DNA from: a virus
Direction: 5' to 3' (one strand)
IMG/VR virus record: IMGVR_UViG_3300037502_002453
Location: 1 to 41,245 of that record
Length of the DNA stretch: 41,245 nt
This document shows positions 1 to 41,245 of this stretch, in pieces. Below the pieces are notes generated by a model. It had not been told where the DNA came from and searched no databases. It saw nothing but the letters and a program-made list of their open reading frames with translations. The first letter of the stretch is position 1; each line of letters starts with the position of its first letter. Made by a program: the position numbers and the translations under genes.

Positions 1-137
1 GAAGCCGCCCGCCGCCGCCGCAAGCGGCTTCACGCGCTGGGCGGCGAAGTCTACGGCGACGAGTGGAACACCAAACGCGCCGAGCTTGTGGCCGCCATCA
101 CCGGCGGGCGCACGCGCAGCAGCAGCGACCTGACCGA
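1..137. repeat. Terminal direct repeat, left copy (contig closure)
   Basis: Bases 12-137 are identical to the last 126 bases of the window, and the outer ends match again after a one-triplet length difference in a CGC/CCG run (four against three Arg codons). This is what a circular or circularly permuted genome gives on assembly. The right copy is 41112-41245. Confidence 0.93.
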
Positions 138-213
138 GGCTGAGTACAAGCGCATGATCGCGGGCATGGAAGCCAAGCGCGCGCAGTTGCAGCCCGCGGG
201 CATCGCCAAGTAA
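1..213 (+). CDS. C-terminal part of Sak4-like recombination ATPase (gene crosses the contig ends)
   Basis: The frame is open from base 1 and gives the last 70 residues of the ATPase that begins at 40299. Bases 1-137 repeat the final 134 bases of the window, so both parts form one gene of about 341 codons when the contig is closed. This tail is basic and Arg/Lys-rich and has no motif I recognise. It carries the CGC run that differs by one codon between the two copies. A role of the tail in contacting a partner protein, as in other phage annealing systems, would be inference. The next rightward gene starts 52 bases after the stop. Confidence 0.85.
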   Translation, partial: EAARRRRKRLHALGGEVYGDEWNTKRAELVAAITGGRTRSSSDLTEAEYKRMIAGMEAKRAQLQPAGIAK

Positions 214-265
214 CACCCAGGGGGGCGGGCAACCGCCCCCACACCACACCCACAGGAGACACGAC

Positions 266-670
266 GTGACCACAAACACACCGGACTTGGACTACATTCT
301 CAGCCGCTGCCCCGGCTGCCGCACCGACCAAAAACTGTACATCCACAACTCGACGGAGGGCTACTGGCTGGCCTGCCCGTCCTGTGAGTGGACGCAGACC
401 GGATGCCACGCCGACGCCGACGCCGCAGTGCAGGCATACGATGACATCCCGCCAACAGGCGCGCCGCCGACGCCGGATTATTTGGACATGGCGCGCAGTC
501 GGGCCAAATGGGACAGTTACAACGCGACGACCGCCTACGCCGCCGTTGCCCAGGCTGAAGCCGCACAGCGCATGGCCGCCGCCGCCGAACAGCAGGCCGC
601 CGAGTTACGCATGGTGCGCGAGGTGCTGGAGACGTTGCTCGACGCGATGGCCGCGGAGGTGCAGCCGTGA
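266..670 (+). CDS. Small zinc-ribbon-like protein with helical tail
   Basis: Unknown function, 134 residues. Residues 15-18 (CPGC) and 37-40 (CPSC) form a CxxC-CxxC pair typical of a small zinc ribbon. The second half (about 80-130) is Ala/Glu/Gln-rich and probably helical or coiled coil. The GTG start at 266 follows the Shine-Dalgarno sequence AGGAGA, and the stop overlaps the GTG of the next gene (GTGA), so the two are translationally coupled. It is part of the early rightward operon. A role in binding DNA or a host protein is only a guess from the zinc motif. Confidence 0.8.
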   Translation: MTTNTPDLDYILSRCPGCRTDQKLYIHNSTEGYWLACPSCEWTQTGCHADADAAVQAYDDIPPTGAPPTPDYLDMARSRAKWDSYNATTAYAAVAQAEAAQRMAAAAEQQAAELRMVREVLETLLDAMAAEVQP

Positions 671-1017
671 CGACCTGGACATACGGACGCATGTCTGAAA
701 TGGCCCTGCAGCCGGGGGCGTGGTGGTTTGCTGGCGTGGTGATTGTTGACGAAATCCAGCGAACGATCCCGCATAACGCGCCGGCTTTGCTTTTTGTTAA
801 TTTGGGCAAATGGGCAAACACGCGCATTGACGGAGATTGGTATCTGGAAATCGACCCGGCAAAGGCAGAGGCGGTGTGGCTCTGCGAATCTGATGGACAA
901 GCAGAGGCGCGCGTTATCACCCACGCCCGCGGCCTGTGGACGCCGGACACCGGCACGCATCCCGGCACGCCGCCCGAATCCGCATGGCCCGACGCCCAGG
1001 GAAAGGTGAGCGCATGA
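667..1017 (+). CDS. Hypothetical early protein
   Basis: 116 residues, not recognised. The N-terminal half has beta-rich hydrophobic stretches (AWWFAGVVIVDE around residues 18-29) and the C-terminus is Pro-rich. It starts with GTG inside the stop of the previous gene (GTGA), and its own stop overlaps the next ATG (ATGA). This dense packing supports it as a real gene. No membrane segment or catalytic motif is evident. Confidence 0.75.
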   Translation: MTTWTYGRMSEMALQPGAWWFAGVVIVDEIQRTIPHNAPALLFVNLGKWANTRIDGDWYLEIDPAKAEAVWLCESDGQAEARVITHARGLWTPDTGTHPGTPPESAWPDAQGKVSA

Positions 1018-1205
1018 CCCCCTGCCCCCACCCGCCGTCCCGCCTCTACGCCTGGACAGTCCCCGCCGCCCAGGGCCCGCCCCTCCTCTGCGTCGGCTGC
1101 ACAGCCTGCGGCGCCCTCCTTTCCGGCGCCGCCGCCCTCGACGGCAGCCCCGTCGGCCCCCAGTACACCATCAAACAATCTGCCAAACTGGAGACCCGCC
1201 CATGA
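1014..1205 (+). CDS. Small Cys-containing hypothetical protein
   Basis: 63 residues from the ATG at 1014, which overlaps the upstream stop (ATGA). A longer frame opens at 936 but would run inside the previous gene, so the short start is preferred. Cysteines occur at C4 and in a CVGCTAC cluster near residues 27-33, suggesting a small metal-binding fold. The stop overlaps the next ATG (CATGA). Function unknown. Confidence 0.7.
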   Translation: MTPCPHPPSRLYAWTVPAAQGPPLLCVGCTACGALLSGAAALDGSPVGPQYTIKQSAKLETRP

Positions 1206-1483
1206 ATCACCAACAAATTTTCTGGCGGCTGATCATGATGAGCCTGGCCAGCCACCTGGCCTATAGCCAGGAAATGGAAGACGCACCGAACCTGATCAGC
1301 CCGCTCCGCAGCGATCAAACCCTGCGCAACCTGCTCGGCACCGCCCTCACCGGCGCCATCTGCTCCGGCAGCATCGGAGCCGTGCCCTGGGATGTGGTCC
1401 GCGCCGAAACCGCCGAGTTTGGCATCGACGCCGACACCATCCTGGCCACCATCAAGCGCAACATGACCAACAATCTCGACTAA
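1202..1483 (+). CDS. Hypothetical early protein
   Basis: 93 residues, not recognised. The sequence is mostly helical in character, with a hydrophobic N-terminus (FWRLIMMSLASHLAYS) that is too short and polar to be a confident membrane anchor. Its ATG overlaps the stop of the preceding gene, and the next gene follows after 15 bases. It belongs to the tightly packed early rightward operon. Confidence 0.75.
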   Translation: MNHQQIFWRLIMMSLASHLAYSQEMEDAPNLISPLRSDQTLRNLLGTALTGAICSGSIGAVPWDVVRAETAEFGIDADTILATIKRNMTNNLD

Positions 1484-1498
1484 CCAAAGGCCTCCGCC

Positions 1499-1903
1499 AT
1501 GCCCATCAACCGCACCGCCCAACAGCAAATCCTCGCCGCCGCCACCCGTGACGGCTCCCTCCCCGCCCTCTACTGGTATCCCGTCGACACCTCCGGCCGC
1601 CACGACCGCGCCGTCACCCTCGGCCACGCCGCCCCCGCCATCCCCGTCATCCCCGTCGCCCCCGACCCGGAGATCAGCCGCCACCACGCCCACCTCCTGA
1701 TCTCCCTTCTCGAGCTCCCCGGCGCTGCCTTCGCCCTGGATCTCACCACCGCCGACCTCCTCAACCAAGTCGGCGTCCCCTGGTTCGTCTACGGCGACCA
1801 CGACCACATCTGCCCCGGCTGCGCCGCCGTCGGCGACCACTGCATCTGCACCCCCCTGGCAGCCCCCCGGCAGACCCCCCCCTTCTGGAGCGGGAATCCC
1901 TAG
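1499..1903 (+). CDS. Hypothetical early protein with C-terminal Cys motif
   Basis: 134 residues, not recognised. A Pro-rich middle (AIPVIPVAPDPE) is followed by a helical part and, near the C-terminus, a CPGC ... CIC cluster (about residues 102-118) that could hold a metal ion. The gene sits 15 bases after the previous stop in the same operon. Codon use is extreme (mostly C at third positions), as in its neighbours, which supports coding. Confidence 0.75.
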   Translation: MPINRTAQQQILAAATRDGSLPALYWYPVDTSGRHDRAVTLGHAAPAIPVIPVAPDPEISRHHAHLLISLLELPGAAFALDLTTADLLNQVGVPWFVYGDHDHICPGCAAVGDHCICTPLAAPRQTPPFWSGNP

Positions 1904-1914
1904 CCCGCTCCAGG

Positions 1915-2163
1915 GTGTTGGCGGCGTTGCCCGCGGCCTACGCGCATGCCGATGGCCGCGGCTACATCGCCCGCAGCCACATCGTGCCGTGGAGCAAGCG
2001 CGGTGGGGCAAGCCGCCGCGACCGGGCGCATATGCTAGCGCTAGTCGCCGCCGCCGAACTGGCGCAGTATGACGCCGACGCGCGCCAGTGGCGGCTCAAC
2101 ACCGCTCGCTACCCCGACGCCGCAAGCGCAGCGCGGGGGGTGGGTGGGGCAGTGGGCCAGTGA
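1915..2163 (+). CDS. Hypothetical early protein
   Basis: 82 residues from a GTG at 1915 (a TTG follows directly and cannot be excluded). It contains a basic segment with SHIVPWSKRGG near residues 21-31. No family recognised. It lies in line with its neighbours, 11 bases after the preceding stop, and ends 21 bases before the hairpin in front of thyX. The start codon is uncertain. Confidence 0.6.
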   Translation: MLAALPAAYAHADGRGYIARSHIVPWSKRGGASRRDRAHMLALVAAAELAQYDADARQWRLNTARYPDAASAARGVGGAVGQ

Positions 2164-2184
2164 GACACACCAGAGTAATCGCCG

Positions 2185-2218
2185 CCCCTCTCCCCCGCGC
2201 CGCAGTGGGGGAGGGGGG
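2185..2218 (+). other. Long C-run/G-run hairpin in front of thyX
   Basis: Bases 2185-2196 can pair over 12 positions with 2207-2218 (one T-G wobble), leaving a 10-base loop. No T-run follows, so it is not a standard terminator. The thyX Shine-Dalgarno sequence begins nine bases downstream. It could modulate thyX translation or protect the mRNA (inference). Confidence 0.6.
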
Positions 2219-2236
2219 ATACAACCGGAGGCCAAC

Positions 2237-2899
2237 ATGGAAACAGCCGTAGCGTACGAAACACCCGCCGCCGCCGCCGTGCGCCTGATCAGCGTCACCC
2301 CCGACGCCGAGGCGACGATGGCCTACGTCGCGCGGGTCAGCAACCCCGCCAACCAGGACAACCCCGAGTACGCCAAGCTGCTGGCGTACTGCATCCGCCA
2401 CGGGCATTGGTCCGTGTTCGAGCACGCGCACATGACGCTGGAGGTGACGACGTCGCTCGCCGTCGCCACCCAACTCCTGCGCCACCGCAGCTTTACATTC
2501 CAGCAGCTCAGCCGCCGCTACAACGGCGACGCGCCGACGTTCGAGCGCGTGCAGTTGCGGCGGCAGGCGGAGAAAAACCGCCAAAGCAGCGCCGAGCCAA
2601 TCACGGACGAACACCTTGACCAGCTCATCGAAAGCCATTTTGCCAGCGCGGCCTGGCTCTACGGCAAGCTGCTGGCCGCGGGCGTGGCGCGTGAGTGCGC
2701 CCGTTTCATCCTGCCCCAAGCCACCAGCACCACGCTCTACATGACCGGCAATTGCCGCAGTTGGATCCACTACCTGCAACAACGGTCGCAACCCGATACG
2801 CAACTTGAGCATCGCCAGGTTGCCCTGGCGGCCATGGTTGTGTTTGCAAAGAATTTCCCAGTGGTCACAAAAGCCCTCAACATTTTACAAGGAGTTTAG
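2237..2899 (+). CDS. thyX: Flavin-dependent thymidylate synthase ThyX
   Basis: ThyX makes dTMP from dUMP using FAD, NADPH and methylene-tetrahydrofolate, supplying thymine nucleotides for phage DNA synthesis. The signature RHRX7S is present (R82-H83-R84 ... S92, read as RHRSFTFQQLSRRY), as are the early RVSNP segment and the conserved HWSVFEH region (residues 57-63). At 220 residues it has the usual family length. I chose the ATG at 2237 because GGAGG lies six bases upstream; an upstream extension from 2069 would run through the preceding gene and the hairpin. It shares the early operon with the recombination ATPase, which fits nucleotide and DNA metabolism. Confidence 0.96.
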   Translation: METAVAYETPAAAAVRLISVTPDAEATMAYVARVSNPANQDNPEYAKLLAYCIRHGHWSVFEHAHMTLEVTTSLAVATQLLRHRSFTFQQLSRRYNGDAPTFERVQLRRQAEKNRQSSAEPITDEHLDQLIESHFASAAWLYGKLLAAGVARECARFILPQATSTTLYMTGNCRSWIHYLQQRSQPDTQLEHRQVALAAMVVFAKNFPVVTKALNILQGV

Positions 2900-2902
2900 C
2901 GC

Positions 2903-3610
2903 ATGCTGTATCGCGTGGAGATCAAACTAGAATCCGACCTGCTCGGCAGCGTCCCCCTCGACCGCGACGTCTACACCGACTACATCGCGTCAAAAATCCC
3001 CGTCGCCGTCGCCGAAATCAACGGTCACAATTTTGACGCCGACATCGCCGCCATCCCCGAAGAAAAGCGCGGCGTCACCGGCTTCTTCAAGCTGCCCGAT
3101 GGCCGTCCCTACCTGGGCCGCCACGTCGTCAAGGGCTTCATGAAATCCGCCGTCGCCGCCATGCGCGCCGCGGAGAGCGCACCCGCCACCGGCCGCGCCA
3201 AAGCCGGGGCCAAACTCGATTTTTCGTCGAGCGCGCTCACGGCCTACGCCAGCAAGATCGACATGCTGGTCAGCGTGTGGCCGTTGCGAATCCCCCTGCT
3301 GCTGGCGGGTCCGCTGACGCAACTCAGCCGCCCGCTGCGTGCAATGACGATGCAGGGGCCGCGCGTGGCGTTGGCGTCGTCGGAGATGGCCCCGGCGGGT
3401 ACGTCGTTGGTGTGCGAAGTAGGGGTCATGGGGGATAGCACCATCACGCCCGACATGGTGCGGGAGATTTTCGACTATGGCGTCATTCAGGGTCTTGGCC
3501 AGTGGCGCGGGTCGGGCATGTACGGTCAATTCACTGCGGAGGTGACGAAGGTCGCCAAGCCGCAGTTTACCCCTCGCGCGTCCTGGAAATTCTTCGGGGT
3601 GCGGGGCTAA
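2903..3610 (+). CDS. Phage protein with RAMP-like (Cas7/Csm3-type) sequence features
   Basis: 235 residues, three bases after thyX. No certain family. The pattern resembles RAMP-superfamily RNA-binding proteins: an N-terminal strand (LYRVEIKLES), a central GRPYLGRHVVKGFMKSAV (residues 67-84) that looks like the PyIPGSSLKGaLRs segment of Cas7/Csm3 proteins, and a C-terminal Gly-rich loop GLGQWRGSGMYGQF (197-210) in the place of the RAMP glycine loop. I have an unverified impression that phage proteins of unknown function with a similar GxGQWRxSGxG end are widespread. No CRISPR locus is present. Directly downstream lies the 31-nt-phased pentamer array, so an RNA- or DNA-coating role on that element is a tempting inference. 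Confidence 0.75.
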   Translation: MLYRVEIKLESDLLGSVPLDRDVYTDYIASKIPVAVAEINGHNFDADIAAIPEEKRGVTGFFKLPDGRPYLGRHVVKGFMKSAVAAMRAAESAPATGRAKAGAKLDFSSSALTAYASKIDMLVSVWPLRIPLLLAGPLTQLSRPLRAMTMQGPRVALASSEMAPAGTSLVCEVGVMGDSTITPDMVREIFDYGVIQGLGQWRGSGMYGQFTAEVTKVAKPQFTPRASWKFFGVRG

Positions 3611-3626
3611 GTCGCGTAGACGCGCA

Positions 3627-4215
3627 GTAATGGCATTGCATAGCACAGTCAAGGCGAGGCGAAGCCGAGGCAAAGCGGTGTGTGGGCAAGGCGGCGCTAG
3701 GTGCGGGCAAGGTACTGTTCGCTCAGTGTGGGCTAGGTATTGTACGGTCCTGTCGCGCAGGGGCGGAGCAAAGCACGGCGGGGGCGCGGCATGGTTGGGT
3801 GTAGTCGCGCGGCGGCAAAGCTGCGTGTCGCGAAGCAATGCCCTGGCTAGGCGAAGCGCTGCATGACACCGTCCGGGCATGGCAAGGCAAAGCCGAGCGG
3901 CGTCACGGCACAGTTACGCGAGGCGGTGTCGCGTCCTGGCAAGGCAAAGCCCTGTGCCGTAAGCAACGGCAGGATAATGCGGAGTAGCGTACTGCGGCGG
4001 TGTTGCGTAGCCTCGTGTGGTGACGTGGTGGCGTAGTGAAGCGTGGCGTTGCGGCGTCATGGCACAGCGCAGCGGCGTCATCCACAGTCAGGGTACAGCG
4101 CAGCGATGCGTGACGTAGCGGTGGCAGAGCAAAGCAAGGCAAAGCAGGGCGGCGGCATAGCGTTGCGTGGCTTTGCAGCAGCAGAGAAACGCAGGGCAGC
4201 GGCAGGGCAATAGCG
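3627..4215 (+). repeat. Non-coding GY-pentamer array with 31-nt superperiod
   Basis: This gene-free stretch is made of five-base units that begin with G then C or T (for example GCAGA, GCAAA, GCAAG at 4124-4138). About every sixth unit is six bases long and nearly always ends in G before the next GY, so the register moves by one. Block starts fall at 3784, 3815, 3846, 3877, 3908, 3939, 3969, 4000, 4031, 4062, 4093, 4124 and 4155: eleven steps of 31 and one of 30. By hand, 72 of 77 expected positions from 3784 to 4175 carry GY. The left part (3633-3784) uses shorter blocks of 16 and 21. The units are otherwise degenerate. Open frames across it on either strand break the pentamer logic and look spurious. 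Confidence 0.92.
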
Positions 4216-4227
4216 AAGGGGGGCGAC

Positions 4228-4650
4228 ATGCGGGGGGCGAGTCGAATCGTGGTGGCCGGGGGGCAGGATGGCCTGTCCCCCGTCGTCAAGGCGGCACATG
4301 CTGAGTACGACAAGTTCGGCGGCCAGGTGGTGCTGGACAATGTAACCGTGCGGCTGTGGGATCATCGCCGCAACTGCCACGTCCTGTGCCGCGGCACGGT
4401 GATCAGCGTCGGCAAGCCCCCGCCCGTCAAGCCGGTGCGCCTGAAGAAGCGCGAAGCCGACGGCATCGTCCACCCCGACGCGCGGCGCATTCACCGCTAC
4501 CTTCAGCGCGTCAACGCCGCCACGCCGACGGAGATTGCGCGCGGGTTGACGATCAGCGCGGGCCGGGTGCGCTCGTTGCTCAGCACCCACGCCGACCTGT
4601 TCGAGGCGCGGCGACAGTCCAGCAACCAGACGTGGTACGGCGCGCGGTGA
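4228..4650 (+). CDS. Winged-helix DNA-binding protein
   Basis: 140 residues. The C-terminal half (about 85-135) reads as a winged helix: HPDARRIHRYL, then PTEIARGLTISAGRVRSLLSTH as helix-turn-helix, then a short wing. The N-terminal half is beta-rich and unrecognised. The ATG at 4228 follows a G-run (4218-4223) acting as Shine-Dalgarno and begins 13 bases after the pentamer array. Placed between the array and a strong promoter with a palindrome (4703-4718), it is a candidate regulator of that promoter or a binder of the array (inference). Confidence 0.75.
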   Translation: MRGASRIVVAGGQDGLSPVVKAAHAEYDKFGGQVVLDNVTVRLWDHRRNCHVLCRGTVISVGKPPPVKPVRLKKREADGIVHPDARRIHRYLQRVNAATPTEIARGLTISAGRVRSLLSTHADLFEARRQSSNQTWYGAR

Positions 4651-4694
4651 CGGCGGCTTTTGGGATATTCTCATCTAATTTTAATCTGGCTCTC

Positions 4695-4723
4695 ATGAAA
4701 TAACCGCAGCGGTGCGGTATAAT
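4695..4723 (+). promoter_or_regulatory. Sigma70-type promoter with palindromic spacer
   Basis: A perfect -10 TATAAT (4718-4723) stands 17 bases after a -35 ATGAAA (4695-4700, four of six matches) in an AT-rich island within GC-rich DNA. The spacer holds ACCGCA-GCGG-TGCGGT (4703-4718), a six-bp-arm inverted repeat touching the -10, which looks like an operator. It would drive the genes at 4774, 5026 and 5376. Confidence 0.75.
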
Positions 4724-4773
4724 GAGGACAGAGACGGGGACGCACCCCGAACGTAACGACAGGAGCCACGAAC

Positions 4774-4956
4774 ATGAACGAACTGAAGCAGTACATCCGT
4801 GACCACGCTCGCGACGTTGCTGACCTGGCGACGCTGCACACCATCGAAACCACTACTGACCCGCGCTACCGCCGGATACTGGAAAAGCAGCTCGAAGCGA
4901 AATACGAGGACGAATGGCAGACCGCCAAGATGAACGAGGCGTTTGGCGACTGGTAA
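4774..4956 (+). CDS. Small charged helical protein
   Basis: 60 residues, strongly charged and predicted helical throughout (ELKQYIRDHARDVADLATLH; then a Lys/Glu-rich part). No family recognised. A good Shine-Dalgarno (CAGGAG) precedes the ATG. It is the first gene after the 4695 promoter, which suggests high early expression. Small proteins in this position are often host-interfering in other phages, but nothing in this sequence proves that. Confidence 0.8.
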   Translation: MNELKQYIRDHARDVADLATLHTIETTTDPRYRRILEKQLEAKYEDEWQTAKMNEAFGDW

Positions 4957-4964
4957 CCCCCCCC

Positions 4965-4990
4965 GCCCTGGGCACGGCGTGAAACTGCCC
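4965..4990 (+). repeat. Intergenic hairpin element, copy 1
   Basis: A 26-base element (GCCCTGGGCACGGCG, then AAACTGCCC) just after a stop codon. GGGCA can pair with TGCCC around an 11-base loop. A near-identical copy is at 5315-5340, again between a stop and the next Shine-Dalgarno. It is probably an mRNA element shared by the three genes of this unit. Confidence 0.7.
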
Positions 4991-5025
4991 GCCTGACACC
5001 GCCTAACACTCAAGGAGCCACGCGC

Positions 5026-5307
5026 ATGAGCACGCAGATTATCGTCACCAACAGCGCAAACATCACGGTCGGGGTTGACGGCCCCGACACCCTGGAAAAC
5101 CTGGAGCAGTCTGTCGCCACCTGGGAACCGTCCTTTGATGTAGACGGCGAACCGCAAATGGCCGAAGTCTCAGTGGATTACAACGGCTGGGTGTGGGTGA
5201 GCATCCCGGAATCGTGGAGCGATGGGCAGCATAGCCCGGAATTGTCCGAGCGCGTCGGCTACGTGGTGGGCAGCGATGCCCAGGCCGAAGCCGAAGCCAA
5301 CGAATAG
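5026..5307 (+). CDS. Hypothetical acidic early protein
   Basis: 93 residues, acidic and beta-rich at the start (MSTQIIVTNSANITVGVDG), with a Trp-containing middle (NGWVWVSIPESW) and an Ala/Glu tail. Not recognised. The ATG follows AAGGAG. It lies between the two copies of the intergenic hairpin element, in the unit driven from 4695. Confidence 0.8.
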   Translation: MSTQIIVTNSANITVGVDGPDTLENLEQSVATWEPSFDVDGEPQMAEVSVDYNGWVWVSIPESWSDGQHSPELSERVGYVVGSDAQAEAEANE

Positions 5308-5314
5308 CCCCCCT

Positions 5315-5340
5315 GCCCTGGGCACGGCGCAAAACTGCCC
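5315..5340 (+). repeat. Intergenic hairpin element, copy 2
   Basis: Same element as at 4965-4990. The GGGCA/TGCCC stem is kept and most differences (such as TG to CA) lie in the loop, so the stem looks more conserved than the loop. Confidence 0.7.
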
Positions 5341-5375
5341 ACTCGACGCCAACCACCTAGCACAAGGAGACAGCC

Positions 5376-5714
5376 ATGAGCGCATTTGCAACCGCACGCA
5401 CCCTGCCGCAATCAGGCAACCGCCTGACTCGCGGGCAGTACGGCAGCCCCGTCACCCAACTGACCGCGGTTAGTTGGGACGCCGAATCGAATAGCTGGCA
5501 GCCCGCCAGCGAAAATGACATTTCCCAGGGGTTCGCAGTGTGGGCCGCCTGGGATTCCGACTGGGGATGGATGGCCCCGTGGGATCCGGAACCGGAACGC
5601 AACCCCGCCGCAGTGGCCCTGGGCCGCCTGGGCGGAGCCGCCGCCACCGACGCTCAGCGGGCCGCCGCCCGCGAGAACGGCAAACGCGGCGGACGGCCCC
5701 GCCACACTGAGTAA
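5376..5714 (+). CDS. Hypothetical protein with basic GRPR tail
   Basis: 112 residues. The middle is Trp-rich (VWAAWDSDWGWMAPWD). The C-terminus reads ALGRLGGAAATDAQRAAARENGKRGGRPR, a basic tail ending in an AT-hook-like GGRPR. Such tails recur in short bacterial and phage proteins thought to bind nucleic acid. The ATG follows AAGGAGA. It is the last gene of the rightward unit, directly in front of the terminator at 5722. Confidence 0.78.
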   Translation: MSAFATARTLPQSGNRLTRGQYGSPVTQLTAVSWDAESNSWQPASENDISQGFAVWAAWDSDWGWMAPWDPEPERNPAAVALGRLGGAAATDAQRAAARENGKRGGRPRHTE

Positions 5715-5721
5715 CCCCACG

Positions 5722-5750
5722 CCCCCGGCCCTACGCCGGGGGTTGTTCTT
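5722..5750 (+). terminator. Rho-independent terminator of the rightward early operon
   Basis: CCCCCGGC (5722-5729) pairs perfectly with GCCGGGGG (5735-5742) around CCTAC, followed by TTGTTCTT. It lies between the converging ends of the rightward early genes and the leftward late genes. Confidence 0.9.
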
Positions 5751-5756
5751 CCCCGC

Positions 5757-5987
5757 CTAACCTCCCTCCGCTCCCTCCCCCCCGTCGGGGGAGCGGGAGC
5801 CCCCTGGGCGCGGGAGGGGTTCTTCCCGCTCCAACACCATCCGCGCATACCCCAACGCCCCCCGCTGCATCAAAATCTGACCGTCCAACTCCGCCACCTG
5901 CGCCGCCCGCGCCTGCCGCTCCTGCACCAACCGCCCCAACTCCGCCTCCAACGCCGCCACATCCTGCGCCACCTGCTCCCGCATCAT
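5757..5987 (-). CDS. Small coiled-coil protein at the end of the tail operon
   Basis: 76 residues. The first 55 form a regular amphipathic helix (MREQVAQDVAALEAELGRL, then QERQARAAQVAELDGQI), likely a coiled coil; the tail is Gly/Pro-rich. Its start overlaps the stop of the upstream gene (ATGA). It is the last gene of the long leftward structural operon. No function assigned; small helical proteins here can be fibre chaperones or accessory structural parts, which is inference. Confidence 0.7.
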   Translation of the reverse strand: MMREQVAQDVAALEAELGRLVQERQARAAQVAELDGQILMQRGALGYARMVLEREEPLPRPGGSRSPDGGEGAEGG

Positions 5988-6265
5988 TCCCCCTCCGCCC
6001 CTTGTTGTGTGAATCGCATCGCCCGCCGCGCCTCGCGCACCCGCTCCCGTTCTGCATCCGCCGCCGCCGCCGCCGCCTGCTCCCCGGCGACCGCCTCCAC
6101 ATGACGCCCCAAATGCCGCACAAACCAGCGCAGCCGACGCCGCATCGCCCCCTCCACCGGCCCCCGATACGCCGCCACATACGCCTCCACCAGCGCAGTC
6201 GCCTCGGCATCGCCGATCTCGATCTCCGCCACCAGTGCGCCGATGCTAATGCTCAACTTCGCCAT
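5984..6265 (-). CDS. Hypothetical protein downstream of tail fibres
   Basis: 93 residues, mostly helical with a basic segment (EGAMRRRLRWFVRHLGRHV) and an Ala-rich stretch. It follows the fibre gene at 6282 closely and overlaps the next gene by four bases. Not recognised. Position suggests a tail-associated or fibre-assembly role. Confidence 0.7.
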   Translation of the reverse strand: MAKLSISIGALVAEIEIGDAEATALVEAYVAAYRGPVEGAMRRRLRWFVRHLGRHVEAVAGEQAAAAAADAERERVREARRAMRFTQQGAEGE

Positions 6266-6281
6266 CGTCCTATTATCCTTT

Positions 6282-7019
6282 CTACGCCACGCTTGCCGTC
6301 ACCGTTACTGCAGTGGAACTGGTTGCCAGAATCGTAATCGCGCGACGGTTTAGGTTATTCGCGTTGCCGTTGGCCACCGTGTAACGCACTCCGCGCACAA
6401 TCGGCGTCGGCCCCGTCACCGTCACACTGCCGCCAATGCTACTCGTCGCGCGCACATTTGCGTCAATGATGCCGCTAGCCTCATTGCTCCCGCCCGTACG
6501 CCACATCACATGATCTGTCAGGTTCGCACGCGCGGCGCCGTCATTCTGCGCACCGATGGCCATCATGATCGTCATGTTGACTGACTGATTGGCATATGCA
6601 TTGCCGAGGATGTCAATCGTCAGCGTCTGCGCAGGGCCAATGATTGCCGGAATAATCGAGAATTCCTGATACCCCGCCATCGTGCGCGCCGCCGGGATGT
6701 TCGTCCCATATTCCGCCCACAGCTCATGCCGCGCCACATCGCTGCTGTTCACCACCTCCAACACCGACGCGCTTGGCGACGTCGCCGCCTTAACCGTCAG
6801 CGCGTGCGCCGCCGCCCCGGGCGCCACCGCCACCGCCCCGCCGCCCAGCGTCTGCGCCGCCGTCCACGTCAACGCTACCCCCAAAAACGCATCCGCCCGC
6901 AGCTTCGTAATGCTCAACTTCTCGGTATGATTGCTCGTTTTGCTCACATTGCGCGCCACCAGCAAATCATCATTCGCGACCACATCACTAAACGTCGGTA
7001 AATCGTTGATCTCCGGCAT
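6282..7019 (-). CDS. Phage tail appendage or fibre protein
   Basis: 245 residues from the ATG at 7019; a longer frame begins at 7088 but would run into the upstream fibre gene. The start (MPEINDLPTFSDVVANDDLLVARNV) resembles the short particle-binding N-terminus found on many phage fibre and appendage proteins. Next come a Gly/Ala-rich shaft and a beta-rich, Asn/Thr-rich C-terminal part suited to receptor or glycan contact. It follows the large fibre gene directly and is probably a second virion appendage. Confidence 0.75.
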   Translation of the reverse strand: MPEINDLPTFSDVVANDDLLVARNVSKTSNHTEKLSITKLRADAFLGVALTWTAAQTLGGGAVAVAPGAAAHALTVKAATSPSASVLEVVNSSDVARHELWAEYGTNIPAARTMAGYQEFSIIPAIIGPAQTLTIDILGNAYANQSVNMTIMMAIGAQNDGAARANLTDHVMWRTGGSNEASGIIDANVRATSSIGGSVTVTGPTPIVRGVRYTVANGNANNLNRRAITILATSSTAVTVTASVA

Positions 7020-7038
7020 ATCGTCCCCTCTCCTCTCC

Positions 7039-9828
7039 CTACCCCGTAATCGCCGACCACACCGGCACCCAATACGCCGTCGTCCCAATATAAATCTTCA
7101 CGAACCCCGCCGAATCCCGGTTCGTCGCCCCCTTCATTTTGACCGTCCCCGTCCCCGTGGAATTCGCCGCCGTGTTGGTCACATCCGTAAACCCCACCAT
7201 GTTGGCCACTCCGCCCGTATCCCCATCCACCAACAAACTACATTTCGCCGTCACCCGGTTGGCCGTAAACTCAATCGCATTGTCCGGCCCGTCCACCTCC
7301 ACCCGCGTCAACACCGACCCCGACGAATACGCCGACAACATCGCGCTCCCCGTATACGCCGACCACAACACATCAACCGCCTCCCCCTGAATTTTCGAAA
7401 CCCCCAGCGGCCCCTCCTCCAGCGTCAACCGCGGACTCGCCCCGTCCGTATACACCACACCCGCCAGCGCCATCAGATCCAATTTCGTCGCATTCGCATC
7501 CACCAGCGGATCCAGCGCATACAACTGCGCCGTCGTCGCCTTTGTGCTCGTGTTATAAAACGACCGCAGCGCGCCCACCAAACTGTTCCCCGCCATCAGC
7601 GAATACTGCCGCGGCCGATCAATCGAACCCACCGCCGGCGTCACCGCCGACCCACTCACCGCCTGCACCTGCACCCCATCCGCATCCAGCACCACCTGCC
7701 CGCCCCCCGCCTTCAACCGCCCATCCGTCGCCCCCTCCCACTGCACCGCCCCCGACGCATACCCCGCCAACCGCCCCACCGTCCCATCCGTCCACAGCTT
7801 CAACCCCGTCGTCGGGCTGGCGAAGCTCCCGCTCCCCTGATAAATCCCCCCGCCCGTCCCCAGCGTCAACTGGCCCAGCGTCGCGCTAATCGCCGCCAGA
7901 TTCGTGACGCTCAACCGGTCCGCCGCAATTGTACCCGCGGCGATCCTGTCGCCCGTGATCGTGTTGGCTGCAATCTGGCTCGCGGTGATCGTCCCCGCCG
8001 CAATCTGACTCGCCGTAATCGTGTTGGCTGCAATCTGGCTCGCGGTGATACTGCTCGTCGTAATCCTCCCCCCGCTGATCGTCGTCGTCCCCGCGTTCAC
8101 ATCCGCGGCGGCCCCGCCCGTCACCAGCGCGTTGCCCCCGGTCACAATGATCTGCCCGCGCAAATACACATTGTCCGCATACAGACCATAGCCCGACAGA
8201 TTGCCGCCAAACGCCGCATCCGTAATCCCCGACAGCCGACCCAGCCGCGCCTTAATCCTCCCCGCCGTGTTCCAATCCCCGTGCCGCGCCACCCCATCGA
8301 CAATATCAATAAACGGCGCGCCGCTGTCGTCCGCCGTCAGGTACACACTCCCCTGCCGCGTCGTGTTGCTCACGCTCCCCAGCCGCACCAAATCATCCCC
8401 CAGCGCCAGCGCGTCCCCCGTCACCAACGCCGCCGTATACTCCCACAGGCTCTGTACCGACCCCACCTCCAAATCCACCCGCCGCACCGACGCAAACCCG
8501 CCGTTGGAGGTCATCTCAAACCGCTGCGCCCGCAGCAAATCCCCCGGCAAAAACCCGTGATACAAATTCGTCGTCGACTCCGTCGCCCCCGCCCGCCGCG
8601 TCTGCACAGTGTAAATCGTCGCGCTAAACGTCGCCGTCTCCCCGCCAAACGTCAACGGCTCGCCGTTCGCCTCCCACACATCCGACTGCGTCACCGCCTC
8701 CGCCCGGCTGGAGCTCGACACAAACACGCTGCCGTTGGTCGCCCGAATCTGCTGAATCAGCAGCTCATACACGCGCATCCGCCCGCGCACCGTCAGGTTG
8801 TCAAACTCCGCGCTGGCCTTCCCCGCCTCCGTCACGCCATAATCCACCCGATACCCGCTGCCCGCAAACCCGCTCAAAAACGCCACGTTGCTCGCCAGCG
8901 TCACCAACTGCAAACTCCCCGTCGCGCTCGACGCCAGGATGGACTGCGCCGCGCCGGGGTTGCTGCTGGTCGCAACCGTGTGCAGATGGTCGGCCCGCGC
9001 CAAACTCGCGCTGCTCCCCGCCGCGTTGCTCGTCGCCACGTTCAGCGTCGACGCCGGCCCCGTCGTCACCGCGTGCGTATGACTGCCGCTGCGACTATTA
9101 CTCGTCGCCGCCGTCAACGTGCCCGGCATCGTCAACGCCACCGCGTCCGCCACAATCTCGATCCCGTCGCCCGCCACCACATCAAACGTCCGGTTCGCGC
9201 CCAGGTCGCCCCCGCCGCTCAACCCCGCCCCCGCCGTCAACGTGCGCGAGGTCCGCACCACCGTGCTGTCCACCGCAAACGACCGGTTCGCCGCAATCGT
9301 CCCCCCGCCGCTCAACCCGTCGCCCGCCGTCAGCGTCACCGCGCTGTGGTCAACGTGGATGTTCGCCGTGCCCAGGTGCGAATCAATCGTCGCATGACTG
9401 TTCGACCCAATCCCCGACAAATCCCCATGGCCCAGCTGCGCCCACGCAAACGTCGTCGCCCCCGACGCGCGGATCACCTGCCCCGCCGTCAACCCGCTCG
9501 CCGTGTGCGTCCCCCCCACCAGCGCATGGTCCCGGTTGTGGTGGCCGTTCACGTCGGCCGCGTGCGCCGAAATATCCACCCCATCAATCGTCACCCCGCC
9601 CGCCACCGCCAAATGGCCCGTCAGGCCGCGGCTCCCATCCACCAGCAAAAACTGCGGCCCCTGGCTGTCCAACAGCGTCCCCGTATGCCACGCGCTGGCC
9701 AGCCCGTGCACCGACAACCCCGCGCCCGCGCCGCCGCTTCCCGCCCCCGCCGCCGCCCGCCGCAGCATCGGCTCCACATACCGCTGCAAATGCGGCCACA
9801 ACTCCCGCGCCAAATCACTCGCCCGCAT
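7039..9828 (-). CDS. Large tail fibre / tail tip protein
   Basis: 929 residues. The N-terminal part has phage-fibre patterns (HNRDHALVGGTHTASGLTAGQ; later ADHLHT and SGSHTHAVTTG). Residues about 580-635 hold tandem copies of an 11-residue repeat, TITASQIAAN/G, as in the stalks of trimeric tail-tip fibres, and the matching DNA is partly repeated (7961-7989 and 8021-8049). The beta-rich C-terminus is probably the receptor-binding end. It follows the hub-like protein at 9850 in the tail operon. The open frame of 2151 codons on the other strand is an antisense artefact of GC-rich codon use. Confidence 0.88.
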   Translation of the reverse strand: MRASDLARELWPHLQRYVEPMLRRAAAGAGSGGAGAGLSVHGLASAWHTGTLLDSQGPQFLLVDGSRGLTGHLAVAGGVTIDGVDISAHAADVNGHHNRDHALVGGTHTASGLTAGQVIRASGATTFAWAQLGHGDLSGIGSNSHATIDSHLGTANIHVDHSAVTLTAGDGLSGGGTIAANRSFAVDSTVVRTSRTLTAGAGLSGGGDLGANRTFDVVAGDGIEIVADAVALTMPGTLTAATSNSRSGSHTHAVTTGPASTLNVATSNAAGSSASLARADHLHTVATSSNPGAAQSILASSATGSLQLVTLASNVAFLSGFAGSGYRVDYGVTEAGKASAEFDNLTVRGRMRVYELLIQQIRATNGSVFVSSSSRAEAVTQSDVWEANGEPLTFGGETATFSATIYTVQTRRAGATESTTNLYHGFLPGDLLRAQRFEMTSNGGFASVRRVDLEVGSVQSLWEYTAALVTGDALALGDDLVRLGSVSNTTRQGSVYLTADDSGAPFIDIVDGVARHGDWNTAGRIKARLGRLSGITDAAFGGNLSGYGLYADNVYLRGQIIVTGGNALVTGGAAADVNAGTTTISGGRITTSSITASQIAANTITASQIAAGTITASQIAANTITGDRIAAGTIAADRLSVTNLAAISATLGQLTLGTGGGIYQGSGSFASPTTGLKLWTDGTVGRLAGYASGAVQWEGATDGRLKAGGGQVVLDADGVQVQAVSGSAVTPAVGSIDRPRQYSLMAGNSLVGALRSFYNTSTKATTAQLYALDPLVDANATKLDLMALAGVVYTDGASPRLTLEEGPLGVSKIQGEAVDVLWSAYTGSAMLSAYSSGSVLTRVEVDGPDNAIEFTANRVTAKCSLLVDGDTGGVANMVGFTDVTNTAANSTGTGTVKMKGATNRDSAGFVKIYIGTTAYWVPVWSAITG

Positions 9829-9849
9829 CCCCGGCCCCCTTGTCTAGCC

Positions 9850-11667
9850 TTACCCGTTGCGCACCCGCACCGCCCGCCACGGGTCAATCGCCCCCTCCGA
9901 GCGCAAAATCAGCCGATCCGCCACCGGGTCATACTCTGCTTCCTCGATGTACACCGCGTCAACCCCCTTCGTGCGCGTCGCCACCCCGTCCAACACCGGC
10001 AGCCCATCCACATTCACATGCCGTCCCACCACCAGCGCGCCCGGCTCCCACGGCGCGCCCGTCGGCTGATACAGCCGCCCATCCGCCCGCAGCGCAGGAT
10101 TCGCCGGATTCGACGCCAACGCCAGCCGCACAAACGCCCAGCGGTTCGGCGTCACCCACGCCACCAACCGATTTCCCGCCGCCGTCCCCAAATCCATCAA
10201 CTCCTCCACATACTGGCGCACCGTGCGCGGCGCATCCTGATAGCTCCGCACCTCCACGCCCGTCGCCACCCCCACCTCCACCCCGCTCAACTCCCCATTC
10301 ACCCCCGCGCACGTCCCCAGCACCGCCGCCATCTGCGTCTCCGCCGCCACCATCCCCACCACCCGGAAACACAAATCTGCCGCGTAGCTCTGCCACGTCC
10401 CCCCCGCAAAAATCTTCATCGCCCCGCCGGAGAAGCCCTGTTCATCGTCCACCGTCAGCGCGTAGTGATTGACCAGGCTCGCCCCGCCGTTGCGCCGCAC
10501 CACCAGCCAATACGTCGTCGCCGTCGCCAAATTCAACTCCGTCATTGGCGCGACTGGAACCAACGGAATCTCCACCCAACTCATCGCCGTCGGCACGCTC
10601 GTCCCCGGCAGCGTCGCCGTCGCCAACACCGTCCCCGGATTCCCCCCGCTGCTGGCGCAAATCTCCACCAGCAAATCATCCACCGGGTTGCCCGCCTTCG
10701 CCACGCGCACCGCCACCAACCCCGCCCGCCACGCCGACGCCACCGTGAACGACTGCGCGAAACGACTGACCCACGGCTGATCCCCCAGCGAGACCGTAAT
10801 GGATGGCCCCGCCGCCGCCGTCACTTGCGTATTCTCAATCGTTTCAATATGGTCTTCCCCGGCAATCACCTCGAAAGACTGCACCGTAAACGTCCCGTTG
10901 TTCCCCGCGTTCGCCGCCCCGCTCACCCGGAACGTCACCCCCGGCTGCAGTGCCGTCAACGTCCCCGCCGGCGCATAAATATCATCCGCCGCCGCAAACC
11001 GCACCGCCGTCGAAACCGTCGCCGCATCCAACAGCAGCGCATCGCCGCCCGCCGTGTGTTCCACCAGCCCCGCCGTGTTGGTGAAATAGCTGTACTCCAG
11101 CAACTGCCAAATACCCCGGCAATGCAGCGTCGCCCGCACCTCCACATCCTTGCGCGTCTCCAGCCGCGGCCCCGGGTCGGCCAACCGCGCCAAAATGCGG
11201 TCGCGCACCTGCGTCGGCGTGTTGCCATACCCCTCCGGCAGCGCATACACCAACTCCCGCTTACCATACCGGCCAATGCTGTTGTCGTCCTGCGCCCACG
11301 CCGTCTGCGTCGCCCGCGTGCTCCCGTCTGCCAGCGTCTCGCTATACGTCACCATCACCCGATTGACCACGCTGTCCAGGCTCAGCGTCACCGCCACCCC
11401 GCCCAAACTCGCCTCAATCTCCGTCACCACCCCCCACCACACCACCGTGCCATTCTCATTGGCAATCTCCGCCCGATCCCCCACCCACGTCAGCAGGTGC
11501 GCCAAGTCCTCCACCGTCCCCGTCGCCCCAATCGTCGCCGTATCCATCCCCCCCACATCGCGCGCGCTCCACCGCTCCGGCACCAGCGTCACCCCCTGAG
11601 GCAGTACCGAATAGCCCCCCGCCGTCCAGCCGCCGCGCCGCTCCAACCGCGCCGAATATCGCCCCAT
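9850..11667 (-). CDS. Tail hub-like protein with inserted lectin-like domain
   Basis: 605 residues. The N-terminus (RRGGWTAGGYSVLPQGVTLVPERWSARDVGGMDTA) and the C-terminus (VDAVYIEEAEYDPVADRLIL) look like a siphophage tail-associated hub protein. Between about 280 and 440 lies a jelly-roll-like segment (QSFTVASAWRAGLVAVRVAK ... TTYWLVVRRNGG) similar to carbohydrate-binding or anchor domains. It sits between the distal tail protein and the fibre, the normal place for the Tal/hub protein. Exact family not certain. Confidence 0.78.
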   Translation of the reverse strand: MGRYSARLERRGGWTAGGYSVLPQGVTLVPERWSARDVGGMDTATIGATGTVEDLAHLLTWVGDRAEIANENGTVVWWGVVTEIEASLGGVAVTLSLDSVVNRVMVTYSETLADGSTRATQTAWAQDDNSIGRYGKRELVYALPEGYGNTPTQVRDRILARLADPGPRLETRKDVEVRATLHCRGIWQLLEYSYFTNTAGLVEHTAGGDALLLDAATVSTAVRFAAADDIYAPAGTLTALQPGVTFRVSGAANAGNNGTFTVQSFEVIAGEDHIETIENTQVTAAAGPSITVSLGDQPWVSRFAQSFTVASAWRAGLVAVRVAKAGNPVDDLLVEICASSGGNPGTVLATATLPGTSVPTAMSWVEIPLVPVAPMTELNLATATTYWLVVRRNGGASLVNHYALTVDDEQGFSGGAMKIFAGGTWQSYAADLCFRVVGMVAAETQMAAVLGTCAGVNGELSGVEVGVATGVEVRSYQDAPRTVRQYVEELMDLGTAAGNRLVAWVTPNRWAFVRLALASNPANPALRADGRLYQPTGAPWEPGALVVGRHVNVDGLPVLDGVATRTKGVDAVYIEEAEYDPVADRLILRSEGAIDPWRAVRVRNG

Positions 11668-11676
11668 CTCCGCCCC

Positions 11677-13044
11677 CTAGACCGTCAACCGCCGCGGCCG
11701 ATAGCTCGCCTTCACCTGCCACACCGTCCCCGGCACCATCGCCCCCTGCGCCGCAATCATCAACCGCATCCGCTGCGTCACCCCCGGCCACACATGCAGC
11801 GGCTTATGCACCCCCCGATAAATGCTCAACCGCGTCCCGCTCTCCGTCACATACACCACGCCCTCCGGCCCGTCATCGGTCAGCACATCGCCATTCGGAA
11901 TGTTCCACCCGCCCTGGTTCACCGTCTGAATCCGCCGATACAACCCCTCGCCACTCGCCATCAACTGCACCCAGTCCACAATCAGCGTGTCCCCGCCCGC
12001 CACCTGGCCATAGATCGCCAGGTACAGGTTGCCGTTAATCACCCCCGCGCCCCCCGGCGGAATCGGCAGCACCCCCAAATCCAGCGTCCCCGTCGCCCCG
12101 CGCAGCACCTGCTCGCCGCTCGCCAGCACCACCAGCGGCCCCGCGCCCGTCGTGTCAATCAGCAGCGCCGCCCGCAGCAGCGTCGCCGCCTTCACCGGCG
12201 GCGTCGAAGGAGCCATGATGATGCGCGCATACTGCCCGTTCAAGTCCGCAATCTGCCCCGCCGTCAACAGCCAACGGTGCGTCAGCGTCTCCGCGCTCGT
12301 CCCCCACGTCCCCGTTGCCCCGCCCACCGCCTCTTCCCCGCGCAGAATCGGGTCAACCGTCGTCGGGTCCATAAACACATAGTTGCTCAGATGCACTGTC
12401 GTCGCCGAACGCGCCAGCCCGCTGTTGTTCCTAATCTCCAACTTCAACGGGCTGGGCAGCGTCCCCCCCACCTGCGCCGCCGCCACATGGAACCAGTTGC
12501 GGTTTATACCGTTCAGGTCGTCAGCGTTGTAGACCGTCACCCAGTCCGTCGTCGGTGTTCCCGTCGGCCCACTGCTCAGCTCCAACGCCGTCAACGCCCC
12601 CTCCCAGAAATACCGCCGCGTCACAATCAGCGACGCCTCCACCCGATTGCGCCAAATCTGGTCAGGCAGCTGCGCCACCACCAGCCGCCCCGCCAACACC
12701 TCACTGCGCCAACTGCCCGCGTCCTGGTCAAACTGCACCGTCAACCACACCCGCTTGGCGTTCCACGTCAGCCGGTTTTGTCGCGCCACATCCAACAGCC
12801 GCTCAATGCCCTGGATGCTCGCCACCACCGCCGCCGCGTTCGCCCCCGTAATCAGCAGCGGGATCGTCTCCGTCACATTGCCCCACGTCGGCGCGCCGAT
12901 GGTGTCCCCATCCCCCAGGTTCCGCAGCACCGTCTCATCCACCACCGGCGTCGCCATCTCATACCCCGGCGACAGCGACAGAATCGCCCCGCTGTTCAGC
13001 TGGATCGTCGTCGCCCCGTCCGTCAGCGTAATCTGCACCGCCAT
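11677..13044 (-). CDS. Distal tail (Dit-like) protein
   Basis: 455 residues. The start (VQITLTDGATTIQLNSG) and the repeated beta pattern of the first 180 residues match phage distal tail or baseplate-ring proteins. The middle part (190-400) looks like an added carbohydrate-binding beta sandwich, as in evolved Dit proteins. It begins three bases after the end of the tape measure gene, where Dit is expected. Its ring would join the tail tube to the hub and fibre. Confidence 0.8.
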   Translation of the reverse strand: MAVQITLTDGATTIQLNSGAILSLSPGYEMATPVVDETVLRNLGDGDTIGAPTWGNVTETIPLLITGANAAAVVASIQGIERLLDVARQNRLTWNAKRVWLTVQFDQDAGSWRSEVLAGRLVVAQLPDQIWRNRVEASLIVTRRYFWEGALTALELSSGPTGTPTTDWVTVYNADDLNGINRNWFHVAAAQVGGTLPSPLKLEIRNNSGLARSATTVHLSNYVFMDPTTVDPILRGEEAVGGATGTWGTSAETLTHRWLLTAGQIADLNGQYARIIMAPSTPPVKAATLLRAALLIDTTGAGPLVVLASGEQVLRGATGTLDLGVLPIPPGGAGVINGNLYLAIYGQVAGGDTLIVDWVQLMASGEGLYRRIQTVNQGGWNIPNGDVLTDDGPEGVVYVTESGTRLSIYRGVHKPLHVWPGVTQRMRLMIAAQGAMVPGTVWQVKASYRPRRLTV

Positions 13045-13047
13045 CGC

Positions 13048-15798
13048 CTACACCCCCCGCCGCTGAATCGCCTGCGCCACCCGCAACGCCAATTCATGCA
13101 AATCAATCTGGTCGCTCACCGTGGCGTGGATGGTGATGTTCACTCCGCCCATCCCTGCCGCCGCCACACCCGCCGCCGCTACCCCTGCCGGCCATGTAAT
13201 GTTCGGCTGATTCGGGTCATACCCCAACCCGCCGCCCCCCGGCCCCGGCGTCCACGTCGGCCCGTCCTGTTGGCTGTTGCTCGCCTCAAACCAATCATCA
13301 ATCTGCGAACTCACCGCGCTCGCCTGGTCAAACCACCCGCCCAGCCAACTCGGCATCGGGATGGACGGCCACTGCCATTCTGGTAGCGAGGGCCACTGCC
13401 ATTCCGGCCACTCCCACGCCACCAACTCATCCAGCGCAGGCCACGCCCACGCCAGCAGCGCATCCACCGCGCCGCTAAAGCCATCCGTCACCAGCGTCAT
13501 CGCCTCATCCCACGACAGCCCCGTCAGCCAGCCCCAAAACGCCCGCACCTTGCGCTCCATCTCATCCAGCGGTTCCGTCACATCCGCGCCCCAGTCGCCC
13601 AGCGTCGTCGCGATGGCGTCCTTCAGCCCACCCAGCATCAGGCCAATCAGCGAAATCCCCATCTCCAGCCCCGACCCCAACATCTCCAGCGCGCTCAGCC
13701 CCGTGTCCTTCAACGCCGTCCACGCCGCCGACCAGTCCCCGTCAATCACCGCCTTGATGGTCGCCGTCACGCCCTCCACAATCCCCGCCAGCCCGTTCAG
13801 CACGCCCGTAATCCCATCCACCGCCACCTGCACCATCTCCGGCAGCCGCCCCACCATCCCGCTGATTGCGTTCATGGCAAGCCCCACCGCCCCCACCATC
13901 ACCACCCCCAGCACCCCGGCCCACATCACCGCCACCTCCAGCAGATTGCCCAGCGGCGACAACGCCTCCACCAACCGCCCCGCCGCCTCCGCCAACCCGC
14001 CAAACTCAATCCCCGCCATCCCCTCCGCCAAATCCCCAAACGTCTGCTGCATCCGCCCCGCCGCCGGGGCCAAAAACTCCGTCAACCGCCCCCACACCCC
14101 CGTCAACGCCTCGCTCGCCGTTTCCCACGCCCCGGCCAGCCCCGTCGCCGCCGTCGTCCCCGCCTCGCGCAGTGTCCCCCACGCCGCCGGCAGCCGCGCC
14201 GCCGCCCAATCCGCCCAACTCGCCAGCGTCGGCTGCACCGCCGCCCACACCTCCGCCGTCTTGCCCTGAATCCCCCCAAAATCGCTCGCCCACGCCGCCG
14301 CCAGCAGCCCCACCGCCGCCACCACCGCCCCCAGCGGCGACAACAGCGTCCCCAACGCCAGCGACAGCCCGCCCACCACCAACGCCAGCGGCCCCACCGC
14401 CGCCAACACCAACCCAAACGCCAACCCCGCCTGGATCACCGGCTGCGGCAGCGTCCCAAACCAGTCTACCAACTCCGCACCCTTGCGAATCCACTCCCCC
14501 AGCGTGTTCAGGAACGGCTTCGCCGCCCCGCTCAGGAACGACTCCACACTCCCGCTCAAGTCCTCAATCGCCCCATTCAACCCCTTCATCAGCGCGTCTG
14601 CCACCCGCGCCGCCGCCCCCTGCTCCGTCACCGCCCCGCGCATCTCCGCATATCCGGCGGCCCCCACATTCAGCAGCGGGATCATCGCCTTCATGCCGTC
14701 CGACATGAAGATCGTCGCCAACGCCTGGTTGCGCTGCACCGGCGTCAGCCCGCTCAAGGACTCGTTGAGGATGCCGATAATCTCCGCCGTCTCCTTGAAC
14801 TGCCCCGTCGTCTCATCCACCAGGTGGCTCTGCCCAAAGCCCCCCAAAAACTCCTGGTACGCCTTCTGAAACTCCTTGTCCTCGCGGAACGACACCAGGA
14901 CCGGAATCTGGTTCGCGCCGATGGTCTTGATCTCATCCTGAAAGCCCGCATACGCGGCAAACATCTCATCCAGGCTGCGCACCGTGCCATCCTCGAACGA
15001 CGCCGCAATCCCCTGCGCCGCCAGGAAACTCATGGCCGCGGTCGTGTCCTGGGTCACAATCCCCAGTTCGCGCAGCATGTCCCGCGCCTCGCCCGTGGGG
15101 TTCATCAGCCGCATAAACGCGTTCTTGAGCGCCGTCCCCGCGTCGCTCCCCGTCAAGCCCTGGCTCGTCAAAATCGCCAGGCTCGCCGCCAAGTCCTCAA
15201 TCGGTTGCCCCGCCGCCGCAAACGCAAAGCCCCCCTGTTGCAGCCCCTGCGCCAGGTCCACCATGTCCGCCGAACTAGCGTTGGCCGTCGCCGCCAACAG
15301 GTCGGCAATGCGCGTCGATTCGCTGGCCTCCAGCCCAAACGCGTTTAGCGCAGCCGCCGTATACTTCCCCGCCGTCGCCAGGTCCGTCTGCGCCGCCGCC
15401 GCCAGGTTGACCACTCCCGGCATGGATGCCATCACCTGCTCATAATCCATCCCCGCCTTTGCCAGTTCCAGCATCCCCTGGCCCACTTCGGTCGAACTAA
15501 ACACCGAGTCCGCACCCCATTGCAGCGCAGCCTGTGTCATCTCCTCCATCTGCGTTGCCGTCGCGCCCAACACCTCACGCGTCACGTTCATGGACTGCTC
15601 CAAATCCGCCGCGCTGCGCAACGCCGTTCCGCCAACCATCGCCAGCGGCGCAGTCACCCCCAGGCTCAACACCCCGCCCATCGCCATCGCGCTTTGCCCA
15701 AAGCTCGTCAGCCGCTGGCTCACACTGTCCAGCCCCCGCTGCGCCCCCGTTGTATCCGCCCCCACCCGCACCAACAACTCCGCCGCCGTAATCGCCAT
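13048..15798 (-). CDS. Tail tape measure protein
   Basis: 916 residues, the longest leftward product after the fibre. Residues 30-260 match the TP901-type tape measure core (TAPLAMVGGTALRSAADLEQ, ALQWGADSVFSSTEVGQGM, LTGSDAGTALKNAFMRL). Hydrophobic helices lie around 440-500 and 630-700. Near the C-terminus is a Trp repeat (EWEWPEWQWPSLPEWQWPS). The family sets tail length at about 1.5 angstrom per residue, so a tail near 140 nm would follow (inference). It lies directly after the frameshifted chaperones. Confidence 0.95.
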   Translation of the reverse strand: MAITAAELLVRVGADTTGAQRGLDSVSQRLTSFGQSAMAMGGVLSLGVTAPLAMVGGTALRSAADLEQSMNVTREVLGATATQMEEMTQAALQWGADSVFSSTEVGQGMLELAKAGMDYEQVMASMPGVVNLAAAAQTDLATAGKYTAAALNAFGLEASESTRIADLLAATANASSADMVDLAQGLQQGGFAFAAAGQPIEDLAASLAILTSQGLTGSDAGTALKNAFMRLMNPTGEARDMLRELGIVTQDTTAAMSFLAAQGIAASFEDGTVRSLDEMFAAYAGFQDEIKTIGANQIPVLVSFREDKEFQKAYQEFLGGFGQSHLVDETTGQFKETAEIIGILNESLSGLTPVQRNQALATIFMSDGMKAMIPLLNVGAAGYAEMRGAVTEQGAAARVADALMKGLNGAIEDLSGSVESFLSGAAKPFLNTLGEWIRKGAELVDWFGTLPQPVIQAGLAFGLVLAAVGPLALVVGGLSLALGTLLSPLGAVVAAVGLLAAAWASDFGGIQGKTAEVWAAVQPTLASWADWAAARLPAAWGTLREAGTTAATGLAGAWETASEALTGVWGRLTEFLAPAAGRMQQTFGDLAEGMAGIEFGGLAEAAGRLVEALSPLGNLLEVAVMWAGVLGVVMVGAVGLAMNAISGMVGRLPEMVQVAVDGITGVLNGLAGIVEGVTATIKAVIDGDWSAAWTALKDTGLSALEMLGSGLEMGISLIGLMLGGLKDAIATTLGDWGADVTEPLDEMERKVRAFWGWLTGLSWDEAMTLVTDGFSGAVDALLAWAWPALDELVAWEWPEWQWPSLPEWQWPSIPMPSWLGGWFDQASAVSSQIDDWFEASNSQQDGPTWTPGPGGGGLGYDPNQPNITWPAGVAAAGVAAAGMGGVNITIHATVSDQIDLHELALRVAQAIQRRGV

Positions 15799-15825
15799 AG
15801 TCTCCTCCTACACAAACGGCGTGGC

Positions 15826-16373
15826 CTACTGCTTGCCACGCCGCTGCTTCACCGCCGTCTCATTCGCCTGTCGCTGCGCCGTCGCCTCCGCCGCCTCCGC
15901 CGCCAACGCCCACTCCATCCACACCCGCGGTCGCGTCAGCAGCTCCCACGGCGGCACACCCACCCAGCGCGCCGCCTTGATCACCGAAAACCACGGCGGC
16001 ACATCCCCCATCCGCCCGTCCGTCGCGGCAAAGCGGTCTAACGCCTGCCGCTCTTCACTTTTGGGCCGCTATCCTCCCGGATCGCCGCCTGGATGCACAG
16101 CAGCACGCTCGACGGCAGCAACCCCAACGTCTTAACCGTCACCGGCAGCGGCTTCTCATCGTCGCCCAGGATGTCCCAGTTCACCACCACCCGCGCCAAC
16201 AGCCCGATGATCAACGTCACCCGGTCTTCCGCGTCCTCCGTGTTGCTGATCAGCAGCTCATCCTGGAGCGTCATCTCATGCGGCTTGTACACCACATTCA
16301 CCACCGCCCCATCGCCCACATCCACGGCCAGGTTCCGCACCTTGACCGCCAAATCGCTCAGCTTCAGACCCAT
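15826..16373 (-). CDS. Tail assembly chaperone, -1 frameshift fusion (gpGT type)
   Basis: The 111-residue upstream frame (16038-16373) and the 61-codon downstream frame (15826-16011) join by a -1 shift at the slippery heptamer CCCAAAA (16059-16065). After Lys105 the ribosome reads SEERQALDRFAATDGR and enters the second frame at its Met, giving 182 residues. Position just before the tape measure gene and the two-frame design match lambda G/GT-like chaperones, which coat the tape measure during tail assembly. The downstream part is helical with a Trp/Pro-rich start (MGDVPPWFSVIKAARWVG). Read alone it lacks a good Shine-Dalgarno, in keeping with access by frameshift. Confidence 0.9.
16038..16373 (-). 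CDS. Tail assembly chaperone, short form (gpG type)
   Basis: 111 residues, the product of normal decoding without frameshift, ending at the TAG at 16038. The N-terminus is beta-rich (MGLKLSDLAVKVRNLAVDVG) and the rest helical. In phages of this design the short form is the major product and the fused form is a minor one. It follows the tail tube gene by 15 bases. Confidence 0.88.
   Translation of the reverse strand: MGLKLSDLAVKVRNLAVDVGDGAVVNVVYKPHEMTLQDELLISNTEDAEDRVTLIIGLLARVVVNWDILGDDEKPLPVTVKTLGLLPSSVLLCIQAAIREDSGPKVKSGRR
16059..16065 (-). promoter_or_regulatory. Slippery site CCCAAAA with downstream stem
   Basis: The heptamer fits X XXY YYZ in the zero frame. Six bases downstream AGCGG can pair with CCGCT (11-base loop); an alternative stem is GCGGCA with TGCCGC. 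Heptamer, spacing and stem are the usual parts of a -1 programmed frameshift signal. Confidence 0.88.
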
Positions 16374-16388
16374 CGCCCATCGCCTCCC

Positions 16389-17372
16389 TTACAGTGCCGC
16401 CAGCTCATTGACCACCGTCACGCGCGTCGCATACCCCGCCGTCGCGTCGTGCTGCAACTCCAAACCCCACTCAATCGCAAAAATCCCGTCCTGGTCGCTG
16501 AACGGACTCACTTCCGTCACCTTCACCGCACAGTCCACCTGCACCGAGTACGTCGCCGGGCCGACGCCAATCTGCGCGCCCGTCGCCTGGATACGCATGA
16601 ACTTCATCGCATTAGCGCGCATGGTCGTCAACAGCCCCATCCCCTCCGCGTCCGCCTCCAGCATCAGCTTGGCCGAACCCGTGGGTTCCACTTCCACATG
16701 CGCGGGCCAATCGCTCGCCCCGTTCAGCACCCACACCGGCGCAAACCGATTTTCCAGCGTCCACTCCGCGCTCACCACACGCGACAACGCCGCCGCCGCG
16801 CCCAGCCCCGCCATCGTGTCCGCCAACTTCACAATCACCTGCGGCCGCGTCACCGGCGCCAGCGCAACCTCCGTCGCGCCCCCCGTCAGCGTAAACCCAT
16901 CCTGGAGAGCCTTGCCGATCATGCTCCCCGACACCTCAGCCCCGTCATTGTTGAAGCTCAGCGTCAGCCCCGTCACCAGCCCATAGGCGAAGCGGTGCGC
17001 TCGCTCCGCGCTCCCCTGTTCCACCGTGAACGTCTTCGGCGTGTCCGCCCCGTCCGAGTCCACATTGAACGTCCAAATCTTCGCCGCCGTCGGGCTGCCG
17101 TTCACCGGCGTCGCCGTCCCCATCAGGCTGGACAGCAGGTACACAATCTCCGTGTACGTCAGCGGCCCGCGGATGCTCGCCTCCGTCCACTCTTTCGTCA
17201 GGGCCGCCACCGTGCCAAACTTGTAGCCCGTGGGCCGATAGCGTTTGATCTCCGCCTGCACCCCCGGCTCAATCTGCAAGCCGGTCAGCTTCTTGGTGGC
17301 CGTCACCGCCGTCCCCGGCGTGCTTTCCACCCCCACCTGCACCACCTGAAAAATACTCGCTCGCTCCGGCAT
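16389..17372 (-). CDS. Major tail tube protein
   Basis: 327 residues. The start (ERASIFQVVQVGVESTPGTA) is typical of siphophage tube proteins (a short motif with VGxExTxGT), and the body is beta-rich with a Gly/Asp loop region. It lies between the tail terminator and the tail chaperones, the usual slot. It would polymerise into the hexameric rings of the tail tube. It is longer than many tube proteins, so one extra surface domain (roughly 180-300) is possible. Confidence 0.87.
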   Translation of the reverse strand: MPERASIFQVVQVGVESTPGTAVTATKKLTGLQIEPGVQAEIKRYRPTGYKFGTVAALTKEWTEASIRGPLTYTEIVYLLSSLMGTATPVNGSPTAAKIWTFNVDSDGADTPKTFTVEQGSAERAHRFAYGLVTGLTLSFNNDGAEVSGSMIGKALQDGFTLTGGATEVALAPVTRPQVIVKLADTMAGLGAAAALSRVVSAEWTLENRFAPVWVLNGASDWPAHVEVEPTGSAKLMLEADAEGMGLLTTMRANAMKFMRIQATGAQIGVGPATYSVQVDCAVKVTEVSPFSDQDGIFAIEWGLELQHDATAGYATRVTVVNELAAL

Positions 17373-17389
17373 CGTCCCTCTCCCCTGCG

Positions 17390-17815
17390 CTATCGCGCCT
17401 GAATCTCATACACCCCGCCCAAATGCCGAAACTCCCGCCCGCCCAACTGCGGCGGCGTCTCCGCCATCTGAAACGGCCTCACCCGCACACACGACCACAC
17501 CGTCCCCGCCCCGTTGCTCCCGCTCTTGCCGTGCAGCAGCGCATCAATCCTGCCCGCGATGCTCTTCAGCGTCCCCTCATACGACGGCGGCACCGGCTCC
17601 GCAATCCCCCGCACCACATACGTCAACCGGCTCCACACCCGCACCGCCCCCACCACCATCACATCGCCGCTGGCCTGAAGCTGGAACACCACGCACGGCA
17701 TCGCCCCGTCCGCAGGCCGCCGCGTGTTATACACCCGCGCCCCCACCAGCCCGGTCAGCGTCGCGTCGCCGGTCAGCGTCGCATACAGCCACGTCTCCGC
17801 CGCGCTCGTCTCCAT
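17390..17815 (-). CDS. Tail terminator / tail completion protein
   Basis: 141 residues, beginning with helical ETSAAETWLYATLTGDATLTGLVG and then beta strands (MPCVVFQLQASGDV), the pattern of DUF3168-like tail terminators that cap the tube and join it to the head. It shares its first base with the end of the preceding gene and precedes the tube gene. Assignment rests on pattern and position. Confidence 0.75.
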   Translation of the reverse strand: METSAAETWLYATLTGDATLTGLVGARVYNTRRPADGAMPCVVFQLQASGDVMVVGAVRVWSRLTYVVRGIAEPVPPSYEGTLKSIAGRIDALLHGKSGSNGAGTVWSCVRVRPFQMAETPPQLGGREFRHLGGVYEIQAR

Positions 17816-18210
17816 TACAGCCGCCGCTCCAAATCCTGCAACGCCCGCACAAAGCCGGGCCGCGCTTCCTCCGCCGCCGGGGTGAAGAAGGGCCGGGCCG
17901 CCGTGCTAGCCATCCCGTACTCCAACCGCGCCGCATATTCCATGTGCGTATACACCACCGCCCCGCCCCCGTCCGGCTCCGCCGTAATGCTGTTGACCAG
18001 CGCCGTCGTGTCAATCGCAGGCATCTCGCCCGGCGCGCTGGCCTGGTGGTCGCCATGCCACAGCCCCGTTTTCGGCTCTGCCATGCCCGTTTTCACGCGC
18101 GTCTCAATGGCCTCCGCCGTCTCCAGGCAAATCTGGCGCACCTCCCCCGGCAGCTTGCGCGCCAGTTCCGGCAACCGATTGAACGTCAACCGCACCACCG
18201 TCGTCGCCAT
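17815..18210 (-). CDS. HK97 gp10-like neck protein
   Basis: 131 residues. Family features are the N-terminal helical part (RLPELARKLPGEVRQICLETAEAI), the mid segment YAARLEYGMASTAARPFFTPA (residues about 92-112) and a C-terminal helix. This RPFxxPA pattern is characteristic of HK97 gp10-type head-tail proteins. It lies between the head-closure candidate and the tail terminator, as expected. Confidence 0.88.
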   Translation of the reverse strand: MATTVVRLTFNRLPELARKLPGEVRQICLETAEAIETRVKTGMAEPKTGLWHGDHQASAPGEMPAIDTTALVNSITAEPDGGGAVVYTHMEYAARLEYGMASTAARPFFTPAAEEARPGFVRALQDLERRL

Positions 18211-18213
18211 CCC

Positions 18214-18579
18214 CTAGCTCCGCTCCACACACACCAGCACGCGCGCCGTCTCAAACGAGCGCGGCCCGTAGATCGCCATCACATCCAGCGTCCTGCCGCC
18301 GATGGTCAACCAGTCCGCCGCCCGCACATCCGTCCCCTGGGGAACCGTCACCCGCCACACCTGGCGGCTCACCACCCCCGCCGCGGCCACCATCTCCGTG
18401 TCCGCCACATTCGCCGGGGCCACCCGGCACGCCACCGTCGCCACCGTCGTCGGGCTGCCCGCCGTCGCACCCCCGGCCCCGTCACTCACAAACGTCGGCA
18501 GCCGCTTGATCACCGCCGACTGGTCAAACGTCGCCGCCTGCGCCGCCCGCAGCGCGGTCAACTCCGCGCTACTCAGCAT
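18214..18579 (-). CDS. Head closure / head-tail adaptor protein
   Basis: 121 residues from the ATG at 18579; a longer frame to 18651 would overlap the holin gene extensively, while this start overlaps it by only 11 bases. After an N-terminal helix (SSAELTALRAAQAATFDQS) comes a beta barrel pattern (VATVACRVAPAN, WRVTVPQGTDVRAADWLTIGGRTLDV) as in SPP1 gp16-like stoppers. Neighbours agree with a head-tail joining role. Confidence 0.8.
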   Translation of the reverse strand: MLSSAELTALRAAQAATFDQSAVIKRLPTFVSDGAGGATAGSPTTVATVACRVAPANVADTEMVAAAGVVSRQVWRVTVPQGTDVRAADWLTIGGRTLDVMAIYGPRSFETARVLVCVERS

Positions 18580-18793
18580 CGTCGTCCTCGGCGCGGCTCG
18601 TCTGCGCCACGGCATACGCCCGCGCCATGTCCTCACCCGCAATGGCGGCAATCAGCACCGACGCAATCACCGTGATGGCCGTCGCCAGGGCCGGGTCAAT
18701 CTCCCCATAGCCCAGGGCCACGCTCACCTGCGAAATGATGGCCAGCACCGCAACCCAAAACTTGCGCGAACGCAACAGATACAAAATCGCCAT
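18569..18793 (-). CDS. Small two-helix membrane protein, probable holin
   Basis: 74 residues from the ATG at 18793 (G-rich Shine-Dalgarno just upstream; a start at 18811 would overlap the previous gene). Two hydrophobic segments, FWVAVLAIISQVSVALGY (about 12-29) and LATAITVIASVLIAAIAG (about 36-53), are separated by a short polar turn, with an acidic tail (RAEDDDAE). This is the layout of a class II holin. It forms a cassette with the XhlA-like protein and the lysin just upstream. Confidence 0.8.
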   Translation of the reverse strand: MAILYLLRSRKFWVAVLAIISQVSVALGYGEIDPALATAITVIASVLIAAIAGEDMARAYAVAQTSRAEDDDAE

Positions 18794-18794
18794 G

Positions 18795-19085
18795 TCATCC
18801 CCCCAAAGCATCCGAAAAAACTCGTGCCAACTGCGCCAGTCCCGTCAAGCCGATCACGGACAACATCCCCGTGATCACACGCATGTACACCGTCAAATCG
18901 CGCCGCCATGACAGCAGCGTCGCCAAGTCTTCGCGCAACGCCTCAATCTCGCCGCCCAGATCGTGTAGCTGCGAAGCGAGGCCGGTAATGTGGAGCGTGG
19001 TATTGCCTAGCACTGCATTTTCCAAATCCCCAACGCGCTGCTCGATGCGCGTCAGACGTGCGTCCATATCCGCCGCCGGAACCAT
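18795..19085 (-). CDS. XhlA-like membrane-anchored lysis accessory protein
   Basis: 96 residues. The N-terminal part is a coiled coil (DMDARLTRIEQRVGDLENAV ... LGGEIEALREDLATLLSWR). A single C-terminal hydrophobic segment follows (VITGMLSVIGLTGLAQLA, about 70-87). This arrangement matches XhlA/haemolysin-type proteins that act with a holin. It starts five bases after the lysin stop and ends two bases before the holin start. Confidence 0.75.
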   Translation of the reverse strand: MVPAADMDARLTRIEQRVGDLENAVLGNTTLHITGLASQLHDLGGEIEALREDLATLLSWRRDLTVYMRVITGMLSVIGLTGLAQLARVFSDALGG

Positions 19086-19090
19086 AACCG

Positions 19091-20695
19091 TTATCCCACC
19101 AATCGCTCATACGCCGCCTTGTACTTAGCGGCTGCCGCGTCCACGTTGCCCGGGCCGTTGTAGATGCGCGCAATGCTGCGCCAATCCCGCGCCTGCACCG
19201 CCGCCACCAGCGCGCTATCGCCCAACACGAAGTTGACGAAGCCCAACGCCTGCACCGCCGCGCTGCGCTCAAACGCCCGCCGCATAGCCTCCGCCGACGG
19301 GTAGCCAATGCGCGCATGGTTGAACCCCATGATTTGCGGCGCACCCATACTGATACTGCGCGTCGCCGCCTCCGGGCTGAGTGCGCGGGCAAAATCGTAG
19401 GCCGCCCACTCATCGCGCTGGTTGCCCGTGTGCAGCGTGCGCCACCCCTCCGACTCATGCGCCCGCCACTCCTGCCCCTCCCACGGGCGCGTCCCGTGGC
19501 GAAAATATTTGCCCCACAGCGCGTCGTTGCCTAGCTGTGTTTTGAAAATGTGCGCCTCGAACCGGATGAGCAGGTCGCCGTCCGGCCCGTGGCTGCGTCC
19601 GCCGCTTTCCACCGCCATGATCGCCTCACCGACCAGCGGCGGGATAGGGCTGATTGACAAGTGGATGGTCTTGTCGCTCAACAGCCCGTCCCCCACGGAC
19701 AGCTTGGGCGGCTCCGGCTCGGGCGGCGTGACGACGATGGGAACGTGCGCCGTGTAACGTCGCTCAGGCCGCACGTCGCGGATAGCCAGCAGCGCACCGT
19801 GCGCGGCGTGCGTGTCAAAACTCTGCCACTGCTCGCTGTGATGGTCGGTCATGTACAGACAGACGCCCTCGACCCGGCTGTCGCAGCCGCGCACATACTC
19901 ATGCACCTGCGCCGCGTACTGCTCGGCATTCATGAACCGCCCCCACCCCGCGTCGTCTCTGTCACTGTGCCGGTTAAAAATGTAGCCGTTGGCCCCGGCC
20001 TCCCCGATCAGGATCGGCACGTCCATCGGCACGTCCCGATGCCGCCACGCCAAGTTGCCCGCGTCGTGCCGCCGCTTGCCTTCCTTGTCCGTCCACACGC
20101 ACGTCGGCCCTTCGGGCTGCCAATATTCGTGGATGATGAGGATGTGCCCGCCGTCGCGAATGGCCCGCTCCAGCTTGGCGAACTTGGCCCACCCGTGCGG
20201 GCTTTCGCTTGGCTTGGCAAACGTGCCGACGCTCGCCACACCCACGCCAAACCGCATGTTGAGTTCCGGCCCGCGGCGCATGGCCTCCTCGGTGTACGCC
20301 ACCAGCGCGTCCATGTGCGCCGGGTCAGGCTCGTTGACCAGACCGTAGTGCCACTTGGAGATGTCGTACCCCTGCCCGTTGCGGTGCAGTTCGTCAATCA
20401 GCCGCGCGCGCAGGTCGTGCCACATGAGGCGATGTTTGTTGGCTGCGCCGATGGGGTCGGCGTACATCTCGCTCTTGCGGTCGCCGTTGTGGTCGTCAAT
20501 GTCCCACGAGCGCAACATGATTTTGGCCCGCGGCGCGACGCGCTGTGCGTGGAAGATGGCCGCCGCCGTCGGCTGGTGGATGCGAATCCACGCCGGTTGC
20601 AGCCGTGCGAAGTAGGCCGTGTCGCTGTTGGGGTCCTGGTCGTTGTACCGGGTATGGTGTGGCGACCAATACACGCTGATAATGCTGTCCGTCAT
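19091..20695 (-). CDS. Two-domain endolysin: clan-A-like glycosidase plus N-acetylmuramidase
   Basis: 534 residues from the ATG at 20695 (GGGGAG upstream; the start overlaps the preceding stop). Residues 1-310 look like a TIM-barrel glycoside hydrolase of clan A type: NEP at 121-123 offers the acid/base Glu122, and Glu232 in LIGEAG is a candidate nucleophile (Glu190 in IIHEYW is an alternative). A Pro-rich linker (323-332) leads to an N-acetylmuramidase of the DUF3380/PF11860 type: AIMAVESGG with Glu363, LIRFEAHIF, GAPQIMGFN and a final IYNGPG. It would cut cell-wall glycan at lysis. The N-terminal substrate is unknown. Confidence 0.85.
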   Translation of the reverse strand: MTDSIISVYWSPHHTRYNDQDPNSDTAYFARLQPAWIRIHQPTAAAIFHAQRVAPRAKIMLRSWDIDDHNGDRKSEMYADPIGAANKHRLMWHDLRARLIDELHRNGQGYDISKWHYGLVNEPDPAHMDALVAYTEEAMRRGPELNMRFGVGVASVGTFAKPSESPHGWAKFAKLERAIRDGGHILIIHEYWQPEGPTCVWTDKEGKRRHDAGNLAWRHRDVPMDVPILIGEAGANGYIFNRHSDRDDAGWGRFMNAEQYAAQVHEYVRGCDSRVEGVCLYMTDHHSEQWQSFDTHAAHGALLAIRDVRPERRYTAHVPIVVTPPEPEPPKLSVGDGLLSDKTIHLSISPIPPLVGEAIMAVESGGRSHGPDGDLLIRFEAHIFKTQLGNDALWGKYFRHGTRPWEGQEWRAHESEGWRTLHTGNQRDEWAAYDFARALSPEAATRSISMGAPQIMGFNHARIGYPSAEAMRRAFERSAAVQALGFVNFVLGDSALVAAVQARDWRSIARIYNGPGNVDAAAAKYKAAYERLVG

Positions 20696-21054
20696 TCGCT
20701 CCCCACTCCCTCCGTCACCAGCCGCACCGTCGCCACCCCCCGCCGCGCCGCAAAAAAGCGCGCCTGCTTCAGCGCGTGGCTGTGCGCCTGCTCCCGGTGA
20801 AACGTCGCCCCGTCCGCCGTGAACCCGAAATTGGCGGCCAACGCCGCCGCCTTCTCCGCCCACACCTCCGCCGCCGCCGCGTTCAAGTCATACGCGTTGG
20901 CCGCCCAGCCTTCCTCATCCGGGAACAGACCGGCGGCATCGGCCACAGGGTAACGCTCGATGATGTCCTCCAACGTCGCATCGCTGTACGTCGCCGTCGT
21001 CGGCTCCGCCACCATGCGCCGCAGTCGTGCCACATCCCCTGCCGATGCCGCCAT
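20692..21054 (-). CDS. Head-tail connector (gp6/gp15-like) protein
   Basis: 120 residues, almost all helical. The segment DATLEDIIERYPVADAAGLF followed by AYDLNAAAAEVWAEKAAALAANF is typical of the helical connector that docks under the portal in HK97 and SPP1 relatives. It follows the capsid and its small partner and precedes the lysin, overlapping the lysin start by four bases. Confidence 0.82.
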   Translation of the reverse strand: MAASAGDVARLRRMVAEPTTATYSDATLEDIIERYPVADAAGLFPDEEGWAANAYDLNAAAAEVWAEKAAALAANFGFTADGATFHREQAHSHALKQARFFAARRGVATVRLVTEGVGSE

Positions 21055-21072
21055 GTCTATCTCCCCACCGCG

Positions 21073-21450
21073 CTAGGCGCGGATGTACTCGATGTACAGC
21101 TTGCCCACCATGCCCGCAGTCGTCGCCGAGGCCGTCGCCGTGACAAACTCCGACGCCCCCCACACCAACCGCGCCTTGCCGTTCGTCCCCGCGTCGTTGA
21201 TGTTGTCGGCGATCTTCGCCGCCCCGTTCACCGCAATCCCGTCCAACAGCGTGTCGCTGCTGGTCGTCCCGTTGGCCGCCACGCCGATGTCCAGCGTCGC
21301 CGCGCCCGTGCTGGGCGCAGTCGTCCGCAGGATCGCCCGCGTGATAATCAGGTCAACCCCCTCCGGGTTCGCCTGACTCACCACCCCGCCCGCCGTGGTG
21401 GTCGTCGCCGCCACCAGGTCAATCACATACGCGCCCTTCTGCTCGCTCAT
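21073..21450 (-). CDS. Small virion protein, probable capsid decoration
   Basis: 125 residues, Thr/Ala/Gly-rich and beta-type (GAYVIDLVAATTTTAGGVVS; VTATASATTAGMVGKLYIEYIRA). No Cys and no catalytic motif. It lies 11 bases after the capsid gene, where cement or decoration proteins often lie. The family is not certain, so this rests on position and composition. Confidence 0.65.
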   Translation of the reverse strand: MSEQKGAYVIDLVAATTTTAGGVVSQANPEGVDLIITRAILRTTAPSTGAATLDIGVAANGTTSSDTLLDGIAVNGAAKIADNINDAGTNGKARLVWGASEFVTATASATTAGMVGKLYIEYIRA

Positions 21451-21461
21451 CTCAGTCTCCC

Positions 21462-22454
21462 TTACGGCACCAACGCCGCGAACGCACAGCGGGTCGTGCT
21501 GTTGCTGTTGACCCGGTTAATCGGATTCGGCAGCGCAAAACCCAGGCGCATGACCGCACGCAGCGCCACCATGTCCTGCTGCGCCAAGTTGTACAGGATG
21601 TTGCCGCCGCTGTCCTGGATCACCGCCTCGGTCAGCAACTTGAACGTCATGTCCTGGCGCATGGCATACACCAGCTGATCCCACTGCCCGGTAAAGAGCA
21701 GCACACTAGAACTCATGCTGCCGTCAGTCGGAAAGTAGATCGGCTGGCCGTCCAGCAAAAACTGCCCCGACTCCTGCATCGAGTTGGTGAACATCGGCGC
21801 GCCCAAATTCGAGACACCCGTCCCGTTGTACACCTTCTCGCGCAGCCCGCGCAGCTTGCCGCGCATGGACAGATGCGCCACATGGCCGGTCGCCATGTAC
21901 CCATCTTCCTCAATCAGCGCAATCACCCCGGCGTCGCCCAACAGCACGTCGTACACGTCTTGCCCTGCCGCCACCTGCGTAGACAAATCCACCACATGCG
22001 AAGCCGCGGTACAGCGCGCCAACAGCCCCGCCGCGCCCAGGTTAGCCGTCCACGTCGCCGGAATGTTCGTGCCGAACAGCACCGCCTGCGTCACTGCCAA
22101 ACTAAACGCCGTTACCAACTGCTCCTGCACCTGCTCCCAAATCGGGTAATCCGCATCGTCCAACACCGCCTCAGAGATCGGCACAATCACCGCCAATTCT
22201 TCGGCATCAATGTACTTGTTCGTCCAATTCGCCTCGGTCGTCTGCTTGAGGCCGGTGTCCCCGCTCACAAAGTACGCGCTCGCCAGCGCGCTCGGCACAG
22301 GCAGACGCACCTGCGCCCGGCTCATGCGCGGCAGTTCCCGCGCCAACTGCATCAGCGGATTCGTCCCCGCTACACTGGTCAAAATCGCGTCCGACACCTG
22401 TTCAGGAATCAGCGCGCTCGCGTCACTGCGCGAGATAATGTTGTTGTACGGCAT
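21462..22454 (-). CDS. Major capsid protein, HK97 fold
   Basis: 330 residues. The N-terminal arm (NNIISRSDASALIPEQVSDAI) is followed by the pattern of HK97-fold capsid proteins: LPRMSRAQVRLPVPSAL, then KYIDAEELAVIVPISEAVLDD and IWEQVQEQLVTAFSLAVTQAVLFG, as in SPP1/phi1026-type coats. It follows a separate scaffold gene, so no internal delta domain is expected, in agreement with the length. Strong Shine-Dalgarno and central position in the late operon. Confidence 0.93.
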   Translation of the reverse strand: MPYNNIISRSDASALIPEQVSDAILTSVAGTNPLMQLARELPRMSRAQVRLPVPSALASAYFVSGDTGLKQTTEANWTNKYIDAEELAVIVPISEAVLDDADYPIWEQVQEQLVTAFSLAVTQAVLFGTNIPATWTANLGAAGLLARCTAASHVVDLSTQVAAGQDVYDVLLGDAGVIALIEEDGYMATGHVAHLSMRGKLRGLREKVYNGTGVSNLGAPMFTNSMQESGQFLLDGQPIYFPTDGSMSSSVLLFTGQWDQLVYAMRQDMTFKLLTEAVIQDSGGNILYNLAQQDMVALRAVMRLGFALPNPINRVNSNSTTRCAFAALVP

Positions 22455-22465
22455 CCCCTACACCC

Positions 22466-23005
22466 CTATCCTCTCCCGGCTGCTCGCCGGATAAACGCAT
22501 CCATACTCTTGGCTGCCCCGCCCGGCGCGCTAGCTGCCCCACTCCCCGCGTTGGTAGCCGGGGGCCGCGCCGCCGCAAACAAATCCGGGTACTGCCCCTT
22601 GACCTGCTCCACCGTCAGACCGTCGCTCTGCGCCGCCAACCACGCCAGCTTCAGGTTTCGGCATCCCGCCGCCGTCGCCGCCTCGTAGAAATCGGCCCGC
22701 CGCTGCTCGGTCTCCACCCGTCCCTGCATCTCCGCCAACTGCTTGGCAAGCTCCGACCCGGCCTCTGCCTTGCTGCTCAGTTCCTTGAGCTGCTTCGCCA
22801 TCGCCTTCGCCGTCGCCCGCTCCTGCTGCAACGCCGAGCGCAGCCCCGTCGTGTGCGAGTCAATCAGCCCGCGCACCGTCTCATCCTGCCCGGCCAGCCA
22901 CCCGTCAAAATCGGGCATCCCGCCCGCCGCCGCCTGCGTCTCGCCCGCGGCCTGTGTCGCTTCGTCCGCCATCCCGGCCTCCGTCATCCCCTGCAATGTC
23001 GCCAT
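22466..23005 (-). CDS. Capsid scaffolding protein
   Basis: 179 residues, highly helical and charged: a coiled coil from about 50 to 100 (HTTGLRSALQQERATAKAM, QLKELSSKAEAGSELAKQLAE) and a conserved-looking DFYEAATAAGCRNLKLAWLAA part (about 104-125) seen in scaffolds of siphophages. The C-terminus is Gly/Ala-rich with a basic end (IRRAAGRG), which can contact the capsid. It is the first gene after the terminator at 23054 and immediately upstream of the capsid gene. Confidence 0.88.
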   Translation of the reverse strand: MATLQGMTEAGMADEATQAAGETQAAAGGMPDFDGWLAGQDETVRGLIDSHTTGLRSALQQERATAKAMAKQLKELSSKAEAGSELAKQLAEMQGRVETEQRRADFYEAATAAGCRNLKLAWLAAQSDGLTVEQVKGQYPDLFAAARPPATNAGSGAASAPGGAAKSMDAFIRRAAGRG

Positions 23006-23053
23006 GCCTCCAGTGTGACGCGCCCGCCTTGCCCCCCCGCCAAAACTGGCAAC

Positions 23054-23077
23054 AAAAAAAGCCGCCCCGCGGCGGCT
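23054..23077 (-). terminator. Rho-independent terminator between MuF and scaffold genes
   Basis: On the minus strand AGCCGCC pairs with GGCGGCT around GCGG and is followed directly by a run of seven T. It separates the packaging genes from the capsid and tail genes. Partial readthrough or a downstream promoter would be needed for the scaffold gene; I see no convincing -10 in the remaining 50 bases. Confidence 0.9.
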
Positions 23078-23100
23078 ATTAGCATCTTCGTTTTGTCAAT

Positions 23101-23155
23101 CCCCCCAATGGGGTATATCAGGGGGTATATCGTCTACCCCCTATCTACCCCCTAC
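23101..23155. promoter_or_regulatory. Cluster of GGGGTATATC and TACCCCC repeats
   Basis: Two copies of GGGG(G)TATATC (about 23111-23132) face repeated TACCCC(C) blocks (23136-23156), giving several overlapping hairpins with up to seven-bp arms. It begins at the MuF stop codon and ends just upstream of a TTGACA (minus strand, 23092-23097) that lacks a partner -10. An operator, activator site or transcript-processing element of the late genes is plausible. Confidence 0.55.
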
Positions 23156-24141
23156 CCCGCCAAATCGCGCAGCGTGCGCTCCTGCCACGCCCCGCCCCAC
23201 GTCGGGTCATCCACCAACACCGGAATCTCGCGCAAATCAAACACCCCCCGCTGCCACGCCAGATACCGCCCCCGGCCCAACATCGCCCGCTGCGTCGCCC
23301 CATCCTGTCGCGCGAACCACTGTTCCCCCGTCTCCCACGCCGCCGGGGATACCCGGCTCTCGCGACTGGGGACTTGCGTGCAACGGCCCAGGACATGCTC
23401 CTGAAACGCCACGTCCATCGGGAACCACTGCCCGTCCATCATCAGGCACGCCATACAGGTTCTGGGGCTGTGAGACGCCACGCGCCGATACCCCGGCACG
23501 CCCGCTGCCCGGTACTGTTGCTGCGTCACATCCCGGTACACCCGCGCCGTCTCCGTGCGCGCAATCGTAATCAGCCGCGTCAGGTTGCGGTCTTGCGCCT
23601 GGCGCATGGCCTGCGCCGTCCGCACCGGGTTCCAACCCAACGCCGTCCCCCGCACCAACGCCTCTCCCACCGCCCCCGCATTGCGCCCCCACGCCTCGCG
23701 CAGCAGCCGACCCAGCGGCGTCCCCGCGCCCGTGTTGCCGACCATCCCCGCCACCGCCTCAAACGCCAGCCGGTCAAACTGCGCCGCCACCCCGCCGGCC
23801 AACGCCGACGCCGCCTCCTGGCTGTGCATCAACCCCAAGCGCACCATCGCCGCCTGCCCCGTCTCGATCTCGCTCACCACCCCCGGCAGCAGCTCCCGCT
23901 GTCGCGCGTCAATCTGCCCCAGCAACGCCTGATAGCGCGCCAGCCGTGACACATGCCACATCGTCACAGGTCGCCCCGCCCCCTGCAACATTGCCACCTC
24001 TGCCGCCACCGCCTCAAACTCCGACGCCAGCGCACGCGTCGCATCCGCCCACGCCCGCGCCATGCCCAGGGCCACCGTGCGGTCTTGCTGGTCAAGCAGC
24101 ATCCGATGGCGGCGGATGAGTTCAATCACTTCGGCCATCAT
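23152..24141 (-). CDS. MuF-like minor head protein
   Basis: 329 residues from the first of two adjacent ATG codons (24141), preceded by GGAAGGGGGG. The C-terminal half is the MuF / SPP1 gp7 domain: TIARTETARVYRDVTQQQY, then SPRTCMACLMMDGQWFPMD and HVLGRCTQVP, with the paired Cys and His typical of the family. It follows the portal gene (one small gene between), as in SPP1-like phages. A few copies are packed in the capsid and act in DNA delivery or assembly. Confidence 0.93.
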   Translation of the reverse strand: MMAEVIELIRRHRMLLDQQDRTVALGMARAWADATRALASEFEAVAAEVAMLQGAGRPVTMWHVSRLARYQALLGQIDARQRELLPGVVSEIETGQAAMVRLGLMHSQEAASALAGGVAAQFDRLAFEAVAGMVGNTGAGTPLGRLLREAWGRNAGAVGEALVRGTALGWNPVRTAQAMRQAQDRNLTRLITIARTETARVYRDVTQQQYRAAGVPGYRRVASHSPRTCMACLMMDGQWFPMDVAFQEHVLGRCTQVPSRESRVSPAAWETGEQWFARQDGATQRAMLGRGRYLAWQRGVFDLREIPVLVDDPTWGGAWQERTLRDLAG

Positions 24142-24325
24142 CCCCCCCTTCCACCACAATACGCGTCTCTGCCGCCACCAACCACCCCGCCACGCTCAGC
24201 AGCCGCAGCGCCAACCACAACCGCAGCCGCAGCGCCCAAATCCCCCGCACATCCACCGTCACCGCCGCCACCCTGTTCTCCCGCCACACCCGCACCGCAC
24301 TCACCCGAAAATAGCTATGCTCCAT
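24122..24325 (-). CDS. Small probable membrane protein
   Basis: 67 residues from the ATG at 24325, three bases after the portal stop. A hydrophobic, Leu/Arg-rich segment (ALRLRLWLALRLLSVAGWLVAA, about 31-52) may be a membrane or amphipathic helix. Its end overlaps the MuF start by 20 bases. No family recognised; coding is supported mainly by the packing of genes here. Confidence 0.55.
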   Translation of the reverse strand: MEHSYFRVSAVRVWRENRVAAVTVDVRGIWALRLRLWLALRLLSVAGWLVAAETRIVVEGGDDGRSD

Positions 24326-24328
24326 CGC

Positions 24329-25777
24329 CTACGCCTCCCCGTCCGCGTCCGCTTCCCCGGCATCATCCCCGGCCCGCGCCGCCGCCCGGTTCGCATTGCT
24401 CTCCGCCGCCGCCATGTACGCCGACGCCAGCGACGCCTGCCGCTGTTCCTGCGCCGCCTGGTCTTCCTCCAGCGCGGCCAACTCCGCATCGCTCCAGCCC
24501 TGCCGCCGCAACGCCGTCACCAGCGGCATCCCCGCCTCGACCAGCGTCTTCACAGTCGCCGCGTCGTCCTCCGGCGTCGAAGTCCCCGCCGCGCCCCACA
24601 CCACGTCGATGTCCGTGGCATCCACCTCGCCGCCGCCCGTCATGCGCAGCAGCCAGCGCAGCACCGCCCGCCACGCCGGTTCCCAGCGCGCCATGTACCG
24701 CTCCGCCTTTTTCACCAGCGGAGCCTCCAGCGCGCGCAAAGCGGCCCCGCTCGGCACATCCCCGCTGGCTTGCAGCAGCGCGCGCGGAATCCCCGCCACC
24801 GTCGCAATCGTGTTCGCGCTGCGTTCAATTGCCGCCAGATAATTGCCCAGGTCGGTCGCGCTGAACTCGCCCACCGTCGTCGGCTGCTCGCCGTCCATTC
24901 CCGCAGGCAAGCTCCAAATCTCATTCGGCGCATTGCGGAACCGCTGATTCCCCGCCATCTGCGAAATGATGTACCGCTGGCGAAACGCCCCAAACTCCGC
25001 CGCAATCATCATGTCCGCCAACACCTTGTTGAGCTGCGCCTGCAACGGAATGATGTTGACCAACTCCGACACCACCGCCCGCTGCTCGCGCCGGATGTGG
25101 AACACGGGAATCTCCCCCCACGGGTTCGCCTCCACCGGCGCAGCGGGCAGCGGCTGGAACGCCGCTGCGTGCATCACCTCGGCGCGCCGCGTGTTCGCCA
25201 CATAGTGTTCCAAGCGGTCGGGGTAGTAGAGCGTCAACCGCGCCCGCAGCTGGTTCGTCCCCACCAACTCGTCCCACCATTTTGCCGCCATGCGCGCCAC
25301 CCGCGGCCGCGCCGGGTCATAGAACATGTGGCACAGGCGGCTGTCGTTGTAATACGCCTCCGGCGTGCCATCCTCAGCCACCCCGCAGACAACAAACGCC
25401 TCCCCCGTCACCAGCGCGCACAAATGCGCGTCCACACTGTCCAAGTCCAGCCCGCTGTCACGCCACAACGCCAACAGCGCATCGCCCCGTCGCCCATCCT
25501 CCCCCACGGCGAAGCCCGCGATGGCAATGCGATCCAACACCGCATCCACCACCACATTGCACCAGTTCTCATTGAACGCTGCGTCGATCTCCCCAAAAAT
25601 CTCGCGCAGCTTGCTCGCGTTGTACACAATCGGATGCGCGCCGTTGTAGTACGACCACAGCAGATCGTACTGCTCCTGCTTGCCCCGCAGATACGCATAC
25701 GCCAGTTCCACGTCCGTCGCCCTGGCGGTCGTATACCCTGCCAGCAGCGCGCTTCCCGTCGCCGTCACAATCGCCAT
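24329..25777 (-). CDS. Portal protein, SPP1 gp6 type
   Basis: 482 residues. Recognisable parts are QEQYDLLWSYYNGAHPIVYN near the start, NENWCNVVVDAVLDRIAIAGF (about 69-89), ALVTGEAFVVCG, and the stem/clip region with LQAQLNKVLADMMIAAEFGAF, followed by a long C-terminal crown helix. This matches SPP1-type portals (PF05133). Twelve copies would form the DNA channel at one capsid vertex and dock the terminase. It lies between large terminase and MuF. Confidence 0.94.
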   Translation of the reverse strand: MAIVTATGSALLAGYTTARATDVELAYAYLRGKQEQYDLLWSYYNGAHPIVYNASKLREIFGEIDAAFNENWCNVVVDAVLDRIAIAGFAVGEDGRRGDALLALWRDSGLDLDSVDAHLCALVTGEAFVVCGVAEDGTPEAYYNDSRLCHMFYDPARPRVARMAAKWWDELVGTNQLRARLTLYYPDRLEHYVANTRRAEVMHAAAFQPLPAAPVEANPWGEIPVFHIRREQRAVVSELVNIIPLQAQLNKVLADMMIAAEFGAFRQRYIISQMAGNQRFRNAPNEIWSLPAGMDGEQPTTVGEFSATDLGNYLAAIERSANTIATVAGIPRALLQASGDVPSGAALRALEAPLVKKAERYMARWEPAWRAVLRWLLRMTGGGEVDATDIDVVWGAAGTSTPEDDAATVKTLVEAGMPLVTALRRQGWSDAELAALEEDQAAQEQRQASLASAYMAAAESNANRAAARAGDDAGEADADGEA

Positions 25778-25788
25778 GCCGCCCTCCC

Positions 25789-27192
25789 CTATCCCTGATA
25801 ACTGAACCCCGCCCGCGGCTGAGGCCGTGCCAATTTCGCAAACGCGCCGCTGAGCGCATCCACCTGGTCGTCGTGTTTGCCCTGGGGAAACACGGTCAAC
25901 TCATCCAAAAACGCCCCGTTCCACGCCCCCCGCACCAGCTTGACGTTGCGCGCCTCGCACTGCGCGGCCAGCGGCATGGCCCGCGTCGCCTTGTCCCCCG
26001 TCACCCGCTCAGCGCGCACCGTAAAGCCTGCCAGCGCGCGGATAGTCGCCTGCGCGCTCTCCTTGCCGCCGCTGCCCGGTTCCTGCTCCACCCACACCGG
26101 CACGCCGGTTCCGTCCATTTCCGCCGTCTGGCGGATCACCCGTTCCCGTTGCAGCGCGCTCCACTGCCCCCGCGCCACATCGCAAACGTAGTACATTCCG
26201 TCGCCGTCCACCGCCAACAGTACGCCCGCGGTGTAGTCGCCGTCGCCCTCCGTCCCCGCCTTGTCCCAATAGCGCACCCGGCGCGCCGTGGCCGGGGCCG
26301 CCTGCACCACGTCAAACCACTCGCGGCGAAACATGCCGCCCTCCGCGGGCATGGGCCGCTGCTGATAGAGCGACGCAAACGACGCGCTGCCCAGCACCGT
26401 GCGGATGCGCGCCAGGTCGCCCACGTCGAAGCGGTCAGGCCACAACGCCGCCCCCGGCTCCCGGCCCAGCGCGTCGCCGTCCTCGGCCAACGCGGGCAGG
26501 TTGACGACCTCCCAATTGCCCGCGTCCTCGCTCTCCAGGATACGCCCCGCCAGGTCGTCGGCGTGCCAGCGGGTCATGATCAGAATCACGGCCCCGCCCG
26601 GCTCCAAGCGCGTGTACAGGTCGTCGCGATACCAGTTCCACACCCGGTCGCGGTACGCCGCGCTGTTGGCCTCCTCGCGCGACTTCACTGGGTCGTCGAC
26701 GACCACTAGCGACGCGCCCTGGCCCGTAACCCCACCGCCCACGCCCACGGCGCGAAAGACACCGCCCGCGCGCGTCATCCACTGCGCGGTCGCCTTGCGC
26801 TCGTCGTCTAGCTCCAACACGTCGCGGGCGATGCGCCGGGAGGCGCGGCTGAACGTTTCGGCCAACGTCTGGTTGTACGCGCCGACGATCACCGACATGC
26901 GCGGGTTACGCGCCAACCGCCACACCGGGTAGCGCACCGTGGCAAGCTGCGACTTACCGTGGCGGGGGGGGAGGAACAGCATCAGCCGCCGCAACTCGCC
27001 GCGCTCCATCGCCTCTAGCCGCTGTCGGATGTACGCCAGGTGCGGCACGTCCCACGCCATGTCCGGCGACACGCCGCGCAGCCAATCGCCAAACGAAGCC
27101 CGCGCCCGCTCGCGCCGCCGCAACTCAAGCAGCGCGGCGGCCTTAGCCTTCAATGATGCGCTTAAGTTCGTCGTCGGATAGCTGGCTAACAT
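25789..27192 (-). CDS. terL: Terminase large subunit
   Basis: 467 residues. The ATPase domain has Walker A PPRHGKS (75-81), Walker B LVVVDDP (162-168) and coupling motif TRWH (207-210). The RNase-H-like nuclease has Asp in VRYWDKAGTEGDGDYTAG, Glu in VWVEQEPGSGG and the final acidic motif KHDDQVDALSGAF. The ATG at 27192 overlaps the small-subunit gene by 50 bases; a TTG start inside its last codons would reduce this. The enzyme pumps DNA into the procapsid and cuts it. With an SPP1-like portal, headful packaging and circular permutation are likely. Confidence 0.95.
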   Translation of the reverse strand: MLASYPTTNLSASLKAKAAALLELRRRERARASFGDWLRGVSPDMAWDVPHLAYIRQRLEAMERGELRRLMLFLPPRHGKSQLATVRYPVWRLARNPRMSVIVGAYNQTLAETFSRASRRIARDVLELDDERKATAQWMTRAGGVFRAVGVGGGVTGQGASLVVVDDPVKSREEANSAAYRDRVWNWYRDDLYTRLEPGGAVILIMTRWHADDLAGRILESEDAGNWEVVNLPALAEDGDALGREPGAALWPDRFDVGDLARIRTVLGSASFASLYQQRPMPAEGGMFRREWFDVVQAAPATARRVRYWDKAGTEGDGDYTAGVLLAVDGDGMYYVCDVARGQWSALQRERVIRQTAEMDGTGVPVWVEQEPGSGGKESAQATIRALAGFTVRAERVTGDKATRAMPLAAQCEARNVKLVRGAWNGAFLDELTVFPQGKHDDQVDALSGAFAKLARPQPRAGFSYQG

Positions 27193-27538
27193 TTAGGTTC
27201 CCGCTATGTTCCGTGCGCGTCGGCGCGTCCAGCCCAAGCAGCTTGGCGCGTCGCTCCATGACGCGCAGCGCACGGTCAATCGCGCCGTGGTTGCCCGCGC
27301 TCACGTCCCGCCACAACGCGCGCAACATCACGTCTAGCCGTTCCACCTCCAGCGCGCGCACGTCGTCAGCCGGTTCTTGCAACGTCAATTTGAGCGCAGC
27401 CGCTACGTCACGGTGAGCCTGTGTTACGCTGCACCCCAGCGTTTCCCCGATGCGCCGGTAATCGTAGCCCGCTTTGCGTAGCTCAAGAGCCTTGAGCTTG
27501 CGATCATGCGATTTTACGGCGCGTGTCTGCGATCTCAT
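27143..27538 (-). CDS. terS: Terminase small subunit
   Basis: 131 residues. The N-terminal helix-turn-helix reads KALELRKAGYDYRRIGETLGCSVTQAHRDVAAAL (about 15-48), followed by helices for oligomerisation (VERLDVMLRALWRDVSAGNHGAIDRALRVMERRAKLLGL) and a short tail. This is the usual form of a DNA-recognising small terminase. It lies immediately upstream of terL and two bases after the ParB-methyltransferase gene. Confidence 0.88.
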   Translation of the reverse strand: MRSQTRAVKSHDRKLKALELRKAGYDYRRIGETLGCSVTQAHRDVAAALKLTLQEPADDVRALEVERLDVMLRALWRDVSAGNHGAIDRALRVMERRAKLLGLDAPTRTEHSGNLNVSQLSDDELKRIIEG

Positions 27539-27540
27539 AG

Positions 27541-28764
27541 TTACACCTCAGAGCGGGCTGCCGGAGTTGTAATCTGCTCCAGTGTTGGCGTCTTTCCCGT
27601 CGCCGTCGCCCACCGCTCCAACGCCACCGCCACATACCCCGGCGCAATCTCCACCGCCCGACACCGCCGCCCCAACGCCTCGCACGCCAACAACGTCGTC
27701 CCGCTGCCGGAGAATGGATCGAAAACATCGCCAGCCGTGCAATTCGCTATCAACAAACAAATCCAGTCGATAGGTTTGCTGTGATTGTGTTCCGATTTTG
27801 CGTGCAATTGCGTGATAGGATGTGAAAATACATCAGACAGATGCTTGCCCCGTGGATCAGGAATGAACGTATATTCGCCCCTCGTATTCCAAACCGTTCG
27901 CTGTTCTCCGCTGTCGCCATAATGCCAGCCGTCAAAATTGTATTTCTCGATGTTGCCGTACCAGCAACAATGCTTTGATCGGCGCAACGGGCGATTTGGC
28001 GTATACCAAGATGAAATACAATCCCACGCAAATAACCAAGTTGGCGATCCGTACCGATCAACAACTTTGCCAACAGTAGCGCCATCGCAAAATGCCAACA
28101 CGGAGTCATAACCGATAATAGCCGCTGGCATCGCGTCCCATTCCGGATCAAATATCAATGTATTTGCCTTCTCCCCCCCCATCAATCGCGCCACCACCGC
28201 CCCATCCGTGCAGTCCCCGCAGATCAACCGATGCGCCCCCAACTCCCACAACTGCCCCGGCTCTACTCCCCACTTTTGACGCAATTCCTCGGCGCGGTCA
28301 ACTTGCGGCTCAACGTCCCCCACCGCCTTGTTGTCTGTCTTGTACAGCCCCGCATCCTCGGCCAACGCTGCCAACATCTCCTGCACAGCCGCCTCGCCAC
28401 TGTTGACGCTAGACAGCAGCGCGTCCAGGGCCGCGGCGTCGGCGTCCGCCATCGCTGCCAGCGGGTCGTGGGTGGCAAGGATGTAGTCCGCCTCCGCGTC
28501 GTCAACGTCTAGCACCAACACGGGCCACTTTTGCGGCGCGGCGTCCCGGCGCAGATGGCCGTCAATGACGGTGAGCTTGCCGCCGTTGCGCTCGCTGCGA
28601 TAGGCCAGGATTGCCCCGGCAATGCCCACGTCGGACAGCACGCCACGCAGCGCGTCGACTTGCGCCTTGCCGTGGTTGCGCCAGTTGCCCGGATGCGGCT
28701 CTAGGCTCTGCGCGTCGTGGTATTCCAAGCCGATGATACGATCTCGGTAGTTAACTGTTTTCAT
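27541..28764 (-). CDS. ParB-like / DNA methyltransferase fusion with foreign central segment
   Basis: 407 residues. Residues 8-100 are a ParB/sulfiredoxin-type domain (LEPHPGNWRNHGKAQVDALR, VIDGHLR). The rest is an SAM-dependent DNA methyltransferase of the N4/N6 beta type: AdoMet motif DVFDPFSGSGTT (346-357) near the C-terminus and motif IV before it. Motif IV reads FDPEWD (205-210) where DPPY is expected. Residues about 199-347 are encoded by markedly AT-richer DNA (27722-28170) than their surroundings, so the catalytic/target-recognition part was probably swapped in from elsewhere. It is upstream of terS. It may protect phage DNA from restriction. Confidence 0.88.
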   Translation of the reverse strand: MKTVNYRDRIIGLEYHDAQSLEPHPGNWRNHGKAQVDALRGVLSDVGIAGAILAYRSERNGGKLTVIDGHLRRDAAPQKWPVLVLDVDDAEADYILATHDPLAAMADADAAALDALLSSVNSGEAAVQEMLAALAEDAGLYKTDNKAVGDVEPQVDRAEELRQKWGVEPGQLWELGAHRLICGDCTDGAVVARLMGGEKANTLIFDPEWDAMPAAIIGYDSVLAFCDGATVGKVVDRYGSPTWLFAWDCISSWYTPNRPLRRSKHCCWYGNIEKYNFDGWHYGDSGEQRTVWNTRGEYTFIPDPRGKHLSDVFSHPITQLHAKSEHNHSKPIDWICLLIANCTAGDVFDPFSGSGTTLLACEALGRRCRAVEIAPGYVAVALERWATATGKTPTLEQITTPAARSEV

Positions 28765-28804
28765 ACCTCCACCCTACCCCCTTTGCCTTGCCGCCCCGCC
28801 AAAC

Positions 28805-29080
28805 CTACCACGGCAAATCCTGTGCGCTGACCTCGCCGATACCCCACACCAGCCGATTGTGCGGCCCCGACACGCAGCGCAGCGGCACATGCTCGCTGGC
28901 CGCCAGACGGTCAAGCATCCCCCACGCCCCGTTCTCCGTCAGCCCCGTTAGCTCCGCCACCTGGCGCGTCGTGAACCAGCGCCCCAGGGCCATGAGGTAA
29001 ACCACGCGGGCCACCCGCAGCGTCACCGTGTCAGGTGCGTCGTCTGTTGCCGCCACCGTCACCCCCGTCGCCACAATCAC
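28805..29080 (-). CDS. Winged-helix protein
   Basis: 91 residues. Residues about 22-75 form a winged helix: RVARVVYLMALGRWFTTRQ, then VAELTGLTENGAWGMLDRLA and a basic wing. The GTG start at 29080 overlaps the upstream stop (GTGA). It is the last gene of the leftward replication/accessory operon; a local regulator of phage genes is plausible. No ligand-binding part is visible. Confidence 0.75.
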   Translation of the reverse strand: MIVATGVTVAATDDAPDTVTLRVARVVYLMALGRWFTTRQVAELTGLTENGAWGMLDRLAASEHVPLRCVSGPHNRLVWGIGEVSAQDLPW

Positions 29081-29193
29081 GCGCCCGCGTTGCGCAGCAG
29101 CGCGTCAATGTCGGCGTCATCCCACAGCCACAGCCACGCCGCCCGCGTCATGTCGTCCCCGTCCACATGGTACGCCGCACGCTGCTCGCTCAC
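29077..29193 (-). CDS. Very small acidic protein (38 residues)
   Basis: A 38-codon frame with GTG start at 29193 inside the upstream stop (GTGA) and a stop that overlaps the next GTG (GTGA). The product reads SEQRAAYHVDGDDMTRAAWL near the start and ends DIDALLRNAGA; Trp-rich and helical. Overlap at both ends is the main evidence that it is real. Function unknown. Confidence 0.65.
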   Translation of the reverse strand: MSEQRAAYHVDGDDMTRAAWLWLWDDADIDALLRNAGA

Positions 29194-29408
29194 GCCTGCA
29201 CCCCCTGTCGCCGCAGTTCCTCGCGCACAGCCTCCCGCACGTCGGCGCGCGCCGACACATACACCGTGCGCCCGTGGCTCAGCGCGTCCACGATCTCATC
29301 CAGCTTGGTCAACGTCACCATCGTCATCGGATGGTAGCGGCCTTCGTGCAGTTGGTTGTCCATCACGATCCACTCGTATGCGGGACTCGCGCCCCCGCCG
29401 ATTGCCAT
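29190..29408 (-). CDS. Hypothetical small protein
   Basis: 72 residues from the ATG at 29408, one base after the previous stop; a start at 29429 would overlap that gene. The sequence has a beta part (YEWIVMDNQLHEGRYHPMTMV) and a C-terminal helix (SARADVREAVREELRRQG). It is followed by a four-base overlap with the next gene. Not recognised. Confidence 0.68.
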   Translation of the reverse strand: MAIGGGASPAYEWIVMDNQLHEGRYHPMTMVTLTKLDEIVDALSHGRTVYVSARADVREAVREELRRQGVQA

Positions 29409-29409
29409 G

Positions 29410-29601
29410 CTAGTCGTCCCACCTTTCAATCATCTCCGTCACTGTCACGCCGGTACATTCCTCGCCCGACCATTTGCCTTGACTGGCATACACCGCCATG
29501 CGGACGCCACACCAAAACACTACCTCCCGCGGCATGTGCCACGCCAACCACTGCGCCAGCCGCACCCGCCATTCGGGCTTGTATTCCACGCGCTTGCCCA
29601 T
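29410..29601 (-). CDS. Hypothetical small protein
   Basis: 63 residues from the ATG at 29601 with an ideal Shine-Dalgarno (GGAGG) upstream; the longer frame to 29745 lies inside the preceding gene and is rejected. Basic and Trp-rich start (KRVEYKPEWRVRLAQWLAWH), then VVFWCGVRMAVYA. No family recognised. Spacing to both neighbours is one base. Confidence 0.68.
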   Translation of the reverse strand: MGKRVEYKPEWRVRLAQWLAWHMPREVVFWCGVRMAVYASQGKWSGEECTGVTVTEMIERWDD

Positions 29602-29602
29602 G

Positions 29603-29908
29603 TCACGCCTCCTGTGTCGGTTCGGGTTCGTCAAAGCCGGGGCGCGTCTGGTATGCGTTCCACAGCCACGCCTGTAACGCCTTGCGCGAAACGTCATCAA
29701 GCGTGCCCGCCATCGCCATTTCGACACAAGCCAGCACATAGCCATCCACTAGCACCGGCCAACGATTTTCGCCAAAGCCGGAAGCCTGTATCTCCTCCAG
29801 CATGGCAATAAACGCGGCCAAGTGCAGCCGCATGGCGCGCAAGTCGGTTTCGGCCTCATCTCGCGCTATCACGGCCTTCCAGTATTCGCTTTCTGGTGAT
29901 TCACCCAT
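29603..29908 (-). CDS. Hypothetical helical protein
   Basis: 101 residues from the ATG at 29908. Helical and acidic (ESEYWKAVIARDEAETDLRAM ...), without recognised domain. The frame extends upstream to 30226 only as low-complexity antisense-like sequence over the nuclease gene, so the shorter start is chosen. Part of the leftward accessory operon. Confidence 0.68.
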   Translation of the reverse strand: MGESPESEYWKAVIARDEAETDLRAMRLHLAAFIAMLEEIQASGFGENRWPVLVDGYVLACVEMAMAGTLDDVSRKALQAWLWNAYQTRPGFDEPEPTQEA

Positions 29909-29910
29909 GC

Positions 29911-30213
29911 TCACAGCCTCCAGTCTTGCGCCACTCGCGCCAACATTGCCGGGATGTCCTCCACCCGCGCCAGGATGTACACCGGCGCATCCTGCCATTC
30001 GCTGTGCCACCGCTGTTCGTCCGGCGTGAGCCTTTGCTTTGACGCCGCCTTGCCGCCGTCCTTGACTTCCACCAAAATCAGCAGCCCGCGATAGCACACC
30101 AGCAAGTCGGGCACGCCGCGCCCGATGGTATGCAGGTGCTGCACCTTGCAGCCCGCCTGCCGCAGCGCGCCGACGATGGCGGCCTGGTTCGCGTCCACCC
30201 GCGCCACTCTCAC
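29911..30213 (-). CDS. Small VRR-NUC-like PD-(D/E)XK nuclease
   Basis: 100 residues. The core matches small phage VRR-NUC nucleases: GRGVPDLLVCYRGLLILVEVKDG gives the catalytic Asp36 and the Glu49-Val-Lys51 pair; KQRLTPDEQRWH follows, as in this family. The GTG start at 30213 overlaps the upstream stop (GTGA) and has a G-rich Shine-Dalgarno; an in-frame ATG at 30237 is an alternative. Such enzymes resolve or nick branched DNA. It fits beside the replication genes. Confidence 0.86.
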   Translation of the reverse strand: MRVARVDANQAAIVGALRQAGCKVQHLHTIGRGVPDLLVCYRGLLILVEVKDGGKAASKQRLTPDEQRWHSEWQDAPVYILARVEDIPAMLARVAQDWRL

Positions 30214-30608
30214 GCGTCCCCCCCATCTTTCGGCCATTCGCCCGTCAGCAACCATCGCCACAGGGCGGCAATTTGCCCCGGCATCCCTGTGAAATAACCG
30301 TCGTCCATTTGGCTAAACTTGAATCCCCACACCCGCATCCACGCCACATGCAGCACGCCAACCAGGAAACACAGTTCCCGCTCCCCATATCGGATGCTCA
30401 TCTCCACGTTGCCGTCACCGTCCGTCGAAAAATGCGGTTCGTGCCACTCCAAGCCAGCCCAGGCAATCGATCTTTGCAGGCGGTGGGCAAAGTTTGCCGC
30501 GCGGTCGGCTGCCACAGGGTCAACGCCGTCAATGCCCATCGCCTCGCGGTACTTTTCCACGCTTGCGCTCATGGCGTCGATCTTGGCCTTCCACTCTTCA
30601 ATGCTCAC
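30210..30608 (-). CDS. Hypothetical protein
   Basis: 132 residues from a GTG (30608) that overlaps the stop of the methyltransferase gene (GTGA). The longer frame to 30668 is not needed. Helical start (SIEEWKAKIDAMSASVEKYRE), then a mixed part with WHEPHFSTDGDGNVEMSIRYG and a Trp-rich end. Not recognised. It ends in another four-base overlap, so it is translationally coupled on both sides. Confidence 0.7.
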   Translation of the reverse strand: MSIEEWKAKIDAMSASVEKYREAMGIDGVDPVAADRAANFAHRLQRSIAWAGLEWHEPHFSTDGDGNVEMSIRYGERELCFLVGVLHVAWMRVWGFKFSQMDDGYFTGMPGQIAALWRWLLTGEWPKDGGDA

Positions 30609-31612
30609 GCGTCGCCCCCTTCCAGACGAAACAGCGTGCGCCGCCCGATGCAATGCGGCGAGAACCATAGCCGCTCCTTGTGCCGGTTGGCCTCGTTTAT
30701 GCCGCCGATCGCCTTGCTGCTGCCATACGCCTTGTTCGCCGAGTAGCCAACCATGCGCCAGGTTGACGGCATGTGCGCGGCATGCTCATCTTCGTAGCCC
30801 GCCAACACAATGCGGTAGCGGGGATTGTCCCCGTTGGCAATGGCCCACTCCCTCACCGCGTGCGCCACGTCTAGGTCGTCTACGGCATACAAGTCGGCGG
30901 TGCGCCCCGCCGCGTTGCTGTACGGCGGGTCAAGAAACACCCCAACGCTGTCGCCGTAATTCAGCGCGCCGCCGGTGACGACGCGGCTCCAGTCGCCGCA
31001 CACCACGCGCACGTTGCGGAGGCGAGCCGCAAGTTCGCGCATGTAGGTGTAGAGCGCGCCCTGCCCCGCGTCGCCCAGGTGCGGTAGCTTCCGGTTGACG
31101 CCACGCCCCGCGTCGCCCAGGTGCGGTAGCTTCCGGTTGACGCCACGCCCCGCGTCGCCGTCAACCGGAAGCGACGCGATGGTTTCGTAAGTGTGCGGTC
31201 CTGTGCCGCTGCACCAGCCGGAGCCGATCCACGCGCAAATGCCCCACACCCACCAGCCCGCAATCTTGGCGTCGTACCAGTCGGGGTCGGCCTCCATGCC
31301 CGCCTGCATCCGCCGCTTGCCCTCATTGACCAGCCACAGGTGACGCGCAAACAGGTCGGTCTCGTTAACGGGCCAGTCGGCATAATGCACCACCTGGTCG
31401 GGGTCATGCGCGAGCGCGCGCCAAAAATTCGCAATGTACTGGTCGGCGTCGTTGACCGTCTCGGTCGTGCCCTTATGCCACGTCGGGCGGTCAAGCAGTA
31501 CGGCAAGGCTGCCCGCAAACGGTTCGACGTAGTGGTCCACGTCGCCCAACGCCTCCCACACCTGCGGCGCGACTTTGCGTTTGCCACCGAACCACGGGAA
31601 TGGAGCCTTCAC
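30605..31612 (-). CDS. Dam-type (D12 class) N6-adenine DNA methyltransferase
   Basis: 335 residues. The family motifs are clear: FPWFGGKRKVA (5-15), the AdoMet motif YVEPFAGS (28-35) and catalytic DPPY (228-231, in FLDPPYSN). It would methylate adenine in a short DNA site, probably against host restriction. Residues 152-182 hold a tandem 14-residue repeat (GDAGRGVNRKLPHL) encoded by two identical 42-bp units, inserted in the target-recognition region. The start overlaps the previous stop by four bases. The sequence specificity cannot be read from this. Confidence 0.93.
   Translation of the reverse strand: MKAPFPWFGGKRKVAPQVWEALGDVDHYVEPFAGSLAVLLDRPTWHKGTTETVNDADQYIANFWRALAHDPDQVVHYADWPVNETDLFARHLWLVNEGKRRMQAGMEADPDWYDAKIAGWWVWGICAWIGSGWCSGTGPHTYETIASLPVDGDAGRGVNRKLPHLGDAGRGVNRKLPHLGDAGQGALYTYMRELAARLRNVRVVCGDWSRVVTGGALNYGDSVGVFLDPPYSNAAGRTADLYAVDDLDVAHAVREWAIANGDNPRYRIVLAGYEDEHAAHMPSTWRMVGYSANKAYGSSKAIGGINEANRHKERLWFSPHCIGRRTLFRLEGGDA
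31064..31147. repeat. Two identical 42-bp tandem repeats inside the Dam-type gene
   Basis: Unit 1 (31064-31105) and unit 2 (31106-31147) are identical; 12 bases of a third unit follow to 31159. The segment 31129-31142 then pairs with 31159-31172 as a perfect 14-bp-arm inverted repeat. In-frame unit length (14 codons) allows copy-number change without loss of the reading frame. Confidence 0.93.
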
Positions 31613-31836
31613 GCGTTCCCCTCCTTATTTCCCACGCGCACCCAATCGGCATTGCGCCACACCTTCACCGTCACGCCGCCCGACAGCCGCACCACCGCCG
31701 GGTGGTTGCGCTCGTTGGCCACGCCGAGGTAGACGCCCTGGGCATAGCCGCGCTGGTACTGCACCGTCACTATGTCGCCGGGGTGGACGTCGGCGCTCTC
31801 CGCGTCGGTCAGGACGCGGGCGAGGTATGGATTCAT
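31609..31836 (-). CDS. Hypothetical small protein
   Basis: 75 residues from the ATG at 31836 (GAAAGGA upstream). Beta-type sequence with ADVHPGDIVTVQYQRGYAQGVYLG, which looks like a small SH3-like barrel. The frame upstream to 31938 is low complexity. The stop overlaps the methyltransferase start by four bases. Function unknown. Confidence 0.7.
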   Translation of the reverse strand: MNPYLARVLTDAESADVHPGDIVTVQYQRGYAQGVYLGVANERNHPAVVRLSGGVTVKVWRNADWVRVGNKEGNA

Positions 31837-31947
31837 GCGCTGTGTCCTTTCTGTGTTACACTGTGCTTGGGGGCGTGGGGGGCCGGGTGTCCGTGTGGCA
31901 GAGTGCCCCGCCGCGGGTAGCTGCGCCGCAGACCGCACGGAAATACG

Positions 31948-32427
31948 TTAATGTCCCCGCCCCACGCCCAGCCACACCGCCCACTTGCGATCTTCCTCCG
32001 TGACTGGCCCCACCGCAGCCGGGGCCGAGGGCGCGCTCACCGCCGCCACCACCCCCACCCACGGACGCAGCGCGTCCCCGTACATCGCCACCAAATCCGC
32101 AATCAGCGGCGAGACCGTCTCACCGACGGGGACAATCGCCCCAGAGCCGTCAAACTCAAGCCGGATGCCCCAACGTACCAGCGAAGTCGCAAAATTCGCA
32201 GCGCGGGCGTCCGCCGCCTCCCAGCACGCGACCAAAGCGTCGTAGCTATAACTCGCCTTTGGCAGCGCGGCCAATAGCTTGTCGCCCTGGGCCGCCGCCA
32301 CCACCCAGCGTTTGGTCTGCGGTCGCCACTCCCCGCCGACGCTTTTCAGCCGCGCCACAATCTCCGGGTGATAGGGCGCGTCCACGATGAGCGCGCCGTC
32401 CTGCAGCGTGATCTCCGTCGGTTTCAT
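31948..32427 (-). CDS. Protein with HARP-like N-terminal motif
   Basis: 159 residues. The first 50 (ITLQDGALIVDAPYHPEIVARLKSVGGEWRPQTKRWVVA) resemble the HARP motif of SMARCAL1-type DNA-annealing helicases, where a strand-turn-helix ends in a W-x(n)-W pattern; the match is only by eye. The rest is helical and Ala-rich. The ATG overlaps the preceding stop (ATGA). After its stop comes a 111-bp gap without a recognisable promoter. A DNA-binding accessory role is a guess. Confidence 0.7.
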   Translation of the reverse strand: MKPTEITLQDGALIVDAPYHPEIVARLKSVGGEWRPQTKRWVVAAAQGDKLLAALPKASYSYDALVACWEAADARAANFATSLVRWGIRLEFDGSGAIVPVGETVSPLIADLVAMYGDALRPWVGVVAAVSAPSAPAAVGPVTEEDRKWAVWLGVGRGH

Positions 32428-32960
32428 GGCGTGCGTCCTCGGTCAATTCCGAATCGGGCAGACCTGGCCGCCTTCATGCCTGCCACTACGCGCGGGCCGT
32501 CATAAACACGATTCCCCGTTTCGTGGATGTGCTGGCAGTGCGCAAAGCCCTCAAACCATCCACTGAAGCCCGCCCCAAAAAACGCCTTTCCGCACTCACC
32601 ACATTCGGCCCACACTCCCAGGTCGGCCAGACTTGTGCCGCGCCCTTCGTAAAGATAGCTTGCGTATACCCCCCTGATTCCAGGGTAGCCGCGTAACATC
32701 GCAATGGGATGGCGATAGCCAAACGTCTCGACCTTAGCGATGTCGGATTGCTCGACAACCTCAGGCTTGATTTCCACCCAAAGCCCCATCTTTGGCAGGT
32801 GAAAGTCCGGCAAATACCACCCAAGTTCACCGAGGTCGTACCCCTCTGGTTCGTACTGCCACTCGCCCCCCAGCGCGTCAAAGAACACGGCCCAGCGCGC
32901 CTCAAGGCGAGAACGAAATTTGTAACCCTTGTAAGCTGTCTCAATCGGCTTGATGTTCAT
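32424..32960 (-). CDS. PD-(D/E)XK nuclease-like phage protein
   Basis: 178 residues. The start YKGYKFRSRLEARWAVFFDAL (10-30), then WQYEPEGYDL and WYLPDFHLP (48-56) and WVEIKP (61-66) give the E20, D52 and E64-I-K66 pattern of a PD-(D/E)XK fold. I have seen this FRSRLEARWA-PDF-EIK arrangement in many phage proteins of unknown role. The C-terminal half has CGECGK and a later Cys/His cluster, perhaps a zinc site. It lies next to the helicase, with a four-base overlap downstream. Confidence 0.82.
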   Translation of the reverse strand: MNIKPIETAYKGYKFRSRLEARWAVFFDALGGEWQYEPEGYDLGELGWYLPDFHLPKMGLWVEIKPEVVEQSDIAKVETFGYRHPIAMLRGYPGIRGVYASYLYEGRGTSLADLGVWAECGECGKAFFGAGFSGWFEGFAHCQHIHETGNRVYDGPRVVAGMKAARSARFGIDRGRTP

Positions 32961-34363
32961 TAGTTCAGCTCCGTCCGTTGCATGGCAATATCGCGCACGG
33001 TGAAAAACTTGCCCTCGATAAACTGCTGAAAGTCGCCCGTCCTGCCGATGTTGGACTTATCCACGCGCACCTTTGCCACCGGCGAATATTCGCCCGCGCT
33101 GGCAACGTGCCGCCCGTCCTTGTCGCGCAGACCGTCCGGCCCCACGATGTCACGCGTCAGGATGATGACAAGCTGCGCCTTCTGCGACTTCTGCCCGCTG
33201 CCCTGAATGGCCTGCCGCGTCTGTGTGCCCCCGGTCTGCATGGTCTTGTTGCCCTGGGTCGCCGTAAACACCGGCACGCGGTTTTTTTCGGCGAACACTT
33301 TGAGCTGCTCCATGTCATTGGCCTGCCGCTCCCATGCGTTTGTGCCGTAGATGCTGGCCTGCGCGCGGCTGGGCTGCACCTTGTCCAGGTAGTCGAACAC
33401 CACGGCCTGACACGTCCCCTCGGCAACACGCGTCTCCAACTCGCGCACGATGGCCGTCATGCTCTCCCCAGCGGCGTGGTAGTAGTGCAGCGTCCCGGCC
33501 CACGCCTCCATGCGCTCGTTGGCCTCGGCAATGCGCGCCCGGTCGTCGTCGGTGTACGTCGCGTCTTGGATGGCGGCAATCGGCACGCGAGCCGCCCGCG
33601 TCGTGCGCCGGTCGAGCTTGTACTCCAAGCTGTCCTCCAGATGGACGTAGATAACGTTCCACCCGCCCCGCGCCCAGTGTTCGGCAATCTGCTCCAAGTA
33701 GGTCGTCTTGCCGATACCGTCGGGTGCGGCCAGGATGCCGACAAAGCCCGGTTGCAGCGGACGGATAAACTCATTCCAGCTACGCCACGGCCAGTCAAAC
33801 CGCGACACAACACCCTCGGCGCGCTGCTGTTCGCGGTGGCGCAGGATGTCGGCGTGCGCCGCCAAAGTGTCCCAGCCGTAGACAAACTTGGAGACGGCGG
33901 TCTTTGGCTGCAACGCCTGCCACCGTTCCTGCGCCGCCGTGAACAGGTCTTCCGGGTCGGGGCGCGTTTGGAGTTCCTCTACCAACCAGTGCGCAAACTC
34001 CCCGGCCCCGCGCAGCCACGCCAAGCGTTTGATGCTGTTGGCAAACGACGACGCGCGACGGATGTCCCCGGCGTCAAGGCCGTTGACGTACTCGTCGTCA
34101 ATCAGCACCTTGAGCTTGCGGTCGCGGATGACGGCGCGGCACTCGGCGACGATGGCGGCGGTGTCAACGGTGTCAACGCCAAGTAGCAGGTTTTGGATAG
34201 CCTGAAACACCACCTGGTGACGGGTGTCGTGGAAGTCGTTCCACACCAGCCGCTGCGCCAGGTCAACGGCCAGGCTGATGTCGGCGCGCATGGCGGCCAG
34301 GACGGTCGTCTCGGCGGCGTGGTTGGTTAGGCCGAGTAGGTACGCAACAGTCGTCTCGCTCAT
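32960..34363 (-). CDS. DnaB-family replicative helicase
   Basis: 467 residues from the ATG at 34363, overlapping the initiator stop (ATGA). The N-terminal domain of DnaB type (NHAAETTVLAAMRADISLAV ...) is followed by the RecA-like motor: Walker A APDGIGKT (213-220), Walker B AVVFDYLDK, and the Gln/Arg-containing TATQGNKTMQ and IQGSGQKSQKA segments. It would unwind phage DNA as a hexamer ring. The DnaD-like initiator encoded directly upstream is its likely loader. Upstream frame extension to 34618 overlaps the initiator gene and is rejected. Confidence 0.92.
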   Translation of the reverse strand: MSETTVAYLLGLTNHAAETTVLAAMRADISLAVDLAQRLVWNDFHDTRHQVVFQAIQNLLLGVDTVDTAAIVAECRAVIRDRKLKVLIDDEYVNGLDAGDIRRASSFANSIKRLAWLRGAGEFAHWLVEELQTRPDPEDLFTAAQERWQALQPKTAVSKFVYGWDTLAAHADILRHREQQRAEGVVSRFDWPWRSWNEFIRPLQPGFVGILAAPDGIGKTTYLEQIAEHWARGGWNVIYVHLEDSLEYKLDRRTTRAARVPIAAIQDATYTDDDRARIAEANERMEAWAGTLHYYHAAGESMTAIVRELETRVAEGTCQAVVFDYLDKVQPSRAQASIYGTNAWERQANDMEQLKVFAEKNRVPVFTATQGNKTMQTGGTQTRQAIQGSGQKSQKAQLVIILTRDIVGPDGLRDKDGRHVASAGEYSPVAKVRVDKSNIGRTGDFQQFIEGKFFTVRDIAMQRTELN

Positions 34364-35109
34364 TGCAGGTTCTCCAGGGAAAATGACAAGTCGGGGCCGG
34401 GTGTGGGTACTGTGACGGGGGTCGGTGGGCCGTCGCGCTCTAGACGTTCCAGGATGCGGCCCAGATAACGCCAGTTGCGCGCGTTGGCCTTCAGTGATTC
34501 CTGAAGCGCGTGCTGCCATGTGCTCTGCGGCACGCGCGCTTTCCATTCGTCGATTTGTGCGGCGACGTAGGGCGAAGGAACCACCATGCCCCAAATGGTT
34601 TCGTAGTCGGCGATCCACGGGTCGCGCGGCTCTGGGGCTTTTGGCTCAGTGGCAGCAGCAGGCGCAGTTTCCGCCGGCGGCGCGGGTGGGGCCGGAACGG
34701 GTGAAGACGCTACTACTGCTGTACGGTTCTTAACGGATCGGGTGACATGGGTGTCACCTTTTAGCGTCATGGATGTCACCTTTTCTTCGGAATCGGTGAC
34801 ATGGGTGTCACCTTTTACGGCCTCGGCATTGTCGGAATCGGTGACATGGGTGTCACCTTTTAGGCGGTAGATGGATGCGTGACTGCGGCCCGCGCCGCGC
34901 TCCACAACCAACTCGCCAAGTTCCTCCAACTGCGTCAATAGCCGTTGGCATTGCCGTTCCGACACGGTGATGTAGTCGGCAAGGGTTGCGACGCTGGGCC
35001 AACACACGCCCTCATCGTTGGCGTAGTCCGCCAGGGCAAAGAGCAGGAATTTTGCGCTGCCTTTGGCCCGCGAGTGTTTTCGGACGTGTGTTAACCAGCG
35101 TGTACTCAT
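34360..35109 (-). CDS. Replication initiator, winged helix plus DnaD-like domain
   Basis: 249 residues. The N-terminal winged helix (about 15-75: FALADYANDEGVCWPSVATL, TVSERQCQRLLTQLEEL) is of the HTH_36 type common in phage initiators. A linker carries three copies of KGDTHVT (84-90, 99-105, 117-122), then a Pro-rich stretch, then a DnaD-like helical domain (YETIWGMVVPSPYVAAQIDEWK ... NWRYLGRILERL, 169-222). The repeat is encoded by palindromic DNA iterons that probably form the origin. It would bind these and load the helicase encoded just downstream. Confidence 0.88.
   Translation of the reverse strand: MSTRWLTHVRKHSRAKGSAKFLLFALADYANDEGVCWPSVATLADYITVSERQCQRLLTQLEELGELVVERGAGRSHASIYRLKGDTHVTDSDNAEAVKGDTHVTDSEEKVTSMTLKGDTHVTRSVKNRTAVVASSPVPAPPAPPAETAPAAATEPKAPEPRDPWIADYETIWGMVVPSPYVAAQIDEWKARVPQSTWQHALQESLKANARNWRYLGRILERLERDGPPTPVTVPTPGPDLSFSLENLQ
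34741..34857. repeat. Palindromic iterons, probable replication origin
   Basis: Three identical 18-bp palindromes, GGTGACA-TGGG-TGTCACC, at 34741-34758, 34795-34812 and 34840-34857, with a degraded half copy at 34764-34780. Each full copy is followed by TTTT(A). They lie in the linker coding part of the initiator gene, as in lambda O and many other phages. Confidence 0.88.
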
Positions 35110-35366
35110 CGTGTCCCCTTCTGCACCAACAGCGCCATGGGGTCAACGCCCCGGTCAGCCTGCACCGTGCGCTCCATGCCCGCGATCAGCAGGTCAACGT
35201 CAAGCCAGGGCAGCCCGTCGCCGCGCTCGATATCCTCAAACGTCACGGGCCGGTCCACCAGTGGGAAGCCGCAGTCATCACACTGCCAGGTGACGTGCCA
35301 CCCGGCGTCGCCCATGGGCCGATACATGGCCTGCACCATCGTCGCGTGCCTGTGTTTGCATCTCAT
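35106..35366 (-). CDS. Small zinc-binding protein
   Basis: 86 residues. A CKHRHAT motif at the start (C3, H5, H7) and CDDCG (about 29-33) form a likely zinc site; the rest is acidic (TFEDIERGDGLPWLDVDLL). Its stop overlaps the initiator ATG by four bases, and its start overlaps the previous stop. No family assigned. Confidence 0.72.
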   Translation of the reverse strand: MRCKHRHATMVQAMYRPMGDAGWHVTWQCDDCGFPLVDRPVTFEDIERGDGLPWLDVDLLIAGMERTVQADRGVDPMALLVQKGTR

Positions 35367-35584
35367 CCCGCCGCCTCCTCCCGATCCGGGATGCCCGGCT
35401 TGTACACCGTCACGATGGCGTCATCCTGCACTACCACCATGACGCGCTTGCGCGGCAGGTAGTGGTAGCGCACGCCGTTGCGTTTGACGACGGGCGTTTC
35501 GTCCAATGCCAGGGAAACATGCAGCGGGGAGATACGCCGCTGGCGCATACGCTGCTGCGCGTGCTGCGTGAGCCGGTAGAGCAT
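35363..35584 (-). CDS. DUF4258-like small protein
   Basis: 73 residues. The pattern YRLTQHAQQRMRQRRISPLHVSLAL, then KRNGVRYHYLPRKRVMVVVQDDAIVTVYKP is that of DUF4258 proteins, with a conserved HAxxRMxxR start and a barrel-like C-terminal part. Relatives are often linked to RelE/BrnT-like toxins; no antitoxin gene is evident beside it. It is coupled to the downstream gene by a four-base overlap. Confidence 0.8.
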   Translation of the reverse strand: MLYRLTQHAQQRMRQRRISPLHVSLALDETPVVKRNGVRYHYLPRKRVMVVVQDDAIVTVYKPGIPDREEAAG

Positions 35585-35585
35585 G

Positions 35586-35687
35586 TCAGCCTCCCAGCGC
35601 GGCGACGGCGACGGCGGGCACGATCACCAGCCACAGCAGCAGCGCGACGGCGGCGAAGCACAGCATGGCAACGTTGTCGTGGGTCAT
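35586..35687 (-). CDS. Very small single-span membrane protein
   Basis: 33 residues from the ATG at 35687, which overlaps the upstream stop (ATGA). Nearly the whole product is one hydrophobic segment (AMLCFAAVALLLWLVIVPAVAVAAL). The longer frame to 35843 is antisense-like and overlaps the next membrane gene. Function unknown. Confidence 0.65.
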   Translation of the reverse strand: MTHDNVAMLCFAAVALLLWLVIVPAVAVAALGG

Positions 35688-35854
35688 TGCGTCATCCCCC
35701 AGGCCAGCCCCAACGCTGCGCCGATAGTCATGCAGGCAATGCTGTACACCATGAGCGCGATATAGGCCGCCCAGCCGTTTATCGGCACGAAATATCGCAC
35801 TGTTAGGTTTACGAGTATTAGCGCGAGAGTTGCCGCGATCCATATGCTGGTCAT
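35684..35854 (-). CDS. Small two-span membrane protein
   Basis: 56 residues from the ATG at 35854, which overlaps the previous stop by one base (TGATG). Two hydrophobic segments, IWIAATLALILVNLTV (4-19) and AAYIALMVYSIACMTIGAAL (29-48), flank a short loop. Together with the 33-residue gene it forms a membrane-protein pair in the replication operon. A superinfection-exclusion or membrane role is possible but unsupported. Confidence 0.72.
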   Translation of the reverse strand: MTSIWIAATLALILVNLTVRYFVPINGWAAYIALMVYSIACMTIGAALGLAWGMTQ

Positions 35855-36276
35855 CACGGCTGCACCTCCCAGGGGTCTACCAGCAACTTGCGCCATGTGC
35901 CGATCATCTCACCCGCGAAGTAGCCGCCATCGGCGTGGTTGGGTTCGGCAAACAACTCCAAGTCGCCGCCGTCGGTGTATTCCGCGTAATAGAGTTTCAC
36001 GAACCAATGCACGTTGAGTTCGTCGGGCGTGTCCCCCTCGAACGCCCATTGCCCTTCGGCGTCCGCCTGCGCCATCGGTGGCCCCCACGCGGCAGGCGCA
36101 GGCGGCGGCGCGTCCACTAGGTGGCAGAGGCGCAGGTAGGCAGGCAATGACACCGTGACGACTGGCTCCCCTTCTTCGCGCACGGTCATCTTGGGGCCGT
36201 TCACCTCCACGGTACATTCGTCGTCGTTTGTGCCAAGACTGCCGTATACCACCGGCATCCACTGTTTACCGTCCAT
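35854..36276 (-). CDS. Hypothetical protein
   Basis: 140 residues, not recognised. Beta-rich start (PVVYGSLGTNDDECTVEVNG), a Pro/Ala linker (VDAPPPAPAAWGPP) and an acidic, Trp/Tyr-rich C-terminal part. It overlaps the upstream small zinc protein gene by 11 bases and the downstream membrane gene by one base, so it is a regular member of the leftward operon. Confidence 0.72.
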   Translation of the reverse strand: MDGKQWMPVVYGSLGTNDDECTVEVNGPKMTVREEGEPVVTVSLPAYLRLCHLVDAPPPAPAAWGPPMAQADAEGQWAFEGDTPDELNVHWFVKLYYAEYTDGGDLELFAEPNHADGGYFAGEMIGTWRKLLVDPWEVQP

Positions 36277-36406
36277 CGTTCACCTCCACTTCCGTCTCCA
36301 CCCGCCCCGTGCCGTTGCACCGGGCGCACTTGCGCCACCCCTTGTCCCAATGCCGCCCCGTCCCCCAACAGTCGGGGCAGGTGCGGCGAATTTTGCGCTT
36401 GCTCAT
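36266..36406 (-). CDS. Very small DnaJ-type zinc-finger protein
   Basis: 46 residues from the ATG at 36406. Two CxxCxGxG-like motifs, CPDCWGTGRH (10-19) and CARCNGTGRV (28-37), are those of the DnaJ central zinc domain, here standing alone on a basic N-terminus (SKRKIRRT). Such mini zinc proteins recur in phages; a client or DNA target is unknown. It starts two bases after the preceding stop. Confidence 0.78.
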   Translation of the reverse strand: MSKRKIRRTCPDCWGTGRHWDKGWRKCARCNGTGRVETEVEVNDGR

Positions 36407-36408
36407 GG

Positions 36409-36552
36409 CTAGTCCGCCTTCAGTTCGCGGGTCTCGAAGAACCCGGCTAGGGTAGGATAGTCAGCCATCGCCCGGCGGCTGAATCTACTTGTGAAATCGT
36501 TGGGCAGCTTGTAGGATTCCGCGCCCATCGTCGTAAAGCCCATGTAGCGCAT
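36409..36552 (-). pseudogene. Short or 5'-truncated gene at a rearrangement point
   Basis: 47 residues from the ATG at 36552 (or 44 from 36543). The product reads MRYMGFTTMGAESYKLPND at the start and ends YPTLAGFFETRELKAD. It stops two bases before the next leftward gene, as a true operon member would. But its 5' end meets, head to head, the broken 5' end of the integrase fragment at 36551, and the frame continues upstream only as antisense of that fragment. I read it as the remaining 3' part of a gene cut by a deletion; an intact micro-gene is the alternative. Confidence 0.55.
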
Positions 36553-36883
36553 GACCTCGAAGATGCCCTTAGCCGACCTGCGCATCTTCCGCGCCGACGC
36601 CCAGGGGCTGCAAAAAGCCGTGCGGCGCATATCGGCGCGGTCGGGTGTCCCCTTCACCGCGCACGACTTGCGCCGCACGTTTAGCAACTACTGGATACGC
36701 AACGCGACCGGCCCCAACCCGGCTTTGGTCAAAGACCTGCTTGACATGCAGTTGGGGCACAGCCGCCGCACGATCACGGACATCCACTACCTGAGCTACG
36801 ACGTAGACGACGTGTTGGCCGCCTACGTCAGTCCGCTGGACGCGGTTGACTGTGCGAGCATCAACATGTTTCGGAGTGTCTAA
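36551..36883 (+). pseudogene. Tyrosine integrase, C-terminal fragment
   Basis: 110 codons. From about residue 11 the sequence is a tyrosine recombinase catalytic end: LRIFRADAQGLQKAVRRISA, then HDLRRTFSNYW (His-x-x-Arg box), LLDMQLGHS (second His) and ITDIHYLSY (Tyr nucleophile). The first catalytic Arg and the whole N-terminal arm- and core-binding parts are missing, and a TAG stop lies four bases upstream in frame. The family is normally 300-400 residues. With the tRNA gene 60 bases downstream this is the remnant of an integration module; it should not be active alone. Confidence 0.86.
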
Positions 36884-36944
36884 CGTCTGTTTTGTCCGAT
36901 TCCTGCGGAGACTAGCACTAACTGTCATAGTTCCACTTTCATAT

Positions 36945-37021
36945 GCGCTCGTAGCTCAGTTGGATAGAGCACCGATTTGCGGGGTCGGGGGTCGCAGGTT
37001 CAAGTCCTGCCGAGCGTGCCA
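36945..37021 (+). tRNA. tRNA-Arg, anticodon GCG
   Basis: A full cloverleaf of 77 bases with encoded CCA. Acceptor GCGCTCG/CGAGCGT (first pair G-T), D stem GCTC/GAGC, anticodon stem 36972-36976 with 36984-36988, loop TTGCGGG with anticodon GCG at 36979-36981, T arm GCAGG-TTCAAGT-CCTGC. It reads CGC, a very common Arg codon in this genome. It lies just behind the integrase remnant, so it may descend from the attachment region. Confidence 0.93.
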
Positions 37022-37053
37022 AACACAAAGCGCGGCTATGCCGCCTATGTGAC

Positions 37054-37098
37054 AACTACATCACCGGCCCGTCGTCAAACAGTCACGGTGATGTAGTT
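37054..37098. repeat. Perfect 13-bp-arm inverted repeat after the tRNA
   Basis: AACTACATCACCG (37054-37066) and its exact complement (37086-37098) flank a 19-base loop. No T-run follows; a separate terminator stands six bases later. It may be a protein site, an attachment-region element or a processing signal. Confidence 0.85.
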
Positions 37099-37104
37099 CC
37101 GCTA

Positions 37105-37138
37105 AACGCTCTGCCTTCGGGTGGGGCGTTTTGCTTTT
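37105..37138 (+). terminator. Rho-independent terminator with TTCG loop
   Basis: AACGCTCTGCC (37105-37115) pairs with GGTGGGGCGTT (37120-37130), partly by G-T pairs, around a TTCG tetraloop, followed by TTGCTTTT. It ends tRNA transcription and faces the end of the leftward regulator gene. Confidence 0.85.
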
Positions 37139-37162
37139 CAGCGCGCCCCGACCCGGCCCAGC

Positions 37163-37459
37163 TTACGCTGCAACCCCTTCAGGTTCTTCGGTCGGTCGGG
37201 GCGCATCGTGTGTGTGGGCAGATACCCCGCCCAACTCCGGGATCAGGTCGGACGGTTTGCAGCGCAGCACCTGGCACAATGCCTCCAGTGTAGTGCTACG
37301 CCACGCCGTGTCCGTTTCTTCGTCTACCGCTTGGTAGATCGTGCTGAAGGCCAAGCGGATGCCCTCGGACGCCGCCAACTCGGACAGCCCCTTGTAGCTC
37401 ACCACGCCCCGCCGCGCCATGAGCGCGTCTAGCCTTGCCTTGTCGATTTTGAGCTTCAT
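37163..37459 (-). CDS. XRE/HTH_26-type transcriptional regulator, candidate phage repressor
   Basis: 98 residues. A Cro/C1-type helix-turn-helix covers about 7-72: LDALMARRGVVSYKGLSELAASE, TIYQAVDEETDTAWRSTTLEALCQVL and CKPSDLIPE, the last typical of the HTH_26 group. A Pro/Glu-rich tail follows. GGAGG stands six bases before the ATG. Its own promoter (37488-37516) contains the operator-like sequence shared with the rightward early promoter at 39517, so it probably represses both itself and the early genes, like a Cro or CI. Confidence 0.88.
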   Translation of the reverse strand: MKLKIDKARLDALMARRGVVSYKGLSELAASEGIRLAFSTIYQAVDEETDTAWRSTTLEALCQVLRCKPSDLIPELGGVSAHTHDAPRPTEEPEGVAA

Positions 37460-37487
37460 ACGTTCCTCCGTTTCGTAACGTGATTAC

Positions 37488-37516
37488 AGAATATCACAAT
37501 TCGCCGGGGGTGTCAA
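37488..37516 (-). promoter_or_regulatory. Promoter of the regulator gene with operator-like repeat
   Basis: Minus strand: TTGACA (37511-37516), 17-bp spacer, TATTCT (37488-37493) with a preceding TGA that fits an extended -10. GTGAT and ATCAC flank the -10 as an imperfect palindrome. The stretch ATTGTGA-TATTCT-GTAATCA recurs almost unchanged at 39533-39552. Confidence 0.85.
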
Positions 37517-37520
37517 TGGG

Positions 37521-38069
37521 CTAAACGTAGCTCTGCTCCGCGAGTTCAACGCTCACGTCAATTAGGCTGGCGTGGTGGACGGCGGCGCGCAGTTCCTTGA
37601 TCGGCACGGCGACAGACAACGTTTCATAGCCATTGTTTTGCGCCTTGATGGGCGGGTAATACTTCTCGATCCATTCGTCCCTGTGGTGCAGCCATGCGCG
37701 CCTGAGCATGTGCCACGGGAACAAGTAGACGCGCTTGCTCGGCATGAACGCATAGGCCAGATAGTCAATCGCCAAGTCCTTGTCCATCCACCCCGGCGCG
37801 CCGGTGGTGCTGACGCTGACGTACTCCAACAGGATGTCGGTGTAGTCTTTGGCGCGCTTCTTTTCGTCCACATACAGCGTGTGGCCGTTGGCGAGTTGGA
37901 TCACGCGATCCACGCCGCGCCGCTGGTTGTCGTTGCTGCCACCGCAAAGCATGTGGCCTACCATGTTGGGGAACGCCTTGCGGTACACGGCCTCCCAAAA
38001 CGGCTCGCAGCTTTTTTCCTCGCTCCAGGCTAGACGCTCTCGAAAGTCGTGGGTCGGTGCGTTAATCAT
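37521..38069 (-). CDS. Restriction-endonuclease-like protein paired with the MT-A70 methyltransferase
   Basis: 182 residues. The middle has GVDRVIQLANGHTLYVDEKKRAKDY (about 52-76), giving Asp54, Asp68, Glu69 and Lys70/71 as a possible PD-(D/E)XK active site; DILLEYVS follows as a strand-helix. The rest, including the Trp-rich KRVYLFPWHMLRRAWLHH, is unrecognised. Its ATG overlaps the last codons of the methyltransferase gene by eight bases, so the two are coupled. A cognate nuclease of a restriction-modification pair, or a DNA-processing nuclease, are both possible; neither is shown. Confidence 0.65.
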   Translation of the reverse strand: MINAPTHDFRERLAWSEEKSCEPFWEAVYRKAFPNMVGHMLCGGSNDNQRRGVDRVIQLANGHTLYVDEKKRAKDYTDILLEYVSVSTTGAPGWMDKDLAIDYLAYAFMPSKRVYLFPWHMLRRAWLHHRDEWIEKYYPPIKAQNNGYETLSVAVPIKELRAAVHHASLIDVSVELAEQSYV

Positions 38070-39417
38070 TGGCTTGGTTCCCCCAGGCGGCCCAACCCGG
38101 ACGGGCGTTGCGCGCGAACAATTCTATGCGTGCGTACTCCGGGTACATGCTCTCGATCAGCGCGTAGAACTCGGCAGGCTTCTCACTATGTTCAGTCGAG
38201 CGGCGCACCCGCACAACCGACGGCGGGCGGTTCGCCGGTTCCGGCGTCGGTAGGTTGCCGCGCGTGGCAATCAGCAGAAGTTCATGCTGCTGACGGGCAT
38301 AGTAGCCCATGCCGATCACCTCTTTGTCCCACACCATGCAAGTGCGATAGGTGAAGCCCCAGGCGTCGATCACCTGCATAGACTCGGCCAGCTTGGGTGA
38401 CGTAGCCCACAGGAATAACACAGCGTCGGGCGCGGCGACCTCGCCCACGGGCAGCGCGCAGATTTGCGCCAAGTCCATCGTGGGGTAGTGGTTCTCAATT
38501 TGCCGGTTGTCTGTCCGGCTATGCTCATACCTCCAGGGCGGATCGGCGTAGATCACCGGGTAGCTGGTGACAGCGGCCAACGGCGCATTGCCGCGGGAAA
38601 TGGCGTTAATCTTCTCTACCCGCTCAACCCGGCGCGCCTCGCGCACCTCTTGCCGTTCCTGTTTGACTTGCGCCTCAGCCGCCACTGGGTCAAGCGTCAC
38701 TGCCCCACCCGGCACAAAACGCGACGACGGCGGGGTCGGCGTCCGCAAGTCCATGTGTTCGTCGGCGGTCGCATGGTCGCAGTATTCGCACACCCAGGTC
38801 GGCGCGTCGTGGTGGGGCGAATACTCCCACTTGGTGTGAGTTTCCCAGCAGTACTTGCAGCGCGCCAGCCCGCCGGTGTACCGGTTCGGCACGTCGGCTT
38901 CCTCGTCGTCACAATCCTCGTCGTCAACAAACAGCGCCGGGGCCGGGGCCAGAGGCGCAACGGGCTTGCGCTCAGCCGGGTAGGTCTTGCCATCCGCGCC
39001 GGTGACATGGGCAGGTGTTGGATTTCCAACACCTGATTTCGCAACGGCTTTGTGGACTGTAGAAACGTCAACCCCCACCACCTTGCCGATCTGGCGCAGG
39101 CTCATGCCGTCGGCGCGCATGGCGCGCATAACCTCTTCGCGCTGCTCTCGGTTCAACTGTCGGCGCATGACATTCAGCCGCCGGGCGTGGTTGCGCTTGG
39201 CTTCCTCCGTCATGCCTGTTCGCACCATGCGCGGATAGTCGGGCAGCGTCACGCCCTCGGCGCGCAATTCCTCCCACGCTCGCACCCGGTGGTGGCCGTC
39301 AAGAATATTGCCTTGCTCGTCCACTTCCACTGGCACAAGCACCCCATGCTGCGCCACGTCTGCCTTCAGCCCCTCGAACTCTATCGGGGTCAGGGCTGGC
39401 ATTACCTGATATTTCAC
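38062..39417 (-). CDS. ParB-HTH-zinc-MT-A70 adenine methyltransferase fusion
   Basis: 451 residues from the GTG at 39417, which follows GGAGGAGG; an ATG at 39450 lies at the predicted transcription start and is less likely. Domains: ParB-like nuclease fold (10-55, with NILDGHHRVRAWEEL), a helix-turn-helix (90-125, MSLRQIGKVVGVDVSTVHKAV), a zinc ribbon CKYC ... CEYC (187-213), a charged helix, and an MT-A70 methyltransferase with catalytic DPPW (292-295) and IENHYPTM. It would N6-methylate adenine, guided by its own DNA-binding parts. It leads a three-gene leftward unit with the nuclease-like gene and the regulator. Confidence 0.92.
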   Translation of the reverse strand: MKYQVMPALTPIEFEGLKADVAQHGVLVPVEVDEQGNILDGHHRVRAWEELRAEGVTLPDYPRMVRTGMTEEAKRNHARRLNVMRRQLNREQREEVMRAMRADGMSLRQIGKVVGVDVSTVHKAVAKSGVGNPTPAHVTGADGKTYPAERKPVAPLAPAPALFVDDEDCDDEEADVPNRYTGGLARCKYCWETHTKWEYSPHHDAPTWVCEYCDHATADEHMDLRTPTPPSSRFVPGGAVTLDPVAAEAQVKQERQEVREARRVERVEKINAISRGNAPLAAVTSYPVIYADPPWRYEHSRTDNRQIENHYPTMDLAQICALPVGEVAAPDAVLFLWATSPKLAESMQVIDAWGFTYRTCMVWDKEVIGMGYYARQQHELLLIATRGNLPTPEPANRPPSVVRVRRSTEHSEKPAEFYALIESMYPEYARIELFARNARPGWAAWGNQAND

Positions 39418-39458
39418 CGTGCCTCCTCCGTTATGGCATATCAAAACCACTACGGATA

Positions 39459-39487
39459 TTGTAGCACGGCGTTACGCCTAATCACAA
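39459..39487 (-). promoter_or_regulatory. Leftward promoter of the MT-A70 unit
   Basis: Minus strand: TTGTGA (39482-39487), 17-bp spacer containing the palindrome GGCGT-A-ACGCC, and TACAAT (39459-39464), five of six matches to the -10. The TTGTGATTA at the -35 resembles the half site of the operator at the other two promoters. Confidence 0.72.
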
Positions 39488-39516
39488 AACCCGTTGTATT
39501 TCGTCGCAATACGGGA

Positions 39517-39545
39517 TTGACAGGCGGGGCGGATTGTGGTATTCT
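39517..39545 (+). promoter_or_regulatory. Rightward early promoter with shared operator
   Basis: TTGACA (39517-39522), 17-bp spacer, TATTCT (39540-39545). From ATTGTG in the spacer to GTAATCA after the -10 it copies the regulator promoter at 37488-37516. It drives the gene at 39596 and the operon behind it. It is back-to-back with the leftward promoter at 39459. Confidence 0.87.
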
Positions 39546-39595
39546 GTAATCAGTCACCCGGCACGGAGCCGGGGGCGCACCAGGGGAGAGACACC

Positions 39596-39805
39596 ATGTA
39601 CGCAATCATGAGCAAGCACAGCGCCGACAGCAGCAGCACGATTCTGGAAACGTCCGTCAGCAAGCGCGACATGCAAAGCGAGTTGAAGGTGTGGCAGAAG
39701 GACATGGCGAGCAAGGGCGCGGCGGTGAGCCACCTGAGCGACCGCAACTGGGTGGGCGTGACGTACTGCGGGGCGACGATTGTCCGCTGGATCGAGCGCA
39801 TCTAA
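39596..39805 (+). CDS. Small early protein, first gene of the rightward operon
   Basis: 69 residues from the ATG at 39596 (GGGGAGAG upstream). The sequence (MYAIMSKHSADSSSTILETS, then KRDMQSELKVWQKDMASKG) is mixed and ends in a beta part (DRNWVGVTYCGATIVRWI). Not recognised. As first gene behind the repressor-controlled promoter it should be made earliest, a place often used for host-takeover or anti-repressor functions (inference). Confidence 0.82.
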   Translation: MYAIMSKHSADSSSTILETSVSKRDMQSELKVWQKDMASKGAAVSHLSDRNWVGVTYCGATIVRWIERI

Positions 39806-39813
39806 CAAACACA

Positions 39814-39846
39814 GTGGCCGGGACTGCTCGTAACAGTCCCGGCCAC
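39814..39846 (+). other. Perfect 13-bp hairpin between early genes
   Basis: GTGGCCGGGACTG (39814-39826) pairs perfectly with 39834-39846 around CTCGTAA. No T-run follows, so termination by the standard mechanism is unlikely. It stands between the stop of one gene and the Shine-Dalgarno of the next; mRNA processing, attenuation or a protein site are possible. Confidence 0.85.
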
Positions 39847-39867
39847 CAACACCACGGAGATACCACC

Positions 39868-40095
39868 ATGACTAGTTTAGCACAGCAGTTACTGGACAAC
39901 GAAACCGAGTTCGAGCAGCGCGGGGCGGCTGCGTACCACGCGGGCCACGGGCGCGCCGTGTGCGTCAACCCGGCCATGCTGCGGGGCTGGCAAGAAGCCG
40001 CCGGTGCTGACGCCTACTGGCGCAGCATGATGGCCGAGGCCGACGACCGCAACGAGGATGTGTCGTACCCCAGCGGGTGGGAGGTGTTCGCATGA
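39868..40095 (+). CDS. Small early protein
   Basis: 75 residues from the ATG at 39868 (GGAG upstream); a longer frame to 39691 would run through the previous gene and hairpin. Helical start (TSLAQQLLDNETEFEQRGAAA), then MLRGWQEAAGADAYWRSMMAEADD. Not recognised. The stop overlaps the next ATG by four bases. Confidence 0.78.
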   Translation: MTSLAQQLLDNETEFEQRGAAAYHAGHGRAVCVNPAMLRGWQEAAGADAYWRSMMAEADDRNEDVSYPSGWEVFA

Positions 40096-40253
40096 GCAAG
40101 CGCACCGTGTGGTGGACTGTCCCCGGCGTGTATGTCCCCAGCCTCTTGGTGACGGGCTGGTGGGCGTGGGACTTGTGGACGCGGCCGGAGCCGCCGCTTG
40201 TCGGGGTGTACATCGGTAGCCGAGAAGCTGCCTACCGCCTGGAAGATTTCTAA
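40092..40253 (+). CDS. Very small Trp-rich protein
   Basis: 53 residues, starting inside the previous stop (ATGA). The N-terminal half has WWTVPGVYVPSLLVTGWWAWDLW, moderately hydrophobic and possibly membrane-seeking; the C-terminal half is VGVYIGSREAAYRLEDF. No family recognised. Overlap with the upstream gene is the main support. Confidence 0.68.
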   Translation: MSKRTVWWTVPGVYVPSLLVTGWWAWDLWTRPEPPLVGVYIGSREAAYRLEDF

Positions 40254-40298
40254 CACACAACGGGGGGCGCGCATCCAACACGCGCACAGGGGAGAGAC

Positions 40299-41245
40299 AT
40301 GAGCATGTTTAAGAAGGCCGTCAAGAGTGAAGCCAAGCTGCGCCTCGCCATCGCGGGGCCGTCGGGTAGCGGCAAGACGTTCACCGCGCTAGCCCTGGCG
40401 ACTGCGTTGGCCCAGGGCGGCCCTGTCGCCGTCGTGGATACCGAGCATGGCAGCGCGGCCAAGTACGCCGACATCTTCCAGTTCGACACGCTGCAGATGG
40501 AGCCGCCGTTTCACCCGCGCCGCTTCGTCGAGGCCATCAACGCCGCCGCCGCTGCCGGGTATAAAGTCGTGGTGCTGGACAGCCTGACCCACGCTTGGAA
40601 CGGTACGGGGGGCATGTTGGACGTGGTGGAGGAAATCGCCAAGCGCATGAAATCGCCCAACAGTTTTGCGGCCTGGAAAGACGCTACGCCGGTGCAGAAC
40701 GCCCTGATCGACGGCATCCTGCACGCGCCGTTGCATGTGATCGCCACCATGCGCAGCAAGCAGGAGTACGTCCTCCAGGACAACGGACGCGGGCAGCAAG
40801 TCCCGCGCAAAGTTGGTATGGCCCCGCAACAGCGTGACGGGTTTGAGTACGAGTTTGACGTGTTTTTGGACATGGACACGTCGAACAATGCTATTGTCAG
40901 CAAGACGCGCTGCCCGGAGCTTGCCGAGCGCGTGTTCGCCAAGCCGGGGCGCGACGTGGCGAACATCCTGCTCAAGTGGCTGCAAGGCGCACCCGCCCCG
41001 GCCCCGCAGCCGCCCGCGTCAACGGTTGTCAACGGCAACGGCAACGGCGCACAGTTGGAGGCCGACGTTGACCTGTGGCAGGCCGACGCCACCGTCGAGG
41101 TCGACAACGAGGAAGCCGCCCGCCGCCGCAAGCGGCTTCACGCGCTGGGCGGCGAAGTCTACGGCGACGAGTGGAACACCAAACGCGCCGAGCTTGTGGC
41201 CGCCATCACCGGCGGGCGCACGCGCAGCAGCAGCGACCTGACCGA
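40299..41245 (+). CDS. Sak4-like single-strand annealing ATPase (N-terminal and main part)
   Basis: 315 codons visible; the rest is at 1-213. It is a RecA-core NTPase of the AAA_24/Sak4 type: LRLAIAGPSGSGKT with Walker A at 20-27, VVDTEHGSA (46-53), Walker B YKVVVLDS (88-95), and IATMRSKQEYV followed by a RKVGMAPQQRDGFEYEFDV segment typical of phage Sak4 proteins. A Pro/Asn-rich linker (about 230-250) leads to an acidic then basic tail. In the family it promotes annealing in phage recombination with a single-strand DNA-binding protein; none is obvious here. The ATG follows GGGGAGAG. Confidence 0.92.
   Translation, partial: MSMFKKAVKSEAKLRLAIAGPSGSGKTFTALALATALAQGGPVAVVDTEHGSAAKYADIFQFDTLQMEPPFHPRRFVEAINAAAAAGYKVVVLDSLTHAWNGTGGMLDVVEEIAKRMKSPNSFAAWKDATPVQNALIDGILHAPLHVIATMRSKQEYVLQDNGRGQQVPRKVGMAPQQRDGFEYEFDVFLDMDTSNNAIVSKTRCPELAERVFAKPGRDVANILLKWLQGAPAPAPQPPASTVVNGNGNGAQLEADVDLWQADATVEVDNEEAARRRKRLHALGGEVYGDEWNTKRAELVAAITGGRTRSSSDLT
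41112..41245. repeat. Terminal direct repeat, right copy
   Basis: Matches bases 1-137 except for one fewer CGC triplet. With this overlap removed the circle would be about 41,108 to 41,111 bp, depending on which copy of the triplet run is kept. Confidence 0.93.

What the first reader, a model, noticed from the sequence alone, without database searches (positions are those of the whole stretch)
2903..4215. RAMP-like protein gene directly upstream of the phased array: possible protein-array system
The 235-residue product shows two RAMP-like features, a GRPYLGRHVVKGFMKSAV segment and a C-terminal GLGQWRGSGMYG loop, and its gene ends 17 bases before the array begins. Cas7-type RAMP proteins are known to line up on RNA with a fixed nucleotide step (six in CRISPR effectors). 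A five-base step with a periodic extra base would suit a related filament. The pairing is inference from adjacency and motif likeness.
Basis: partly seen in the sequence, partly recalled or inferred. Interest (0 to 1): 0.78.

Follow-up and report, generated by a model that had tools for sequence, protein, structure and literature searches.

The report
Phage VIPR-like RAMP–pentamer array locus
This phage carries a small CRISPR-like RNA-binding protein next to a long array of five-base repeats, which very likely is a variant of VIPR, a phage RNA-guided system described in a 2026 preprint and thought to be older than CRISPR.

Summary
The 235-aa product of 2903-3610 is a RAMP-fold protein: the AlphaFold2 model (pTM 0.79) matches Cas7 and Csm3 chains of CRISPR effectors (Z up to 12.5), and the glycine-rich loop is conserved. 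The array at about 3620-4198 is real: roughly 120 pentamers, lag-5 identity 0.48 against 0.28 in shuffles (z 10). The pairing is not chance. A same-strand pentamer array lies beside the homologous gene in all 29 family loci first gathered, and in a further set of bacterial genomes fetched as a check. My array search found none in 652 kb of control viral contigs. The best match is the VIPR system (bioRxiv 2026.04.26.720920, PMC13142463): a phage RAMP (Vipr) plus vrRNAs made of YNNGG repeats that find dsDNA through a gapped code. This locus departs from that description. The unit is G-Y-N-N-N, with an extra G every 5-7 units. The array is long and unbroken. I found no structured tail and no conserved accessory gene. 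I found no natural target, so guide function here is inferred from VIPR, not shown. Verdict: a variant of a very recently described kind, not a new kind.

The parts
2903..3610 (+). vipr-like gene, 235-aa RAMP protein (RRM/ferredoxin-like core, conserved SRPLRAMTMQGPRV segment, C-terminal glycine-rich loop GLGQWRGSGMYG)
   Evidence: family alignment, invariant residues; model pTM 0.79; Cas7/Csm3 fold; Cas7, Csm4, SUSP1 Vipr by profile; SUSP1 Vipr is the top ORF of its genome for this profile
3620..4198 (+). pentamer array of about 115-120 units G-Y-N-N-N with an extra G roughly every 6 units; candidate vrRNA array
3871..4110 (+). most regular stretch of the array: five- and six-base steps fall into modules of six units (31 nt), e.g. 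GCAAG GCAAA GCCGA GCGGC GTCACG
   Evidence: coordinates approximate
4228..4650 (+). 140-aa protein with a weak sigma-70 region 4-like helix-turn-helix, start codon just after the array; possible accessory (vap-like) gene, not conserved in the family
   Evidence: E 0.06, below cut-off; no conserved neighbour

Best explanation
A VIPR-type locus. The 2903-3610 protein is a Vipr-like RAMP and the array at 3620-4198 is transcribed on the gene's strand into guide RNA(s). Copies of the protein line up along the RNA, one per five-base unit, holding the conserved G-Y bases and presenting the variable bases for pairing with DNA of a competing phage or mobile element; binding blocks transcription of the target. 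The extra G every 5-7 units most likely resets the register between RNA and filament: arrays of only about 17-20 units, the length of a single vrRNA, already contain several extra Gs, so the extra G does not simply separate guides. Shown here: fold, homology, array, their fixed association and orientation, and the regular extra base. Taken from the VIPR preprint: RNA binding, DNA targeting, repression. Inferred: one subunit per unit and the role of the extra G.
For: RAMP fold. Profile matches to Cas7 of the type VII complex (E 4e-4), Csm4 (E 0.01) and, weakly, SUSP1 Vipr 36pp (E 0.18). The family profile picks SUSP1 Vipr as the top six-frame ORF of the SUSP1 genome (E 3.5e-4, next 0.94). Same-strand array beside every first-set family gene, repeated in bacterial prophages found later, absent from controls. 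SUSP1's own GGYNN arrays flank its vipr gene. Array units keep G-Y and vary at the other three positions. Mechanism from PMC13142463. Single-array members with about 17-20 units (L195, L196, L198) resemble the 'only one vrRNA' systems mentioned there.
Against: The sequence match to SUSP1 Vipr is confined to the C-terminal loop region also shared with Cas7 and Csm4, so by sequence alone the protein could be any RAMP branch. The first G of GGY is conserved only at the extra-base positions. No structured 3' tail was recognised (the array runs up to the next gene's ribosome-binding site), no ribozyme in this window, no conserved accessory gene. No target was found. Nothing here shows that the array is transcribed.
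Confidence: 0.77

Rival explanations
1. The array is a cis-acting RNA or DNA element for the protein itself: the RAMP coats its own mRNA or the phage DNA cooperatively (autoregulation, packaging or replication mark) and there is no trans target.
For: The array is adjacent and on the gene's strand in all first-set loci, often directly in the 3' or 5' untranslated region. No target was found. The extra base makes the mean step about 5.2, close to half a DNA turn (inference).
Against: The variable positions are close to hypervariable between arrays and within one array, which a cis coating site does not need. One locus has a second array 3.5 kb away (L070). VIPR vrRNAs act in trans (PMC13142463).
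Confidence: 0.13
2. A RAMP-array system parallel to VIPR, with a different reading rule: three bases per unit (G-Y-NNN) and RNA or DNA targets, closer to type VII Cas7 than to Vipr.
For: Best sequence and fold matches are type VII Cas7. Positions 3-5 of the unit avoid the triplets TAA and TAG (49 seen, 106 expected) but not TAC or TAT, as if read as codons.
Against: TGA is not avoided. Contiguous-triplet decoding found no target. The fold library predates the SUSP1 Vipr structure, so Vipr could not compete in it.
Confidence: 0.2
3. Chance or compositional repeat, or a coding artefact of a GC-rich genome, unrelated to the gene.
For: The region is GC-rich and overlaps spurious ORFs.
Against: z 10 against dinucleotide shuffles, the same layout beside divergent homologues including AT-rich phages, none in controls.
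Confidence: 0.01

Closest known systems
VIPR (Viral Interference Programmable Repeat): Vipr + vrRNA, Escherichia phage SUSP1 type (PMC13142463, bioRxiv 2026.04.26.720920)
   Same: Phage-encoded small RAMP with G-loop; adjacent non-coding tandem pentamers with a conserved G-Y and variable bases; minimal locus without cas genes.
   Different: Here units are G-Y-NNN, and the second G appears mainly where the extra base is; 28-230 units in the long arrays instead of 9-16 per vrRNA; six-base steps every 5-7 units; no structured tail recognised and no conserved vap gene. Targeting untested. The preprint mentions staggered arrays with overlapping vrRNAs in other types; its supplement could not be read, so this family may be among them.
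Cas7 of type VII CRISPR-Cas (8yhd, 8yhe, 8z4j, 21bh)
   Same: Closest solved fold (Z 12.5, 170 residues) and best profile match by sequence (E 4e-4).
   Different: No Cas14, no CRISPR array; phage-borne; the repeats are five bases long.
Csm3/Cmr4 backbone subunits of type III CRISPR
   Same: RAMP core and filament-forming subunit fold (Z 10-12).
   Different: No Cas10, Csm or Cmr neighbours; the step in the nucleic acid is five, not six, bases.
PHROG 4652 (phage family of unknown function)
   Same: Some family members match it (best E 8e-6).
   Different: The window protein itself only at E 0.08; no function assigned.

Membership tests
VIPR | Single small RAMP protein (RRM core, G-loop, thumb) | tested here: met
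   Model and fold search; conserved G-loop. The thumb was not examined separately.
VIPR | Encoded mainly by phages and prophages, without cas genes or CRISPR arrays | tested here: met
   Window is a phage record; relatives in IMG/VR, phage records and bacterial contigs that look like prophages; no conserved neighbour within about 4 kb.
VIPR | Adjacent non-coding tandem pentamer array on the gene's strand | tested here: met
   29 of 29 first-set loci, further genomic loci, 0 in 652 kb of controls. Transcription not tested.
VIPR | Strict GGY/NN consensus | tested here: inconclusive
   GY kept (G 0.94, C or T 0.96 in the window's five-base units), but the base before is G in only about two of five units; the preprint allows 'a related consensus'.
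VIPR | Structured 3' tail on the vrRNA | tested here: inconclusive
   No extra folding of the array (z -0.6), no Rfam match; array runs up to the next gene. A tail of an unknown kind cannot be excluded.
VIPR | Vipr-accessory (vap) gene | tested here: inconclusive
   No gene conserved beside vipr across the family; the downstream ORF 4228-4650 has only a weak HTH match. The preprint says loci 'typically' have one.
VIPR | Sequence relationship to a known Vipr | tested here: inconclusive
   SUSP1 Vipr is the top ORF for the profile but the aligned part is the C-terminal loop region also shared with Cas7/Csm4.
VIPR | Gapped (1-nt skip) DNA recognition and natural targets | tested here: inconclusive
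   No target above shuffled controls in 2.1-2.8 Mb, two pattern scans of IMG/VR, tblastn and blastn of decoded arrays. Low power.
VIPR | RNA co-purifies with the protein | not testable with these tools
   -
Class 1 CRISPR-Cas effector (types III, VII) | CRISPR array and cas operon beside the RAMP | tested here: not met
   No CRISPR-like repeats, no PADLOC match for the window protein, no conserved neighbour.

The most novel reading that the evidence does not exclude
A VIPR branch with its own code: G-Y-NNN units that carry three target bases each, read as codons of the target, and an extra G every 5-7 units that keeps a very long RAMP filament in register with the DNA.
Probability: 0.25. Interest if true: 0.82.

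Novelty: new variant of a known kind. Interest (0 to 1): 0.66.

Why it matters
VIPR is proposed as the root of CRISPR effectors and as a small, PAM-free programmable DNA binder. This family extends it, in a form with up to 230 pentamers and a periodic extra base, to phages and prophages of a wide range: a high-GC environmental phage (this window), gut Clostridia prophages, Hydrogenobaculum phage 1. Comparing the two array grammars can show which bases the filament holds and which it reads, and the long arrays may record many past conflicts between phages.

Tried and rejected
Pfam, NCBIfam and PADLOC gave no useful family for the window protein. Target search: gapped decoding with guide bases at unit positions 3-4 or 4-5 (and others) and target steps of 2-5, with and without a shift at six-base steps, gave no excess over shuffled arrays. 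An apparent excess for one rule comes from contigs that had been selected with that very pattern and is discounted. Two exact pattern scans of IMG/VR with a duplicated module of L067 gave only hits that do not extend beyond the seed. tblastn of decoded peptides and blastn of decoded triplets gave only chance or simple-repeat matches. Duplicated modules within arrays were too few to tell guide from scaffold positions. A helical-phasing explanation (5.25 bp per half turn) was considered for the extra base; module length differs between phages (means of about 4 to 7 units), which argues against one fixed geometry. Hammerhead ribozymes, mentioned in the preprint for other types, are absent here.

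Full report
WHAT IS THERE. The window is a 41,245-base virus record. On the + strand it carries thyX (2237-2899; PF02511), then a 235-codon ORF at 2903-3610, then the array, then a 140-codon ORF at 4228-4650. The array lies at about 3620-4198 (HMM). Identity at lag 5 is 0.48 against 0.284 +/- 0.019 in dinucleotide shuffles (z 10.3); lags 16, 21, 26 and 31 also peak. A pentamer HMM parses it into some 120 units, with 97 steps of five bases and 23 of six. Among the five-base units the bases are G 0.94; C 0.72 or T 0.24; then three variable positions, the first purine-rich. The extra base is G in 91% of six-base steps.

THE PROTEIN. The window protein has no Pfam family and no direct PDB sequence match, but relatives at 29-41% identity are common. 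Invariant residues fall in LG (14-15), the RPLRAMTMQGxRV segment and the GxxQxR...G loop. With a 23-sequence alignment AlphaFold2 gives pLDDT 82.7 and pTM 0.79. Foldseek ranks type VII Cas7 and Csm3 chains first (E about 1e-7); VIA-align gives Z 12.5 for type VII Cas7 and 10.8 for Cmr4 at 2.7 A over 133 residues. The top viral model is annotated as a RAMP superfamily protein. The family profile matches Cas7 21bh (E 4e-4), Csm4 (E 0.01) and SUSP1 Vipr 36pp (E 0.18) in the PDB.

THE PAIRING. In 29 non-redundant family loci a same-strand array lies beside the gene: downstream in 24 and upstream in L011, L018, L027, L031 and L070; L003 is the weakest. The emission-based scan, which is tuned to C-rich units, misses the T-type arrays, but these are found by lag-5 identity and by the trained HMM. 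The same scan over 652 kb of unrelated viral contigs, both strands, finds nothing. As a check, 10 of 308 genomes of one bacterial family carry the gene (one of them is L027's own genome). Of the 12 places, ten show an adjacent array by the lag-5 test; L190 shows a 25-unit stretch directly after the gene and a 62-unit one 1.9 kb on; L197 shows only a short array-like stretch upstream, read by eye. No other gene is shared beside vipr across the family.

WHAT IT IS. A literature search brought up the VIPR preprint (PMC13142463): ancestral RAMP proteins of phages, with vrRNAs of 9-16 YNNGG repeats, whose variable NN bases specify a dsDNA target with one skipped base per repeat, used to repress competing phages. 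I fetched the SUSP1 genome as a yardstick. Our profile finds SUSP1 Vipr as the best of all its ORFs (E 3.5e-4, next 0.94), and GGYNN arrays flank that gene. The aligned region is the C-terminal loop, so this supports common ancestry among RAMPs more than it proves membership in Vipr; the array is what ties this family to VIPR.

WHERE IT DIFFERS. First, the unit: only the second G and the pyrimidine are firm; the first G is present in about two units of five. Second, length: 28 to 230 units in the long arrays, though a sub-branch has single arrays of about 17-20 units (L195, L196, L198). Third, the extra G at quasi-regular intervals (run mean 5.7, variance 4.4 against 26.9 if random), present even in the short arrays. 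The bases around it are less variable in many phages (e.g. GCAAAG and GCAACG before it). Fourth, no tail structure was recognised (fold z -0.6) and no ribozyme in this window, although a type II hammerhead lies 0.5 kb upstream of vipr in L066 and a pistol ribozyme 2.2 kb upstream in L005.

HOW IT MAY READ ITS TARGET. I could not find targets. Searches covered gapped decodings against up to 2.8 Mb including prophages of the same host family, two IMG/VR pattern scans, and protein and DNA searches with decoded arrays. The power is low: competitors of these phages may simply not be in the searched sets, and the rule is unknown. One hint remains. Among 3025 five-base units, positions 3-5 contain TAA and TAG half as often as expected (49 against 106; the two most depleted of 64 triplets), while TAC and TAT are as expected; the depletion holds for each base at position 2. 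This would fit guides copied from or matched to reading frames with all three bases informative, but TGA is not depleted, and TAG is rare in these genomes generally. It is reported as unexplained.

VERDICT. Observation confirmed and interpretation supported: a RAMP protein and pentamer array form one system. It is best filed as a variant of VIPR, with RNA guidance inferred. Because the preprint's supplement could not be read, this exact branch may already be listed there among types with staggered or overlapping vrRNAs.

Noticed in passing
L066:3449-3514: Type II hammerhead ribozyme about 0.5 kb upstream of the vipr gene; the VIPR preprint mentions hammerhead-interspersed arrays in other types.
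   Followed up: no
L005:2741-2790: Pistol ribozyme about 2.2 kb upstream of the vipr gene.
   Followed up: no
window 2237-2899 and L198:9469-10107: thyX is the direct neighbour of vipr in two distant members, upstream here and downstream in L198.
   Followed up: no
all arrays, unit positions 3-5: TAA and TAG are half as frequent as expected at positions 3-5 of the units, TAC and TAT are not, TGA is not. Unexplained.
   Followed up: partly
L067 array units 8-16 and 31-39; L071; L199: Modules of 6-9 units are duplicated within arrays with a few changes, so arrays seem to grow by internal duplication.
   Followed up: partly
L070: A second long array (175 units) lies about 3.5 kb upstream of the vipr gene in addition to the adjacent one.
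   Followed up: no
window 31063-31159: A perfect 42-base tandem repeat (2.3 copies) inside the methyltransferase-like ORF 30605-31612 on the minus strand.
   Followed up: no
L195, L197: A sigma-70-like gene follows vipr and a Bro-N-like short gene precedes it in this sub-branch; possible accessory genes.
   Followed up: partly

Follow-up and report, generated by a model that had tools for sequence, protein, structure and literature searches.

Organisation of the locus

The DNA analysed here, referred to below as the window, is a 41,245-nt viral stretch (IMG/VR record IMGVR_UViG_3300037502_002453, positions 1 to 41,245). Between the gene for a 235-amino-acid protein and an open reading frame of 140 codons lies an intergenic tract built of short units that begin with G. 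The features of the locus are as follows.

2903..3610, plus strand: vipr gene, encoding a 235-amino-acid Cas7-like RAMP (Vipr homologue) with the glycine loop GLGQWRGSGMYGQF (AlphaFold2, Foldseek, hhalign)
about 3611..4217, plus strand: putative vrRNA (guide) array, made of GYNNN units interrupted every few units by a 6-nt GYNNNG unit (segmentation, template, strand and position in homologues)
3784..4154, plus strand: most regular part of the array, in six-unit blocks (31 nt, one of 30) whose 6-nt units end in G right before the next GY (segmentation)
4228..4650, plus strand: 140-amino-acid ORF directly after the array, with a sub-threshold Sigma70 region-4-like HTH (Pfam PF04545, E 0.063)

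The chain reported by our detector spans 3601-4217; the vipr stop codon lies within the first units of this chain. Gene and RNA names follow VIPR (Viral Interference Programmable Repeat), a system described on bioRxiv in April 2026 (PMC13142463). According to the main text of that paper, VIPR comprises the RAMP protein Vipr and vrRNAs built from YNNGG repeats; in each repeat, NN pairs with bases of double-stranded DNA and one target base is skipped (xNN); the system silences competing phages, and guide function was shown in the SUSP1 system. Seven types are distinguished there. The characterised type has a GGY/NN 'or a related consensus', vrRNAs that comprise 9-16 repeats and end in a structured 3' tail that does not vary, and a vap gene. 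Type II, whose vrRNA arrays are transcribed and co-purify with Vipr, is represented by phage SUSP1 and a Pseudomonas fulva prophage; other types are described as having a 'related consensus', 'staggered arrays with overlapping vrRNAs' or hammerhead-interspersed arrays (PMC13142463).

The tract is a regular array of five- and six-nucleotide units

An initial annotation, made by reading the letters, had described a five-base rhythm of G-C and G-T cores with one extra base inserted after about six units, and had proposed Fourier and autocorrelation analysis as a check. The rhythm is real. Over 3627-4215, the Fourier spectrum of a GY indicator peaked at 5.16 nt with a power of 33.8, compared with a maximum of 11.7 in 100 dinucleotide shuffles, and the autocorrelation had peaks at lags 5, 21, 26, 31, 62 and 93 (z up to 9.9). 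Dynamic segmentation divided the array into 111 units: 90 are five nucleotides long, 20 have six and one has four. On the plus strand GC or GT stood at the start of 105 of the 111, and 19 of the 20 six-nucleotide units had a final G, in agreement with the form GYNNNG that had been read from them. Searching the window with a 16-core template (up to 3 mismatches) gave 22 matches, all inside 3732-4181, where shuffled sequence leads one to expect 0.01.

The same annotation had called the 31-nt superperiod strict. This holds from 3784 to 4154, where the blocks are 31 nt long apart from a single 61-nt double block (31+30). The outer blocks measure 11, 16, 21 or 26 nt, that is 5n+1, and in related arrays the 6-nt unit recurs every 5-7 units; since blocks of 21, 26, 31, 36 and 41 nt all occur, we dropped the strict rule.

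Stops are present in all six frames across the array, which is therefore non-coding. Identity at lag 31 is only 0.42, so the array is not a recent tandem duplication, and the earlier view of a pattern kept by rule stands. It is also not CRISPR in the strict sense: there are no exact repeats, the 31-nt blocks share only 42% identity, and the fixed element is a dinucleotide core that recurs every 5 nt. Position 5 of the window's five-nucleotide units is G in a fraction of 0.30 (0.25 over all arrays), and in arrays of the window's clade GGY is found mainly after a 6-nt unit. Folding of the array RNA revealed no excess stability (z -1.0), and a search of the window against Rfam returned tRNA only. 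Elsewhere in the window, at 31037-31212, there is a short 52-nt tandem duplication with a weak GY chain (score 12.4), separate from the main array.

Related arrays share the spacing of the six-nucleotide unit

A template of 14 cores, containing no protein information, was scanned over viral contigs and matched at least 119 stretches. The similar tracts in other phages that the initial annotation mentioned thus exist, and the comparison it had suggested shows the same 5/6 grammar recurring in them, over array lengths of about 100 to 3,200 nt among the viral matches listed. Across these relatives the 6-nt unit comes every 5-7 units, where random placement would yield geometric spacing, and mean unit length is tight (interquartile range 5.16-5.18). 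The 6-nt unit and the unit after it are A-rich and less variable (GYAANG then G-Y-A), and the variable bases inside blocks are near uniform.

In some phage pairs the arrays have stayed much alike for dozens of units, with the 6-nt units at corresponding places. The frequency of substitution per site in homologous arrays is 5.7% at Y, 8.0% at position 3, 10.6% at position 4 and 11.6% at position 5. Such conservation is slower change than expected if guides always turn over fast, and it counts against a guide reading. Unit-by-unit conservation of this extent was seen between different phages in the sets L103/L105, L046/L066 and L034/L060/L071.

Several other arrays deserve mention. Some phages have at least two long arrays, not always directly beside vipr (L027/L046 and L042/L066, each on the same contig, and L098, L120 and L011). 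Contig JAFVPU010000146.1, from a Clostridia MAG, has 526 units in 2.7 kb as well as 174 units beside its Vipr gene (L162 and L176), among the longest arrays seen, with guides that are internally duplicated and diverged. A Dehalococcoidia locus (L170) carries its array upstream of the gene (array 1048-1919, Vipr 1933-2547), with repeated guide segments; its Vipr is the most divergent homologue, on the longest branch. A long GC-core array with many 4-nt units (L025, 2985-4723) may be something else, and a Vipr homologue was not found in its 42-kb record. Four pattern matches on Actinobacteria chromosomes (L150, L160, L165 and L175) were rejected, being GC-rich near-tandem repeats with no Vipr gene nearby.

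The adjacent gene encodes a remote homologue of Vipr

The AlphaFold2 model of the 235-amino-acid protein (pLDDT 88.7, pTM 0.84) had as its top Foldseek matches type VII Cas7, Csm3 and Cas7-11, with E values from 1.5e-7 and TM of about 0.5. Profiles of the family matched Cas7 (PDB 21bh, E 1.9e-5) and Csm4, and weakly (E 0.13) PDB 36pp_D, the 'SUSP1 Vipr protein'; PADLOC matches to Cas7/Csm3 were weak (best 1.9e-5), and no Pfam or PHROG family covers the protein. Direct alignment of the family with SUSP1 Vipr by hhalign gave a probability of 93.3 and an E value of 2.7e-7 over 177 columns that include the glycine loop, compared with a probability of 0.15 for a neighbouring SUSP1 protein used as a negative control. 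Residues G197, G199, Q200, R202, G208 and F210 are invariant or nearly so in the family. The protein thus has the RAMP backbone of class 1 CRISPR-Cas, and also the combination by which Vipr is recognised, namely a RAMP with an RRM core, a glycine loop and homology to Vipr. It is a Cas7-like RAMP and a full-length remote homologue of SUSP1 Vipr.

SUSP1 (KT454805) also served as a control for both searches. Our detector found exactly four minus-strand arrays there, within 27620-27965 and 29165-29235, and none on the plus strand; they flank two genes at 28031-29061, one array on one side and three on the other, as published (main text of PMC13142463). The best SUSP1 ORF by the family HMM is the RAMP of the VIPR locus. 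Counted from GY, position 5 is mostly G in SUSP1, unlike in the window's clade.

No viral relatives were found for the ORF at 4228-4650, which is possibly a vap-like gene. Across 104 loci there was no conserved accessory (vap-like) neighbour, the neighbours being mostly replication and recombination genes. Two further genes of the window, at 27544-28764 and 38065-39450, encode methyltransferases, and their N-terminal regions have additional PHROGs matches to ParB-like families.

Array and gene occur together

As judged by HMM, a homologue of the window's protein is encoded in 91 of the 119 viral stretches listed. The other 28 lie in 27 records, 16 of which have a homologue elsewhere in the record. 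Homologues beside arrays are 28-50% identical to the window protein, and the array is usually within a few nucleotides of the vipr stop codon, with a median gap of 4 nt; it follows the gene in 72 cases and precedes it in 13. As in published VIPR loci, then, vipr is flanked by an intergenic pentanucleotide array.

In the reverse test, loci were fetched by protein alone, which removes ascertainment by the DNA pattern. GY arrays (score at least 12) were present in 52 of 80 such loci, and most of those without one carry a variant with a G[A/C] core. The 6-nt units were again 5-7 units apart; since this rule holds in loci chosen only by protein, the search pattern did not create it. Altogether, 152 distinct Vipr homologues divided into 96 with GY arrays, 52 with G[A/C] arrays (an approximate number, as the label reflects a score difference and some of these arrays, being mostly GC, could belong to either type) and 4 with none. 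An array thus accompanies 148 of the 152, rather than the unpatterned sequence that the initial annotation would have counted against its reading; the threshold was a score of 10, and shuffled regions reach 7.3 or less. On the Vipr protein tree, arrays of like core type group together, requiring 20 changes compared with 43-46 when shuffled (0 of 500 as low). Examples of the sister variant, with the same 6-nt unit spacing, are L268 5395-5986, L254 5023-5202 and L282 3203-3341, among others.

Where arrays contain at least 20% GT cores, these lie on the strand of the gene in every case (56/56 pattern-selected and 14/14 protein-selected). Prokaryote genomes (257 Gb) yielded 75 pattern stretches, about 10 of them with Vipr, compared with the at least 119 stretches of the viral collection, and a plasmid search found no Vipr homologue. 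The window itself carries TerL, portal, major head protein and tape measure genes. Like published VIPR, the system is encoded mainly by phages or proviruses.

Statistics of the variable bases

If the variable bases copy a target, bases adjacent in that target should show genomic dinucleotide bias even when they are separated in the RNA. Position 5 and the next position 3, which have G-Y between them, showed such a bias among five-nucleotide units of the first array set (z 5.4), and also from a five-nucleotide unit into a 6-nt unit (z 4.0). The same pair gave z 2.7 in the new, protein-selected arrays and 3.7 in the G[A/C] arrays, with a similar effect size across the sets (7.5-9.8 per thousand). 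Positions 4-5 also carry the genomic adjacent-base signature. Across the 6-nt unit the bias was absent (z 0.8, -1.9 and 0.0, on smaller samples). The bias between position 5 and the next position 3, and its loss across the 6-nt unit, suggest that the NNN triplets are read contiguously, without the 1-nt skip of the published code. We therefore tentatively favour a code in which the NNN of each 5-nt unit, G-(C/T or C/A)-NNN, stands for three neighbouring bases of the target, and the 6-nt unit, every 5-7 units, ends a segment. Read in this way, and with the same reserve, one long transcript with neither repeats nor spacers could hold many segments, each about 15-21 nt long.

A codon-phase test for in-frame triplets was negative. 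Targets were sought by brute force, comparing all decoded arrays with 1.2 Mb of array loci under many position and skip rules; by block-wise search of decoded arrays; by blastn of contiguous decodes against 50,697 phages (INPHARED); and by three exact-pattern viral scans. None of these yielded anything beyond chance, nor did a search for overlap between blocks of one array. As these searches found no natural target for any decoded array, the case for guide function in this clade is one of homology and statistics.

Discussion

The linkage of the array to a Vipr homologue, with arrays at 148 of 152 homologues, makes it very probable that the tract in the window belongs to a variant form of VIPR, encoded by the phage, and is its guide-RNA (vrRNA) array; we give this explanation as a whole a probability of about 0.88. 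For the window array, transcription, binding, targeting and silencing are steps that we infer, silencing by analogy with the published SUSP1 system (PMC13142463). The array would probably be transcribed in the sense direction together with the vipr gene just upstream. Vipr subunits may then line up along the transcript, each occupying one 5-nt unit and gripping its fixed G-Y core, and the variable bases would be left exposed to pair with the DNA of rival phages or mobile elements, leading, as in SUSP1, to silencing. In the triplet reading, the three bases after each core would be read contiguously, giving 3 bp of target per unit with no skip; GYNNNG every 5-7 units would end one reading segment, and a 31-nt block would specify about 18 target bases.

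The code might instead be that of the characterised type, two paired bases per unit and one skipped, with the 6-nt unit serving only as structural spacing of the RNA-protein filament. Such an arrangement matches the published xNN reading (PMC13142463). When units are aligned on their GY cores, NN falls at positions 3-4 and the G of type II at position 5, which is the position that changes most often in homologous arrays (11.6%, against 8.0% at position 3). However, position 4 changes nearly as often, and a free position 5 would not predict the genomic signature at 4-5 and between 5 and the next 3 in three array sets; we consider a skip code rather unlikely here. The initial annotation had proposed a row of protein subunits on duplex DNA or on its transcript. 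The row of subunits remains part of our interpretation. If the tract were a site on duplex DNA, for instance a centromere or a sequence used in packaging or replication, where a row of proteins sits every half turn (5.17 bp), this would account for the tight mean unit length, which is close to half a turn of B-DNA. Such a reading is scarcely credible given that GT cores are strand-specific and always on the gene's strand, that the linked protein has a Cas7-like RNA-binding fold, and that type II arrays are transcribed and co-purify with Vipr (PMC13142463). The strand bias of GT cores and the Cas7-like RNA-binding partner together indicate that the recognised molecule is most likely the transcript, not duplex DNA.

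The transcript might also be a structural scaffold or a decoy coated by Vipr, for example a sponge for Cas7 subunits of a host CRISPR system. This would fit the empty target searches and the existence of very long arrays (526 units) that are conserved between phages. Near-uniform variable bases inside blocks, the dinucleotide signature across units and the guide function shown for the SUSP1 homologue (PMC13142463) speak against it, and we regard it as very unlikely.

The annotation knew of no described element of this kind, a view that is superseded by the VIPR paper, in which the broad mechanism is already known (PMC13142463). As in type II, a single small phage-encoded RAMP lies beside intergenic pentanucleotide arrays with G-Y cores, which flank the gene on its strand, and the proteins are remote full-length homologues. 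In contrast to type II as presented in the main text, the fifth base in the window is variable rather than G; one continuous array of about 111 units takes the place of separate vrRNAs of 9-16 repeats plus tail; the clade has a regular 6-nt unit every 5-7 units and, among 104 loci, no conserved vap-like gene; and adjacency statistics favour contiguous triplets. The window array thus departs from the vrRNA form of the characterised type, and the 3' flanks of arrays had no consistent structure, with no structured tail seen. It departs also from the strict GGY/NN repeat consensus, which lowers assignment to type II but not to VIPR, as the paper's 'related consensus' would allow it; the clade is possibly the same as one of the other types, described by that phrase and by staggered arrays (PMC13142463). 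Compared with the class 1 Cas7, Csm3 and type VII backbones, the RAMP fold and glycine loop are shared and a row of subunits on guide RNA would work alike, whereas the window has no repeat-spacer array and its fixed core recurs every 5 nt inside the guide rather than capping it.

The main text of PMC13142463 mentions no 6-nt unit, 31-nt superperiod or G[A/C] core. The 6-nt punctuation, the G[A/C] core class and the tentative contiguous triplet code therefore go beyond that text, although its supplement may record part of this. The DNA pattern alone finds such systems without a protein search, and long tail-less arrays could offer compact multi-guide programming. Finally, VIPR has been claimed as the ancestor of CRISPR guides. 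A clade that seems to read the 'skipped' base, and whose arrays have an extra nucleotide at roughly every sixth subunit, would stand naturally between the gapped code and class 1 CRISPR with its contiguous spacer.
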